The notes beneath the pieces were generated by a model. That model had not been told where the DNA came from, searched no databases, and worked only from the letters and a program-made list of their open reading frames with translations. Source: Promineifilum sp. (lineage in GTDB: Bacteria > Chloroflexota > Anaerolineae > Promineifilales > Promineifilaceae). Taken from it: a stretch of DNA of 40,778 nt. The DNA is taken from the NCBI GenBank assembly GCA_018058545.1, contig JAGOZU010000021.1, positions 1 to 40,778 of the forward strand. Direction: 5' to 3'. Positions 1 through 40,778 of the stretch are shown here, one piece after another (position 1 is the first letter of the stretch; each line of letters starts with the position of its first letter). Made by a program: the position numbers and the translations under genes.

Positions 1-123
1 GATCTGGATACTTGGCTGGCTCATTACAACACCGAGCGACCACATCGTGGCTACCGCAACATGGGTCGCCGGCCGATTGATACCGTCAATCTGTTTCAAG
101 AAACTGTTAAGAAAGAAGGTTAG
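1..123 (+). mobile_element. IS481-type transposase, 3' end only
   Basis: Reading from base 1 gives DLDTWLAHYNTERPHRG followed by GRRPIDTVNLF and a stop at 121-123. This is the characteristic C-terminal end of the rve (DDE) integrase core of IS481-family transposases, which cut and paste the insertion sequence. Only the last 40 codons are inside the window, so the catalytic DDE residues cannot be checked. The bases just after the stop (TTGTACAAATAACGCAG) could hold the terminal inverted repeat, since IS481 ends often begin TGT, but the other end is outside the window. Confidence 0.75.
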
Positions 124-229
124 TTGTACAAATAACGCAGTTCAAGTGGGAACCGAATTATGAGCTTTCTGTAAGCGTGAGCAGATTCCAAGGTTTGTAA
201 ATTCCCTTTTTTACCATTGACTTTGGCGT

Positions 230-1153
230 TCATAATTTTGAAAAAATGGGTTCCCAACTTGCGAAGTAAATAAGACCTATCATCGGATAGCTTACTTCCA
301 ATTCTAAATAGTATCTGCCGACTTCCGGGCCAACGAGGTTAAACTTGATTCGACGATTTTCTTCGCGCTGTTCATTGCTGGCAGGAAACCCGGAAGCCTT
401 GGCCATAAACACTTTTGAATCTGTTCGGCTTGGTTTCCAATATTCAGGGAAAGTTACTCTCAGCCTCAAATGCTTCGTGGGTCTGTTGATATGCCAAGCA
501 AAATAATCATTATAACCAGCAATATCATCGAATACCCTGGTGTCCTTCAATTCATGACGAGTATGAACGAACGAGTAGAAGGGTTCACGGATTTTCTCCG
601 CGAGAATATAGCCTGCTTCATTCTTCGGGTGAAGCGTCGGAGAAAAACTAAGTTGAACCGATTGCACGTTAGATTCCGTCTTTTCTTGATCAACACTTAC
701 TACACGGCCTGGTGTGGTTGAATGAACTTGTAGTAAATCAAGATCCCACTTGCCGTCCTTTGGTGTCGGTATATTCAAACTTGCATCAAGATGTCCTATA
801 TCCGATTCGGCAATCAATTCGACTGTTCGTTTAAAAGTAGCTGTGCCGTCATTGTTAATTTCGCATTCACACAACATTGACTTGTAGCCAACGCCATATC
901 GTTTTGATGAATGTTGAAATAATAAATCTTCTAACTCTTCTTCAGAGATTGATTTTTTAGAGAACTTGGGACTATCGGTCTTAGCTTTGGATTTATAATC
1001 ACTTGTCTTCGGTCCTATTTCAGGAGGGTAAAACTTAACTTTTCTTCCTTGAATAGCCGCAACAACGAGAGTGAATACCACGATTACCAAGATAGCAATA
1101 AGAATAATTGTTAAGAGCGGATTCTCAGAGAGAAACTTAAACACTGCTTCCAT
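230..1153 (-). CDS. membrane-anchored protein of unknown function
   Basis: 307 residues. One hydrophobic segment at about residues 13-35 is followed by a short basic turn (QGRKVKFYPPEIGP) and a soluble remainder of about 265 residues, so the protein is probably anchored by its N-terminus with the bulk in the cytoplasm. I do not recognise the soluble domain. The TM plus GRKVKF-PPEIGP juxtamembrane layout resembles membrane-tethered accessory proteins of Chloroflexota and cyanobacteria, but that is only an impression. The gene is visibly AT-richer than the chromosome to the right and lies next to an IS481 remnant, which suggests recent acquisition. Confidence 0.65.
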   Translation of the reverse strand: MEAVFKFLSENPLLTIILIAILVIVVFTLVVAAIQGRKVKFYPPEIGPKTSDYKSKAKTDSPKFSKKSISEEELEDLLFQHSSKRYGVGYKSMLCECEINNDGTATFKRTVELIAESDIGHLDASLNIPTPKDGKWDLDLLQVHSTTPGRVVSVDQEKTESNVQSVQLSFSPTLHPKNEAGYILAEKIREPFYSFVHTRHELKDTRVFDDIAGYNDYFAWHINRPTKHLRLRVTFPEYWKPSRTDSKVFMAKASGFPASNEQREENRRIKFNLVGPEVGRYYLELEVSYPMIGLIYFASWEPIFSKL

Positions 1154-1229
1154 ATTATCTAACTATAAGAACTATCGATTTTTTAAGTCTTTTGGTTTTC
1201 TTGCACGATTGAAATGAATCCATTCACAC

Positions 1230-1264
1230 AAAAGGCGGCGTTCTTTTGAAACAGCCGCCCTTTT
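1230..1264. terminator. hairpin with T/A tails, bidirectional terminator candidate
   Basis: AAAAGGCGGC (1230-1239) pairs with GCCGCC plus a T run (1254-1264), giving a GC-rich stem with a 14-nt loop and T-rich tails on both strands. Read on the minus strand it would end transcription of the small peptide ORFs at 1305-1448 before the membrane protein gene that starts at 1153. Confidence 0.5.
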
Positions 1265-1304
1265 GAAACTGCTAAGGATTGAGGCTAATGCCTATTATTA
1301 TGGT

Positions 1305-1409
1305 TTAGCCTGCTCCTATAGCGCCATTTCCTAAAGTTGATACCAAAACGGAAAATGCAAAGATTACATTAACCGATGCGATGGATAAATACCATATCCA
1401 TTTTGGCAT
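1305..1409 (-). CDS. 34-residue hydrophobic peptide (candidate)
   Basis: Starts MPKWIWYLSIASVNV, continues with a hydrophobic stretch able to span a membrane once, and ends GNGAIGAG. The ATG follows GGGGGGTGATCT, close to the ideal anti-Shine-Dalgarno complement, which is the main evidence that it is translated. It begins 3 nt after the stop of an 11-codon ORF, so the two are probably co-translated. Size, hydrophobicity and nearby stable hairpins are compatible with a type I toxin or a signalling or membrane-active peptide; the sequence alone does not decide. It is far too short for family assignment. Confidence 0.4.
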   Translation of the reverse strand: MPKWIWYLSIASVNVIFAFSVLVSTLGNGAIGAG

Positions 1410-1412
1410 AGA

Positions 1413-1448
1413 TCACCCCCCAATTACGCCATTTCCACGACAATTCAT
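1413..1448 (-). CDS. 11-residue peptide ORF upstream of hydrophobic peptide
   Basis: Encodes MNCRGNGVIGG, preceded by AAGGTGGAGG eight bases before the ATG, an unusually strong ribosome binding site. Its GNGVIGG end echoes the GNGAIGAG end of the next ORF, and at DNA level both contain GGAAATGGCG. It could be a leader peptide controlling the downstream ORF or a remnant of a duplicated peptide gene. Confidence 0.3.
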   Translation of the reverse strand: MNCRGNGVIGG

Positions 1449-1989
1449 GTGTTTATCCTCCACCTTGCTGTCGTTCAAATTTAATTGATAAATCATCTTT
1501 CAGAGTTCAACTTTAATAAGCCTACTTGTGCACGCACAAGTAGGCTTAAGTCTTGGAAATTTGAACGAACCTATCAGAGCCTGCATGTTGTCAGGAACTC
1601 CGTTGTATTTAATTGCTAATCTTCTGAGCTTGTTCAGGACTACGCTACACCTGGGTGGATGGAACTGACACCCGCGCGTAAAAAGCAATTATACAACTTT
1701 ATCCGTAGGAATCGACAATAGTAATAAATACTCAACTTTTATCTAATACTCATCTTGCATTTTACTTTCTCAGGGTGATCAGCGCAAATATTACGTGAAA
1801 ATGGTTAACGTCGCTCATTTGGCGAAATAGCGTTTCAAGAATGGGATGAAGCGTAATTGAAGAGAGTATCAATCCTGTCGTGCTGTCGTCGACCCTCAAG
1901 CTAGACAGCTTGTTGAGCGGCGGCTATGGCGTCTCCTCCATTGATTGAGGTGATGGCAGAGTCGGCGGGGGCGGTAGTGATCCCGGTGT
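1449..1989. other. AT-rich gene-free stretch
   Basis: Apart from the hairpin at 1518-1547 and a weaker one at 1897-1912 (CAAGCT-loop-AGCTTG), I see no convincing gene here. A 62-codon minus-strand frame at 1500-1688 has no recognisable features and runs through the hairpin. Confidence 0.5.
1518..1547. other. 13-bp perfect hairpin with 4-nt loop
   Basis: AAGCCTACTTGTG and CACAAGTAGGCTT are perfect complements around a CACG loop. There is no clean T tract after either side, so this is more likely an RNA structure, a protein-binding palindrome or an insertion-element end than a textbook terminator. It lies about 70 bp upstream of the small peptide ORFs on their strand. Confidence 0.6.
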
Positions 1990-2358
1990 CTACGTCGGCC
2001 CCGCTTCCGGTGTTTCAGTGGGCGCTCCCTCTGTCACAGATGGAACAGTCGGCATCGGCGGCATAGTAGGCGGCCCATCCGTCGGCTGCACCTCCGGCGT
2101 CGAAACCATATCAACCACAAGGGGCGCGAAGGCCATGTACTTCGGATCCCCCAGTGACACGGTCGGCGGCAGGGGTGACGGCATCGGCGGCATAGTAGGC
2201 GACCCATCCGTTGCCGAAAACAGTTGTGTTGGTGGTGGTTCCGTCGCCACCCCGTTTGAAACAGGCCCCGATGAGGCCGTCCCCGCTTCAAGGACAAGCA
2301 GCCCGGCGGCAAGCCATAGCGCTAACGCGCAGCCAATCACAATAATTCTGTATGACAT
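1990..2358 (-). CDS. secreted Pro/Thr-rich protein
   Basis: 122 residues. An N-terminal hydrophobic segment (residues 3-25, IIVIGCALALWLAAGLLVL) acts as a signal peptide or anchor, and the rest is low-complexity Pro/Thr/Ser-rich sequence with no globular domain. The motif PTMPPMP occurs twice, each after TDG. AGGAGACC nine bases upstream supports the ATG. Such tails are typical of exported cell-surface linkers in Chloroflexota. No enzymatic function can be read from it. Confidence 0.6.
   Translation of the reverse strand: MSYRIIVIGCALALWLAAGLLVLEAGTASSGPVSNGVATEPPPTQLFSATDGSPTMPPMPSPLPPTVSLGDPKYMAFAPLVVDMVSTPEVQPTDGPPTMPPMPTVPSVTEGAPTETPEAGPT
2051..2210. repeat. 31-bp direct duplication inside the Pro/Thr-rich gene
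   Basis: Bases 2051-2081 and 2180-2210 are identical except for one position. The duplication encodes the repeated TDG-PTMPPMP segment. It probably arose by local duplication within the low-complexity coding region. Confidence 0.8.
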
Positions 2359-2526
2359 GTTCCCGGTCTCCTATGGCCCTCCTTCGAATAGGCCACATGA
2401 TCGAACATAAACCCGACGGCCGGTAATGTTCGACGGCACGATAAACAACCGCTTCCCTCTGCCTACATATTACCCCCCCCCGCGTCCCTGTCAATCCCTA
2501 TTCGCTGCACTTCATTTGAAACCCAC

Positions 2527-2532
2527 TATAAT
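2527..2532 (+). promoter_or_regulatory. -10 box for the MscS gene
   Basis: A perfect TATAAT lies 55 bp upstream of the chosen start at 2588. No good -35 is visible at the normal spacing, so the call is moderate. Confidence 0.4.
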
Positions 2533-2587
2533 AGGCAGGATATCCGCCAAGCCGGTGGTTGACAACATCCATTTCAGGATCGACGAT

Positions 2588-3877
2588 ATGCTGAACGATA
2601 TTCTAACCTTCCTTCAAGGCCTGCCGCAGCGACTGCTGGCCATTGATTTCCTGCTCCAGGCGGGCATCTTCCTGCTGGCCTTGCTGGTCGCCTGGTTCCT
2701 GCGCCGGGTCATCCGCAAGCAGGTGGACAAGCTCCAGGAACGGCTGAAGCAAAAGGGCATCGTCATGGAGCAGTTCCCCTGGACGGTCGACCTGCTGGTG
2801 GCCCTCGGCGCGGCCGCCTTTCCGCTGGCCGTCTTTCTGCTCGGCACCGGAGCCGCCGGCGCGTTGCGAGCCTCCAATCGGCCCGCCGATTTTCTCCAGT
2901 GGGCCATTCCCGTCTTCGGCCTGTGGGCGTTATATCGCTTTGCCGGCACGCTGATGGACCTCAACATGAGGCCGGAGCGGGCGCGGGTGTGGCATCGGCA
3001 AATCCTGCGGCCGCTGATCTTCCTGCTCATCTTCCTGCAAGTCACCGGCCTGCTCGACGACGTGCTGAATCTCCGCCTCAGCACCAGCCGCGACGCCCTG
3101 CTGACATTGCAATCGGTCTTGCTGGGCGTCATCGTCCTGGCGTTCTTCCTGTTCGTCAACCGCGTAGCACGCCGCCTGTTGGGCGAGACGCTGCTGCCGC
3201 GCGCGGGCGTGGAACCGGCGGTCAATCAGGTCATCACCACCTTCACCGGCTACGCCATCGTCGTGGCCGGGTTCATGCTCTCCCTGTCGGTCATGGGCGT
3301 CAATCTCACCGCCCTGACGGTCATCATCGGCGGTCTGTCGGTCGGCCTCGGCTTTGGCCTCCAGGAGTTGATCAACAACTTCGTCAGCGGCTTCATCCTG
3401 CTGACGGAGCGCAGCCTGGCCCCCGGCGACGTGATCGAGGTGGACGGGAACGTCGGCACGGTGCAGAAGATTGGCTTGCGGACGATGCAAATCACAACGC
3501 CCGACGACGTCGAATTGATCATCCCTAACGGCCACTTGCTGGGCAGCACGGTGACGAGCTTCACCCACAACTCGCCGGAGATGCGTATCCACATCGGCGT
3601 CTCGGCCGGCGCGGAGACCAACCCGCGAGACGTCCAGGCTACCCTGCTGGAAGCCGCCAAACATCCCGAGGTGTTGGAAAAGCCCGGCCCGGTGGCCCTT
3701 CTGGCTGAACTGGAGGGGCAAACGATCCGCTACGATCTGGAGTTCTGGATCGCCCGTCCCATGCGCGGGCCTTACATCAGCAGCGACGTGCGACTGCGTA
3801 TCTGGGAGTTATTCTCCGAGCGCGGGATAGAGATGGATGTGCCCCAGGATATCCTGGTGCTTCGGCCGGAGGACTAA
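2588..3877 (+). CDS. mechanosensitive ion channel, MscS family
   Basis: 429 residues from the ATG at 2588. The frame is open further upstream, but that part has no membrane character. Three to four N-terminal hydrophobic helices are followed by the pore-lining TM3 region (VIIGGLSVGLGFGLQELINN), rich in Gly and Ala as in MscS, then the beta-domain (RSLAPGDVIEVDGNVGTVQKIGLRTMQI) and a C-terminal alpha/beta domain. Such channels open on membrane tension to release solutes during osmotic downshock. The gene stands alone, convergent with the aldo/keto reductase. Confidence 0.92.
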   Translation: MLNDILTFLQGLPQRLLAIDFLLQAGIFLLALLVAWFLRRVIRKQVDKLQERLKQKGIVMEQFPWTVDLLVALGAAAFPLAVFLLGTGAAGALRASNRPADFLQWAIPVFGLWALYRFAGTLMDLNMRPERARVWHRQILRPLIFLLIFLQVTGLLDDVLNLRLSTSRDALLTLQSVLLGVIVLAFFLFVNRVARRLLGETLLPRAGVEPAVNQVITTFTGYAIVVAGFMLSLSVMGVNLTALTVIIGGLSVGLGFGLQELINNFVSGFILLTERSLAPGDVIEVDGNVGTVQKIGLRTMQITTPDDVELIIPNGHLLGSTVTSFTHNSPEMRIHIGVSAGAETNPRDVQATLLEAAKHPEVLEKPGPVALLAELEGQTIRYDLEFWIARPMRGPYISSDVRLRIWELFSERGIEMDVPQDILVLRPED

Positions 3878-3915
3878 CACAGGCCTTCCCCCGCTCAGCG
3901 TGATACTCTGCCACC

Positions 3916-3943
3916 AGGCTGATCGACAGGCCGCGATCAGCCT
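3916..3943. terminator. 10-bp stem between convergent genes
   Basis: AGGCTGATCG and CGATCAGCCT form a perfect stem with an 8-nt loop between the stop codons of two converging genes, slightly overlapping the end of the reductase. No T tract follows, so it may work as a weak or factor-dependent bidirectional terminator. Confidence 0.45.
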
Positions 3944-4911
3944 CCATCTCCCCAAGCCGTCACTGCGTCGAGGGCCGCCTTGTCCTCGACCGAAAGGGTC
4001 ACATCCGCCCCCTTGATCGTGTCCTCCAGTTGGGCGATGGAGGTCGCGCCGATGATGGCCGACGTGACCGCCGGATTAGCCAGCACCCAGGCGATGGCCG
4101 TCTGGGCGATCGTAGCCCCATAGGCGCTGCCCGTCTCCTCCAGCTTGTCCACAGCCGCGAAGCCGCGCTCATTCATGTAACGCTGCTGCACCGTTCCGGC
4201 CCGCTTCGATTCCGGCAAGGAGCCGTCACGCCGGTATTTGCCCGTCAGGAAGCCGGCCCCCAGCGGGCTGTAAGGGATCACGCCGACGCCTTGATCCAGA
4301 CAAAGCGGCTGCAACTCCCGCTCAAATTCAGCCCGATGGACGTAGCTGTAATGGGGTTGCAGACTGTCGTAGCGAGCCAGCTTGTGGATATCGCTGATCC
4401 AGAGCGACTTGGCCAGCAGCCAGGCGGGATAGTTGGAGCAGCCGACGTAGCGCACCTTGCCGGAACGCACGAGATCATCCATCGCCCTCAGCGTCTCATC
4501 CAGCGGCGTCTCATGATCCGGGGAATGGGTCTGATAGAGATCGATGTAGTCCGTTCGCAGGCGGCGGAGGCTGGCCTCGACGGCGTTCATGATGTGGTAG
4601 CGCGAGAGACCTTTATCGTTCGGGCCTTCGCCCATCTTGCCGCGCACCTTGGTGGCGATGACCACCTCATCGCGCCGGACGGCGCCGCTCGCCAACCAGT
4701 TGCCTATGTACGTCTCGGAGATACCGCCCGAACTGCCCTCAATCCAGCGCGTGTAGACGTCGGCCGTATCGAAAAAGTTGATACCCAACTCGACGGCACG
4801 GCTCATGACGGCATGGGCCGTCGGCTCGTCGGTCGACCAGCCGAACTGCATTGTCCCCATGCAGATACTGCTTACCTTCAGGCCGGTGCGGCCCAGACGA
4901 CGATATTCCAT
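3937..4911 (-). CDS. aldo/keto reductase
   Basis: 324 residues, a full-length AKR TIM barrel. The catalytic tetrad is visible as D48 and Y53 in FFDTADVY, K88 in VVIATKV and H129 in LYQTHSPD. C-terminal NADPH-binding elements (IAQTAIAWVLANPAVTSAII, then GATSIAQLEDT) are intact. It is the last gene of a minus-strand operon, starting 9 nt after the stop of the serine hydrolase at 4921-6423. It reduces or oxidises an unknown carbonyl compound with NADPH. The sequence does not define the substrate. Confidence 0.93.
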   Translation of the reverse strand: MEYRRLGRTGLKVSSICMGTMQFGWSTDEPTAHAVMSRAVELGINFFDTADVYTRWIEGSSGGISETYIGNWLASGAVRRDEVVIATKVRGKMGEGPNDKGLSRYHIMNAVEASLRRLRTDYIDLYQTHSPDHETPLDETLRAMDDLVRSGKVRYVGCSNYPAWLLAKSLWISDIHKLARYDSLQPHYSYVHRAEFERELQPLCLDQGVGVIPYSPLGAGFLTGKYRRDGSLPESKRAGTVQQRYMNERGFAAVDKLEETGSAYGATIAQTAIAWVLANPAVTSAIIGATSIAQLEDTIKGADVTLSVEDKAALDAVTAWGDGG

Positions 4912-4920
4912 GATGCCTCC

Positions 4921-6423
4921 CTAATTCCCGCCGGCGCGAATCTCTTCCCGCCGCTCCAGTTCTTCCTTGGAGTGGCCTTCAAAGGGCTTGTCGGGGTTGA
5001 AATAGTTGTAGGCGGCGCGGGAGATCTCCCACATGAAGGGGAAGCTGTACTCCGAGGAGAGCCAGTCACTCTCCGGCTGGGCCAGCAAGATGTAGATCAC
5101 GAAGTCGCCGCCAGGTGAATAGACGATTCCGGCATCGCCGTGCTCGTTGAAACTCCAGCCATGCTTGTGGGAAACGGGGGTGCCGTCGGGCACGCCAAAG
5201 CGGATCAGATTGCCCTCGACATTCAGGATCATCAGATCGACGATGGCCTGGCATTCTTCCTGGGTAAGCTCGCCCGGATAGATAGCCAGCAATCCGCCCT
5301 CCCCCTTGGCGCAATAGTAGAGATTGGCCAGCAGCCCGCCGATGTCCTCGGCCGTCGTCTGCATGGTTGTGTCGGGCCGTGTATCGATGGAAGGGTTCTC
5401 GTTGGCCGGGGTCGAATAGGTGCTGGGGCGGTTGGCAACGATGGGCGCGTCATACGGGATGGCCATGAAGCTGTTGACCATGCCCATCTCGCGCATCCCG
5501 TTGGTCAATTGCTCCGCGCCCTCATAGGTGTTCTCTTCACCGGCGATCAGATGCAGCAACAGATTGGCGCTATGGTTGCTCGACGCCGTGGCTGTGCTGA
5601 GGAACAGTTCTTTCTCAAAATCGGTGGGCGGGTTATCCAGCGCGCGATAGGCCTCCACAAAGATGGCGATCTTCATGATGCTGAGGGCGGACACGGCCAC
5701 GTCGGAATTGATGCGCACTTCTTCCCCGGTTTGCAGATCGAGGATGAACACGCTGGCAAACCCGTCAAACGCCGTCAGCTGCTTCTCGATGACCTCCTGC
5801 AAAACCCGGAGATCCCACTCAGGCGCCGGCTCATCGATGAGCGTCAGGCTCACCTGTCTTTCATTGGGGCTATAGAGCGCCGAGCGCAGCCGGAAAAGGC
5901 TCGCGTCGCGGTCGGTGACCAGGCCGGGTTGCCCCTCGATGATCGTGCCGTTGTCTACCAGCAGTTGCGGCCCTCTGGCCGGTTTGTCGATGAAGTCGGC
6001 GATCAAAGCAAGCTGTTTGGTCAGGGCAGCGTCATCATGTCTGGCCCGGATGGGAACCACGATCGGCGACGGCGAGCGGCCGATGACGAACTCGGCATAG
6101 CGCCACCAAAGCTCCTGCCTGTCCCACTCGGCTCGCGCGTCGGCGATCATCCCCTCTGTATCAATGGAGAACCCGACATCTTGCGGCACCAGTTCGGCGG
6201 CGCGCACCTCGCCGTTATAGACGATGATGGGCGACAAATAGCGTTCGTTGATCGCCTCGCGGGCGGCGTCCAGCGTCATCCCTCCCACGGGCACATGGGC
6301 GATGACGGTGCTGGCCGGCAGCTTGTCCATCGCCCGCCAGAAGAGAAACCCCTGGTAGAGGAGGAAAGCAGCCCCAACAAGGAGGAGTGCGATCAGCAAA
6401 ATTCGACGAAGAATCTTCAACAT
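4921..6423 (-). CDS. membrane-anchored beta-lactamase-like serine hydrolase
   Basis: 500 residues. One N-terminal membrane segment (about residues 7-28), then a region starting PVGGMTLDAAREAI that resembles the PG_binding_4/VanW-associated domain, then a class A beta-lactamase/transpeptidase-like domain. The catalytic motifs are present: S248-I-M-K251 (SxxK), S285-A-N287 (SxN) and K420-H-G422 (KTG equivalent). It probably acts outside the membrane on peptidoglycan or beta-lactams. A paralog lies 8 nt upstream; unlike that paralog it keeps the nucleophilic serine. The Ω-loop glutamate was not located with confidence, so beta-lactamase activity is not asserted. Confidence 0.85.
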   Translation of the reverse strand: MLKILRRILLIALLLVGAAFLLYQGFLFWRAMDKLPASTVIAHVPVGGMTLDAAREAINERYLSPIIVYNGEVRAAELVPQDVGFSIDTEGMIADARAEWDRQELWWRYAEFVIGRSPSPIVVPIRARHDDAALTKQLALIADFIDKPARGPQLLVDNGTIIEGQPGLVTDRDASLFRLRSALYSPNERQVSLTLIDEPAPEWDLRVLQEVIEKQLTAFDGFASVFILDLQTGEEVRINSDVAVSALSIMKIAIFVEAYRALDNPPTDFEKELFLSTATASSNHSANLLLHLIAGEENTYEGAEQLTNGMREMGMVNSFMAIPYDAPIVANRPSTYSTPANENPSIDTRPDTTMQTTAEDIGGLLANLYYCAKGEGGLLAIYPGELTQEECQAIVDLMILNVEGNLIRFGVPDGTPVSHKHGWSFNEHGDAGIVYSPGGDFVIYILLAQPESDWLSSEYSFPFMWEISRAAYNYFNPDKPFEGHSKEELERREEIRAGGN

Positions 6424-6431
6424 CGGATCGA

Positions 6432-7925
6432 TCAGTTATTGGCTGCGTTGGTTTCGCCCAGGAACGGCTTGTCGAAATTGAAGTAGTTGTAGGCGGCGCG
6501 GGAGACATCGGCGATGAGCGGCGCGCTCAACTCCCATTCCAGCCATTCGGGTTTGTACATGATCACCACGATGACGTAATCACCGCCCGGGCTGAAAACG
6601 ATCCCGGCATCGGCGTGGGTGTCGCCAATCCAGCCATGACGATGGGCGATGGCGACGTCGCTGGGGACGCCTTCCTCAATCAGGCTGCCGATCTTGTTGT
6701 GCTCCATGTAATCAAGGATTTCCAGACATTCTCGCTGCCAGTCATCGGCCGGGATAGCGGCAACAATCGCCCCGCCCTGACCGGTGGCGCAGTAATAGAG
6801 CATCGACAGCAGCGTGCCGATATCCTCGGCCGTCGTCTGCATAATCGGGCTGGGGGAGGTGCGCAGGCCCTCGACGGAATTCCCAGGGGTTTTCGGAGCC
6901 TGTTTGCCGGACGGCATCAACCCATCATAGGGAGCCATGATAAAAGTATTGGTCAAACCCAGGCGTTGCATGGTTGTCGTGACCATCTCCGCCCCCTTGT
7001 ACGGCCCTTCCTCGCCGCCAATAAAGCTCAACAGCTCATTGGCGCTGGTGTTGTCCGGATTGATAACCAGGGTGTCGGAGATGAGCCGGCGTTGCGACAG
7101 CGTCGGCAGCTGGTCAAGAACCCGATACGTCTCCAGCGCGATGGGCACCTTCATCAGGTCGATGGCCGTCACAGGCACGTCGCTATTGATGTTGACCTCA
7201 TTCGGGGCGGACAGATCCATAATGAAGACGCCGGCCATGCCCCCCGTGTCCTGCTCAAAAGCTTGCAAACGATTGACAAGCAAGCGGGAGAGCAGGTTAA
7301 TGTTCGGCCGTTCGGGGTCTTTCGGCTCGACGATGAGACGCGCCTCGCGCATATTGTAGCGATAAAGCGCGGCTTCAACGTCGGCGAAGCTGGCTTCGAT
7401 ATTGGTCGCCAAGCCCGGTGTGCCGTACTGGAAACTCATGCTGCCGGGCACGGGTTGCGGCGGTTGCGCCGGCAGATCGACCACGCTCTTGATCTCCTCC
7501 AGCACGTTGCGCAATGACTCCCGATTGTGGGTCGCCGCCAGGGGAACGGGGTTGACCTCGATCGGCCGCCCCCACAAGAAGCCCCAAAAGCCGGACCAGA
7601 AGTCCTGGCGGATGCGTTCTTTATCAGCCTGGGAGAGCATGGTGTCGAAATCCAGCTTGAACTCGGCCTGAGCGGGCAATAATTCAAAGGAGTTCTCGCC
7701 ATGAAAGAGCGTCACCGGCGCGTCGATATAGGCGGCCGTCAATGCCGCCGTGGCTTCTTCGGTGGTCATCTGCCCGACATTCACCCCGCCGATGGTGAGA
7801 CCGGTGGGGAACTCGGTGCGGGTTCCGGCATACTGGTACAGCTTGTAGAGCAGAAACAGCGACACGGCCACCATCAGGGAGACGGTGACCCACTGCCCTA
7901 GCCCGGGGGTGGTGTTGCGATTCAT
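6432..7925 (-). CDS. serine hydrolase paralog lacking the catalytic serine
   Basis: 497 residues with the same layout as its downstream neighbour: N-terminal membrane segment, PG_binding_4-like region (IGGVNVGQMTTEEATAAL) and a beta-lactamase-like domain. The segment VTAIDLMKVPIALETYRVL aligns with VSALSIMKIAIFVEAYRAL of the neighbour, but the nucleophile position is Asp256 (codon GAC at 7158-7160) instead of Ser. S294-A-N296 and R429-H-G431 stand for the SxN and KTG motifs. It overlaps the Nudix gene by 4 nt (ATGA). It is probably a pseudoenzyme, perhaps a binding or regulatory partner of the active paralog. Confidence 0.8.
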   Translation of the reverse strand: MNRNTTPGLGQWVTVSLMVAVSLFLLYKLYQYAGTRTEFPTGLTIGGVNVGQMTTEEATAALTAAYIDAPVTLFHGENSFELLPAQAEFKLDFDTMLSQADKERIRQDFWSGFWGFLWGRPIEVNPVPLAATHNRESLRNVLEEIKSVVDLPAQPPQPVPGSMSFQYGTPGLATNIEASFADVEAALYRYNMREARLIVEPKDPERPNINLLSRLLVNRLQAFEQDTGGMAGVFIMDLSAPNEVNINSDVPVTAIDLMKVPIALETYRVLDQLPTLSQRRLISDTLVINPDNTSANELLSFIGGEEGPYKGAEMVTTTMQRLGLTNTFIMAPYDGLMPSGKQAPKTPGNSVEGLRTSPSPIMQTTAEDIGTLLSMLYYCATGQGGAIVAAIPADDWQRECLEILDYMEHNKIGSLIEEGVPSDVAIAHRHGWIGDTHADAGIVFSPGGDYVIVVIMYKPEWLEWELSAPLIADVSRAAYNYFNFDKPFLGETNAANN

Positions 7926-8458
7926 GCCGGTTGCCGTCCTTCGTCCATCCGGGCGGCCGCGCGTTGCGGGGTCGAGCGAATCACATCCAGCCCGGCGGCG
8001 ATGGCCTGATGGTTAAACGGCCAGAGCGGTTCCGGCAGTCGATCCAGAGGAAACCAGCACGCCTCAAGGATCTCGCCGCTGAAATTCATCCGACCGGGCC
8101 GGAGCCAGCCCAGATAAGCGATGACAACATGCGACGGCGGCGATATATAACTGGCCAGGAGCGGCGGCCCGAGGTCGACCTGGAGGCCGGTCTCCTCGAG
8201 CAACTCGCGTTTCAGGCAGTCGCTTGGCGATTCGTTGCGATCCAGCCAGCCGCCTGGTAATCCCCAGGGATTGGCGGGCCGGAAAACATGGCGTAACAAC
8301 AGCACTTCCTCATCCGAATTGAACGTGACCAAAGCGGCTCCCAGCCGTTGCCGAGGAACGATCAAATTGACCGCCAACGCCAACAAAAAATTGAAGGGGC
8401 GGCGACGTACCAGGCGAGAGAGTCTCACCTTCCAGGCTTCGGGCATTTGCGCGTTCAC
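7922..8458 (-). CDS. Nudix hydrolase
   Basis: 178 residues. A complete Nudix box GX5EX7REUXEEXGU spans residues 70-92 (G70, E76, R84-E85, E88-E89, G91), inside LPGGWLDRNESPSDC and KRELLEETGL. These residues bind the Mg ions that hydrolyse nucleoside diphosphates linked to another group X. The product fits a housecleaning or NDP-sugar/ADP-ribose type enzyme; specificity cannot be read. It is the first gene of the four-gene minus-strand operon ending with the aldo/keto reductase. Confidence 0.9.
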   Translation of the reverse strand: MNAQMPEAWKVRLSRLVRRRPFNFLLALAVNLIVPRQRLGAALVTFNSDEEVLLLRHVFRPANPWGLPGGWLDRNESPSDCLKRELLEETGLQVDLGPPLLASYISPPSHVVIAYLGWLRPGRMNFSGEILEACWFPLDRLPEPLWPFNHQAIAAGLDVIRSTPQRAAARMDEGRQPA

Positions 8459-8526
8459 ATTTTGGTCTCAGTCCAGCCTTGCCGCCGGTCGGCCGCGGGA
8501 CTTGCTCATCGGCGTTTCAATCTCTC

Positions 8527-8567
8527 AGTATAACAAAAACACCCATCGATTCCATAGGTGAACCTAT
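8527..8567. promoter_or_regulatory. divergent control region between Nudix and PspC genes
   Basis: On the minus strand TGTTATACT (8527-8535) is an extended -10 for the Nudix operon. Just upstream, ATAGGT-GA-ACCTAT (8554-8567) is a perfect 14-bp palindrome about where a -35 would sit, suggesting a repressor site. Both are pattern-based. Confidence 0.4.
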
Positions 8568-8682
8568 CCCCGTTATCGGCCTCTCATATGGGTTAAAAGT
8601 CCTGATCCGATGAAAACCGGCTGCAACTTTGCACGGCAGGAGGCGTATAGGTGTTCAAAGATTAATCGTGGAGGTATTCGCC

Positions 8683-9084
8683 ATGCAGCAAACAAGACTG
8701 ATGCGCAGCGAAACAGACAGGATGATCGCCGGTGTATGTGGCGGGCTGGCCGCCTATCTGGGCGTCGATCCGGTTCTGGTGCGGCTGGCATTCGTCATCC
8801 TGCTCCTGGCCAGTGGCGTTGGCCTGGGGATCTATGTCGTTCTGTGGTTCGTCATGCCGGCCGAGTCGCAAGTCGATCCGGAGATACGGATCATGAATTC
8901 GGACGGGAGCGATGAGCCGTCGGCCTACAAGACGCGATTTGGCCCGTCGGCGACCGTCGGGGTGATCCTGATTTTGTTCGGGGCATTCTTCCTGCTGGGA
9001 CAGATCGGTCACTTGCCCGGCTATATCTGGCCGTTAGCCCTGATCGCCGTGGGGATTTATTATCTCTTCCAGCGCACCCGTTGA
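8683..9084 (+). CDS. PspC domain membrane protein
   Basis: 133 residues from the ATG at 8683, supported by GGAGG nine bases upstream. The PspC domain is complete at the N-terminus: RMIAGVCGGLAAYLGVDP followed by a membrane helix (LVRLAFVILLLASGVGLGIY). Two further hydrophobic segments follow (GVILILFGAFFLLGQIG and YIWPLALIAVGIYYLF). In enterobacteria PspC senses envelope stress; in stand-alone form the role is undefined but probably related to membrane stress. Confidence 0.88.
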   Translation: MQQTRLMRSETDRMIAGVCGGLAAYLGVDPVLVRLAFVILLLASGVGLGIYVVLWFVMPAESQVDPEIRIMNSDGSDEPSAYKTRFGPSATVGVILILFGAFFLLGQIGHLPGYIWPLALIAVGIYYLFQRTR

Positions 9085-9107
9085 TCAGGGTGTTTCATCG
9101 CCAAAAT

Positions 9108-9147
9108 AAAAGACCGGCGCAAGTCATGAGACTTGGCCGGTCTTTTT
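9108..9147. terminator. bidirectional intrinsic terminator
   Basis: AAAGACCGG and CCGGTCTTT flank a second inner stem (CAAGTC-ATGA-GACTTG), followed by a T run on the plus strand and, read on the minus strand, by a T-rich tail as well. It lies between the convergent PspC and histidine kinase genes and can serve both. Confidence 0.8.
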
Positions 9148-9148
9148 C

Positions 9149-10648
9149 CTATGTCTCTTCTTTCTCTTGCGGCCGCGGGTTATTGCGCCGCATTGATCCC
9201 GGCAGCGCGCGGACGCGGATTCCCGGCCATGTCTTTGTTTCCACGTCCTCCAGTTCGCCGTTCCCGCTCGCCAATTGACGGGTCGATTGATGCAGCGGCA
9301 AGGTGACCAGGAATGTCGTTCCCTGCCCGACGACGCTATCGACCTTGATATGGCCGCCGTGGGCTTGGACGACCCACTTGACGATGGCCAGTCCCAGGCC
9401 CGACCCGCCTTGCGCCCGGCTCCGAGCCTTGTCCACGCGATAGAAGCGGTCAAAGATATGGGGCAAATCTTCGGGCGGGATGCCGATGCCGGTATCGCTG
9501 ACCGTCAGATAGGACCAGCGCTCATCCTTGGCCAGGCTTAGTCGCACCGTGCCGCCCGCCGGGGAATACTTGATACCGTTATCCACCAGATTCAGTATCA
9601 GCTGCTTCAGCCGATCTTCGTCCCCCAGAATCACGACCTGATCGACGTCCGTCAACTCCACCGCCACCGAGCTTTCGATCCGGCTGACCTGCCGATAGAC
9701 CTCAAACAGGACGTTATCCAGCTCAACCGGCTCATGACGCAACGGCAAGCCGCCGGTATCGGCCCTCGCCAGCAGCAACAGATCGCCCAACAAGCGGCTC
9801 ATGCGCTCCATCTCGTCCTGAATGACCGCCATGGACTCCTCATCGTAGCGACCGAAGCGACTCATGAGGTCCAGATTGCCGCGCACACTGGTCAGCGGTG
9901 TGCGCAATTCATGGGACACATCGGCCAAAAAGCGCTGCTGGCTGCGAAAGAGCCGGTCCAGCCGTTCGAGCGTCTGGTTGAAGGCTCGGGCCAGATCGCC
10001 GATCTCGTCGGTGCGGCTGCTATGGGGCACGCGGCGACTCAGGTCGTCGGCCCGGGTGATCTGGCGCGCCACGGTGGCGATATCCTCCAGCGGCTGGAAC
10101 AAGGTGGAGGTCAATATGGCCAGAACGATGAGCGATGTCAGGGCCGCCCCCATGCTGATGAGCAACGCCCGGCTGAGCACCCGGTTGAATATCTCGAAGT
10201 TGTCGAGCAGTCGGGCCACCTGGATATAGCCGATCAGCTCCTGGCGGCCGTCGAACACAGGTACGGTCAGAACTCGCAGCAGGGTATCCTCGTGGGGTAC
10301 GAGCCGGTAGGTCTCGGTCAGACCCAGGCCCTCCGGATCGAGCAGTGAATCAAAGCCGGCCAGGTTGCTGGACTGGACGACGCTCTCGCCGTCCTTGTTG
10401 ATGATGGTCAGAAAGGTGGAGGCGGTTTTCAGCGTCGCCAGATCGTCGGGTACGGGCATGCGGATGATGCCGCCGGCCCCCACCTCGATGTTGCCCGTCA
10501 TTAGCTCGGACGCCAGCGAGTAGAGATCGCCGTCGATCTGGGCCAGCAACTGGTTGCGCGGCAGTATGTATACGACCAGCGATGACAGGAAGTAGACGAA
10601 GCTGAAGATCAGCGCGTAAACCAACAGCAGCCGGTTTTGAATGGACAA
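9149..10648 (-). CDS. sensor histidine kinase (OmpR-type partner)
   Basis: 499 residues. Two membrane segments (about residues 9-30 and 163-187) bound an extracytoplasmic sensor domain. A HAMP linker follows, then HisKA with the phosphorylated His246 in VSHELRTPLTSVRG, and HATPase_c with N (LNLVDNGIKYS), G1 (SDTGIGIPPEDLP), F (IFDRFYR) and G2 (GGSGLGLAIVKW) boxes. The frame begins at TTG (10648) with no clear Shine-Dalgarno, so the exact start is uncertain. It lies 10 nt after the response regulator and probably phosphorylates it. Confidence 0.93.
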   Translation of the reverse strand: MSIQNRLLLVYALIFSFVYFLSSLVVYILPRNQLLAQIDGDLYSLASELMTGNIEVGAGGIIRMPVPDDLATLKTASTFLTIINKDGESVVQSSNLAGFDSLLDPEGLGLTETYRLVPHEDTLLRVLTVPVFDGRQELIGYIQVARLLDNFEIFNRVLSRALLISMGAALTSLIVLAILTSTLFQPLEDIATVARQITRADDLSRRVPHSSRTDEIGDLARAFNQTLERLDRLFRSQQRFLADVSHELRTPLTSVRGNLDLMSRFGRYDEESMAVIQDEMERMSRLLGDLLLLARADTGGLPLRHEPVELDNVLFEVYRQVSRIESSVAVELTDVDQVVILGDEDRLKQLILNLVDNGIKYSPAGGTVRLSLAKDERWSYLTVSDTGIGIPPEDLPHIFDRFYRVDKARSRAQGGSGLGLAIVKWVVQAHGGHIKVDSVVGQGTTFLVTLPLHQSTRQLASGNGELEDVETKTWPGIRVRALPGSMRRNNPRPQEKEET

Positions 10649-10658
10649 GGAGAGGTTT

Positions 10659-11333
10659 TTACTCCTCGCGCAGGACGTATCCGATTCCCCGCACGGTATG
10701 AATCAGCCGGGGCACGTCACCCTGCTCGGTCTTCTGGCGCAGATAGCGCACATAGACCTCGATGATGTTGCTCTCGCCTCCGAAATCATAATTCCAGACG
10801 TGGTCGAATATGATATCGCGAGTCAGGACCTGACGCGGGTGGCGCATGAACAACTCCAGCAGCTCGTATTCCTTGGCGGTCAGATCGAATGTGGCTCCGC
10901 CGCGACGACCCTGCCGCGTGCCGGTGTCCAGTTCCAGATCGGCAAACCGGAATACCTGTGGTTGGGCCGGCTGGGCGCGCCGGAGCAAGGCTCGCACGCG
11001 AGCCATCAATTCATCGAAGGCGAACGGCTTGACCAGATAATCATCGGCTCCCGCATCCAGCCCGGCCACGCGATCGTCAATCGCTTCCTTGGCGGTCAAC
11101 ATCAGGATGGGCACATCGCTGACGGCGCGTATCCGGCGGCAAACCTCCAGCCCGTCCATTCCCGGCATCATCAAGTCCAGCAGAACCAGATCGGGCGGAT
11201 TATCCCGCGCGAGTTCCAGGGCGGTGGGGCCATCGGCGGCCGCTTCGACGCGATAACCTTCGAAGCTGAGACCGCGTTGCAAAAATTGTCGGATTCTCTC
11301 TTCGTCCTCGACAACCAGAATTGTTGACGACAT
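10659..11333 (-). CDS. OmpR/PhoB-type response regulator
   Basis: 224 residues from the ATG at 11333, which has GGAGG upstream. The receiver domain carries acidic residues in VVEDEE, phospho-acceptor D53 in [13 protein letters not shown], the conserved T (MLTAKE) and K (LVKPF). The C-terminal winged-helix domain ([16 protein letters not shown], ending VRGIGYVL) binds DNA. It is the first gene of a two-gene operon with the histidine kinase. The genes regulated are unknown. Confidence 0.95.
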
Positions 11334-11371
11334 AAGCTGTACCTCCAGCACAGTTCCATTCATTCCCGTTC

Positions 11372-11401
11372 ATTATAATCCAAGCTTGGCTCCGGCAACA
11401 A
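11372..11401 (-). promoter_or_regulatory. sigma70-like promoter of the two-component operon
   Basis: On the minus strand TTGTTG (11396-11401), an 18-bp spacer and a perfect TATAAT (11372-11377) lie about 40 bp before the response regulator start. Confidence 0.55.
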
Positions 11402-11513
11402 CGGGACGGAGTTTTTCAGGGCTTGTCCCATATTCCTATCATTGTTGATCCTCCGCGCCTGGGCTACAATTCCCACCCATTGGCCACTTGGCCTAACCAA
11501 TCGGGAAACAGGA

Positions 11514-12506
11514 ATGGAAGTACTATACCAATTGAGCATCGCCCTGACGACCTGGCTTCAGGCGTCATACCCGCAACTGCATGGCTTCATGTCGGCGGTC
11601 TCGGCCATGGGCGAAGAGGAGTTTTTCCTCGTTGTCCTGCCCGCCATCTATTGGTCGATCGACAAACGACTCGGCCGCCAGTTGGGCTATTTCTTTCTCC
11701 TCTCCGCTCTCATCAATAACATCCTCAAGAACCTCATTCGCCAGCCGCGGCCGTTCTGGCTTGAGCCGGCCATCAAGCGCGGCGACGTGGAAGGATACGG
11801 CATGCCAAGCGGCCATGTGCAACATGCAACGGTGGTCTTCATGTTGTTGGCGGCTCATTTACGGCGCACCTGGGCCTGGATCGTCGTCTTATTGTACATC
11901 CTGTTGATGGCCATCAGCCGCATCTATCTGGGGGTCCATTTCATCCAGGACACCGTCACTGGCTTCCTGGTCGGGCTGATCATCCTGGGCCTTTTTGTCG
12001 TGTGGCAGATCAAGCTGTTGGACCGTTTCAACCGGCAGATCCTCGGTCGTCGCCTGCTGGTAATCCTGCTCGTCCCCCTGATTCTGGCTATCGCCTACCT
12101 GATTGGGCTGCTCATCATCGGCGCGCCAAACATGAATGTGCCCTGGGCGTCATTTGTGCCCGCGGCCGAGCTTGACGGTTATAAGGTGATCGTCTCCTCG
12201 TTGGCCGGGCTGTTCGGCTTCGGCATCGGCATTATTATGGAGAGCAGCCGCATCCGCTTCAGAGCTGACGGGCCGGCCTGGCAACGTGTCGCCCGCTACC
12301 TGCTGGGCATTGTCGTGGCTCTCGGCATCTGGGCCGGTTTGCGCGCCGTCTTCCCGACCGAGCCACTCTGGTTGGCCTTGCCGTTCCGCTTTCTGCGCTA
12401 TCTGCTGCTCCTGTCCTGGGTGACCTATTTCGCGCCGTGGGTCTTTGTGCGGCTGAGGCTGGCTCAGGTCGATGCTGAATCCGAGATCCAGGTCACTTTT
12501 CCATAA
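11514..12506 (+). CDS. PAP2-family membrane phosphatase
   Basis: 330 residues with about seven to eight hydrophobic helices. The phosphatidic acid phosphatase type 2 signature is complete: K72 to R79-P80 (KNLIRQPRP), P98-S-G-H101 and S135-R136 with H142 and D146 (SRIYLGVHFIQD). The family removes phosphate from lipid phosphates or undecaprenyl pyrophosphate on the outer face of the membrane. The ATG at 11514 was chosen because PAP2 homology and membrane character start there; the frame extends upstream from a TTG. TTGTTG, 17 bp and TACAAT lie just upstream. Confidence 0.9.
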   Translation: MEVLYQLSIALTTWLQASYPQLHGFMSAVSAMGEEEFFLVVLPAIYWSIDKRLGRQLGYFFLLSALINNILKNLIRQPRPFWLEPAIKRGDVEGYGMPSGHVQHATVVFMLLAAHLRRTWAWIVVLLYILLMAISRIYLGVHFIQDTVTGFLVGLIILGLFVVWQIKLLDRFNRQILGRRLLVILLVPLILAIAYLIGLLIIGAPNMNVPWASFVPAAELDGYKVIVSSLAGLFGFGIGIIMESSRIRFRADGPAWQRVARYLLGIVVALGIWAGLRAVFPTEPLWLALPFRFLRYLLLLSWVTYFAPWVFVRLRLAQVDAESEIQVTFP

Positions 12507-12529
12507 AAGAGACTGACCGCTACTCTTGA

Positions 12530-13465
12530 TCAAGCCTGGCGCGGGCTAAACCGCGGATCCCGCTCAATCGTTAGCCGCAGGCCGGCGGCCAGATCGATCT
12601 GCGGCCGGAAATCGAGCAACTTCCCGGCGCGGCTGATATCGGCCGCCAGCCGCGACACGCCGCCCCCCTTTTCCGCGTTCCTGATCACATTCACATGACG
12701 GCCGGTGGCCTTTTCGACCTGATCGACAAGCTCGTTAACGGTCGTCTCCTGGCCACGGCCGATGTTGATGATGGCGCCGTCGATGCCTTTGGCGATGGCC
12801 GCCCGTGCCAGCGCCTCGACAACATCGTCGATGAACAGGTAATCGCGCGTCTGTTGGCCGTCGCCAAATATCATGATGGAGCCGCCGGTTAGCGCCTGTT
12901 GCAGGAACCGCGGCACAACCGGCGCATGGGAAACAGGCAGGCTTTGGCCGGGGCCATAGGCATTGAAAATCCGCAGGGCGACTGTCTCCAGTCCCCAGAG
13001 CGTTCCTATGGTGTGGATATATTGTTCAGCCGACCATTTGCTGACGGCATAGGGGCTGTCGGGATTCGGCACGTCGTCCTCTCTCACCGGCTGGCGTGGC
13101 TGAGTGCCATAGACCGCGCCCGAGGAAGTCAGGATGACCCGACCGACGCCGGTATCGCGCATGGCCTCCATCAGGCTGACGGTTCCGCCAACGTTGACGC
13201 GCTCGTAATCGCGAGGGTAAAGGATCGATTGGGGCACGGAGACACGCGCCGCCAGATGGTAGACACAATCGACGTCCTGGAGCAACGACCAAAGAAGGGG
13301 GATATTATCGACATCGCCCCGAGTGAACGCAACCCGCGAATCAAGGCGCGTGGCGTCGCCGTTGCTCAAGTCATCCAGCGCATGAACGACATGGCCGTCG
13401 GCCGCCAATCGGTTGGCCAGCCCAACCCCCAGAAATCCGGCCCCGCCGGTGACGAGAAAGCGCAT
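12530..13465 (-). CDS. NAD-dependent epimerase/dehydratase (extended SDR)
   Basis: 311 residues from the ATG at 13465. The Rossmann NAD motif G7-G-A-G-F-L-G13 is at the N-terminus, with the SDR catalytic S in LTSSGAVYG and Y-x-x-x-K in SPYAVSKWSAEQY. The overall pattern is that of UDP-glucose 4-epimerase-like enzymes that alter nucleotide sugars for surface polysaccharide. It starts about 25 nt after the stop of the upstream unknown gene, likely in one operon. Confidence 0.92.
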   Translation of the reverse strand: MRFLVTGGAGFLGVGLANRLAADGHVVHALDDLSNGDATRLDSRVAFTRGDVDNIPLLWSLLQDVDCVYHLAARVSVPQSILYPRDYERVNVGGTVSLMEAMRDTGVGRVILTSSGAVYGTQPRQPVREDDVPNPDSPYAVSKWSAEQYIHTIGTLWGLETVALRIFNAYGPGQSLPVSHAPVVPRFLQQALTGGSIMIFGDGQQTRDYLFIDDVVEALARAAIAKGIDGAIINIGRGQETTVNELVDQVEKATGRHVNVIRNAEKGGGVSRLAADISRAGKLLDFRPQIDLAAGLRLTIERDPRFSPRQA

Positions 13466-13489
13466 AACAGTCAATGGCTGCGGCCCACG

Positions 13490-14218
13490 CTACAGGATCA
13501 GATCAAACGGCTCCGGGTTGCCGTCGAAGATGCGATCCAGGATGGTCGTCTCGCGCCGGTCGACCGTCTCCAGGAACTCGGCCGCGCCCTTCATATGCTT
13601 GAACGCGCTAAAGCCTCGCTCCAGAAAAAGTTGCAGGTCGGCCCAGCCGGTCATCATCGCCGGCGCATGGGCCAAACGCAGTGTGACGCCGACGAACGGG
13701 ATGCGGACAAGCCGGTCGATGCCGAGACCGATCCGATCGATCATCCTGATCTGATGCAAGCGGTCGTCGTAATTATCGCACACGCGGTATCCCGCGGCGT
13801 ACTGCTGGGGCGAAATCGAATCGGTCACGCCCACCTCGTCAATGAGGGCACGGCACAGTTGGTCATCCAGGTCGTTGGTCAGATTGGACAGGGCCACCAC
13901 ATCGGCCAGGATCGACACCGCCTTTTCGGGCAGCACCTTGCTGATGCCCTGATAGAAACGCAACAGGTCGGCGTCGCGCTGGCTAAAATCCCGGGGCGCG
14001 TAGACGTCCTGCAGGAAAAAATGGGTTGCCGGACTGTAGCGCGGGCTGGCGAGCAAATCGGCATGTGTCGTCGCCAGGCGCTGGGCCTGAAACGATCGCA
14101 AAAGCATCAGCTCCCGGGACAGCTCCTGAGCGTCAACGGTGACCCGGTGCCCCGGTCTGGCTTGCGCGAGGTGGGTAAGCAGTCGCGCGGCATCTGAAGA
14201 CGTGGGTATCTCACTCAT
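13490..14218 (-). CDS. conserved protein of unknown function
   Basis: 242 residues, predicted soluble and helix-rich. The most distinctive segment is FFLQDVYAPRDFSQRDADLLR at about residues 67-87, which looks like a conserved family core; I cannot attach a function. There is no signal peptide or membrane helix. It is upstream of the epimerase on the same strand and divergent from the ArsR-type regulator. Confidence 0.75.
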   Translation of the reverse strand: MSEIPTSSDAARLLTHLAQARPGHRVTVDAQELSRELMLLRSFQAQRLATTHADLLASPRYSPATHFFLQDVYAPRDFSQRDADLLRFYQGISKVLPEKAVSILADVVALSNLTNDLDDQLCRALIDEVGVTDSISPQQYAAGYRVCDNYDDRLHQIRMIDRIGLGIDRLVRIPFVGVTLRLAHAPAMMTGWADLQLFLERGFSAFKHMKGAAEFLETVDRRETTILDRIFDGNPEPFDLIL

Positions 14219-14358
14219 GTTCGGTCATACCTCAGGTTTGGCGGGCTGCCGGCTCATCGCCGGGTATTCACGCCAAGCCGATCTGATTGTAACAGGATTT
14301 ACGCTCCCGGTTAAACTTCATGAGTGGACTCTTGGCGAGAGATCATACTTAGGGTATT

Positions 14359-14386
14359 CTCTAAATAGATTTGTATCTAATTAGAG
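14359..14386. promoter_or_regulatory. imperfect 12-4-12 palindrome, probable ArsR-type operator
   Basis: CTCTAAATAGAT (14359-14370) and ATCTAATTAGAG (14375-14386) are inverted copies with one mismatch around a 4-bp spacer. The site ends 10 bp before the ATG of the ArsR-DUF2087 gene and covers its ribosome binding region (AGAGG), the typical position and architecture of an ArsR autoregulatory site. Confidence 0.55.
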
Positions 14387-14396
14387 GCTTATCGAA

Positions 14397-14993
14397 ATGA
14401 CCCGTATCGACAAAGAGAACTTCTCCGAAGAACAGTTCGACCAACTCCTGCGTTTCTTTCAGGTGTTCAGCAATGAAAGCCGGCTCAAGCTCATCGGTCA
14501 TTTGGCCAATGGCGAGAAGAGCGTGGGCGAATTGGCAAACCTCCTTGGAATTAAAGAGCCTACGGTATCTCATCATTTATCTGAAATGAAAGGCATCGGC
14601 CTGGTGGACGTTCGCGCCAAAGGGACGATGCGCATCTATCGGCTGAATGCAAAGGCCCTGGAATCCATGAGCAAGGATATCTTTGCGCAGCCTAACCTGG
14701 CCGCCCTGGTGAAACGCAGCGAGATGACCGACGAGGAGCGCGTCCTGCGCACCTGGGTGAAGGACGGCCGCATCATCGACATTCCTGCCCAGGAAAAGAA
14801 AAAGCAGGTGGTCATCCGCTGGCTGGCCGATCAGATTCCCGCCGATCGACGCTGGACGGAGAGAGAGTTCAGCGAATGGCTGATGCAGTTTCATGAGGAT
14901 TACGCGACGCTGCGGCGTTATTTAGTAGACAGTGACTACATGACCCGCGAGAAGGGTATTTATTGGCGGACGTTAAAGGACACGGCAGCATAA
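14397..14993 (+). CDS. ArsR-type transcriptional regulator with DUF2087 domain
   Basis: 198 residues. The N-terminal winged helix of ArsR type (residues about 14-85) contains SNESRLKLIGHLANGEKSV, with recognition helix KEPTVSHHLSEMK. The C-terminal half (PAQEKKKQVVIRWLADQIP to YATLRRYLVDSDYM) is DUF2087, a basic domain often fused to this HTH. The metal-binding CxC of classical ArsR proteins is absent, so the ligand is unlikely to be arsenite or a soft metal. It probably represses its own promoter through the palindrome just upstream. Confidence 0.9.
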   Translation: MTRIDKENFSEEQFDQLLRFFQVFSNESRLKLIGHLANGEKSVGELANLLGIKEPTVSHHLSEMKGIGLVDVRAKGTMRIYRLNAKALESMSKDIFAQPNLAALVKRSEMTDEERVLRTWVKDGRIIDIPAQEKKKQVVIRWLADQIPADRRWTEREFSEWLMQFHEDYATLRRYLVDSDYMTREKGIYWRTLKDTAA

Positions 14994-15051
14994 GAATCCG
15001 CCGGCGCGGGCAGGCTTTTTATTCACTCACGCCGATGATTCGATCTGACTG

Positions 15052-15060
15052 TGCTATAAT
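15052..15060 (+). promoter_or_regulatory. extended -10 promoter of the Uma2 gene
   Basis: TGCTATAAT is a perfect extended -10 (TGnTATAAT) 40 bp upstream of the ATG at 15101. No good -35 is seen, which is normal for extended -10 promoters. Confidence 0.6.
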
Positions 15061-15100
15061 GTTCTTGCTGAACTACGCCGACCGATGAGGAAGTGCAACA

Positions 15101-15727
15101 ATGATCGAAGCGCCTGCACCACCAAAACCGACATCAGAAATCATGCCCCTGGTGGTCAAATTTCGGCCGCTTTATCCCATGACGCCCGATGATTTCTATG
15201 AGTTTTGCGCGCTCAATCCTGATCTGGTCGCCGAGTTAACCGCTGAAGGAGAGATTGTCTTTATGTCGCCATCCGGAGGGGCCACAGGGGCACGCAATGC
15301 GAAAGTCATTATCGCTTTAGGGCAATGGGCAAACGAAGATGGACATGGCGTCGTCTTTGATTCCTCGACCGGTTTTATCTTGGCGAACAAGGCCGTCCGC
15401 GCGCCGGACGCAGCATGGGTGCGCCGGAGCAGCCTGGCCAAGTTAACGCCGTCCCAGAAAGAACGATTCCTTCCGGTCACGCCTGATCTGGTGATTGAGA
15501 TTGCCTCTCCGAGTGACCGGCAATCCGAACTCCAGCCCAAGATGGAAGAATATATCGTCAATGGGGTGCAACTGGGGTGGTTAATCTTGCCGGAGACCCG
15601 CAGCGTCATGGTGTACCAACCGGGTAAGGAAGGCGAATTGCTCAGCAACATTGACTCGATCGCCGGTGACCCCGTATTGCCGGGCTTTTCACTCGATCTG
15701 CGCCCCATCTGGATGCCGGATTTTTAG
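15101..15727 (+). CDS. Uma2-family protein (DUF820, PD-(D/E)xK nuclease-like)
   Basis: 208 residues. The fold is indicated by RAPDAAWVRRSSL, then TPDLVIEIASPSDR and VQLGWLILPETRSVMVYQ, matching the D...ExK-type core of Uma2 proteins (D in APDAAW, E in VIEIASPSD). These genes are amplified in cyanobacteria and Chloroflexota and have been linked to restriction-like or mobile-element nucleases, but their function is not established. GAGGAAG precedes the ATG. The gene stands alone with its own promoter and terminator. Confidence 0.9.
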   Translation: MIEAPAPPKPTSEIMPLVVKFRPLYPMTPDDFYEFCALNPDLVAELTAEGEIVFMSPSGGATGARNAKVIIALGQWANEDGHGVVFDSSTGFILANKAVRAPDAAWVRRSSLAKLTPSQKERFLPVTPDLVIEIASPSDRQSELQPKMEEYIVNGVQLGWLILPETRSVMVYQPGKEGELLSNIDSIAGDPVLPGFSLDLRPIWMPDF

Positions 15728-15815
15728 AAGAAGAAGGCAGCGCAGATTTCACGGGTTTCGCAAAGGGAAATAGACTTTATCGAAATTGCGAAGCCAACCT
15801 GACACGAACACTATT

Positions 15816-15848
15816 CGGCCGCCTGTCATAACTACGGCGGCCGTTTTC
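15816..15848 (+). terminator. intrinsic terminator after the Uma2 gene
   Basis: CGGCCGCC (15816-15823) and GGCGGCCG (15836-15843) form a perfect 8-bp GC stem followed by TTTTCTTT. It lies about 90 bp after the Uma2 stop and just before the interrupted deacylase gene. Confidence 0.8.
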
Positions 15849-15866
15849 TTTAGCAGGAGCACCACT

Positions 15867-16049
15867 ATGTTCGACGTTCTCATCCGTAACGGCCTCATCC
15901 ATGACGGCAACGGCAAGTCACCTTATACGGCCGACCTGGCCATCGCCAATGACACTATCGTCGAGATCGGCCGCATCGACGGCCGTGCGCGCCTGACGAT
16001 CGACGCCGATGGACTGGCCGTGTCGCCCGGCTTCATCAATATGATGTAG
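15867..16049 (+). pseudogene. N-acyl-D-amino-acid deacylase, 5' fragment (split by element)
   Basis: 60 codons from the ATG at 15867, with AGGAG eight bases upstream. MFDVLIRNGLIHDGNGKSP to LAVSPGFINMM is the N-terminal beta-sandwich and barrel entry of amidohydrolase-family D-aminoacylases. The stop TAG at 16047-16049 is made by the inserted element. The frame resumes exactly at 24249 after the second copy of the 10-bp repeat; together the two parts make 540 codons, the usual family length. The intact enzyme would cleave N-acyl-D-amino acids in the cytoplasm. Confidence 0.92.
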
Positions 16050-17595
16050 AATCAATACTAATTAAATCGGATGTAGTGCCGAGACCGCAACTAATCCTAA
16101 CCTTGAGGCTGCCGCTATCATCCCTAATCAGTTGCCCCCGGCAATCCAAGGCCTCAAATAATTCCCGTTTATTCTCTGCCGTTCCCCCTTCCCTAATCCG
16201 GCTTCTTGCTTGCCGGGCAATGGCCTTGATTTCGTCTTTCATCATCGGGCTTATGTCAGTATTGACTATCAAGGCCTCAAGCTCATCCCGCCGCCGTTCC
16301 AAGGCCCCTTGCAGCTTGCGGGTATCATTGATTTCCCGCTTGATGGCCGAGGCAATTACATCATCATCGGCATCCCCAAAGCCCTTGATGAGCCGGGCTA
16401 TCTTGCCCTCGGCCTTATCCAGCATCTTGGCCACGTCACCTAATTCCAGTTGGAACGGGCCAATATCCCTTTGGGCTTGGGCGGCCATATCCTCAATCAC
16501 CTCATCAAGCCGGGCATCGTTTTCTATAATCCCGACAAGCCAAGCCCATGCCCTGGCATCAATTTCATCCGCGTTAAGCCGCCCCAATGTGCAGCCCGCC
16601 TTGGCCCCGTCATGGCGGGCGCGTGAGCATCGATAATATCGATATATTCGCCCTTTCCACCCCTTAACCGATGAGCCATTGATAGCCCCGCCGCAAGTGC
16701 AAAGCATCCTTGCCGACATTAGGTAACATTCGCCCGGCCGATGCCGCCTTGCCCTTGCCTTATTATGAAGCCTTTGCACTTGAGCCGCTTGCCATGTTTC
16801 ACTATCAATAATGGCAAGCTCCGGGAAATGCGCCTTGATGCCGTCGAAAGAAAATTCCCCGATATAGGCCCGCCTGTCTATGATGCTTTCCGTTATGGTT
16901 GAGGCAAGCCATACCTTGCCCGCCCCCATTGCCCGGCCGGGTGTAGGGATGCCCTCATCGGATAGTATCCGGGCAATCGCGTTAAGGGTTAAGGGCTTGC
17001 CGCCATAGCGGCCCGTGTAAAGGTTGAAAATGCGCCTTACGGTTGCGGCCTCGGCCTCATCAATGACTAGATGAGCTTCCCGGCTTTTGCCCACCTTGCG
17101 ATAGCCGAAAGGGGCCCAAGCCCCTACCCATTTCCCCGCCCGTGCCTTTTCCCTCTTGCCCCTCATTGAGCGTTCCTTGATTGCCGCCCGCTCCTGGCTT
17201 GCCGCAAGCCCCTTGAAGAAGGTTATAAAGATGCTTGCCATATCGTTGCGGATAGGGCCGCTTTCGCAATCGTGAAGCGTCACCCCATGCCGGGCAAAAT
17301 GCTCAATGGTTGTTAGCAAGCGGCTTGCCTCATCTTCGGGCGGCCGTGATAGCCTGTCAATACGATAGACAATAACGGCTTGCACCTGCCGGGCTTCAAT
17401 CAACCGTATCAATTCCTTGCCGCCTTCCCGCTCATCAAGGCGGGTGGCCCCGCTTATATCATCCTGAAATTCGGCAATGATGTTGAACCCCTTGCGCTCT
17501 GCATAGGCCCGACATTCCTTGACTTGAGAGCCGAGGCTATAGCCCCTGTCTTTTTGTTCGCTAGTGCTTACCCTTGCATATACTGCCGCGTTCAT
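16036..17595 (-). CDS. large serine recombinase (integrase)
   Basis: 519 residues. The N-terminal resolvase domain has nucleophile Ser10 in YARVSTSEQ and the conserved YRIDRLSR and ERAAIKERSMRGK helices. A recombinase domain (APFGYRKV to RRAYIGEF) follows, then a zinc ribbon with C299-T-C301 and later Cys residues (YYRCSR, GCTLGR), and a long coiled coil (about residues 385-455). This is the layout of phiC31/Bxb1-type integrases, which join attP and attB without sequence homology beyond a 2-bp core. Its last codons cross the attL core, and the stop lies in host sequence. A stable hairpin precedes the start codon. Confidence 0.95.
   Translation of the reverse strand: MNAAVYARVSTSEQKDRGYSLGSQVKECRAYAERKGFNIIAEFQDDISGATRLDEREGGKELIRLIEARQVQAVIVYRIDRLSRPPEDEASRLLTTIEHFARHGVTLHDCESGPIRNDMASIFITFFKGLAASQERAAIKERSMRGKREKARAGKWVGAWAPFGYRKVGKSREAHLVIDEAEAATVRRIFNLYTGRYGGKPLTLNAIARILSDEGIPTPGRAMGAGKVWLASTITESIIDRRAYIGEFSFDGIKAHFPELAIIDSETWQAAQVQRLHNKARARRHRPGECYLMSARMLCTCGGAINGSSVKGWKGRIYRYYRCSRARHDGAKAGCTLGRLNADEIDARAWAWLVGIIENDARLDEVIEDMAAQAQRDIGPFQLELGDVAKMLDKAEGKIARLIKGFGDADDDVIASAIKREINDTRKLQGALERRRDELEALIVNTDISPMMKDEIKAIARQARSRIREGGTAENKRELFEALDCRGQLIRDDSGSLKVRISCGLGTTSDLISIDSTSY
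16038..16047. repeat. attL core, 10-bp direct repeat AATATGATGT
   Basis: Identical to 24249-24258. It lies at the exact point where the deacylase frame breaks and at the end of the serine recombinase gene. Codons AAT-ATG-ATG-T are shared, so precise excision by recombination between the copies restores the host gene. Confidence 0.88.
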
Positions 17596-17612
17596 TGTCT
17601 TAATCCCGCTTG

Positions 17613-17644
17613 CCGGGCGGGATGAGTATCATCATCCCACCCGG
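17613..17644 (-). promoter_or_regulatory. 13-bp RNA hairpin before the integrase start
   Basis: On the plus strand CCGGGCGGGATGA (17613-17625) faces TCATCCCACCCGG (17632-17644) around a 6-nt loop, with one mismatch that becomes a G-U pair in the minus-strand RNA, giving 13 continuous pairs. It ends 18 nt before the integrase ATG and has no T tract, so translational control, or a protein site, is more likely than termination. Confidence 0.5.
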
Positions 17645-17653
17645 CCTAATTCT

Positions 17654-17803
17654 CTAGTGTGACGGTTGCATGGCACTATCACGCTTGCGCTTTCTGTAGG
17701 CTTGTTGCTGGCAAGCCCGATTGCAATAAAGCCGCTTGGGGCCGCCATGCATCCGCTTGCCGCAATTCGCACATAGCTTCACATGGTATCCCCGGCCGCT
17801 CAT
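17654..17803 (-). CDS. 49-residue zinc-ribbon protein
   Basis: Reads MSGRGYHVKLCANCGKRMHG and on to LYCNRACQQQAYRKRKRD before its stop. Two CxxC/CxxxC pairs (CANC and CNRAC) followed by a basic helix make a treble-clef or zinc-ribbon fold typical of small phage and plasmid proteins. The ATG overlaps the TGA of the membrane protein gene (ATGA), so the two are translationally coupled. It may bind DNA or RNA; its place just before the integrase suggests an accessory or regulatory role, which is inference. Confidence 0.7.
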   Translation of the reverse strand: MSGRGYHVKLCANCGKRMHGGPKRLYCNRACQQQAYRKRKRDSAMQPSH

Positions 17804-18651
17804 AAAGGGCGGCCATCCTTATGCCCATTGGCCAAGGGCGGGTTAGCGACGGCAACCGCCTCATAGCCCTCATCCTCATCCGGCAGGTATTGAGCCAAGG
17901 CCGCCGCCAAATCTTCAAGGCTTGCCCGCCGCGCTTGGCCCTCGGCAATGTCGGCTATGCCGTCGCCATTCAAATCCAAGAGTTGAGGGGCTTGCCGGGT
18001 TAGGGCGGCAATTTGGGCATCCGTTAGGTTGAGTTGACGGCCTACAACGGGCGGCAATTGTTGCCACGTCATTTGCCTAATGACGGCCTTCATTTGCGGG
18101 CTTGCCATCACTTCAAGGCGGGCATCATGCTTAATCCGCGTGAAGCGTTCTTGAAGCTCTGCCTCATCATCGGCCCGCTTGGCATCCGGGTTGAGCCTTA
18201 GCATCACGTAGAATTGAATGCCGACAATCAAGGCACTAACGGGCAAGCCATATCGTACCCAAGAGGCCACGAAAGCGGGCAAATCGCCCCCATGCTCAAC
18301 CGCAAAGGATGAGATAAGGTTGACGGCCGCAAAGGCCGCCCAAGTGATTTCTAGGGCCATTGCGGCAGGTTTTTGCCGCGCTTTGAGTTGATGGGTTGCC
18401 AGTAGAACGGCCGTTGAAACGGCAAAAAGCTCAACAAGCGCAACCCCTGCAACCCGGATAATTGAGAATACATCACCCCCGGCCGTGTTTAGTCCAGTGT
18501 AAGCACGGGTGATGGCAACCGCGTGAATGGCCGTTACAATCGCAAGAGCCAAGAGTAAAGCCCATCCAAGCCAGCTTGCGGCCGTTCCTATCGTTCCTCT
18601 GGTAGCATCCCCGCTCAAATCAAAGGTATCATTCTCATCATTGGTAAACAT
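17800..18651 (-). CDS. membrane protein of unknown function with C-terminal soluble tail
   Basis: 283 residues from the ATG at 18651 (AAAGGA nine bases upstream). Four hydrophobic helices are visible: LGWALLLALAIVTAIHAVAI, VFSIIRVAGVALVELFAVST, AMALEITWAAFAAVNLISSF and YGLPVSALIVGIQFYVML. The remaining cytoplasmic tail includes LLDLNGDGIADIAEG, a calcium EF-hand or dockerin-like DxNxDGxxD motif. Similar four-helix proteins occur in actinobacterial and Chloroflexota plasmids. Function is unknown; it may act at the membrane in transfer or exclusion. Confidence 0.72.
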   Translation of the reverse strand: MFTNDENDTFDLSGDATRGTIGTAASWLGWALLLALAIVTAIHAVAITRAYTGLNTAGGDVFSIIRVAGVALVELFAVSTAVLLATHQLKARQKPAAMALEITWAAFAAVNLISSFAVEHGGDLPAFVASWVRYGLPVSALIVGIQFYVMLRLNPDAKRADDEAELQERFTRIKHDARLEVMASPQMKAVIRQMTWQQLPPVVGRQLNLTDAQIAALTRQAPQLLDLNGDGIADIAEGQARRASLEDLAAALAQYLPDEDEGYEAVAVANPPLANGHKDGRPL

Positions 18652-18670
18652 CGTTATAATCCTTTTAGGT

Positions 18671-18749
18671 GGGCCGCCCCCTTTCCTGCTACGGGCCGAG
18701 GGGCGGCATTGCTTACGGGCCGTTCTCATCCGGCAGGGTGGGGCGGCCC
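18671..18749. repeat. 10-bp GC-rich inverted repeat upstream of membrane protein gene
   Basis: GGGCCGCCCC (18671-18680) and GGGGCGGCCC (18740-18749) are perfect inverted copies 59 bp apart. Each is next to a copy of CCCTNTCCTGCTA in direct orientation. The leader of the membrane protein gene could therefore fold into a large structure. Confidence 0.45.
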
Positions 18750-18811
18750 GGCCCTATCCTGCTATTGCTCTGCTTTTGATTGCTTTCCGATAATCAACCC
18801 CCTTGGAAACG

Positions 18812-18845
18812 AAAAAACGCTTACCCTTTTGCCGGGTAAGCGTTT
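18812..18845 (-). terminator. intrinsic terminator of the tyrosine recombinase gene
   Basis: AAACGCTTACCC (18815-18826) and GGGTAAGCGTTT (18834-18845) form a perfect 12-bp stem with a 7-nt loop. On the minus strand the stem is followed by TTTTTT, the classic rho-independent form. It lies about 140 bp past the recombinase stop and separates that transcript from the membrane-protein and integrase genes. Confidence 0.85.
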
Positions 18846-18986
18846 GGTGGCTAAAATTCGCTTAGCTCCACTGCCGCTTACCTCGGCTTTGGGGTTAGGG
18901 CTAGTTAGGTGTTTCCAGCACCTTTCTGGCCCGTTTTCTTTCTGTTACTGACAGTATAACCCATCGGCCGCCCGTTGCAAATATCA

Positions 18987-20003
18987 TTATCCCTTATCCC
19001 GTTCGGATATTTCATTATCGGCAATATAGCGGATTGCCATCGCCGGGCTTGCCCATCCGAACCATTCCATAAGTTCCTTGACGCTATAGCCCTTGGCCGC
19101 CATATCGGTTGCACAATAATGGCGGCAATCATGAGCCGATAGGCCGTCAATCCCTATGGCCTTGCCCAAATCCCTAACCCGCCGCGTCAAGGTGAGCCGG
19201 TTGAGCGTGCTATCAATCAGGCTGCCATCCTTGCGGCTTGCCTTCAAGAGCGGCCCGGCTTGTGGGGCATCCGGCAGGTAAGCAAGCAAGGCCTTGAGCG
19301 TTCGGGCTGTTAGCCGATGGGCCGTTTCCTTATCCACCTTGGGCCGATAGAAGCGCAATTCGGCCGCCGTTATATCAAAGTTGCCGAGGGTAAGGGCGGC
19401 GATTTCCCCCGCCCGCAAGCCATGCTCAAGCAAGAGGGCCATCATGAGGGCATCCCGCCGCCCTTGGGGGCTATCGGGTTGAGCCGTCAACTGCCGGGCT
19501 TGCTCTGCCGACAGGTTGACGGCCTCGGCCTTCTTGGCCCCCACCTGCCGGGCTTGCGGCCGCTTCTCATCAACCCGCTTGCCCTCTTTCCGTGAATACC
19601 CTTTGACCGTCTGGATAAGGGCCAAATCTTGGGCATCAATCGCTCCGGCCTTGGCCGCCAATTGGGCATAGGTTTTTACGGTTGACAAGCGCACATTGGC
19701 CGAGGAAACGGCATAGCCTTGCTTGAGTTGCCATGCTACAAATCCCTCAACAATTCCCCATGTGATACCCTGCCAGCAATCCGGGTTGCCCTGGAAGTCG
19801 CAATCCACCTCAAGCCCGGCATCTTCAAGATAGCGGCCGAATAAGGCCAAATCTTGCGCTTGACGGCTTAAGGTGTTTTCGGCCCGCTTTTCCCGATAGC
19901 GGGCAAATACGCTCTTGCTTGCGGCCATGTTGGCAATCATACCTGCTTTTTGAAGGATGCTTAGTGAAGCGGGCGGGTTATGGGTTAGGGCTTGCATTGT
20001 CAT
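18987..20003 (-). CDS. tyrosine recombinase (XerC/D-like)
   Basis: 338 residues from the ATG at 20003, chosen for AAGGA seven bases upstream; a further ATG lies at 20027. The SAM-like N-terminal core-binding domain (SVFARYREKRAENTL onward) precedes the catalytic domain with R197 (EHGLRAGEIAAL), H291 and R294 (SAHDCRHYCA), W317 replacing the second His (FGWASPAMA) and nucleophile Y326 (IRYI). All catalytic positions are filled. It may resolve multimers of the circular element or act on a second site; the att structure of the element fits the serine recombinase better. Confidence 0.93.
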   Translation of the reverse strand: MTMQALTHNPPASLSILQKAGMIANMAASKSVFARYREKRAENTLSRQAQDLALFGRYLEDAGLEVDCDFQGNPDCWQGITWGIVEGFVAWQLKQGYAVSSANVRLSTVKTYAQLAAKAGAIDAQDLALIQTVKGYSRKEGKRVDEKRPQARQVGAKKAEAVNLSAEQARQLTAQPDSPQGRRDALMMALLLEHGLRAGEIAALTLGNFDITAAELRFYRPKVDKETAHRLTARTLKALLAYLPDAPQAGPLLKASRKDGSLIDSTLNRLTLTRRVRDLGKAIGIDGLSAHDCRHYCATDMAAKGYSVKELMEWFGWASPAMAIRYIADNEISERDKG

Positions 20004-20048
20004 GGGATTATCCTTATTAGTGTACATTTGTATAAATAATGTATACTC

Positions 20049-20077
20049 ATTATAACCTCTTGCAAGGCAGATTGCAA
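20049..20077 (-). promoter_or_regulatory. strong sigma70-like promoter of the tyrosine recombinase
   Basis: On the minus strand TTGCAA (20072-20077), a 17-bp spacer and a perfect TATAAT (20049-20054). Between it and the ATG lie TATACA, TTTATACA and TGTACA, overlapping inverted words that could be an operator. Confidence 0.7.
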
Positions 20078-20508
20078 GCCTTTGAAGGCATCAATATTGG
20101 CCTTTTTTAGGTTTCACTATGTCCCTGCCGCCCTCGTGTCGCCGGCGGGTTAGGGGCTATCATCCCGGCGGCCGTTTCTTTTTTTCGTGTACCGTTTCGG
20201 TCGGCGGCCGCCGGTCATGGGGGGTGTACGAGGTGTCTCGACCCCAAAAAAGAAAAACGGCACCTTCATGTTGGCTTCATGTTTTAGAGAGCGCATACGA
20301 GGGGTAGGCCGCCAAGAGCATGAAACGCGGCCGCCGCAACGCGGCAATCATCCGGCAATGCCACCTCTCAAAATGGCGGTCGTATCGTTGCCGGTCGCTT
20401 TCTTTTTTTTCGTGTACCGTTTCGGTCGGCGGCCGCCGGGCGATGGTCGCTAAATCGCCTGGGCCTATAAAATTCCTATAAAAATAAAAGAAAATAATAG
20501 AATCGGGA
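20078..20508. other. gene-free repeat region inside the element
   Basis: No convincing gene on either strand. It holds two 40-bp direct repeats (20175-20214 and 20399-20439), a near-inverted A-rich copy around 20239-20258 and a T-rich tail (20460-20505) with CCTATAAAA twice. Such an arrangement could be an origin, a partition site or a structured terminator region for the 84-residue gene that ends at 20509. Confidence 0.55.
20175..20439. repeat. two 40-bp direct repeats containing a 12-bp palindrome
   Basis: Copies at 20175-20214 and 20399-20439 are identical apart from the length of the T run (7 or 8). Each runs TTTC-T(n)-CGTGTACCGTTTCGGT and ends in the palindrome CGGCGGCCGCCG. Spacing start to start is 224 bp. 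Confidence 0.88.
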
Positions 20509-20763
20509 TTATGTATCCCCCTCTTGCGGCTCATCACCCCAAGTCATCTGTATCACTTCACCATCGCCCGGCGGGCAATCTTCGCTATAGCAAATGATGA
20601 TGAGCTGGTAATGTTCTTGAAGTTCATTCACCTCATCGGCCGTGTAATCCCGCCCTTTGCTGTGATATACCCCGGCTTGGTAGCTCATGGTGAGAAGTGG
20701 CTTCATTTCATCGGGTGGGGCGGCTTTCTTTTCCAGTTGGGTAAGCCTACTTCGTAGTGTCAT
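20509..20763 (-). CDS. 84-residue protein of unknown function
   Basis: From the ATG at 20763 it reads MTLRSRLTQLEKKAAPPDEM, a short amphipathic helix followed by an acidic domain. It overlaps the upstream HTH gene by 17 nt, suggesting coupling. Segment GRDYTADEVNELQEHY looks like a folded core. No family recognised. Confidence 0.55.
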   Translation of the reverse strand: MTLRSRLTQLEKKAAPPDEMKPLLTMSYQAGVYHSKGRDYTADEVNELQEHYQLIIICYSEDCPPGDGEVIQMTWGDEPQEGDT

Positions 20764-21124
20764 TGAATCGCCTCTCAAGCTCTGCCACCCGTTCGGATAA
20801 TTCGACATTTTCCCGCAACTTGAGGGCATGGCCTAGCAGGGCATCGGCCGCCCGCAAGCGGATAGCCGCCCCGGCCGTGGTGGGGGATGCTATGATTTCC
20901 TCAATTGCCGTTAGTGAAGCGTCAACCATTGCCGCAAGCCTAACGGCCGCCAAATGGATTGCCCCATCGCTCCCTGCCTTCAAGGCGGCTTGAAACTCAT
21001 TCAAGCCAAGCCATCTTTGAAGCGTCTTGCGGCCTATGCCGCATTCAAGGGCGGCGGCCGTGATGCTGCGCCCTTCCAAGAGCTTCTCAACTGCCTTGGA
21101 TTGTTTTGCGGTTAGTTTTTCCAT
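20747..21124 (-). CDS. HTH protein, homeodomain-like (terminase-small-subunit style)
   Basis: 125 residues from the ATG at 21124 with AGGGG upstream. LTAKQSKAVEKLLEGRSITA then AALECGIGRKTLQRWL is a helix-turn-helix of the type found in phage terminase small subunits and transposase N-termini. The C-terminal half is helical with a likely coiled coil (RENVELSERVAELERRF). No terminase large subunit accompanies it, so a regulatory or replication role is as likely as packaging. It is the first gene after the 28-bp inverted repeat. Confidence 0.7.
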   Translation of the reverse strand: MEKLTAKQSKAVEKLLEGRSITAAALECGIGRKTLQRWLGLNEFQAALKAGSDGAIHLAAVRLAAMVDASLTAIEEIIASPTTAGAAIRLRAADALLGHALKLRENVELSERVAELERRFNDTTK

Positions 21125-21162
21125 AATTTTCCCCTGCGTCATTTTGAGCCATTATGCACAAA

Positions 21163-21298
21163 AGTATATTTGGTTTAATTGGTTTAAATGGGGTTAATTG
21201 CGACGGTTGCCGGGCCGCCCATGATACATTTTCTTGCTGCGGTATGCCTGGAAGGGGCTGGCATTGTTCGCATTTAAACCAATTAAACCAAATATACT
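21163..21298. repeat. perfect 28-bp inverted repeat with 80-bp loop, origin or operator candidate
   Basis: Arms 21163-21190 and 21271-21298 are perfect reverse complements; a partly matching CACAAAA flank extends both with a 2-base difference. The left arm contains TTTGGTTTAATTGGTTTAAA, i.e. GGTTTAA twice, and a third variant GGGTTAATTG follows at 21191-21200. The site fills the gap between the RepA-like gene and the next gene. Iteron-like motifs next to a replication helicase suggest a replication origin; a repressor operator is the alternative. Confidence 0.9.
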
Positions 21299-21312
21299 AT
21301 TTTGTGTATTGA

Positions 21313-22506
21313 CTACCTGAATTCTGCCTTCACCCGCCAAATGTCGGGCCGCTTGCCCATTTGGGTTGATGGCTGCTCATCCCGGCAGATGTAGCCGTCG
21401 ACTTCAAGCCGTGCCAGTTGGCGGCCGATTGTCGCTTCCGTCACCTTGCGGATTTCTGCCAGTTGCTTAGCCGTCATGCCTTCCCCCTCTGTGTCATTCT
21501 CTAGCATCGCCTCAAGCACCTTGCGGCCCGCCCGTATTTTCTCTAGCTCGTAGGCATCCCCGACATACACCCACCCGGCCCCTTCCTCGGCCTGTCTGAG
21601 TGTCATATTGCGGATGTCCAAATCCCTGCTTTCGGCGTGTAGGATGGCTTCACGTTCCCCCGGCTTGCGCTCAAGGATGAGGCCCATATCATAGGCCCCT
21701 CGGATGGCCGAGGCCCCCCGAATGGTGGCAAAAATATCATCCGGGTTGGCTGCCTTGCCCGTATGATGCACTATGACAATAGCGATGTCCTTATTGTGGG
21801 CGATATAGGCCAAGGCGTTTACGAGGCTGCCCATTGCGCTATTGTCGCGCTCATCCGTGCGACCGCTCATGGCGGCGATGAGGGTATCAATGATGATTAG
21901 GTCGTAGCCCTCGGCGTAGCCGTTGACCTCCACGGCCCCCGGCCCGATGCCGCCTTGCCCGTCGTCAAGATATGGGATAGTGAATAAAACGGCCGCGCTT
22001 TCGGGTTGCCAGTTGATGAGCTTGGCCCGCGCTTGCACCCGCCGCGCCCCGTCTTCAAGCGCATAATATAGCACCCTGGCTTTTGTAGTTTCCCGGCCGA
22101 GGAAATCGGCCCCCGTATCGATGCACATTGCCAGTTGCAGCCCAAGCCAGCTTTTGCCGCTCTTTGGCCGCCCGCCCAAGATGCCAAGATGCCCCTTGGC
22201 AATCAAGCCATCTACCAAATACTCTTGCGGCTTGAATTGGTGGGCCAGTAAATCGCTCATGGGCCTTGGCAGGGATGAGGGCGGCAATTGCCCGTTTGTC
22301 GGGCCGCTGCCGTTTGTAGTTGGAAGTGCCCACGGGCCGCTGCTGTCGCCTTCCCGCCACGGGTGCAAAATAATGCGGCCGTCCTTTTCCCGTCGTTCAA
22401 CCCATTTGCCAAATTTGGCAATGTAATAGTCGGGCGTGATGTCCAGAATTTCAATTGGGATGCCAATCCAGTTTTCTGCAACGTCGCCGATTTTGAATGA
22501 TGGCAT
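21313..22506 (-). CDS. RepA-like AAA ATPase/helicase
   Basis: 397 residues from the ATG at 22506, which shares one base with the upstream stop (TGATG) and follows GGGGGTGGA. RecA-fold P-loop near residues 112-119 (GRPKSGKS, K118), Walker B in YDLIIIDTLIAA, sensor-like IVIVHHTGKA and RGASAIRGAYD. This matches the hexameric RepA/RadA-like ATPases used by plasmids and prophage replication modules. A C-terminal winged helix (MTAKQLAEIRKVTEATIGRQ) follows. It probably unwinds or loads at the element's origin. Confidence 0.88.
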   Translation of the reverse strand: MPSFKIGDVAENWIGIPIEILDITPDYYIAKFGKWVERREKDGRIILHPWREGDSSGPWALPTTNGSGPTNGQLPPSSLPRPMSDLLAHQFKPQEYLVDGLIAKGHLGILGGRPKSGKSWLGLQLAMCIDTGADFLGRETTKARVLYYALEDGARRVQARAKLINWQPESAAVLFTIPYLDDGQGGIGPGAVEVNGYAEGYDLIIIDTLIAAMSGRTDERDNSAMGSLVNALAYIAHNKDIAIVIVHHTGKAANPDDIFATIRGASAIRGAYDMGLILERKPGEREAILHAESRDLDIRNMTLRQAEEGAGWVYVGDAYELEKIRAGRKVLEAMLENDTEGEGMTAKQLAEIRKVTEATIGRQLARLEVDGYICRDEQPSTQMGKRPDIWRVKAEFR

Positions 22507-22931
22507 CAATCCACCCCCTGAAAAAGCCGCCCTTGGGTGGGCGTTTGCGGCCGATTCCATTCATTGAGGGGAAGGAACCATTGCGCCCCATACCCCCGAT
22601 TAAAGCCCTTGCCGCGTTCCCATACGGTTGCCATACTTGCCCGATAAACCCGGCCGCTTTCGGCATCCGTCACCTCAACCCATTTGGCCCCGGCCGCCTC
22701 GGCATCCCGCAATGTGGATACATCAAAGGCGATGGCGGGCGGCTTTCGCAGAAAATGGGCCGAGGCCATCACCCGCTTGAAGAAGCAATCGCCCTTGACG
22801 GCCCCAACCGTCTTTGAGCCTACGTAGATGGGGATGCCCCCGGCCCGCGTTCTTGTGGTATACTGTAAGCGGCTTGGCCGTCCGCCTATGCCGCCCGTCC
22901 GGTTGCCGCCGGGCTTTTCATTTTCTGTCAT
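22506..22931 (-). CDS. 141-residue protein of unknown function
   Basis: Begins MTENEKPGGNRTGG and is predicted soluble. Segments SKTVGAVKGDCFFKRV and KWVEVTDAESGRVYRASMAT suggest a small beta-rich domain, but I do not recognise a family. GGAGGGG seven bases before the ATG is a strong ribosome binding site. It overlaps the small upstream ORF and touches the RepA-like gene (TGATG), so the three are one translational unit. Confidence 0.65.
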   Translation of the reverse strand: MTENEKPGGNRTGGIGGRPSRLQYTTRTRAGGIPIYVGSKTVGAVKGDCFFKRVMASAHFLRKPPAIAFDVSTLRDAEAAGAKWVEVTDAESGRVYRASMATVWERGKGFNRGYGAQWFLPLNEWNRPQTPTQGRLFQGVD

Positions 22932-23079
22932 GTTGCCCCTCCTGGCCGTCTTTCGGCCGCTCTGATATTCGCCCCCAATCAGGCGACAGGATAACGGCCA
23001 AGGCCTTTGCCAATAGCCGCCGCTCTTGGGTATCCCGTTCCTCGGCCGTTAACTTTCGGCCATCATCCCCTATTGTCAT
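22918..23079 (-). CDS. 53-residue small protein
   Basis: Reads MTIGDDGRKLTAEERDTQER and continues with RRLLAKALAVILSPDWGRIS before its stop. Its ATG overlaps the TGA of the RHH-like gene (ATGA), and its end overlaps the next start, which is the main evidence that it is real. Charged and helical; no family recognised. Confidence 0.6.
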   Translation of the reverse strand: MTIGDDGRKLTAEERDTQERRLLAKALAVILSPDWGRISERPKDGQEGQHDRK

Positions 23080-23279
23080 TGGCCCGCCCCCCCGGCATGA
23101 GCCGGTTGCCCAACGGCTAACAACCCCTCTTTTTCCAGTTGTTGCCGGATGAGCATGGCGGCTTGCTGGCGGGCATCCCGCCGCTCTCTGAGTGCCAGCA
23201 TCCGCAAAGCCTCACGCTCATCGGCCGCCAGCGTAATGGTTATCCTTCTGAAATTTTGGGTTAAAAACAAATCGGCCAT
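23076..23279 (-). CDS. small RHH-like DNA-binding protein
   Basis: 67 residues. FRRITITLAADEREALRMLA followed by a basic helix with R-x-x-A spacing resembles a ribbon-helix-helix (CopG/Arc) protein: one beta strand and two helices. Such proteins regulate plasmid copy number or toxin genes. The start codon lies inside an 11-bp perfect inverted repeat (23270-23298), consistent with autoregulation or hairpin control. Confidence 0.65.
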   Translation of the reverse strand: MADLFLTQNFRRITITLAADEREALRMLALRERRDARQQAAMLIRQQLEKEGLLAVGQPAHAGGAGQ

Positions 23280-23298
23280 GACAGTATCATGGCCGATT
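23270..23298. promoter_or_regulatory. 11-bp inverted repeat over the RHH-like start codon
   Basis: AATCGGCCATG (23270-23280) and CATGGCCGATT (23288-23298) are perfect inverted copies with a 7-bp loop. The ATG of the 67-residue gene lies in one arm. In RNA the start would be sequestered; as DNA it could be the operator for the encoded RHH-like protein. Confidence 0.6.
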
Positions 23299-23300
23299 CA

Positions 23301-23355
23301 AGGGGTAGATTGGAAGTAACGAAAGGGGTAGGTTAAGGGGTAGTCTTAGGGGTAG
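23301..23355. repeat. four AGGGGTAG words, 12-23 bp apart
   Basis: AGGGGTAG occurs at 23301, 23324, 23336 and 23348. The last two overlap the end of the upstream gene, encoding part of its TPKTTP tail. Could be iterons or chance low-complexity. Confidence 0.4.
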
Positions 23356-24094
23356 CCTCTTTTGTCGGTAGTAGCTCGTGTTTTCTCATATGGTTAAAAT
23401 CTTTTCTGATAGTTTCAATTGACACTGTTTCCACTTCGGCAATTTTCGCTTGGGTTAGTCCTTTGGGAATGTAGTCTTTTATGATTTTATCCCATCGTTC
23501 CAAGCGTGATGGCCTAATCCCAAGCCGCCTTGCACGTATTCCCAAGGCGTTTTCATCCATTTCAATGGCGGCCCTGTCTGGATGCTCTTGAGGCCGCTTA
23601 ATCGCCTCATCCTCATCCTTGGCCGCGCTATCCCGCTTTGCCGTTACAAGCCCGCCCCACTCTTGTTGTAAGCGCATATCTAACTGTTGGGCTATGTGTG
23701 TGAAGTCCGGGAGTTCGCTGTAAAGCTCTCGCTGCCATTCTGGTAGTTGCATGACTGCCTTCTTGTAAGCCGCAAGCCGCTCGCTGTTTTGGCCGTCGTA
23801 TGCCGGTATCAGCTTGAGGCTGTACCCCCACTGACCGCCTGTCATCGTCGGCGATAAAACAACATCATAGAACACCCACCCATCCAAAAAAAATCTGTAT
23901 TTGCGCGTATCCCCGATTTCCGTAATAGTATAGTCAAAGTGAGCCAATGAGCCGACGGCCCATAGTATGACCCGTTCCATCGCCCATTTCGCTTCATTTA
24001 AATTCAGTGTTTTCAATGCTTCGTACACAACACACCCCATACAAAAAGCCGCCTGAATTGTCACAGACGGCCTTGAGTGTGCTATACTACTCAT
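23333..24094 (-). CDS. first gene of the element, C-terminal HTH, unknown function
   Basis: 253 residues from the ATG at 24094; upstream alternatives are ATG 24109 and TTG 24127. The N-terminal two-thirds (AKWAMERVILWAVGSLAHFD, then GQWGYSLKLIPAY) is a mixed domain I do not recognise. The C-terminus RPSRLERWDKIIKDYIPKGL then TQAKIAEVETVSIETIRKD is a clear helix-turn-helix. An extended -10 promoter lies upstream, so it is probably the master regulator or replication initiator of the operon. Confidence 0.75.
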   Translation of the reverse strand: MSSIAHSRPSVTIQAAFCMGCVVYEALKTLNLNEAKWAMERVILWAVGSLAHFDYTITEIGDTRKYRFFLDGWVFYDVVLSPTMTGGQWGYSLKLIPAYDGQNSERLAAYKKAVMQLPEWQRELYSELPDFTHIAQQLDMRLQQEWGGLVTAKRDSAAKDEDEAIKRPQEHPDRAAIEMDENALGIRARRLGIRPSRLERWDKIIKDYIPKGLTQAKIAEVETVSIETIRKDFNHMRKHELLPTKEATPKTTP

Positions 24095-24120
24095 GTCAGC
24101 CGCCCGCATCGGTTGACCAT

Positions 24121-24171
24121 GCCCCAAAATGCTTCTACATTGTTGGGGCCTTTCTTTCCTTGATTATATCA
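24121..24171 (-). promoter_or_regulatory. extended -10 promoter and leader of the element's operon
   Basis: On the minus strand TGATATAAT (24163-24171) is an extended -10. CCCCAA and TTGGGG (24122-24127 and 24142-24147) form a 6-bp inverted repeat in the leader. Transcription from here would run through the regulatory and RepA-like genes. Confidence 0.6.
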
Positions 24172-24248
24172 CGTTGCCGCCCCCCGCTCTGCCAGTGGGA
24201 ATTCCCCCACAAACAAGATAAGCCTATTGGTATTAGTTTGGGCTTGTA

Positions 24249-24258
24249 AATATGATGT
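24249..24258. repeat. attR core, 10-bp direct repeat AATATGATGT
   Basis: Second copy of the att core. Reading AAT-ATG-ATG-TGC-TGG restores N-M-M-C-W and joins the two deacylase halves in frame. Confidence 0.88.
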
Positions 24259-25700
24259 GCTGGGCCAACGAGTCGCTCATCCACGACGGCCGCTCGCAAT
24301 CCGACATCCGCCAGGGGGTGACGCTGGAAATATTGGGCGAGGGCTGGTCGATGGGGCCGCTCAACGACGAACTCAAGGCTTACACGAAGGATCTGCAAGG
24401 TGACATCCGCTACGATATCGAGTGGACAACCCTGCGTGAGTACCTGGAGTATCTCGTCCGGCGCGGCGTATCGACCAACGTGGCCTCGTTCGTCGGCGCG
24501 GGTGGCGTGCGGGCCAACGTACTGGGCTTCGCCGACCGGCGGCCGACGCCCGACGAGCTGGCGCGGATGCAGACGCTCGTCCGGCAGGCGATGGCTGAGG
24601 GCGCCGTCGGCCTGTCGGCGGCGCTCATCTATGCCCCCGACAGCTACGCCAACACGGACGAACTGATCGCCCTGGCCACGGCCACGGCCGAATACGACGG
24701 CCTGTTCGCCGCCCATCTGCGCAGCGAGGGCGAGACGTTCCTGGAGGCGCTGGATGAGTTCCTGACCATCGTGGTCACGTCCGGCATCCGCGGCGAAATC
24801 TATCACCTGAAGGCATCGGGGCGACGAAACTGGCCCAAGCTGGAGAAGGCGATCGCCCGTGTCGAGGAGGCGCGGGCCGCGGGGCTGCTCGTCACGGCCG
24901 ACATGTATACCTATCACGCCTCGGCCACCGGGCTGGACGCGATGATGCCCGGCTGGGTGCAGGAGGGCGGCCATGACGCCTGGGTGGAGCGGCTGCGCGA
25001 TCCGGCCGTGCGCGAGCGATTGAAGCGCGAGATCGCCCTGCCCAGCGCCGATTGGGAGAACTCCTACCACGAGGCGGGCGACGCATCGAAAGTGCTGTGC
25101 GTTAGCTTCAGGAACGACGCGCTCAAGCCGCTGACCGGCAAGTCATTGGGCGAGATCGCCGCCCTGCGGGGGACCGACCCCATCGAGACGGCGATGGACC
25201 TGGTCATCGAAGACGACAGCCGCGTCGGCTGCGTCTACTTCACCATGTCGGAAGAGAACGTGCGGCGCGAGATCGGCCTGCCGTGGGTCAGCTTCTGCTC
25301 CGACTCGGCCTCGCTCGCGCCGGAGGGCGTCTTCCTGCGCTCCAATCCCCATCCCCGCGCCTACGGCAGCTTCGCCCGACTGCTGGGCAAGTACGCACGC
25401 GACGAAAAGTTGCTCTCGCTGGAGGAGGCGGTGCGGCGGCTGTCGGCGCTCCCGGCCGATAATCTGCGACTCGACCGGCGCGGCCGCCTGCTGCCCGGCC
25501 ATTTCGCCGACGTAGTCATCTTCGACCCGGAGACGATTCAGGATCACGCCACCTTCGATCGGCCGCATCAGTACGCCACCGGCGTGCGCGATGTGCTGGT
25601 CAACGGCGTGGCCGTCCTGCGCGACGGCGAGCACACGGGAGCCATGCCGGGGCGAGTGGTCGATGGGCCGGGTAGCGCAACTAGCAAGCGTGCCGGTTAA
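24249..25700 (+). pseudogene. N-acyl-D-amino-acid deacylase, 3' fragment
   Basis: About 480 codons after the att core: CWANESLIHDGRSQSDIRQG, then VTLEILGEGWSMGPLN, the family's characteristic entry, with metal and substrate motifs in LFAAHLRSEGETFLEAL and EIYHLKASGRRNWPKL and a C-terminal LLPGHFADVVIFDPETI. This subfamily has a W-x-x-E type segment where classical D-aminoacylases carry HxH. There is no ribosome binding site before the ATG at 24252, so it is probably silent while the element is inserted and functional after excision. Confidence 0.92.
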
Positions 25701-25730
25701 AAAGCCAACGCTATCATGTAATTCCAGATT

Positions 25731-26696
25731 ATGGACAATACATTTATGCACCCCATGCACTACCAGGGTCGGAACGACAACGCGCGTATGCTCGCCCTGA
25801 CGCGCGAACATCCTGAGGGTCACGCTCACGTGGCTGACCTGCCGTATCGCCTTTGTTCGTGGGCTTTCGATAACCCTGCCAACGTTGGGTTATGGGAGGA
25901 TGAACGCGGCCGTCTGTTGGCTTGGGCGGTTCTGCAGCCGCCGTTTTGGACGTTCGAATACGGGCTTCACACGGATGCGCCGCCTGACGCCCTCGCCGTC
26001 ATCCTGAACTGGGGTGATGCGCAGGCTCGAACGCTTCTTGATACACCTTATGGCCGTCCGGCGTGGTTCGTTCCTGTACCAGAGGGGAATGAAGGGCGGC
26101 GGCAGACCTTGGAGGCTTTCGGCTACCGGCCGCAGGATACAGTGGAAAATCCATGGTCTCAAGTCACGCTGGCACTAACCGCGGACGTCGTCCTGCCGCC
26201 TTGCCCAGTCAGGGACGGCTACCGGCTCCGGCAACTACGAGGCGAAGCAGAAGTTCCAGCTTACGTTTCCCTGCACCGCGCCGTATTCCATAGCACCAAC
26301 ATGACCGAAGGGTGGCGGCATAAAATCATCCATCATCCCGCCTACGAGCCGGAACTTGACCTGGTTGTCGAGGCTCAATCCGGCGAGCTGGCGGCCTTTT
26401 GCATCGCCTGGCTCATGGACCAGCCGATAATGGTCGATGGTCGGTCATCGCGTGTCGGTCAGATCGAACCGATTGGCGTTCGCGAGGAAAACCGTCGGCA
26501 CGGTTTGGCGTGGGCTATCCTGGCCGAGACTGTTCGCCGATTGCGCCGGATGGGCGCAGAAACAGTGCTTGTGCAGACCGACAACTATCGCGATCGCGCC
26601 TATAGCTTTTATCAGGTTGCCGGCTTTCGTATCGTCGAGCATATCACCCTCTATCGCAAGGATTTCGCACCGGCGGATTGGAAGAGCGATGAGTAA
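25731..26696 (+). CDS. GNAT-family N-acetyltransferase, two-domain
   Basis: 321 residues, about twice the length of a single GNAT domain. The C-terminal half has the acetyl-CoA loop in IGVREENRRHGLAWAILAE and the end motif RAYSFYQVAGFRIVEHITLY. The N-terminal half (HVADLPYRLCSWAFDNPANV) looks like a degenerate GNAT copy, as in many tandem GNAT proteins. Acceptor unknown. The ribosome binding site is weak; ATG codons at 25746 and 25755 are alternatives. Confidence 0.85.
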   Translation: MDNTFMHPMHYQGRNDNARMLALTREHPEGHAHVADLPYRLCSWAFDNPANVGLWEDERGRLLAWAVLQPPFWTFEYGLHTDAPPDALAVILNWGDAQARTLLDTPYGRPAWFVPVPEGNEGRRQTLEAFGYRPQDTVENPWSQVTLALTADVVLPPCPVRDGYRLRQLRGEAEVPAYVSLHRAVFHSTNMTEGWRHKIIHHPAYEPELDLVVEAQSGELAAFCIAWLMDQPIMVDGRSSRVGQIEPIGVREENRRHGLAWAILAETVRRLRRMGAETVLVQTDNYRDRAYSFYQVAGFRIVEHITLYRKDFAPADWKSDE

Positions 26697-26809
26697 GCGT
26701 GACCAATATCGCCTCTACCTGCGGCCGAGTCGCGCCAATCGGGATCGTCCGATCCATCCTCGGTGCTCATACCTATAGAGCGGCAGACGTAGATGAAATC
26801 ATGGGTAAT

Positions 26810-26837
26810 AATTTACCATGAAGACAATCGGTAAATT
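26810..26837. promoter_or_regulatory. AT-rich inverted repeat between genes
   Basis: AATTTACC (26810-26817) and GGTAAATT (26830-26837) are perfect inverted copies, with another TTTACC at 26855. It lies between the GNAT gene end and the GAP-family gene end, so it may be a structured 3' region. No T tract follows. Confidence 0.3.
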
Positions 26838-26899
26838 GTCCTCGACTTGCAATATTTACCAAGGTTAGCAGGACAGCAGATCGCCTCAATAGATCCAAA

Positions 26900-27580
26900 T
26901 CAGAACAGCCCCGTGATACCCTGATAGAGAAACAGCAAGCCAAACACCAGCGACACGACCATGACGATACGGTCGTTATGGATCTCCAGCCAGCCGCCAA
27001 ACGACTTAAGCCAGACTTTGGCCCGATTGGGCAGAATGAGGCGAATGAGAATGGGGATGATCAGCAAGGATTGGGCCAGCAGGATATACCCCAGAAACAC
27101 GAGAAAGGTCTCCCGTATCCCTAATTGCGCGCCATCGATGACACTGAGCGCGCCCAGGGTGAAAACCCACAATTTAACCGCGATCAGAATAAAGCCCGCG
27201 CCGAAGAGCAGGGCGCGCAAGGGAGTCAACCCGTCCAGCATCGTCAGCCACTTGGGCGGCGGGGCGTCGGGATCGGGCTCCTTGGCCCACTTCTTGTAAG
27301 CAGTGGTCAGCAGCAACAGGCCGAGCACCAGCAAGAGCGTGGACTTGATGGCGCTCAGGTTCCCGCTTGCGTCGGCCGGATCGCCGCTGCCGCCGGTGAT
27401 GATGAGCTGGAACAGGATGCCCTGGGTCAGACGCGCCAGGGTCATGCCCAGCACGAAGGCAATGGCCTTCAGCGGTCCACGCTTTTCGCCGGTCAGCAAT
27501 AAAATGACGATGATGATCTGAACCGGGACAAGCGCCCCGCCGATGATGAAAGGAAGTAAGGAAACGAAGATTGAGTCCAA
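26900..27580 (-). CDS. GAP-family (Sap-like) membrane protein
   Basis: 226 residues with six hydrophobic helices: an N-terminal pair including LPFIIGGALVPVQIIIVILL, a loop with EPDPDAPPPKWL, then LFGAGFILIAVKLWVFTLGA and a final pair. The pattern GLTPLRALLFGAGFI with PPKW matches GAP-family proteins (PF11139), related to LysE-type exporters and mycobacterial Sap that helps export glycolipids. A small-molecule or lipid transport role is likely; the substrate is unknown. An AT-rich leader with TATAAT (27647-27652, minus strand) precedes it. Confidence 0.78.
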   Translation of the reverse strand: MDSIFVSLLPFIIGGALVPVQIIIVILLLTGEKRGPLKAIAFVLGMTLARLTQGILFQLIITGGSGDPADASGNLSAIKSTLLLVLGLLLLTTAYKKWAKEPDPDAPPPKWLTMLDGLTPLRALLFGAGFILIAVKLWVFTLGALSVIDGAQLGIRETFLVFLGYILLAQSLLIIPILIRLILPNRAKVWLKSFGGWLEIHNDRIVMVVSLVFGLLFLYQGITGLF

Positions 27581-27739
27581 TGGATTCCTCTTGCCGTCAA
27601 CAAATCATTATTTTCAGTGGCAGAAATTAAATTATTAAGCCTGCAAATTATAGCGTATGACAGGAGACAATCACACAAGCCCTGGTGGGCGCGCACTCAC
27701 AGACAGACCCCAATACCGGTAGCAAATCTCACAGAACAT

Positions 27740-27769
27740 TTGTTTTAATCCATCGGTCTGTGATATGCT
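27740..27769 (+). promoter_or_regulatory. sigma70-like promoter of the DinB-like gene
   Basis: TTGTTT (27740-27745), an 18-bp spacer and TATGCT (27764-27769), 42 bp before the ATG at 27811. Confidence 0.5.
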
Positions 27770-27810
27770 CCTGACGCATTATCCCAACCATTCTCACTTG
27801 GAGATTCATC

Positions 27811-28296
27811 ATGACCCAACACATTTCGGCCGAACTGTTCACCAATAACCTCTACGCCCTGCTGACCGAGACGTTCGAAAGCGTTTACGGCATCTACCTC
27901 GATGGCGGCACATCCCTGTTCGAGACACTGGCCGACATCACCCCCGAGCAGGCCTCGCGATCCACCAACGGCCGCTGCGCCACGCTGGCTGCGCAGGTCA
28001 ACCACACCCGCTTCTATCTCGACGTGCTGGAGAAGTACATGACCGAGGCCGAGGCCGAACGCGCCGACTGGGCCTCAAGCTGGCAGATAGGCGTGGTCAC
28101 GGCCGAAGAATGGGATGCCCTGAAGGCGGAGTTGCGCGACAGCTACACCCGCGTGCGAGCGCTCATGGAAGGGTTCGACTCATGGGACAACGACCACCGC
28201 ATCGGCGGCGCGCTAGGGATCGTCGTCCACACAGCCCATCATCTGGGGGAGATTCGGCAGATGTTATGCGTGCTGCGGGACAATGAATCAGCTTGA
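27811..28296 (+). CDS. DinB-like four-helix protein
   Basis: 161 residues. The pattern of a long helical bundle with metal-ligand histidines in QVNHTRFYLDVL and in VVHTAHHLGEIRQML matches the DinB/YfiT superfamily, whose three His bind a divalent metal. Members act as metal-dependent hydrolases or thiol S-transferases, and some are induced by DNA damage; which applies here is unknown. CTTGGAG lies about 11 bases before the ATG. Confidence 0.82.
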   Translation: MTQHISAELFTNNLYALLTETFESVYGIYLDGGTSLFETLADITPEQASRSTNGRCATLAAQVNHTRFYLDVLEKYMTEAEAERADWASSWQIGVVTAEEWDALKAELRDSYTRVRALMEGFDSWDNDHRIGGALGIVVHTAHHLGEIRQMLCVLRDNESA

Positions 28297-28671
28297 TCAC
28301 TTGGCTCGGATAGTAGGCAGATAGCGAATACGAACCCTTTTGGGTTGGACAGTTACCAAAGCTCCATCACCCAATTCGATGCTTCTTTCTGCCAACAAGG
28401 CCCGAAGCAAAGATACCAATGACTCAGCCTTAAGTCCTTCAATTCGGATCCGAATTACAGAGGGCTTGGATAAACCTGATAGAGCCAAAATCGCATGGAA
28501 ATCAGCGTCAAGGGTGACGACGATGCGATCTTGCTGGTTAGCCAAACGGATGAGGGTTTTGTCATCAGCGTTGGAGAGTCCCATCTCGCCAACATGAACC
28601 GCGTCTATCTCGTGCAAACGAAGTAAAGCAGCCGCCGATCGAGGCAATCCCTGATCAAGCAGCAACTTCAT
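28297..28671 (-). CDS. DUF5615 PIN-like toxin
   Basis: 124 residues. MKLLLDQGLPRSAAALLRLH, HVGEMGLSNADDKTLIRLA and VVTLDADFHAILAL contain the acidic D6, D36-D37 and D55-D57 pattern of DUF5615, a short PIN-fold (Mut7-C-like) domain thought to cleave RNA. It overlaps its partner DUF433 gene by 17 nt, the usual toxin-antitoxin arrangement with the antitoxin first. Confidence 0.9.
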   Translation of the reverse strand: MKLLLDQGLPRSAAALLRLHEIDAVHVGEMGLSNADDKTLIRLANQQDRIVVTLDADFHAILALSGLSKPSVIRIRIEGLKAESLVSLLRALLAERSIELGDGALVTVQPKRVRIRYLPTIRAK

Positions 28672-28891
28672 AAGAAAAGACCACTATGCGATCATCCAGA
28701 TTGGCTGCAGCAAAGGCCAGAGCCTGCCGAATGTCTTCACCTTCAAGCTCAGGAAACTCCCGAAAAAGCTCTTCGCGATCCGGGTAAAGAGCCAATAGCT
28801 CAAGCACTCGCTTGACGGTCAATCGCAGATCGCGAATGCATGGCTGCCCGTTCAGGCGGTCGGGGTTCGTTGTGATGCGATCAAATTCCAT
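28655..28891 (-). CDS. DUF433 antitoxin
   Basis: 78 residues. RITTNPDRLNGQPCIRDLRL and VKRVLELLALYPDREELFRE are the signature of DUF433, a winged-helix-like antitoxin that usually precedes DUF5615. It should bind and inhibit the neighbouring PIN-like toxin and repress the operon. A minus-strand TATAAT (28933-28938) lies inside the near-palindrome GAGATAATTATACTC about 42 bp upstream, a plausible promoter-operator. Confidence 0.92.
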   Translation of the reverse strand: MEFDRITTNPDRLNGQPCIRDLRLTVKRVLELLALYPDREELFREFPELEGEDIRQALAFAAANLDDRIVVFSYEVAA

Positions 28892-28927
28892 GATAGTCCC
28901 TTGAAGACAAATTTTGAGGCGTGTTTG

Positions 28928-28942
28928 AGATAATTATACTCG
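28928..28942 (-). promoter_or_regulatory. -10 box within a near-palindrome, DUF433/DUF5615 operon
   Basis: GAGATAATTATACTC is palindromic except for two positions and contains TATAAT on the minus strand. Overlap of a -10 with a palindrome is typical of antitoxin-controlled promoters. Confidence 0.4.
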
Positions 28943-28998
28943 AAATTCATCCATGCGAGGGAGGACATCAACCAGGGATGACAAATCCCCTCTCATGT

Positions 28999-29757
28999 TT
29001 AGAGTTGGACCGGGGATTCTTCCACTGTTTTCAACATCGACAAACGCGCAAGAATCAAGAGCGTGGCGATAAGCATGACCAAAGCCACGATCTGCACCAC
29101 GTGAAACCCTCCGCCCACAAGCGGCGTCGTCTCCTTAAACGCATCCACAAACAGCCGCCCGGCGGCATAGACGGCCGCGGTCACCAGAAACGGCCGGCCA
29201 TCTATCCCACGGAAGCGAGACGAGGTAGCCGCCCACCACGCGACCAGCGCGGCCGCGCCTGCCAAAACTTCGTAGAGCTGCACCGCGTGCCGCCGCACGC
29301 CGTATTGGTTGATACCCCACGGCCGCGACGTCAGCGAACCATACCCCGCGCCACCCATGAAGTCGGCCAGGCTGACCGCCATGAGGAACACCAGCGCGCC
29401 CGGCGCCAACACATCCAGCGCGGGCCACAGCGGCAGGCGTCGCCAACGGCCGTAGAAGAAGGCCGCCGCCACCCCGATGACCATGCCCCCGGCGGCATGG
29501 TAGCCGCTGGTCAGCGGCCAGATGATGCCGAGCAGGTTGTCGTCATAGGATGACCAGTGCAACAGGACGAAGACCAGCCGCGCGCCGACGAAACCGCCCA
29601 GCAGGGCCACCGACGCGAGCGCATAATAACTTTCAGGATCATGGCCAAGCCGTCGGGCCGCCCGATCAACGGCATAGAGCGCCAGCCATATGCCAAAGAG
29701 GTAGATCAGCGGGCCTGTCGGCAGGCCGATAGGCCCGATATTGAGGTAAGGAAACAT
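28999..29757 (-). CDS. divergent Lgt-like membrane protein
   Basis: 252 residues, about seven hydrophobic helices. It has the Lgt (prolipoprotein diacylglyceryl transferase) outline: N-terminal YLNIGPIGLPTGPLIYLFGI, GARLVFVLLHW, SGYHAAGGMVIG, RPWGINQYGVRRHAVQLYE and the late helix YAAGRLFVDAFKE. The signature GRxGNFxNxE is not intact: ADFMGGAGYG stands at that place. So it is either a diverged Lgt or a related protein with another substrate. It is the last gene of the rplI-rodZ-rimO operon. Confidence 0.8.
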   Translation of the reverse strand: MFPYLNIGPIGLPTGPLIYLFGIWLALYAVDRAARRLGHDPESYYALASVALLGGFVGARLVFVLLHWSSYDDNLLGIIWPLTSGYHAAGGMVIGVAAAFFYGRWRRLPLWPALDVLAPGALVFLMAVSLADFMGGAGYGSLTSRPWGINQYGVRRHAVQLYEVLAGAAALVAWWAATSSRFRGIDGRPFLVTAAVYAAGRLFVDAFKETTPLVGGGFHVVQIVALVMLIATLLILARLSMLKTVEESPVQL

Positions 29758-29799
29758 CAGGAAATCATCGATAAAATGTTTATGCAGCCCTTCCAGGTA

Positions 29800-30333
29800 T
29801 TACTCGGCGTCGGATTCATCGGGCGGCCGCACAGTATATTCAAGCCATACGATACCGCTGGGAAAGACCCGGTGGGAGGTCAAGTCGAGCAGCTGGATCA
29901 TCGCCGGCGACGGGAGAAAAGGGCGCCCCCCACCCAGCAAGACAGGAACGATGGCCGGTTCCACGGTATCGACATAGCCCAAAGCGAGCAGGCTTTGAAA
30001 GAGTTCGCCGCCGCCGAAGAGCCAGATGTCCTTGCCGGGTTCTGAACGCAACTGATCGAGAAAAGCCGGGATATCTTTGGAAACGACGGTAACTTGAGGG
30101 TGATCTTCCTGCCGAAGCGTCTTTGAGAAAACACAGGTCTTCTTTCCCCAGAATCCGTCGGCGTCTTTCACCATCCCCTCGTAGGTAAGGCGTCCCATGA
30201 GCAGGGTGTCGAACTGGTCGAACAATGCACCGAAGTCTATCGTGGGTTCATCGACGATCCAGCCCGTTTTACCGGCCGAATCAGCGATGTATCCATCCAG
30301 ACTGCATGCGACCTGGTAGCGGATTCTGCGCAT
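29800..30333 (-). CDS. RibD C-terminal-type dihydrofolate reductase family protein
   Basis: 177 residues from the ATG at 30333 (GGAG upstream). MRRIRYQVACSLDGYIADSA, LLMGRLTYEG, TVVSKD and KDIWLFGGGELFQSLLALGY match the RibD_C/DHFR-like fold binding NADPH. Many such proteins (YwjB/YyaP type) have no proven substrate. It is in the operon between the thioredoxin-like and Lgt-like genes. Confidence 0.9.
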   Translation of the reverse strand: MRRIRYQVACSLDGYIADSAGKTGWIVDEPTIDFGALFDQFDTLLMGRLTYEGMVKDADGFWGKKTCVFSKTLRQEDHPQVTVVSKDIPAFLDQLRSEPGKDIWLFGGGELFQSLLALGYVDTVEPAIVPVLLGGGRPFLPSPAMIQLLDLTSHRVFPSGIVWLEYTVRPPDESDAE

Positions 30334-30364
30334 CAACAACTCCAATCGGGCAATTGCCCGGGGT

Positions 30365-30910
30365 TCATTCCAGCAGCTTCTCGATCCGATCCGCCAGCAC
30401 TCCCTGACTGATCGTACCGATAAGCACCTCGCGAACGACGCCGTTCCTGTCGATGAATATGGTCGTCGGCAGATTGAGGACGCCGTACAGATTATTGACC
30501 CGCATATCCTCATCGACCAGCATCGGGTAGGTCAGGCCGTGCTTTTGGACGAAGGCATCCATCGTCGCCGCCGACTCGGCCTGATTCAACCCCAGGACTG
30601 CGACCCTGCCGTCATAAAGGCGGCCGACGTTCTCAAAGTAGGGCATCTCCACCCGGCAGGGTGGGCACCACGTGGCCCAAAAGTTGAGCACCACTGGCAT
30701 GCCGTCGCCGGCCGTGAAATCGCTCAGTGTAATCGAGCGGCCGTCAATGGCCGGCAACGTGAAATCAGGGGCCAGATTGCCGACATAGGGTGCGGTGTGG
30801 AGGACCGTCGGGCCGGCATCTCCGCTCGTCTCGCGCGAGAGAACGATCCAGCCGGAGCCGATGAGAGCGGCCAGAGCGATGAGGGCGATCCATTCGAGCC
30901 GCTCACGCAT
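30365..30910 (-). CDS. TlpA-like thiol-disulfide oxidoreductase
   Basis: 181 residues. An N-terminal hydrophobic anchor (IALIALAALIGSGWIVL, residues 8-24) is followed by a redoxin domain with the C-P-P-C active site in VLNFWATWCPPCRVEMPYF and cis-Pro region LPTTIFIDRNG. It faces outside the membrane and reduces protein disulfides, for example in cytochrome c maturation. It starts 3 nt after the rimO stop. Confidence 0.93.
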   Translation of the reverse strand: MRERLEWIALIALAALIGSGWIVLSRETSGDAGPTVLHTAPYVGNLAPDFTLPAIDGRSITLSDFTAGDGMPVVLNFWATWCPPCRVEMPYFENVGRLYDGRVAVLGLNQAESAATMDAFVQKHGLTYPMLVDEDMRVNNLYGVLNLPTTIFIDRNGVVREVLIGTISQGVLADRIEKLLE

Positions 30911-30913
30911 GGC

Positions 30914-32317
30914 CTAACCCGGGATGAGAACGTTATCGAGGGAGATAGTCGCAACCGGAGCGGCCGCATCGGCATGAGCGGGCCGGCCGGTCAGGTCATA
31001 CGTCATGGCTCCATCGATAGTCACCGGCACCAACTCGCCCAACGGCAATTCGCCGGGGATGAGTACCAGCCCGTCGATCTCCGGCGCGTCGCGGTAGGTA
31101 CGGCCGACGCTCAGGTTGTCACCGTGGCCCTCAATGAGAACCGGCAGCGTGCGGCCGACCTGAGCCTGGTTGCGAGCCAGCGAAATGGCTTGTTGCAGCT
31201 CCATCAGTTCCGCCTGCCGCGCCAGCTTCACATCCTCATCGACCTGCCACGAGACGGCCGCCGACGGCGTGGATGCCTCGTAGGAATAGGTGAACGCGCC
31301 GACGCGGTCGAACTTCAGGTCGCGCACAAAGGTCTTCAGCGCGGCGAACTCCTCGTCCGTCTCGCCGGGATAGCCGACGATGAAGGTGGTGCGGATGGCG
31401 ATATCGGGCATGGCGGCGCGCAGCTTCTCGACCGTGCCGTACACCCACTCGATGTTGGCCGGTCGCCGCATGCGCTTCAGCGTCTCGCGGTGGGCGTGCT
31501 GCAGCGGGATGTCCAGGTAGGGCAGCACCTGCGGCATGGTGGCCATCGCCTCGATCAGCTCGTCGGTGACATAGCCGGGATAGGCGTACATGAGGCGAAT
31601 CCAGGGGATATCGGGCGCGGCCCTGGTGATCTCCTTGAGAAGATGAACCAGGCCGTTCTTCAGCCCCAGATCGTGGCCGTAATCGGTCGTATCCTGAGAG
31701 ATAATGATCAACTCGCGAACGCCGGCGGTCTGCAAGCGCGCCGCTTCGGCGACGATGGTCTCGGGGGGACGGCTGACATGCGTGCCCTTGATCTGCGGGA
31801 TGGCGCAGAAGGCGCACGGCCGGCGGCAACCATCGGCGATCTTGAGATAGGCGCTGGTGCCCTGAACCGTGGCCCGCAGGACGTTTCGCTCGTCGCGGCC
31901 GACGGTCTCGGCCTCATCCGGCAGATGATAGAGCGGTTCGGGGTGTTTGCGGCGGCGCAATTGGCGCACAAAGGGCACGATATCCATCCAGCGGCGCGTA
32001 CCGATGACGCCGTCGATCCCCGGCACCCATTCGACCACCTCATCGCCATACCGTTGGGCCATGCAACCGGCGGCGATAAGCAACTGGTTCGGCCCCTTCA
32101 TCTCGGCCAGTTCGCGCAGCGCGCCGATGGATTCCTGCCGCGCGCCCTCGATGAAACCACAGGTATTGACGATCATCACTCCGGCATCGTTGGGGTCGCC
32201 GGTCGCGTCAAACCCCGCCCGCATGAGCAGATCGGCCATGCTGGTCGAGTCGACTGTATTCTTGCTGCAACCCAGGCTGAGCAAGTAGAACTGTTTCTTT
32301 TGCTTGGCTTTACTCAT
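30914..32317 (-). CDS. rimO: ribosomal protein S12 methylthiotransferase RimO
   Basis: 467 residues. The N-terminal MTTase domain has Cys ligands in LLSLGCSKN and VNTCGF and a third in AAGCMAQRYG. The radical-SAM cluster is C-x-x-x-C-x-x-C in CRRPCAFCAIPQIKG. A C-terminal TRAM domain is present (LPVLIEGHGDNLSVGRTYRD). RimO adds a methylthio group to Asp of ribosomal protein S12. LGCSKNTVDST and the SP(Q/D)-type features separate it from MiaB. Its operon also encodes ribosomal protein L9. Confidence 0.95.
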   Translation of the reverse strand: MSKAKQKKQFYLLSLGCSKNTVDSTSMADLLMRAGFDATGDPNDAGVMIVNTCGFIEGARQESIGALRELAEMKGPNQLLIAAGCMAQRYGDEVVEWVPGIDGVIGTRRWMDIVPFVRQLRRRKHPEPLYHLPDEAETVGRDERNVLRATVQGTSAYLKIADGCRRPCAFCAIPQIKGTHVSRPPETIVAEAARLQTAGVRELIIISQDTTDYGHDLGLKNGLVHLLKEITRAAPDIPWIRLMYAYPGYVTDELIEAMATMPQVLPYLDIPLQHAHRETLKRMRRPANIEWVYGTVEKLRAAMPDIAIRTTFIVGYPGETDEEFAALKTFVRDLKFDRVGAFTYSYEASTPSAAVSWQVDEDVKLARQAELMELQQAISLARNQAQVGRTLPVLIEGHGDNLSVGRTYRDAPEIDGLVLIPGELPLGELVPVTIDGAMTYDLTGRPAHADAAAPVATISLDNVLIPG

Positions 32318-32356
32318 CGCTATCCGCCGGCTTTCGTCGCCGGTTCCCCCCGCTCT

Positions 32357-33295
32357 CTATTGGGTCGCTCGCCAGACCTCTTCGTGCCGCTCGCCGCGAC
32401 CGCCCAACCGGCCCAATTCTATTTCATTGATCGTGACGAAAACGCCGGCGGCGTTGCCGGTGATGACCTTGGCTTCGGATTGGGCTGTCCATTCAAAGGT
32501 GTCGTTGGCTTTGGCAATGCCGCTATAAACGACAGCGCTATCGATGGTCACCTCGACCCAGGTGCGCTCCAAAATATCGAGCTTCAGCCGGATCTCGTCG
32601 AGCGTGGCCGGCAGAGGCGGCCGCGTGGGGGTCGCCGTTCCCACCGCGCCGGGATTATTGCGACTGGTGTCGGCGATGGGCTGTTCCGTCCCCTCGACGA
32701 TAAGGCTGGAGCCGGCGGGCTGCTGGGGGGCGACCTCTTCCGTGGGCGTCGGCGTCGCGCCGGTCACATCGGCCACGACTTCCTGAACGGCCGAGGTAAA
32801 TTCCTGCACCGCGTTCCCGTCGCCGCCCCGCCCCATCAGGATGGGGATGAAACGATTGGCGATGAGCGCCAGAGCGACAACCATCGCAATAATAATGGCG
32901 ATCTGGAGCATGTTGCCGCTCGACCCGCCGTTATGGACGGAATCAAAGCCCTTGCCCTGCACTTCCATATTGACAGGGTCGAAGAACGGCTGATCCTGTC
33001 GCTCTACGAGAGGGTTATCGGGGGAGATCTCTTCCTGGGCGTGTACAAACGCGCGAGCGTCCTGCCCCTGGAGGGCAAGATATCGATCCAGCAACGGCTG
33101 CGGATCCAGCCCCAGGTGGCGGGCGTAGTTACGCAGAAACCCACGCACGTGAACGGGCGTGGGCAATGCGTCGTAATTTCCGCTCTCCAGCGCCGACAGA
33201 TAGCGCACGTTGATGCGGGTACTGGATTGTACGTCTTCGAGCGTCAGCCCCTTGTTTTCACGGGCTTCGCGCAATAGATGGCCGATCTCGTCCAT
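32357..33295 (-). CDS. rodZ: RodZ-like HTH membrane protein
   Basis: 312 residues from the ATG at 33295. The N-terminal HTH_25 domain (GHLLREARENKGLTLEDVQ, then RYLSALESGNYDALPTPVHV) is that of RodZ, the cell-shape protein that binds MreB. One membrane helix (LQIAIIIAMVVALALIANRF) precedes a Thr/Pro-rich linker and a C-terminal DUF4115 domain (WVEVTIDSAVVYSGIAKAND). It lies between rplI and rimO. Confidence 0.88.
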   Translation of the reverse strand: MDEIGHLLREARENKGLTLEDVQSSTRINVRYLSALESGNYDALPTPVHVRGFLRNYARHLGLDPQPLLDRYLALQGQDARAFVHAQEEISPDNPLVERQDQPFFDPVNMEVQGKGFDSVHNGGSSGNMLQIAIIIAMVVALALIANRFIPILMGRGGDGNAVQEFTSAVQEVVADVTGATPTPTEEVAPQQPAGSSLIVEGTEQPIADTSRNNPGAVGTATPTRPPLPATLDEIRLKLDILERTWVEVTIDSAVVYSGIAKANDTFEWTAQSEAKVITGNAAGVFVTINEIELGRLGGRGERHEEVWRATQ

Positions 33296-33363
33296 TTGGG
33301 CGTCGATCGTTCCTTCGGGGCGGCCGACTAGGGCCGCCACCGGTCAGCGGCATTCACCGCAAA

Positions 33364-33915
33364 TCAGGCCTCGACCGCTTCCTCAACGGCCTCTTCGACG
33401 GCCTCGGCAACAACTTCAGCTTCGGCGGCCACATCCTCGATTGCCTCGGTCACCTTGGCCACCACCGGCGCGCCTTCTTCCAGGACCAGCACGCGAAACT
33501 CGGGGTGATAGTCACCACTGAGGCGCACGGGGATCATGTATTCGCCCACCTGGCGCAGCGGTTCGGTTCCAACCTTACGGCGGTCGATCTCGGTCCCCAG
33601 GACTTCATTCAACTGGTCGGCGATCTGATGGGTCGTGATCGAGCCATACAGACGGCCGTTATCGCCGGCGCGGGCCGTAAAAGACAACTCGACGGCGCGA
33701 ATCCGATCCGACAAAATCTCGTACTCGGCCCGAAGCTCGGCCCGGCGCGTCTCGGCGCGCTTGCGCCACGCTTCGGCCTGCTTCATCACATCCGGGCTGG
33801 CCTTGACAGCCAAACCCTTGGGCAGCAGAAAGTTGCGACCGAAACCATCGGCCACGGTGTGGACCTCACCAGCATAGCCCAGATTGTCAACGTCTTCCTT
33901 CAACAACACTTTCAT
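33364..33915 (-). CDS. rplI: 50S ribosomal protein L9 with acidic C-terminal extension
   Basis: 183 residues from the ATG at 33915, chosen because AGGAG lies nine bases upstream; a GTG lies 6 bp further. MKVLLKEDVDNLGYAGEVHT and GFGRNFLLPKGLAVKA are the L9 N-domain; the C-domain contains GRLYGSITTHQIADQL. L9 binds 23S rRNA. The family is usually about 150 residues. Here an additional tail of about 30 residues made of Ala, Val and Glu (AEAVEEAVEEAVEA) follows. It is the first gene of the operon. Confidence 0.95.
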   Translation of the reverse strand: MKVLLKEDVDNLGYAGEVHTVADGFGRNFLLPKGLAVKASPDVMKQAEAWRKRAETRRAELRAEYEILSDRIRAVELSFTARAGDNGRLYGSITTHQIADQLNEVLGTEIDRRKVGTEPLRQVGEYMIPVRLSGDYHPEFRVLVLEEGAPVVAKVTEAIEDVAAEAEVVAEAVEEAVEEAVEA

Positions 33916-34092
33916 CGACACAGACTCCTGATATTCAAAGAATCGCAGACCCGGGCTACCAGTTGGAGTTCATCATCCGGCCGCGGCTGCGGAAATTTCT
34001 ATAGGCAAACGAATATAGTAGCAAAATCAACCCTTTTTAGCAAACGCGCCGGGCTTTTATTTGCCACAACTCATGCCACCCAAACCCGTTTT

Positions 34093-34101
34093 TGGTATAA
34101 T
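34093..34101 (+). promoter_or_regulatory. extended -10 promoter of the small membrane protein gene
   Basis: TGGTATAAT (TGnTATAAT) 56 bp upstream of the ATG at 34157. Confidence 0.6.
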
Positions 34102-34156
34102 CAGACGTTGCATGGGCGCCGGTTGGCGCGTCAATACTGTTAGAAAGAGGAATTAA

Positions 34157-34342
34157 ATGGGTAAGTCACAGCCAAAGCGGCGCACCACGACCACGAGGAC
34201 GCATCAGTCGGAAAAGGGCGCGGCCAGTAAAAAGAAGAGAACAGACTGGATCCGGATCATTTTGATCATCGTCGGCGTCATGATCGTCATCAGCATGATC
34301 CTGTCGATGCTGATCGTCCCCGGCAGTCCCCTCGGATTCTAA
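34157..34342 (+). CDS. 61-residue basic small membrane protein
   Basis: A Lys/Arg/Thr-rich N-terminus (MGKSQPKRRTTTTRTHQSEK) is followed by one membrane helix (IRIILIIVGVMIVISMILSM). AAAGAGG before the ATG and an extended -10 promoter upstream support expression. Function unknown; single-helix proteins like this are common near cell-envelope genes. Confidence 0.75.
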   Translation: MGKSQPKRRTTTTRTHQSEKGAASKKKRTDWIRIILIIVGVMIVISMILSMLIVPGSPLGF

Positions 34343-34357
34343 ACGAAGAATTCCAAC

Positions 34358-34417
34358 GAATCTTCACGGATGGGCATAGCCGGTCGCGGCCGCCATTCAG
34401 CCCATCCGTGAAGATTC
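34358..34417. terminator. 18-bp perfect stem between convergent genes
   Basis: GAATCTTCACGGATGGGC (34358-34375) and its exact reverse complement (34400-34417) surround a 24-nt loop. The tail CTCCCCTCTTGCTTTAG is pyrimidine-rich but has no clean T run. It lies between the stop codons of the small membrane protein and the ATP-grasp gene and probably blocks read-through in both directions. Confidence 0.7.
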
Positions 34418-34429
34418 TCCCCTCTTGCT

Positions 34430-35800
34430 TTAGTCTCTCTTTTCAACAATAAACGTCGGCACTGTCGAGCCGCCGCCGGCCGAAACGTTGAGCAGCGGAT
34501 CGGTTGACAGGCGCGTCAGGCAGCCATCGGCGTATTCGCCATAGAAGGTGAACGGCGCGGTGTCCAGCATCCGGTTGTAGATCTGCAGCTTGCCGTCGAG
34601 TATGCTGGGGTACGGCTCGGTGGGAATGCTGACTCGTTCCTGAATGACATGGGGGGTCTCCAGCGCCACCCGGAGCGCCGCCTCCCAGCCGCTGGCATTG
34701 GTCTGCCAACCCAGGACGATGCCGTGACCACCGTAATCGTCGTTGGGCTTCAACACAAATTGTTCGCGATATTTGGTGATGAACGGGATCAGATCAACCG
34801 CCAGCCCGTTGTAGGTGGTGATGCGCTCCTCCACGATCCGTGTCCAGGGGATATGCTCGCGAACGGCCGCCAGTTCGTCGGTGGTGAGAAGATGAGCATT
34901 GCGCTCGTCGCTCAGCACGGCCAGGCTGGCCTTCTTGTAGAGCATCTTGCACAGGAACGGGTTGACCATGCACACATCCCCGTTGCGGACGGCATGGACG
35001 ATAGGGTTATCCAGGCCCATGCGATCGATCAGCTCGGTGATGAGCACCCGCTTGTAGATCAGGTCGAACTTAAAATCGCCATCGTAGAGCGCGCCGTCGC
35101 GGTATTCCACCGTGCGCGGATCGACGATCTGAGCGGTCAGCCCCTGTGACTTAAAGTAGGCCACAAACAGTTCGAACTCGCTGCGGGTGGGCACTTCCGC
35201 CCAGTCGAGGATGGCGATCTGCGGCTTGCGGCTGCCTCGGGTCACCCCCGACCACTGCCGCCAGCAATCGAGCAACACGTGCATGACGCTGTGGCGCGTG
35301 GGAATGGGCCGCACGGAATATTGCTTCAAAAACTCGCCCATCACCGGCAGGCCGTAGAAGGCGCTGTTGAGCACGTCGTTATAGGCCGACGCGGCCGGCA
35401 CCTCGGCGTTGTTTTCGGTAAATTTCAACTCCATCTTCTCGCTGCCGGTGATGAAGAAAGAGTCGAGCCGGCTGAGCGGGGAGTGGACCTTGAAGCCGGG
35501 GTTGATCTGGATGAGCGGCTCCTCCCAATCGAACAAGCCGAACTGGGCGCGAAAATCGGCGTCGGCCACGGCGTAGTGGGAGATTTTCTCGAAGGCTCGC
35601 GACAGCGGCCGGATCGCTCGCCGCAGGTACGTATACTGCTCGGGCGTCAGGAAGCGCGGCCGCAACACGGAACAGAGTGGCCGCTCGCCAAAAAACAGCC
35701 CGCGCGAACGCAACTGTTCATTGAGCTTCTCGCCCGACTCAATCGCCACTTCGTCGACCAGCAAATCATGATAGGTGATGATGGCTTCGCTTAGGGACAT
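34430..35800 (-). CDS. circularly permuted ATP-grasp (type 2) amide ligase-like protein
   Basis: 456 residues. KMELKFTENNAEVPAASAYN is the metal and substrate motif that in this permuted family comes early, KYREQFVLKPNDDYGGHGIV is the ATP-binding lysine and Gly-rich loop, and VNPFLCKMLYKKASLAVLSD lies between them. This order identifies the circularly permuted ATP-grasp group, whose members ligate amino acids or amines to carboxylates. It is the last of three genes with another ATP-grasp and an esterase. Confidence 0.85.
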   Translation of the reverse strand: MSLSEAIITYHDLLVDEVAIESGEKLNEQLRSRGLFFGERPLCSVLRPRFLTPEQYTYLRRAIRPLSRAFEKISHYAVADADFRAQFGLFDWEEPLIQINPGFKVHSPLSRLDSFFITGSEKMELKFTENNAEVPAASAYNDVLNSAFYGLPVMGEFLKQYSVRPIPTRHSVMHVLLDCWRQWSGVTRGSRKPQIAILDWAEVPTRSEFELFVAYFKSQGLTAQIVDPRTVEYRDGALYDGDFKFDLIYKRVLITELIDRMGLDNPIVHAVRNGDVCMVNPFLCKMLYKKASLAVLSDERNAHLLTTDELAAVREHIPWTRIVEERITTYNGLAVDLIPFITKYREQFVLKPNDDYGGHGIVLGWQTNASGWEAALRVALETPHVIQERVSIPTEPYPSILDGKLQIYNRMLDTAPFTFYGEYADGCLTRLSTDPLLNVSAGGGSTVPTFIVEKRD

Positions 35801-35879
35801 GGTACACCTGCCGGAATAGCAATCCGCGGATTGGGCCGATTAAACTTCGGTAATCGACTCAATCCGCAGACAAATAACT

Positions 35880-36806
35880 TTATCCGTTGAAGAGACCGCT
35901 CCACTTGAGTTCGGTCAGCTGCGGCCGCGGGTTCTTGGCCAGGTCGATGACCATATCGGCCATATGCTTGACGCACCACTCGAAGTAGATCGGCGTGAGC
36001 GAGTTGATATCCATGTCCGGAGCCGGGTTCATGAAGTCGATGGCATAGGGCACGCCGTCGCGGATGGCGAATTCGGCCGTGTTCATATCATAGCCGAGGG
36101 CGCGCACCAGCTTCAGCGCGTCACTGACGATGCGCTCCCCAAGCTCCGGCGACAGATGAGCGTGATCGACGACATAGCGACGGCCGTGCGGGTCGTACTT
36201 CATCGGCAATACCTCTTCCTGGCCCAGGCACATGCAGCGCACGTAATGGTCCCAGTGGATGAACTCCTGCAAGACCATCGTGTACAGACCGGACTGGTTA
36301 TAGGCGTGCCAGAGGTCTTCCTTGGTGTGGCAGATGTAGACGCCCTTCCAGCCGCCGCCGTGGGCGTCCTTGAGCACGCAAGGCAGGCCGACGTAATCCA
36401 GCAGCTCGTCCCAATCGAGGGGATACTTCAGATTGCGCAAGCTCTCATCATGAACGATGCCGGGTACGTAATCCTTATTGGGCATGGCGATCGTCTTGGG
36501 GTGGGCCACGCCTAACCGGGTGGCCAGCGAAGCCTCAAAGAACTTGTCGTCGGCCGTCCACATGAACGGATTGTTGATGACCGTCGTCCCCTGGAGCACG
36601 GCGTTCTTCAGGTGCGAACGGTAATAAGGCACCTCGTGGGAGATGCGATCGACGATGACCGCATACTCGCTCGCCTCGTTCATTCTCGTGCCGCCCAGCT
36701 TGATGAATTCGGCCGTAACGCCCTCGTTACGCCGGTTCACCTCTTCAATGAACGCCGGTGGAAACGACCATTCCCGCCCCACCATAAGCCCGACTTTCAA
36801 TGTCAT
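35880..36806 (-). CDS. ATP-grasp enzyme (RimK/D-Ala-D-Ala ligase-like)
   Basis: 308 residues. The N-terminal pre-ATP-grasp fold (MTLKVGLMVGREWSFPPAFI) is followed by LPCVLKDAHGGGWKGVYICH (ATP-binding Lys and Gly-rich loop), MVLQEFIHWDHYVRCM and the metal-binding end GVPYAIDFMNPAPDMDINSL. The D-x-x-N pattern (D and N in IDFMNP) coordinates Mg. It should form a peptide or amide bond at the cost of ATP. It starts 76 nt after the esterase gene. Confidence 0.85.
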   Translation of the reverse strand: MTLKVGLMVGREWSFPPAFIEEVNRRNEGVTAEFIKLGGTRMNEASEYAVIVDRISHEVPYYRSHLKNAVLQGTTVINNPFMWTADDKFFEASLATRLGVAHPKTIAMPNKDYVPGIVHDESLRNLKYPLDWDELLDYVGLPCVLKDAHGGGWKGVYICHTKEDLWHAYNQSGLYTMVLQEFIHWDHYVRCMCLGQEEVLPMKYDPHGRRYVVDHAHLSPELGERIVSDALKLVRALGYDMNTAEFAIRDGVPYAIDFMNPAPDMDINSLTPIYFEWCVKHMADMVIDLAKNPRPQLTELKWSGLFNG

Positions 36807-36882
36807 GTTATACCTCTCCTAAATTGACTTCGGACGACGAACCATTGATAAATAGTCCGACCAAACCGCGCCCGGCGGCCGG

Positions 36883-37602
36883 TCAATCATGCCCACCGAT
36901 GTAAAGACGCACCATCTTGTGCCACCAGGGCCAGTCGTGGGACCAGCCATCCCAGAGGCGCAAGGCGTTGCCGACGCCCTTGTTCCACAGCGCGGTCGAC
37001 AGTTGCTCGCTGCTGCTGCGCAAGCCGTCGTCGCGGCCGACGGCCAATATGATATCCTGATTGCGCAACTGGTTGATGCGGCGCCAGTCATGCTCGCCAT
37101 TGATGAAGTCGATGGGGCTGTTGAAATAGATATTCTCGTCGTAATAGCCGTCGGTCCAGCGGCTGATTTCATAGATGCCGCTCATGCCGATGGCGCGGCC
37201 GACGAGATCGGGGTGACGCAGGGCGAAGTTGAGGGCGTGGTAGGCCCCGAAGCTGGCCCCGATGGTGATCATGAACGGGTTGCTGTTCTTTTGGCGCGAC
37301 AGGGGCAGCACCTCGTTGGCCAGGTAGTTATCGTATTCGATCTGCCGCCAGGCGCGCGCGCCGGGGTGCTTCCAGCGAGCATACCAGCTCTCCTGATCGA
37401 CGCTGTCAACGCAATAAGCCTGCAGATGCCCGGCATTGATCATGTCGCTCAGCGTGTTGAACATGCCGCGGTCTTCCCATTCGTAGTAGCGACCCATCGA
37501 GGTCGGAAAGACCAGCAGCCGCGCTCCAGCATGACCGATTATCAATAATTCCATTTCCCGTCCGAGCGACGGGCTGTACCAGCGATGATGTTCGCGATGC
37601 AT
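36883..37602 (-). CDS. alpha/beta-hydrolase esterase
   Basis: 239 residues. The nucleophile elbow G-A-S117-F-G sits in MITIGASFGAYHALNFALRH. A likely catalytic Asp lies near VGRDDGL and His in GWSHDWPWW. The pattern WYSPSLGREMELLIIGHAG, FPTSMGRYYEW and DNYLANEVLP is that of the small esterases often found next to ATP-grasp enzymes. It has AGGAGAGGGG before the ATG and is the first gene of the trio, so it may release or transesterify the product, or supply its acyl part. Confidence 0.85.
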   Translation of the reverse strand: MHREHHRWYSPSLGREMELLIIGHAGARLLVFPTSMGRYYEWEDRGMFNTLSDMINAGHLQAYCVDSVDQESWYARWKHPGARAWRQIEYDNYLANEVLPLSRQKNSNPFMITIGASFGAYHALNFALRHPDLVGRAIGMSGIYEISRWTDGYYDENIYFNSPIDFINGEHDWRRINQLRNQDIILAVGRDDGLRSSSEQLSTALWNKGVGNALRLWDGWSHDWPWWHKMVRLYIGGHD

Positions 37603-37776
37603 TCGTTTTTAATCCCCTCTCCTAATGGTGATAGGGAGAAATAATAACATGGAAAATTGAAATGCGAAATGACAGTGACACACGTCGTTCTCGCATTGGA
37701 GGGCCCAATCCCACGGTCACAATCCGGGCATCAATGCCGGCCCGGTTGCATGGATGATCAGAGTCGATCCGGCCCG

Positions 37777-38151
37777 TCATGGGGTCGATTGGTCGGACGG
37801 ATCGTCATAGGATTGACGCTCCTCATGCAGCGCGTACTCGGCCTGACCGGCAAAGGTTCGAGGGCGCTCGATCAGGCGACCGGTGACGTACTTGTGCAGG
37901 ATGCTGGACATCAGCGTCTGGTAGGGGATGCCATCTTCGAACGCCATTTCCTTGAGCGCGAAGAGGTCCTGATTGGTAATGCGAATGTTGACGCGTTGCT
38001 CTTTGCGGAGGAACACCCGGGCTGCCTCTTGATATTCGGTGATTTTGGCTTCCATATCAGGAACAGGAACCGTTTCGCCTCGCTCGAAGGCTTCAAGGAT
38101 TTCGCGCTCTTCCGCATCCATTTCCACGTCGAATACTTTGTCGTCGTCCAT
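37777..38151 (-). CDS. BrnA-like/CopG-type antitoxin
   Basis: 124 residues. The core QRVNIRITNQDLFALKEMAF then EDGIPYQTLMSSILHKYVTG is a ribbon-helix-helix DNA-binding domain, preceded by an acidic linker (EEREILEAFERGETVPVPDM) often seen in such antitoxins. It starts 3 nt after the BrnT-like toxin gene, the usual toxin-first order of brnTA. It should neutralise the toxin and repress the operon. Confidence 0.88.
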   Translation of the reverse strand: MDDDKVFDVEMDAEEREILEAFERGETVPVPDMEAKITEYQEAARVFLRKEQRVNIRITNQDLFALKEMAFEDGIPYQTLMSSILHKYVTGRLIERPRTFAGQAEYALHEERQSYDDPSDQSTP

Positions 38152-38154
38152 TAT

Positions 38155-38436
38155 TTATTTTGGTCTCCTGAGATATTGCCGGGTCGCTTTTCGACCGGGA
38201 TAGATAGTTTTCAGAAACGCGTCATTATCTTTTTCGATGAATGGCACGACATACACGTAATCGTCAATACGAACGATAAAATATTTTTGACCGGGGTACT
38301 TTTCCTGGTTTGGATGCTCCTCTACCCGGAGCAAATCACCAAGCATGATGTGGGTCACGATCTGATCAAAAGAAACACCACGTTCCTTCTTCAGGAGATC
38401 GTTCTTGTCTTCGTTCCAATAGAAGTTACGGTTCAT
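38155..38436 (-). CDS. BrnT-family toxin
   Basis: 93 residues. NFYWNEDKNDLLKKERGVSF, then KYPGQKYFIVRIDDYVYVVP and FLKTIYPGRKATRQYL are the BrnT pattern, a RelE-like ribonuclease that halts translation. It is followed directly by its antitoxin. No ribosome binding site is visible before the ATG; instead the palindrome AATGTATCACATT ends against the start codon. Confidence 0.88.
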   Translation of the reverse strand: MNRNFYWNEDKNDLLKKERGVSFDQIVTHIMLGDLLRVEEHPNQEKYPGQKYFIVRIDDYVYVVPFIEKDNDAFLKTIYPGRKATRQYLRRPK

Positions 38437-38449
38437 AATGTATCACATT
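38437..38449. promoter_or_regulatory. palindrome AATGT-ATC-ACATT at the toxin start
   Basis: A 5-3-5 palindrome immediately before the BrnT ATG, the place where an RHH antitoxin would bind to repress its operon. A TTGCCA/17 bp/TACATT promoter-like match overlaps it but would start transcription inside the gene. Confidence 0.35.
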
Positions 38450-38468
38450 GTGTGCCTATTGGCAACAT

Positions 38469-38828
38469 CTATGGATGCTCAACTGGAGGATGCGCGGCTA
38501 TCAGGCAATCCAGCGGTGCCCACCCGTCTCGCCCGCTTTCATGGGTCGCCCACAGCCAGCCGCTCTCCACCAGCTCCCCACGAACCACATCCCCCGGCTC
38601 CAGCGGCAACTCGGCCGCCGTGTAGCCGCGCAGCAGGACGCCGCTCTCGCCTTCGACGTTCAGCCAGCTTTCGGGGACCCAGCCGGCGCGGCCGTCGGCG
38701 GCCGTGGCCCACACCCAGCCGGGGTACTCGTCGTCGCGGCGGCCGAGGGCCAGCCGGTCGCCGGCCGCGCCGCGGATCGGGTCGGCGTAATGGACATGCC
38801 AGGGTTTAATCGCCCGCCAGGTCGTCAT
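38469..38828 (-). CDS. SH3-like domain protein
   Basis: 119 residues. Two SH3-like units are seen: DRLALGRRDDEYPGWVWATA to GRAGWVPESWL and GYTAAELPLEPGDVVRGELV to GRDGWAPLDCL. The pattern PGW-WA followed by GR-GWVP is typical of bacterial SH3 variants used as binding modules. It overlaps the end of the RarA-methyltransferase gene by 4 nt (ATGA), so the two are coupled. It has no signal peptide, so it is cytoplasmic; partner unknown. Confidence 0.78.
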   Translation of the reverse strand: MTTWRAIKPWHVHYADPIRGAAGDRLALGRRDDEYPGWVWATAADGRAGWVPESWLNVEGESGVLLRGYTAAELPLEPGDVVRGELVESGWLWATHESGRDGWAPLDCLIAAHPPVEHP

Positions 38829-40778
38829 CGGTCGCCCTGTGGTCGTTCGGCCCGAACCCAGGCCAGTTGCGAGCGCCAGCTCACCGCCCGGTCGAGCAGT
38901 TGATCGCGAAACAATTTCTCGATCTTCCCCATCTCTGTCTCCGTCAATCCTCCGGCTGCCAGGCGCTCCCGGTAGCTGGGCCGTCCGTCGGCCGCGGCCG
39001 CGCCGAACCAGCGCTCCAGATGGGCGACGGTGATGAGCCGCTCCTCCGTTTGTTCCTCGGCCGTCAGGCGCGTGTCACCGAAGCCGGCCGCCTCCAGCGC
39101 GGCAGCCAGATCGCGCTCGCCCCAGCTGACCATCGGGTCGGTCGCATCAGCATAGATCGCTTCCTCGGCGGCGATAACCTTGTCGCGCAGCCCGTGGTCG
39201 CGCCCCCAGTCGATCAGGTCGTGGAGGCGTTGGGTGTGGCGAGGGATAGCCTGGGAGAAGACGAGGCGGCCGCCGGGCAGCAGATGCGCAATTAAAACCT
39301 GGCAGGTTTCGGAAAACCCGTCAGGTTTGGACGACGAGAGAACATTGCGGCCGATGATTATGTCAAATCGAACATCGCTCTCGCCGCGCAGGGCCAACAG
39401 GTAGGCGAGTTCAGCCGGGTCGCCGACGAGAATGGCCGGGCGCTCGATCTCCGGCAGCCGGGCCGCCTGCTGGCGCAGCGCCTCGCCCGTCGCCTCGTCG
39501 GCCGCCAATGCCCACACGCCGCCTTCCGGAGCGCGTCGCACCGCCTCCCAGGTCAGCAGGCCGCTCCCGGCGTTGACGTCCAGCACGAGGTGATGGCGCT
39601 GCAGCCCGGCCGCCTCAAACAGCCGGTCGCGCAGCGCGCCCATCAGGCGGCCGCTGCCGGCTACCGTCCGCTGGAGCCAGGCGTCCTTGGTGCGGTTGGT
39701 CGGGCTGGTGGTCAGCACTTCCAGATGGGCCGGCGCGGCCCCCGCTTCGCCCTCGACCATCGCCGCCAGTTGGGCCTCGCGCCGCCGGGCCACGTCATCG
39801 CGGATGGCCCGCTCATAGCCCAGATCGCCCGGCTGGTAGAACACCTTGCCCTGCAGCGCGTCGGGCAGGTATTGCTGGGCCACCCAGTGATTGCGATAGG
39901 CGTGGGGATAGAGGTATCCCTCGCCGTGGCCGAAGCCCTCCTTGTCGCGGCTGCCGTCCTTCAGATGGTTGGGCACGTCGGCCTCGCGCTCCTTCTCCAC
40001 CACGCCCAGCGCGTCGAAGAAGGCGAACGCCGAATTGGATTTGGGCGCGGTTGACAGATAGATGGCCGCCAGCGACAGCGGATAGCGCCCCTCCGGCATC
40101 CCGATGCGCTCGAAAGTCTCCCAGCAGTTGACGACGACGCCCATCGCCTGGGGATCGGCCATGCCCACGTCTTCCCCGGCGAAGATGGCCATGCGCCGGA
40201 AGATGAAGCGTGGATCCTCCCCGGCATAGACCATCTTGGCCATCCAGTAAAGCGCGGCGTCGGTGTCGGAGCCGCGCAAGCTCTTGATGAAGGCCGAGAT
40301 GGTGTCGTAATGGACGTCGCCGTCCTTGTCATAGAGCACGGCCCGGCGCTGGATCGACTCCTCGGCCACGTCCAGACCGATGCGAATGACGCCGTTGGCG
40401 TCCGGCGGGGTTGTCTCCACGGCCAGCTCCAGCGCGTTGAGCACGCCGCGGGCGTCGCCGTTGGCCACATCGACCAGATGATCCAGCGCCCCGGGTTGCA
40501 GCTCGACCTTCAGATTGCCGTATCCTCGCTCGGCGTCACCAAGAGCCTGAATGGCGATGGCCCGCAAATCATCCTCGGTCAGCGGCCGCAGCTGGAAGAT
40601 GCGGCTGCGGCTGACGAGCGCCTTGTTGACCTCGAAGTAGGGGTTCTCGGTGGTCGCGCCGATGAGGATGATCGTGCCGTTCTCCACGTGGGGCAGCAAG
40701 GCGTCCTGCTGGGCCTTGTTCCAGCGGTGCACCTCGTCGACAAAGAGGGTGGTGCGCCGGCCGTGCAGTTCGCGCAGT
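38825..40778 (-). CDS. rarA: RarA/MgsA AAA+ ATPase fused to a SAM methyltransferase (5' end outside)
   Basis: The frame is open to the right edge (LFVDEVHRW, Walker B region), so the P-loop is outside the window. [31 protein letters not shown] and [13 protein letters not shown], then the MgsA C-domain ([40 protein letters not shown]) are typical of RarA, which acts at stalled replication forks. After about residue 345 a methyltransferase-like domain follows: [30 protein letters not shown] and [16 protein letters not shown] palindromic repeat at 39295-39328 encodes [11 protein letters not shown] inside this domain. Confidence 0.9.
39295..39328. repeat. tandem palindromic repeat inside the rarA-methyltransferase gene
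   Basis: AAACCTGGCAGGTTT (39295-39309) is a perfect 7-1-7 palindrome, followed 4 bp later by AAACCCGTCAGGTTT (39314-39328), a degenerate copy. The unit AAACCTGNCAGGTTT resembles short palindromic repeats of Chloroflexota intergenic regions. Here it is in frame between the IV-like motif (IIGRNVL) and LLPGG of the methyltransferase domain. Confidence 0.7.

Follow-up and report, generated by a model that had tools for sequence, protein, structure and literature searches.

Durrant et al. 2022 (PMC10083194) described mobile elements that carry their own integrase beside the junction and disrupt target genes, the attachment (att) sites being deduced by comparing sites that hold the insert with sites that lack it; 44.5% of these elements could not be classified. 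In Bacillus subtilis the active prophage SPbeta is inserted in the coding gene spsM by a serine recombinase, and its excision restores the frame (PMC4191935). The satellite PLE1 is moved by a large serine recombinase as well, and its excision depends on a phage protein (PMC6002521). In the integration-dependent immunity of mycobacteriophages the frame of a repressor crosses attP, and integration by a tyrosine integrase shortens the protein by 20–35 residues at a stop in attL (PMC8092301). In SV1, attP is in the non-coding DNA that follows int downstream (PMC4068962), and an attP inside the gene of a serine integrase is not described in the portions of the literature searched here.

A related situation was found in a stretch of 40,778 nucleotides from Promineifilum sp. 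(the window). Positions 16038–24248 very probably represent an integrative, plasmid-like mobile element inserted by its own large serine integrase via attP × attB recombination inside an amidohydrolase gene. It is assigned to the integrative elements of the large-serine-recombinase kind because of its precise ends, the empty sites in relatives, the terminal integrase, the gene content and the existence of related elements; the lack of a close relative of its integrase, the failure to see a circular form and the draft state of the host genome (185 contigs) were counted against this reading. As in the elements of Durrant et al. 2022, the integrase lies beside the junction, the target gene is disrupted and the att sites follow from occupied and empty sites. 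Unlike there, the integrase has no relative above 41% identity in the genomes searched, and amidohydrolases are not among the targets named in the sections of PMC10083194 used here. With SPbeta the element shares the serine recombinase, the coding target and the restored frame, but it comprises 8.2 kb without matched virion genes, and neither a SprB-like factor nor a sign of regulated excision was identified. Precise insertion into a gene is a common kind of insertion for serine-integrase elements; what the window contributes is an element of defined limits, for which attP and attB were inferred and seven empty sites are available, together with a new integrase whose target is predicted.

Boundaries of the insertion

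Scanning both strands of the window gave two occurrences of the 10-bp core AATATGATGT and no more (Table 1). Removal of 16038–24248 (8,211 bp) in silico yields a single amidohydrolase frame of 540 aa starting at 15867; precise excision is thus predicted to restore the host frame. The first-pass annotation had reported a serine-recombinase element situated precisely in a deacylase-like gene, with a 10-bp repeat around an 8.2-kb block and rejoining of the gene upon excision, and the integrase domains, the empty sites and the restored frame bear this out. Its limits run from the stop codon of int (16036) to the last base of the second repeat (24258), and the junction does coincide with the end of the recombinase gene, as int ends at 16036 within the left junction.

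The 10-bp repeat by itself is no proof of the ends because 13 10-mers are shared between 15886–16186 and 22000–26000. A long frame is regained with the AATATGATGT pair only (571 codons from stop to stop, compared to 138–281 for the other 12); when 3000 deletions were placed at random within these ranges, 7 reached 540 codons. The decisive evidence for insertion is the empty site in relatives rather than the repeat. In palindrome analysis neither the predicted attP (14 of 29 matches) nor the predicted attB (13 of 29) had an evident centre. Attachment at a tRNA or tmRNA gene was discarded as a possibility because neither gene type is present in the window, in which Rfam and tRNA scans gave zero matches.

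Table 1 Features of the element and of the interrupted gene (positions in the window)
Feature	Position	Strand	Evidence or remark
N-terminal fragment of split amidohydrolase/N-acyl-D-amino-acid deacylase-like gene, ending ..NMM-stop inside the element	15867..16049	+	Rejoined frame, comparison with relatives
Large serine integrase (int), 519 aa	16036..17595	-	Resolvase, Recombinase and Zn_ribbon_recom domains; phrog_95 E 3e-86
Left 10-bp core AATATGATGT (attL)	16038..16047		Sequence repeat
Putative zinc-finger protein (by eye), 49 aa, directly upstream of int	17654..17803	-	No Pfam match
Membrane protein, 309 aa, N-terminal half hydrophobic by eye	17800..18729	-	No Pfam family above cut-off; 64% identical homologue in L098
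Tyrosine recombinase, 346 aa	18987..20027	-	PF00589
Perfect 36-bp direct repeat, upstream of tyrosine recombinase	20179-20214 and 20404-20439		Repeat
106-aa protein	20509..20829	-	32% match (E 0.006) in L102, next gene after the TerS-like one
Small-terminase-like (TerS-like) HTH protein, 131 aa	20747..21142	-	phrog_2538 E 9e-8
44-nt AT-rich inverted repeat, next to RepA-like gene	21147-21190 / 21271-21314		Repeat
RepA-like AAA_25 ATPase, 415 aa	21313..22560	-	PF13481 E 1e-34
141-aa protein, shared with many loci of the class	22506..22931	-	32/396 genomes
Ribbon-helix-helix-like (RHH) protein, 67 aa	23076..23279	-	Weak Pfam/PHROG matches; 48% homologue in L139
264-aa protein, C-terminal HTH-like region, first gene of the element	23333..24127	-	Weak Pfam/PHROG matches; homologues in L094 and L139
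Right 10-bp core AATATGATGT (attR)	24249..24258		Sequence repeat
C-terminal fragment of split amidohydrolase gene, 482 aa	24252..25700	+	PF07969

The interrupted gene and its empty sites

Relatives with the deacylase gene but without the insert, for which the first-pass annotation had suggested a search, were found in all seven same-genus genomes examined (G001–G007). There the protein is 84–88% identical, the alignments pass through the junction without a gap, and the empty-site gene of G006 contains an identical AATATGATGT. One of the eight genomes of the genus examined carries the insert, and the suggested search for other genomes with an insert at the same codon found it in 0/7 congeners. 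Among the best 80 of 364 loci in a scan of genome_contigs, a choice biased toward good matches, all 80 matches span about 1.6 kb and cover residues 1–4 to 528–540, and therefore leave no space for a large insert.

In the genome of the element itself, the two pieces of the split gene are the sole matches at E 1e-30. The dN/dS values of the split gene versus the congeners are 0.110–0.181, those among the seven intact copies 0.080–0.199. By this measure the split host gene shows no decay, and the insertion is for that reason probably recent. The name D-aminoacylase, given to the gene previously, holds as a family label only because the subfamily lacks the HxH motif found at that place in more distant homologues. 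Selection through the host enzyme was also considered as a reason for the maintenance of the insertion; the evidence speaks neither for nor against it.

Genes and repeats of the element

The main genes of the element are open frames (Table 1). PF00239, PF07508 and PF13408 are the Pfam domains above cut-off in the integrase. The RepA-like ATPase, the probable replication helicase, has a 32% match to an ATPase of an 8.3-kb plasmid of Caldicellulosiruptor bescii and no confirmed relative in viral_contigs. In fold, the 141-aa protein weakly resembles the D212 nuclease (E 1.6e-3); it has one relative in viral_contigs and none in phages. The AT-rich inverted repeat is a candidate replication origin and the direct repeat a candidate recombination site or iteron. 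Candidate directionality factors are the RHH protein and the zinc-finger-like protein of 49 aa; a Cys pattern similar to that of the latter was seen by eye in the protein at the equivalent place in the related locus L098. A small excisionase-like HTH protein was recognised by eye in six related loci (the one tested is HTH_17 by Pfam), and two of the six, used as queries, gave no match in the window.

Among the nine element proteins scanned, no virion gene (capsid, portal, large terminase; Pfam and PHROGs) was matched apart from the small-terminase-like one, nor was a relaxase or FtsK-type transfer protein (Pfam, PHROGs, NCBIfam), in agreement with the earlier observation that no capsid or transfer gene was seen. 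Defence genes were likewise not detected for these nine proteins at E 0.01.

According to the proposed course, the element's own large serine integrase would have recombined its attP with an attB in the amidohydrolase gene. In its integrated state the element splits the host gene, of which no second copy was found in the genome. Assisted by one of the two candidate directionality factors, the element may be excised as a circle, which would restore the gene. The circle may replicate by means of the AAA_25 protein, its multimers would probably be resolved by the tyrosine recombinase, and transfer could be passive or rely on a helper, either a phage or a conjugative element. In assembled contigs no circular junction or excised copy was found.

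Related elements

Related genomes contain elements whose gene sets overlap with that of the present element but whose serine integrases differ, and the present element extends a lineage of compact elements with serine integrases in uncultured bacteria of the Anaerolineae type. L098, from the same genus, shares the 141-aa protein (41%), the TerS-like protein (53%) and the membrane protein (64%), and its serine integrase is cut by the contig end. In L139 the tyrosine recombinase (54%), the HTH protein (52%), the RHH protein (48%), RepA (51%) and the serine integrase (28%) were matched, in L094 RepA (51%) and the serine integrase (28%). Across the 198 relatives searched, matches to the integrase reach at most 41% identity, every phage and plasmid record matched stays below 60%, and pattern searches for close relatives in viral_contigs and genome_contigs gave no confirmed hit. 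Because the integrase has no close relative, the same element was not seen at any second place.

The locus L041 adjoins a gene fragment with a Mg_chelatase domain, and in PMC10083194 a Mg chelatase/ATP-dependent protease gene is often the target. A simple two-ended insertion of L041 is unsupported because the rest of the gene was not found in its genome (G030): the genome search gave the fragment only, and no C-terminal ComM motif occurs in 36 kb around L041. The flank of L043 was considered as a candidate circular junction; in the three genomes searched, no further match to its 217 bp was obtained. Delimiting the related elements by repeats alone failed, as 11–14-bp matches are frequent; the repeat scan, restricted to at least 11 bp, for that reason missed the 10-bp core of the window itself.

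Alternative explanations

A phage satellite packaged by a helper phage appears rather unlikely but would account for a gene content in which an integrase, regulators, a replication ATPase and a small-terminase-like protein occur but structural genes do not. The TerS-like protein has homologues in L098, L102 and L050, and PLE1 is a known satellite with a large serine recombinase (PMC6002521). However, the identity of TerS is weak (the PHROG match in Table 1; best fold match 2ao9, E 4e-3, TM 0.46) and the protein could be a regulator. In contrast to PLE1, no helper phage is known for the element, and homologues of RepA are also matched in 23 plasmid records, though 867 phage records match too.

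The first-pass annotation had compared the locus with reversible, regulated elements such as skin, SPbeta and the comK prophage. Excision under some condition would then bring the deacylase-like enzyme back; SPbeta, which relies on a large serine recombinase, is the precedent with spsM (PMC4191935). The in-frame reconstitution of the host gene and its lack of decay fit this idea, but any precise excision restores a frame, a recent insertion explains the lack of decay equally well, and serine integrases are often described as disrupting coding genes (PMC8092301, PMC10083194). With the insert confined to one of the eight genomes, no circular form seen and no directionality factor identified among the element proteins, the comparison lacks support; such a reversible switch could exist but is very improbable.

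Least probable is a degenerate prophage that has lost its virion genes: prophages often carry serine integrases (50.7% of elements, PMC10083194) and several element proteins have PHROG matches, but much of the compact gene set is common to the related loci, its main genes are open, and no virion structural family occurs among the matches listed (25 of 83 PHROGs) for 65 ORFs of eight loci with the 141-aa protein.

The integrase frame across the crossover core

The most unexpected feature of the integrative element is the frame of int, which runs through the crossover core and takes its stop codon from host DNA, the TGA (16036–16038) being completed by host bases. The protein comprises 519 aa in the integrated state and 545 aa in the predicted circle; the difference of 26 residues compares with 20–35 in the mycobacteriophages (PMC8092301). 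There, a repressor is shortened and the integrase is a tyrosine integrase, whereas here the change, predicted from sequence, concerns the serine integrase itself and its effect is hypothetical.

It may be speculated, with little confidence, that integration edits the integrase. The attP core of the clade would lie within the 3' end of int, the free circle would encode one C-terminus and each insertion another one set by the host sequence, and the tail might influence synapsis or binding of the directionality factor. If this were true, Int itself would report the integration state and could bias the direction of recombination, as a serine-integrase counterpart of integration-dependent immunity. 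An int without its own stop before the crossover core would provide a simple test of integration changing the properties of the integrase. The same layout of int across the core was found in four further elements with an identifiable host gene; Pfam tests of the neighbour-gene names of related elements and the aligned junctions of L046 and G187 agreed with it.

Insertion into a formerly whole gene

The source draft genome comprises 3.6 Mb in 185 contigs and is 97.9 % complete, and the window represents one entire contig. Deletion of the element in silico yields a single 540-aa protein. The 10-bp core AATATGATGT occurs in the window only at the two ends of the element. Taken alone this repeat is unremarkable, because 13 words of 10 bases are common to both sides of the junction; of these the core alone rebuilds a long frame, and in a random-deletion control a long frame arose in 7 of 3000 cases.

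The first-pass annotation had proposed a precise insertion splitting one gene and a check for the insert-free gene in relatives. Both the 540-aa frame and the congeners (seven genomes of the same genus) bear this out, since the gene is uninterrupted in all seven, with 84–88 % identity and a junction that aligns gap-free. At the level of sequence, comparison with relatives thus settles that the element entered a formerly whole gene. The core at the site is identical in one congener and one base off, at the third position of the N codon, in five; the remaining one, G003, is more divergent, and its match has one TGA flagged inside by the search table, yet a 534-aa open frame covers the gene. In a scan of genome contigs the match crossed the site over about 1.6 kb in all 80 loci considered, which are the best 80 of 364 ranked by score and hence biased toward intact genes; the six best matches show 86–88 % identity. 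Beyond the genus, homologues were found in 14 of the other genomes searched, mostly with full or nearly full frames and with a few partial matches. A second copy in the own genome was not detected at E 1e-30.

Features of the element and its insertion site in the window
Feature	Position	Strand	Remark
N-terminal gene fragment	15867–16049	+	amidohydrolase-like
Serine integrase (Int)	16036–17595	−	519 aa integrated
Element	16038–24248		8,211 bp
Core, first copy	16038–16047		AATATGATGT
Direct repeat, 36 bp	20179–20214, 20404–20439		perfect; just upstream of tyrosine recombinase gene; candidate site of recombination or replication
Inverted repeat, 44 nt, AT-rich	21147–21314		between TerS-like and RepA-like genes; 86 % complementary, 80 nt between arms
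Core, second copy	24249–24258		AATATGATGT
C-terminal gene fragment	24252–25700	+	PF07969 (Pfam)

The target gene

The earlier label 'D-aminoacylase' holds as far as the amidohydrolase family is concerned, to which the C-terminal fragment belongs; we take the rejoined protein to be a member of the group commonly called N-acyl-D-amino-acid deacylase. The insertion point lies within the block IN-M-[ML]-[CS]-W-A of the host protein. By pattern this block was recovered in 67 of the 80 best loci (51 INMLSWA, 9 INMMCWA) and missed in 13. Among 12 homologues inspected the region was visible in nine, with INVMSHA and INMLSWS once each and H-x-H in seven. As the INM[LM][SC]WA block stands where these seven show H-x-H, deacylase substrate and activity are only presumed for the subfamily. 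This subfamily, seen in the C-terminal fragment and the 80 homologue loci (L141–L220), is carried by records of many bacterial phyla, whereas more distant homologues show HxH.

The host gene is split in integrated cells. Its sequence shows no decay; dN/dS is 0.110–0.181 against the seven congeners and 0.080–0.199 among those seven (515 codons). A recent insertion accounts for the absent decay, and frequent excision would account for it as well.

Gene content and mode of action

The main genes of the element, all on the minus strand, encode in order a 264-aa HTH-like, an RHH-like and a 141-aa protein, a RepA-like AAA_25 protein, a TerS-like HTH protein, a 106-aa protein, a tyrosine recombinase, a membrane protein, a 49-aa zinc-finger-like protein and the serine integrase. 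The 49-aa and a 53-aa frame are without Pfam match. Among the nine element proteins scanned, none matched a capsid, portal, large terminase, relaxase or FtsK-type family, in agreement with the first-pass annotation, which had seen no capsid or transfer gene, and PADLOC detected no defence genes.

Judged by this gene content, Int together with a directionality factor would integrate and excise the element, the circle would replicate in plasmid fashion, the tyrosine recombinase may resolve multimers and transfer would proceed with a helper. Such an ordinary cycle of integration, excision, replication and transfer is the most likely working of the element. The reversible gene-disrupting switch suggested before is unlikely. 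Insertion into coding genes with short cores has been described for serine integrases: one study reports three attB sites with cores of 5–8 bp, every one inside an open reading frame (PMC8092301), and another groups target genes by disruption (PMC10083194). Restoration of the frame thus does not point to a switch. The element belongs to this already known kind of insertion.

The integrase frame across the junction

In the window the stop codon TGA of Int takes one base from the core and two from the host DNA, and in the predicted circle the frame runs 26 residues further to 545 aa. The related loci L041 and L043 share 89.9 % identity over 5.7 kb as far as the 3′ end of the integrase gene and then diverge; in either locus the gene stays open across the divergence point, and the tails differ (585 and 600 aa as mechanical frames). 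L041 adjoins a fragment of a Mg_chelatase-domain gene (PF01078, E 2e-74), whose homology to the intact gene of G010, the sole homologue aligned, ends within about 5 bp of the divergence point; a search for the remainder of this gene at L041 found nothing. At L046 homology to short-chain dehydrogenases (PF00106) starts from 11473, before the integrase stop at 11498–11500, and therefore about nine codons and the stop lie on the host side. At L048 the final four codons and the stop fall in a stretch whose homologue is an intact methyltransferase gene, and in G187 (L035) they lie opposite a methyltransferase frame resembling that of L048. The serine integrases of these two genomes (G169 and G187) both end in methyltransferase genes, apparently at the same position.

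Thus, the stop lies on the host side in five of five elements with an identifiable host gene (window, L041, L046, L048, G187); for the last three, homology places the junction with a precision of about 15 bp. The count leaves out L043, whose 217-bp flank had no other match in three genomes searched, L044, which overlaps a BNR-repeat gene at the 3′ end of the latter, L045, L047, L094, L098, L103, L139 and all other integrase hits; as resolved cases alone were counted, the layout should be read as a lead, not as a frequency. An integrase borrowing its stop codon merits a simple assay.

Related elements

Homologues of Int at E 1e-30 are present in 20 of 198 genomes including the own one, elsewhere with at most 41 % identity, and in none of the seven congeners; a more distant serine integrase exists in congener G002, at L098. 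With the own genome counted, 32 of 396 class members encode the 141-aa protein (E 1e-5) and 19 of 396 encode RepA (E 1e-20), and the tyrosine recombinase has homologues in 28 of 198 genomes (E 1e-30). L098 has the 141-aa protein (41 %), the TerS-like protein (53 %) and the membrane protein (64 %) in common with the element. It also has a protein whose Cys pattern looks zinc-finger-like by eye, and a different serine integrase, which is interrupted by the contig end. L139 shares the tyrosine recombinase (54 %), HTH (52 %), RHH (48 %), RepA (51 %) and serine integrase (28 %); its intervening genes encode a hydrophobic protein (by eye, without Pfam match) and a T5orf172/MUG113-domain protein.

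Eight loci with the 141-aa protein list 88 ORFs, of which 65 were scanned. The PHROGs matched most often were those of integrases, primases and helicases, and two matches were to terminase-small. Virion structural families were absent from the 25 PHROGs listed of 83 and from the 25 Pfam families listed of 45; the other families could still include some.

The own genome encodes a second RepA-like AAA_25 protein (L093, contig C144, 10396–11520; about 44–47 % identity), around which no further element genes matched within 20 kb. A 79.6-kb viral contig (L125, IMGVR_UViG_3300009085_000003) also encodes a 141-aa-protein homologue, close to a frame that is at least 2504 codons long. In congener G001 a 4.5-kb stretch, which includes a distant (31 %) membrane-protein homologue, occurs twice with 98.5 % identity (L137, C3, 6022–10504; L138, C1, 6227–10709), on contigs of 4.0 Mb and 40.8 kb.

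Follow-up and report, generated by a model that had tools for sequence, protein, structure and literature searches.

The window, that is, the whole 40,778-nucleotide stretch of DNA analysed here, contains an 8,211-bp serine-integrase element, and the inverted repeat under study is internal to this element. The element is bounded by two copies of AATATGATGT, a 10-bp direct repeat whose left copy (16038–16047, plus strand) lies in a host amidohydrolase gene and whose right copy lies at 24249–24258 (plus strand). The genes within these ends are on the minus strand. They comprise a large serine integrase (16036–17595; Resolvase, Recombinase and Zn_ribbon_recom, with a match to phrog_95 at E 3e-86), a function-unassigned gene of 309 aa without a confident family (17800–18729), a tyrosine recombinase (18987–20027; Phage_integrase, E 5.2e-25), an HTH protein of 131 aa that family searches describe as terminase-small-subunit-like (20747–21142), an AAA_25 helicase of 415 aa (21313–22560), and two further function-unassigned genes, one of 141 aa upstream of the helicase and without a confident family (22506–22931), the other of 264 aa with weak HTH similarity from weak matches only (23333–24127). 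When the flanks are joined across the element, a single open amidohydrolase frame results. We searched for the amidohydrolase gene in 20 genomes including that of the window, and 8 of them matched: the gene is in two pieces in the window genome and in one unbroken piece in all seven other genomes of the same genus (74–83% identity), while no match at 1e-30 was obtained in 12 more distant genomes. The element is therefore an insertion into that gene. Since its ends lie at 16038 and 24249 and the repeat is internal, the repeat was rejected as the integrase attachment site. The element also has a perfect 36-bp direct repeat (20179–20214 and 20404–20439, 225 bp apart), possibly a recombination or regulatory site, in the interval from the tyrosine recombinase to the small genes. 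In the host flank, judging by the impression given by the translations, two small gene pairs are presumably toxin-antitoxin-like (38155–38436 with 37777–38151, and 28297–28671 with 28655–28891).

The inverted repeat sits between the helicase stop codon and the start of the HTH gene. Its left arm (21163–21190, plus strand) and right arm (21271–21298, minus strand) match as reverse complements at 28 of 28 positions around a loop of 80 bp (21191–21270), exactly as the sequence-only reading had reported. Ungapped extension leads to 44-nt arms (21147–21190 and 21271–21314) that are 86% complementary, so that the extended imperfect repeat spans 21147–21314. The earlier claim that the repeat is far beyond chance was borne out: about 5e-10 perfect pairs of this length are expected in the window with loops of up to 400 bp, and the longest perfect inverted pair in 20 Markov surrogates measured 11–15 bp. 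Tandem 9-bp words, earlier called iteron-like, are indeed present in each arm. The left arm reads TGGTTTAAT (21171–21179) followed by TGGTTTAAA (21180–21188), and TGGTTTAA occurs twice in each arm at a spacing of 9 bp, its inverted copies in the right arm lying on the minus strand at 21274–21281 and 21283–21290. GGTTTAA had been counted two to three times; there are exactly two copies per arm and none elsewhere in the element, and the third exists only as the degenerate word TGGGGTTAA (21189–21197, plus strand), which is in phase with the first two words and inward of the left arm. The AT-rich context holds for the arms but not for the loop, whose composition is mixed. The terminator scan reported no terminator-like site at the repeat, in agreement with the absence of a terminator tail stated before. 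Moreover, the 28-mer occurs only as this arm pair in the 3.6-Mb genome of 185 contigs, even when as many as 3 mismatches are tolerated. Each arm has an outward-facing TATACT at its outer edge (21163–21168 and 21293–21298); the two may possibly be divergent -10 elements overlapping the words, and the promoter scan called no site at these positions.

The helicase stop codon is 14 bp from the right arm. The protein is assigned to AAA_25 with a Pfam E-value of 1.2e-34 and is RSF1010 RepA-like; in its predicted fold it comes nearest to RSF1010 RepA (1g8y; Z 23.3, rmsd 2.5, 215 residues aligned). Residues ~336–410 (21331–21555, minus strand) form a predicted C-terminal winged helix, which we propose as the reader of the words. 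In the AlphaFold2 model of the full helicase this region has a pLDDT of 86–97 in ten-residue blocks, and the domain modelled alone has a mean pLDDT of 82.9. Structure comparison matched it to winged-helix domains, the best with a Z of 11.2, and phage P4 alpha does not appear in the match lists, an absence that is uninformative on relatedness.

Within the family of the window, 5 of 52 genomes have a close helicase, giving six loci, two of which are in the window genome. All six carry an array of words at the helicase stop codon, five by the strict test described below and one, L222, by eye, its array being made of TTGTTTTGA repeats and their inverse. The helicases of L028 and L222 share 60% identity, and the words of L028 are TTGATTTGA. 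The gene 3' of the array has a CHC2 zinc-finger motif in the other five loci, whereas the window has the HTH gene there; among 176 relatives in general, the CHC2 motif was found downstream of the helicase in 16 (by motif). Thus the downstream gene changes and the array stays, so that what all six arrays share as a neighbour is the helicase. A second AAA_25 helicase occurs in the window genome (G000:C144, about 20476–21393; L022, L029), with 47% identity to the first, and is followed by its own weaker array and then by a CHC2-motif gene.

We then collected relatives of the helicase more widely. The class contributed 19 of its 396 genomes, the GTDB species set the best 80 among 406 confirmed matches, and IMG/VR the best 80 among 186 confirmed matches; named plasmids and phages were added to these. 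A single-sequence helicase query of viral contigs gave no close copies; an alignment query did find relatives. The 187 loci were reduced to 178 that are unique by their last 150 residues, 176 of these have a complete ORF end, and the 173 with at least 400 bp around the stop codon were counted (L222 is outside this number). The locus set is not random, and the control regions were taken from the flanks on these same contigs. In the strict test a word must occur at least twice in ~9-bp steps and then inverted, at the 3' end of the helicase gene.

Strict inverted phased arrays were found at 82 of 173 helicase ends, against 0 of 172 upstream flanks, 1 of 151 downstream flanks and 0 of 865 Markov surrogates. 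Such arrays were also rare at other ORF ends (5/713) and in distant tiles (12/2045). When one mismatch was allowed and a score of at least 6 demanded, the count was 78/173, with 0/172 and 0/151 in the two controls. After clustering by helicase-core identity, strict arrays occur in 48 of 82 clusters at 60% and in 22 of 41 at 50%. Exactly 9 bp separate the words in 202 of 272 array steps. In a simpler count, over the region from -250 to +350 of the helicase stop codon, a 6-mer is repeated at 9-bp spacing in 76% of the 173 loci, compared with 23% in the upstream controls (172) and 26% in the downstream ones (151); the signal peaks at the stop codon, within -100 to +200. Clear excesses were also seen at spacings of 8, 17 and 18 bp, but 9 bp is the strongest, 18 is its double, and 8 and 17 are lesser. 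The AT fraction exceeds that of the surroundings by 0.116 in the arrays and by 0.081 in the loops. The words themselves vary between elements while the layout is kept, for example GTTGCTTTT, TTGATTTGA, CTTTACTTT, GTGCTACAT and CACAATAAT. The sequence-only reading had named the lack of the repeat in related elements as an outcome that would speak against it; related elements in fact have inverted 9-bp word arrays at the equivalent place, the 3' end of related helicase genes. The named genomes with strict arrays belong to Chloroflexota, Spirochaetota, Bacillota, Acidobacteriota, Pseudomonadota and Vampirovibrio, and an actinobacterial plasmid, whose array scores 3+3, brings the phyla to seven.

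The coding sequence of the helicase itself contains the array in many loci, and translation there yields tripeptide repeats, for instance SIHSIHSIH (pATHE01) and VAKVAKVA (L039). In L034, L039 and L047 the strict array positions fall within the 3' part of the gene. Helicase tails with tripeptide repeats (VAKVAKVA, ATEATE, SIHSIH) were noticed in L034, L038, L039, L040, L047 and others. The strict test missed 91 of the 173 loci. By eye, several clostridial loci that fail it have degenerate words of the GTGAC kind, which were not counted. L041 shows an unusually long ACACACTTT-type run behind the helicase, mostly in 9-bp steps and without a clear inverted partner. In the plasmids of L051 (Enterococcus faecalis) and L219 (Subdoligranulum), a related helicase lies near tet(O)/tet(W), with GTGAC-type arrays behind it. 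By the mismatch-tolerant scoring, Tsukamurella plasmid 5 and the Subdoligranulum plasmid carry arrays; the scores of Nonomuraea (4), Campylobacter pICON (5) and Promineifilum plasmid III (4) are near those of the controls. No clear array was seen in the Synechocystis B12 plasmid (score 0) or in Anabaena pANACY.03 (4), both with a related helicase. Lactococcal phage sk1 likewise has a related helicase without an array, and the putative origin in its record lies elsewhere.

To ask what reads the words, we compared the arrays with a winged-helix profile built from 37 helicases (set A2) chosen by length and taxon spread; the corresponding domain alignment (A3) has 36 rows, one of the 37 being omitted. 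Strict arrays accompany 68 of the 98 helicases in which a C-terminal winged helix could be detected and 14 of the 75 in which it could not (Fisher p 1.8e-11), where presence calls lean towards the chosen 37 because the profile was made from them. The link persists with one helicase per 60% cluster (42/62 vs 3/20, p 5e-5) and loses significance when each 50% cluster is represented once (p 0.07). Word similarity correlates overall with winged-helix identity at r 0.29 and with core identity at r 0.37; in pairs with core identity below 0.6 the values are 0.05 and 0.17. Among close pairs (core identity 0.6–0.85), rho is 0.56 for the winged helix and 0.43 for the core, with n=42 and the pairs being non-independent. 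Judged from these sequence comparisons, the helicase's own winged helix is the likeliest, though still putative, reader of the words, since the covariation with the words is weak.

Taken together, the comparison suggests that the repeat consists of two mirrored, 9-bp-phased arrays of putative iterons directly behind the RecA-fold helicase gene of the element. The earlier proposal of a replication origin or a central operator is thus supported, and between the two the comparison favours an origin, because it is the helicase that the array accompanies when the gene downstream differs; the repeat may have an operator role in addition. An operator or autoregulatory site instead of an origin, at which the HTH protein, or the helicase acting as a repressor, would bind the words and control the HTH gene, is unlikely in our estimate, though it is not without arguments: the left arm is ~20 bp upstream of the HTH ORF, and of the TATACT motifs at the outer arm edges the left one could be the -10 element of that gene. 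Yet the arrays are kept in the five other family loci where a CHC2-motif gene replaces the HTH gene, they lie within the helicase coding sequence in many loci, and the promoter scan lists no site at the repeat. The HTH protein gave no tblastn match (1e-3) in 20 relative stretches, and on this ground we rejected it as the general word reader.

Inverted repeat arrays also serve as centromeres and packaging sites, and the HTH protein resembles terminase small subunits, both of which would suit a partition (parS-like), packaging or transfer site beside a replication gene. We hold this to be quite improbable, as the array is tied to the helicase across very different loci (phage-like, chromosomal and plasmid) and no family match to ParA, ParB, a relaxase or a large terminase was obtained among the element proteins. 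An RNA hairpin between the helicase and the next gene, acting as terminator, attenuator or mRNA-stabilising stem, could draw on a fold far more stable than shuffled sequences (z -7.2), but it is very improbable, given that there is no U tract, that relatives show 9-bp word arrays, often in coding sequence, and that the window has no Rfam match; an intrinsic terminator in particular was rejected in view of the 80-nt loop and the lack of a terminator-like site called at the repeat. The outline of 136 bp with perfect terminal inverted repeats would also fit a MITE or other dispersed mobile repeat, an outcome that the earlier reading had itself named as contrary to its claim. A MITE would require multiple dispersed copies, whereas the arm pair is single in the genome, and relatives have arrays at the same gene end with different words, so that this explanation retains hardly any probability. 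A 20-mer of the repeat is common to three IMG/VR contigs, and no related helicase was found in the stretches examined.

We consider it probable, therefore, that the repeat is the replication origin of the 8.2-kb integrated element, or a cis-required site like the crr of phage P4. The comparisons given below with pATHE01, with P4 crr and with SaPI Rep and SCCmec Cch2 all speak for this reading, as does the AT-richness of the arrays. A working order of events can be proposed for such an origin. The serine integrase would first excise the element. The C-terminal winged helices of helicase subunits would then dock on successive words of each array, which follow one another at a little under one turn of the helix. 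On the AT-rich arms the mirror-image arrays would orient two helicase assemblies in opposite directions, and these would open the duplex and begin bidirectional unwinding. Primers would be supplied by a primase of the host or of a partner element: the family scan recognised no primase among the proteins of the window element, and the host's or another element's primase may therefore serve. Binding of the words by the winged helix, loading of the helicase and the start of replication at the repeat are what we infer from the arrangement.

Beyond the window, we lean slightly towards the view that these loci represent a widespread and so far unrecognised replicon class. Its RecA-fold RepA/DnaB-like helicases would bear a C-terminal origin-recognition winged helix and load themselves on mirrored 9-bp arrays behind or inside their own gene, with in-gene origin words translated as tripeptide tails. 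Phages, integrated elements and plasmids of at least seven bacterial phyla would use such replicons, and the words would have diverged from one element to the next into private origin codes. If this is true, the origins of a great many little-studied phages, plasmids and integrated elements could be read from sequence as a mirrored 9-bp array behind an AAA_25 helicase, the words would predict incompatibility groups, and the odd tripeptide-repeat tails of helicases would be explained as translated origin sequence. RepA/DnaB-like helicases normally depend on a loader or on another protein that binds the origin; the self-loading initiator-helicase design would then extend from AAA+-type helicases to these RecA-fold ones, and one protein with one 140-bp site would make a simple test system for the placement of DnaB-like rings on duplex DNA.

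Among known systems, classical iteron plasmids (RK2, P1, pSC101 type) have iterons of ~17–22 bp that are bound by non-helicase initiators of the RepA/TrfA type. They resemble the window in having directly repeated sites and differ from its 9-bp steps and mirrored arrays; with such steps, and with no RepA/TrfA-type initiator among the ten proteins scanned, a classical iteron replicon was rejected. RSF1010 RepA shares both fold and family (AAA_25) with the window helicase. Its chain, however, has 279 aa and the alignment stops near residue 333–351 of the window helicase, so RSF1010 RepA lacks the C-terminal winged helix; at RSF1010, according to PMC8965321, opening the origin is the task of another protein, RepC. 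Other proteins named RepA are of different types as far as the available portions of the sources go, since that of mycobacterial prophages has an N-terminal HTH and no helicase (PMC7157519) and that of PLE is a RepA_N protein (PMC7145576). The accessible part of PMC10061031 contains nothing on such arrays, and our literature search, made largely without subscription papers, found no description of a mirrored array for AAA_25 helicases.

A parallel is pATHE01 (NC_012036), an 8.3-kb circular plasmid of Caldicellulosiruptor bescii and a natural replicon, which encodes Prim-Pol, AAA_25 and HTH in one protein. The part coding for the HTH is immediately followed by 6+3 mirrored words in 9-bp steps. 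As in the window, an AAA_25 and HTH protein is followed by an inverted 9-bp word array. Unlike the window, the helicase is fused to Prim-Pol, the array lies within the coding sequence (SIH tripeptides), and the plasmid is free.

Phage P4 also resembles the window in having short direct and inverted repeats directly 3' of its initiator gene. The C-terminal winged helix of P4 alpha binds the type 1 repeats, and the crr, annotated as 'cis required region for replication' and located directly 3' of the alpha gene, contains these in direct orientation at +4314/+4323 (9 bp apart) and in inverted orientation at 4366/4384 (18 bp apart). P4 fails the strict 6-mer test, and its one-mismatch score of 4 is at a level common in controls. 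Moreover, P4 alpha combines a Toprim primase with a D5-type helicase (D5_N/DUF5906/Pox_D5), whereas the window helicase is AAA_25, and P4 has a separate annotated origin (ori1) ~4.5 kb from crr.

In SaPI Rep and SCCmec Cch2, according to the accessible part of PMC7581432, the C-terminal domain recognises short iterons directly downstream of its own gene; Cch2, for which binding has been shown, has a direct-repeat region of 23 bp containing three 5-nt iterons, and these, supposing even spacing, would agree with 9-bp steps. SaPI Rep, SCCmec Cch/Cch2 and, by prediction, the window element thus have in common a helicase with a C-terminal dsDNA-binding domain and iterons directly downstream. From the same portion of PMC7581432, the SaPI/SCC helicases are of the DUF927/MCM-like and D5/Primase_Cterm types, and the window core is RecA-fold AAA_25. 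Of the features of the SaPI/SCC/P4 type, the window has the short direct and inverted iterons directly 3' of the helicase gene and, in the model, the C-terminal DNA-binding domain on the helicase; the DUF927/MCM-like or D5 helicase core is absent. The element is accordingly not classed as a SaPI/P4/SCC replicon, because its helicase core is of another type, and the best explanation by analogy is that it would work like these self-loading replicons on another helicase core.
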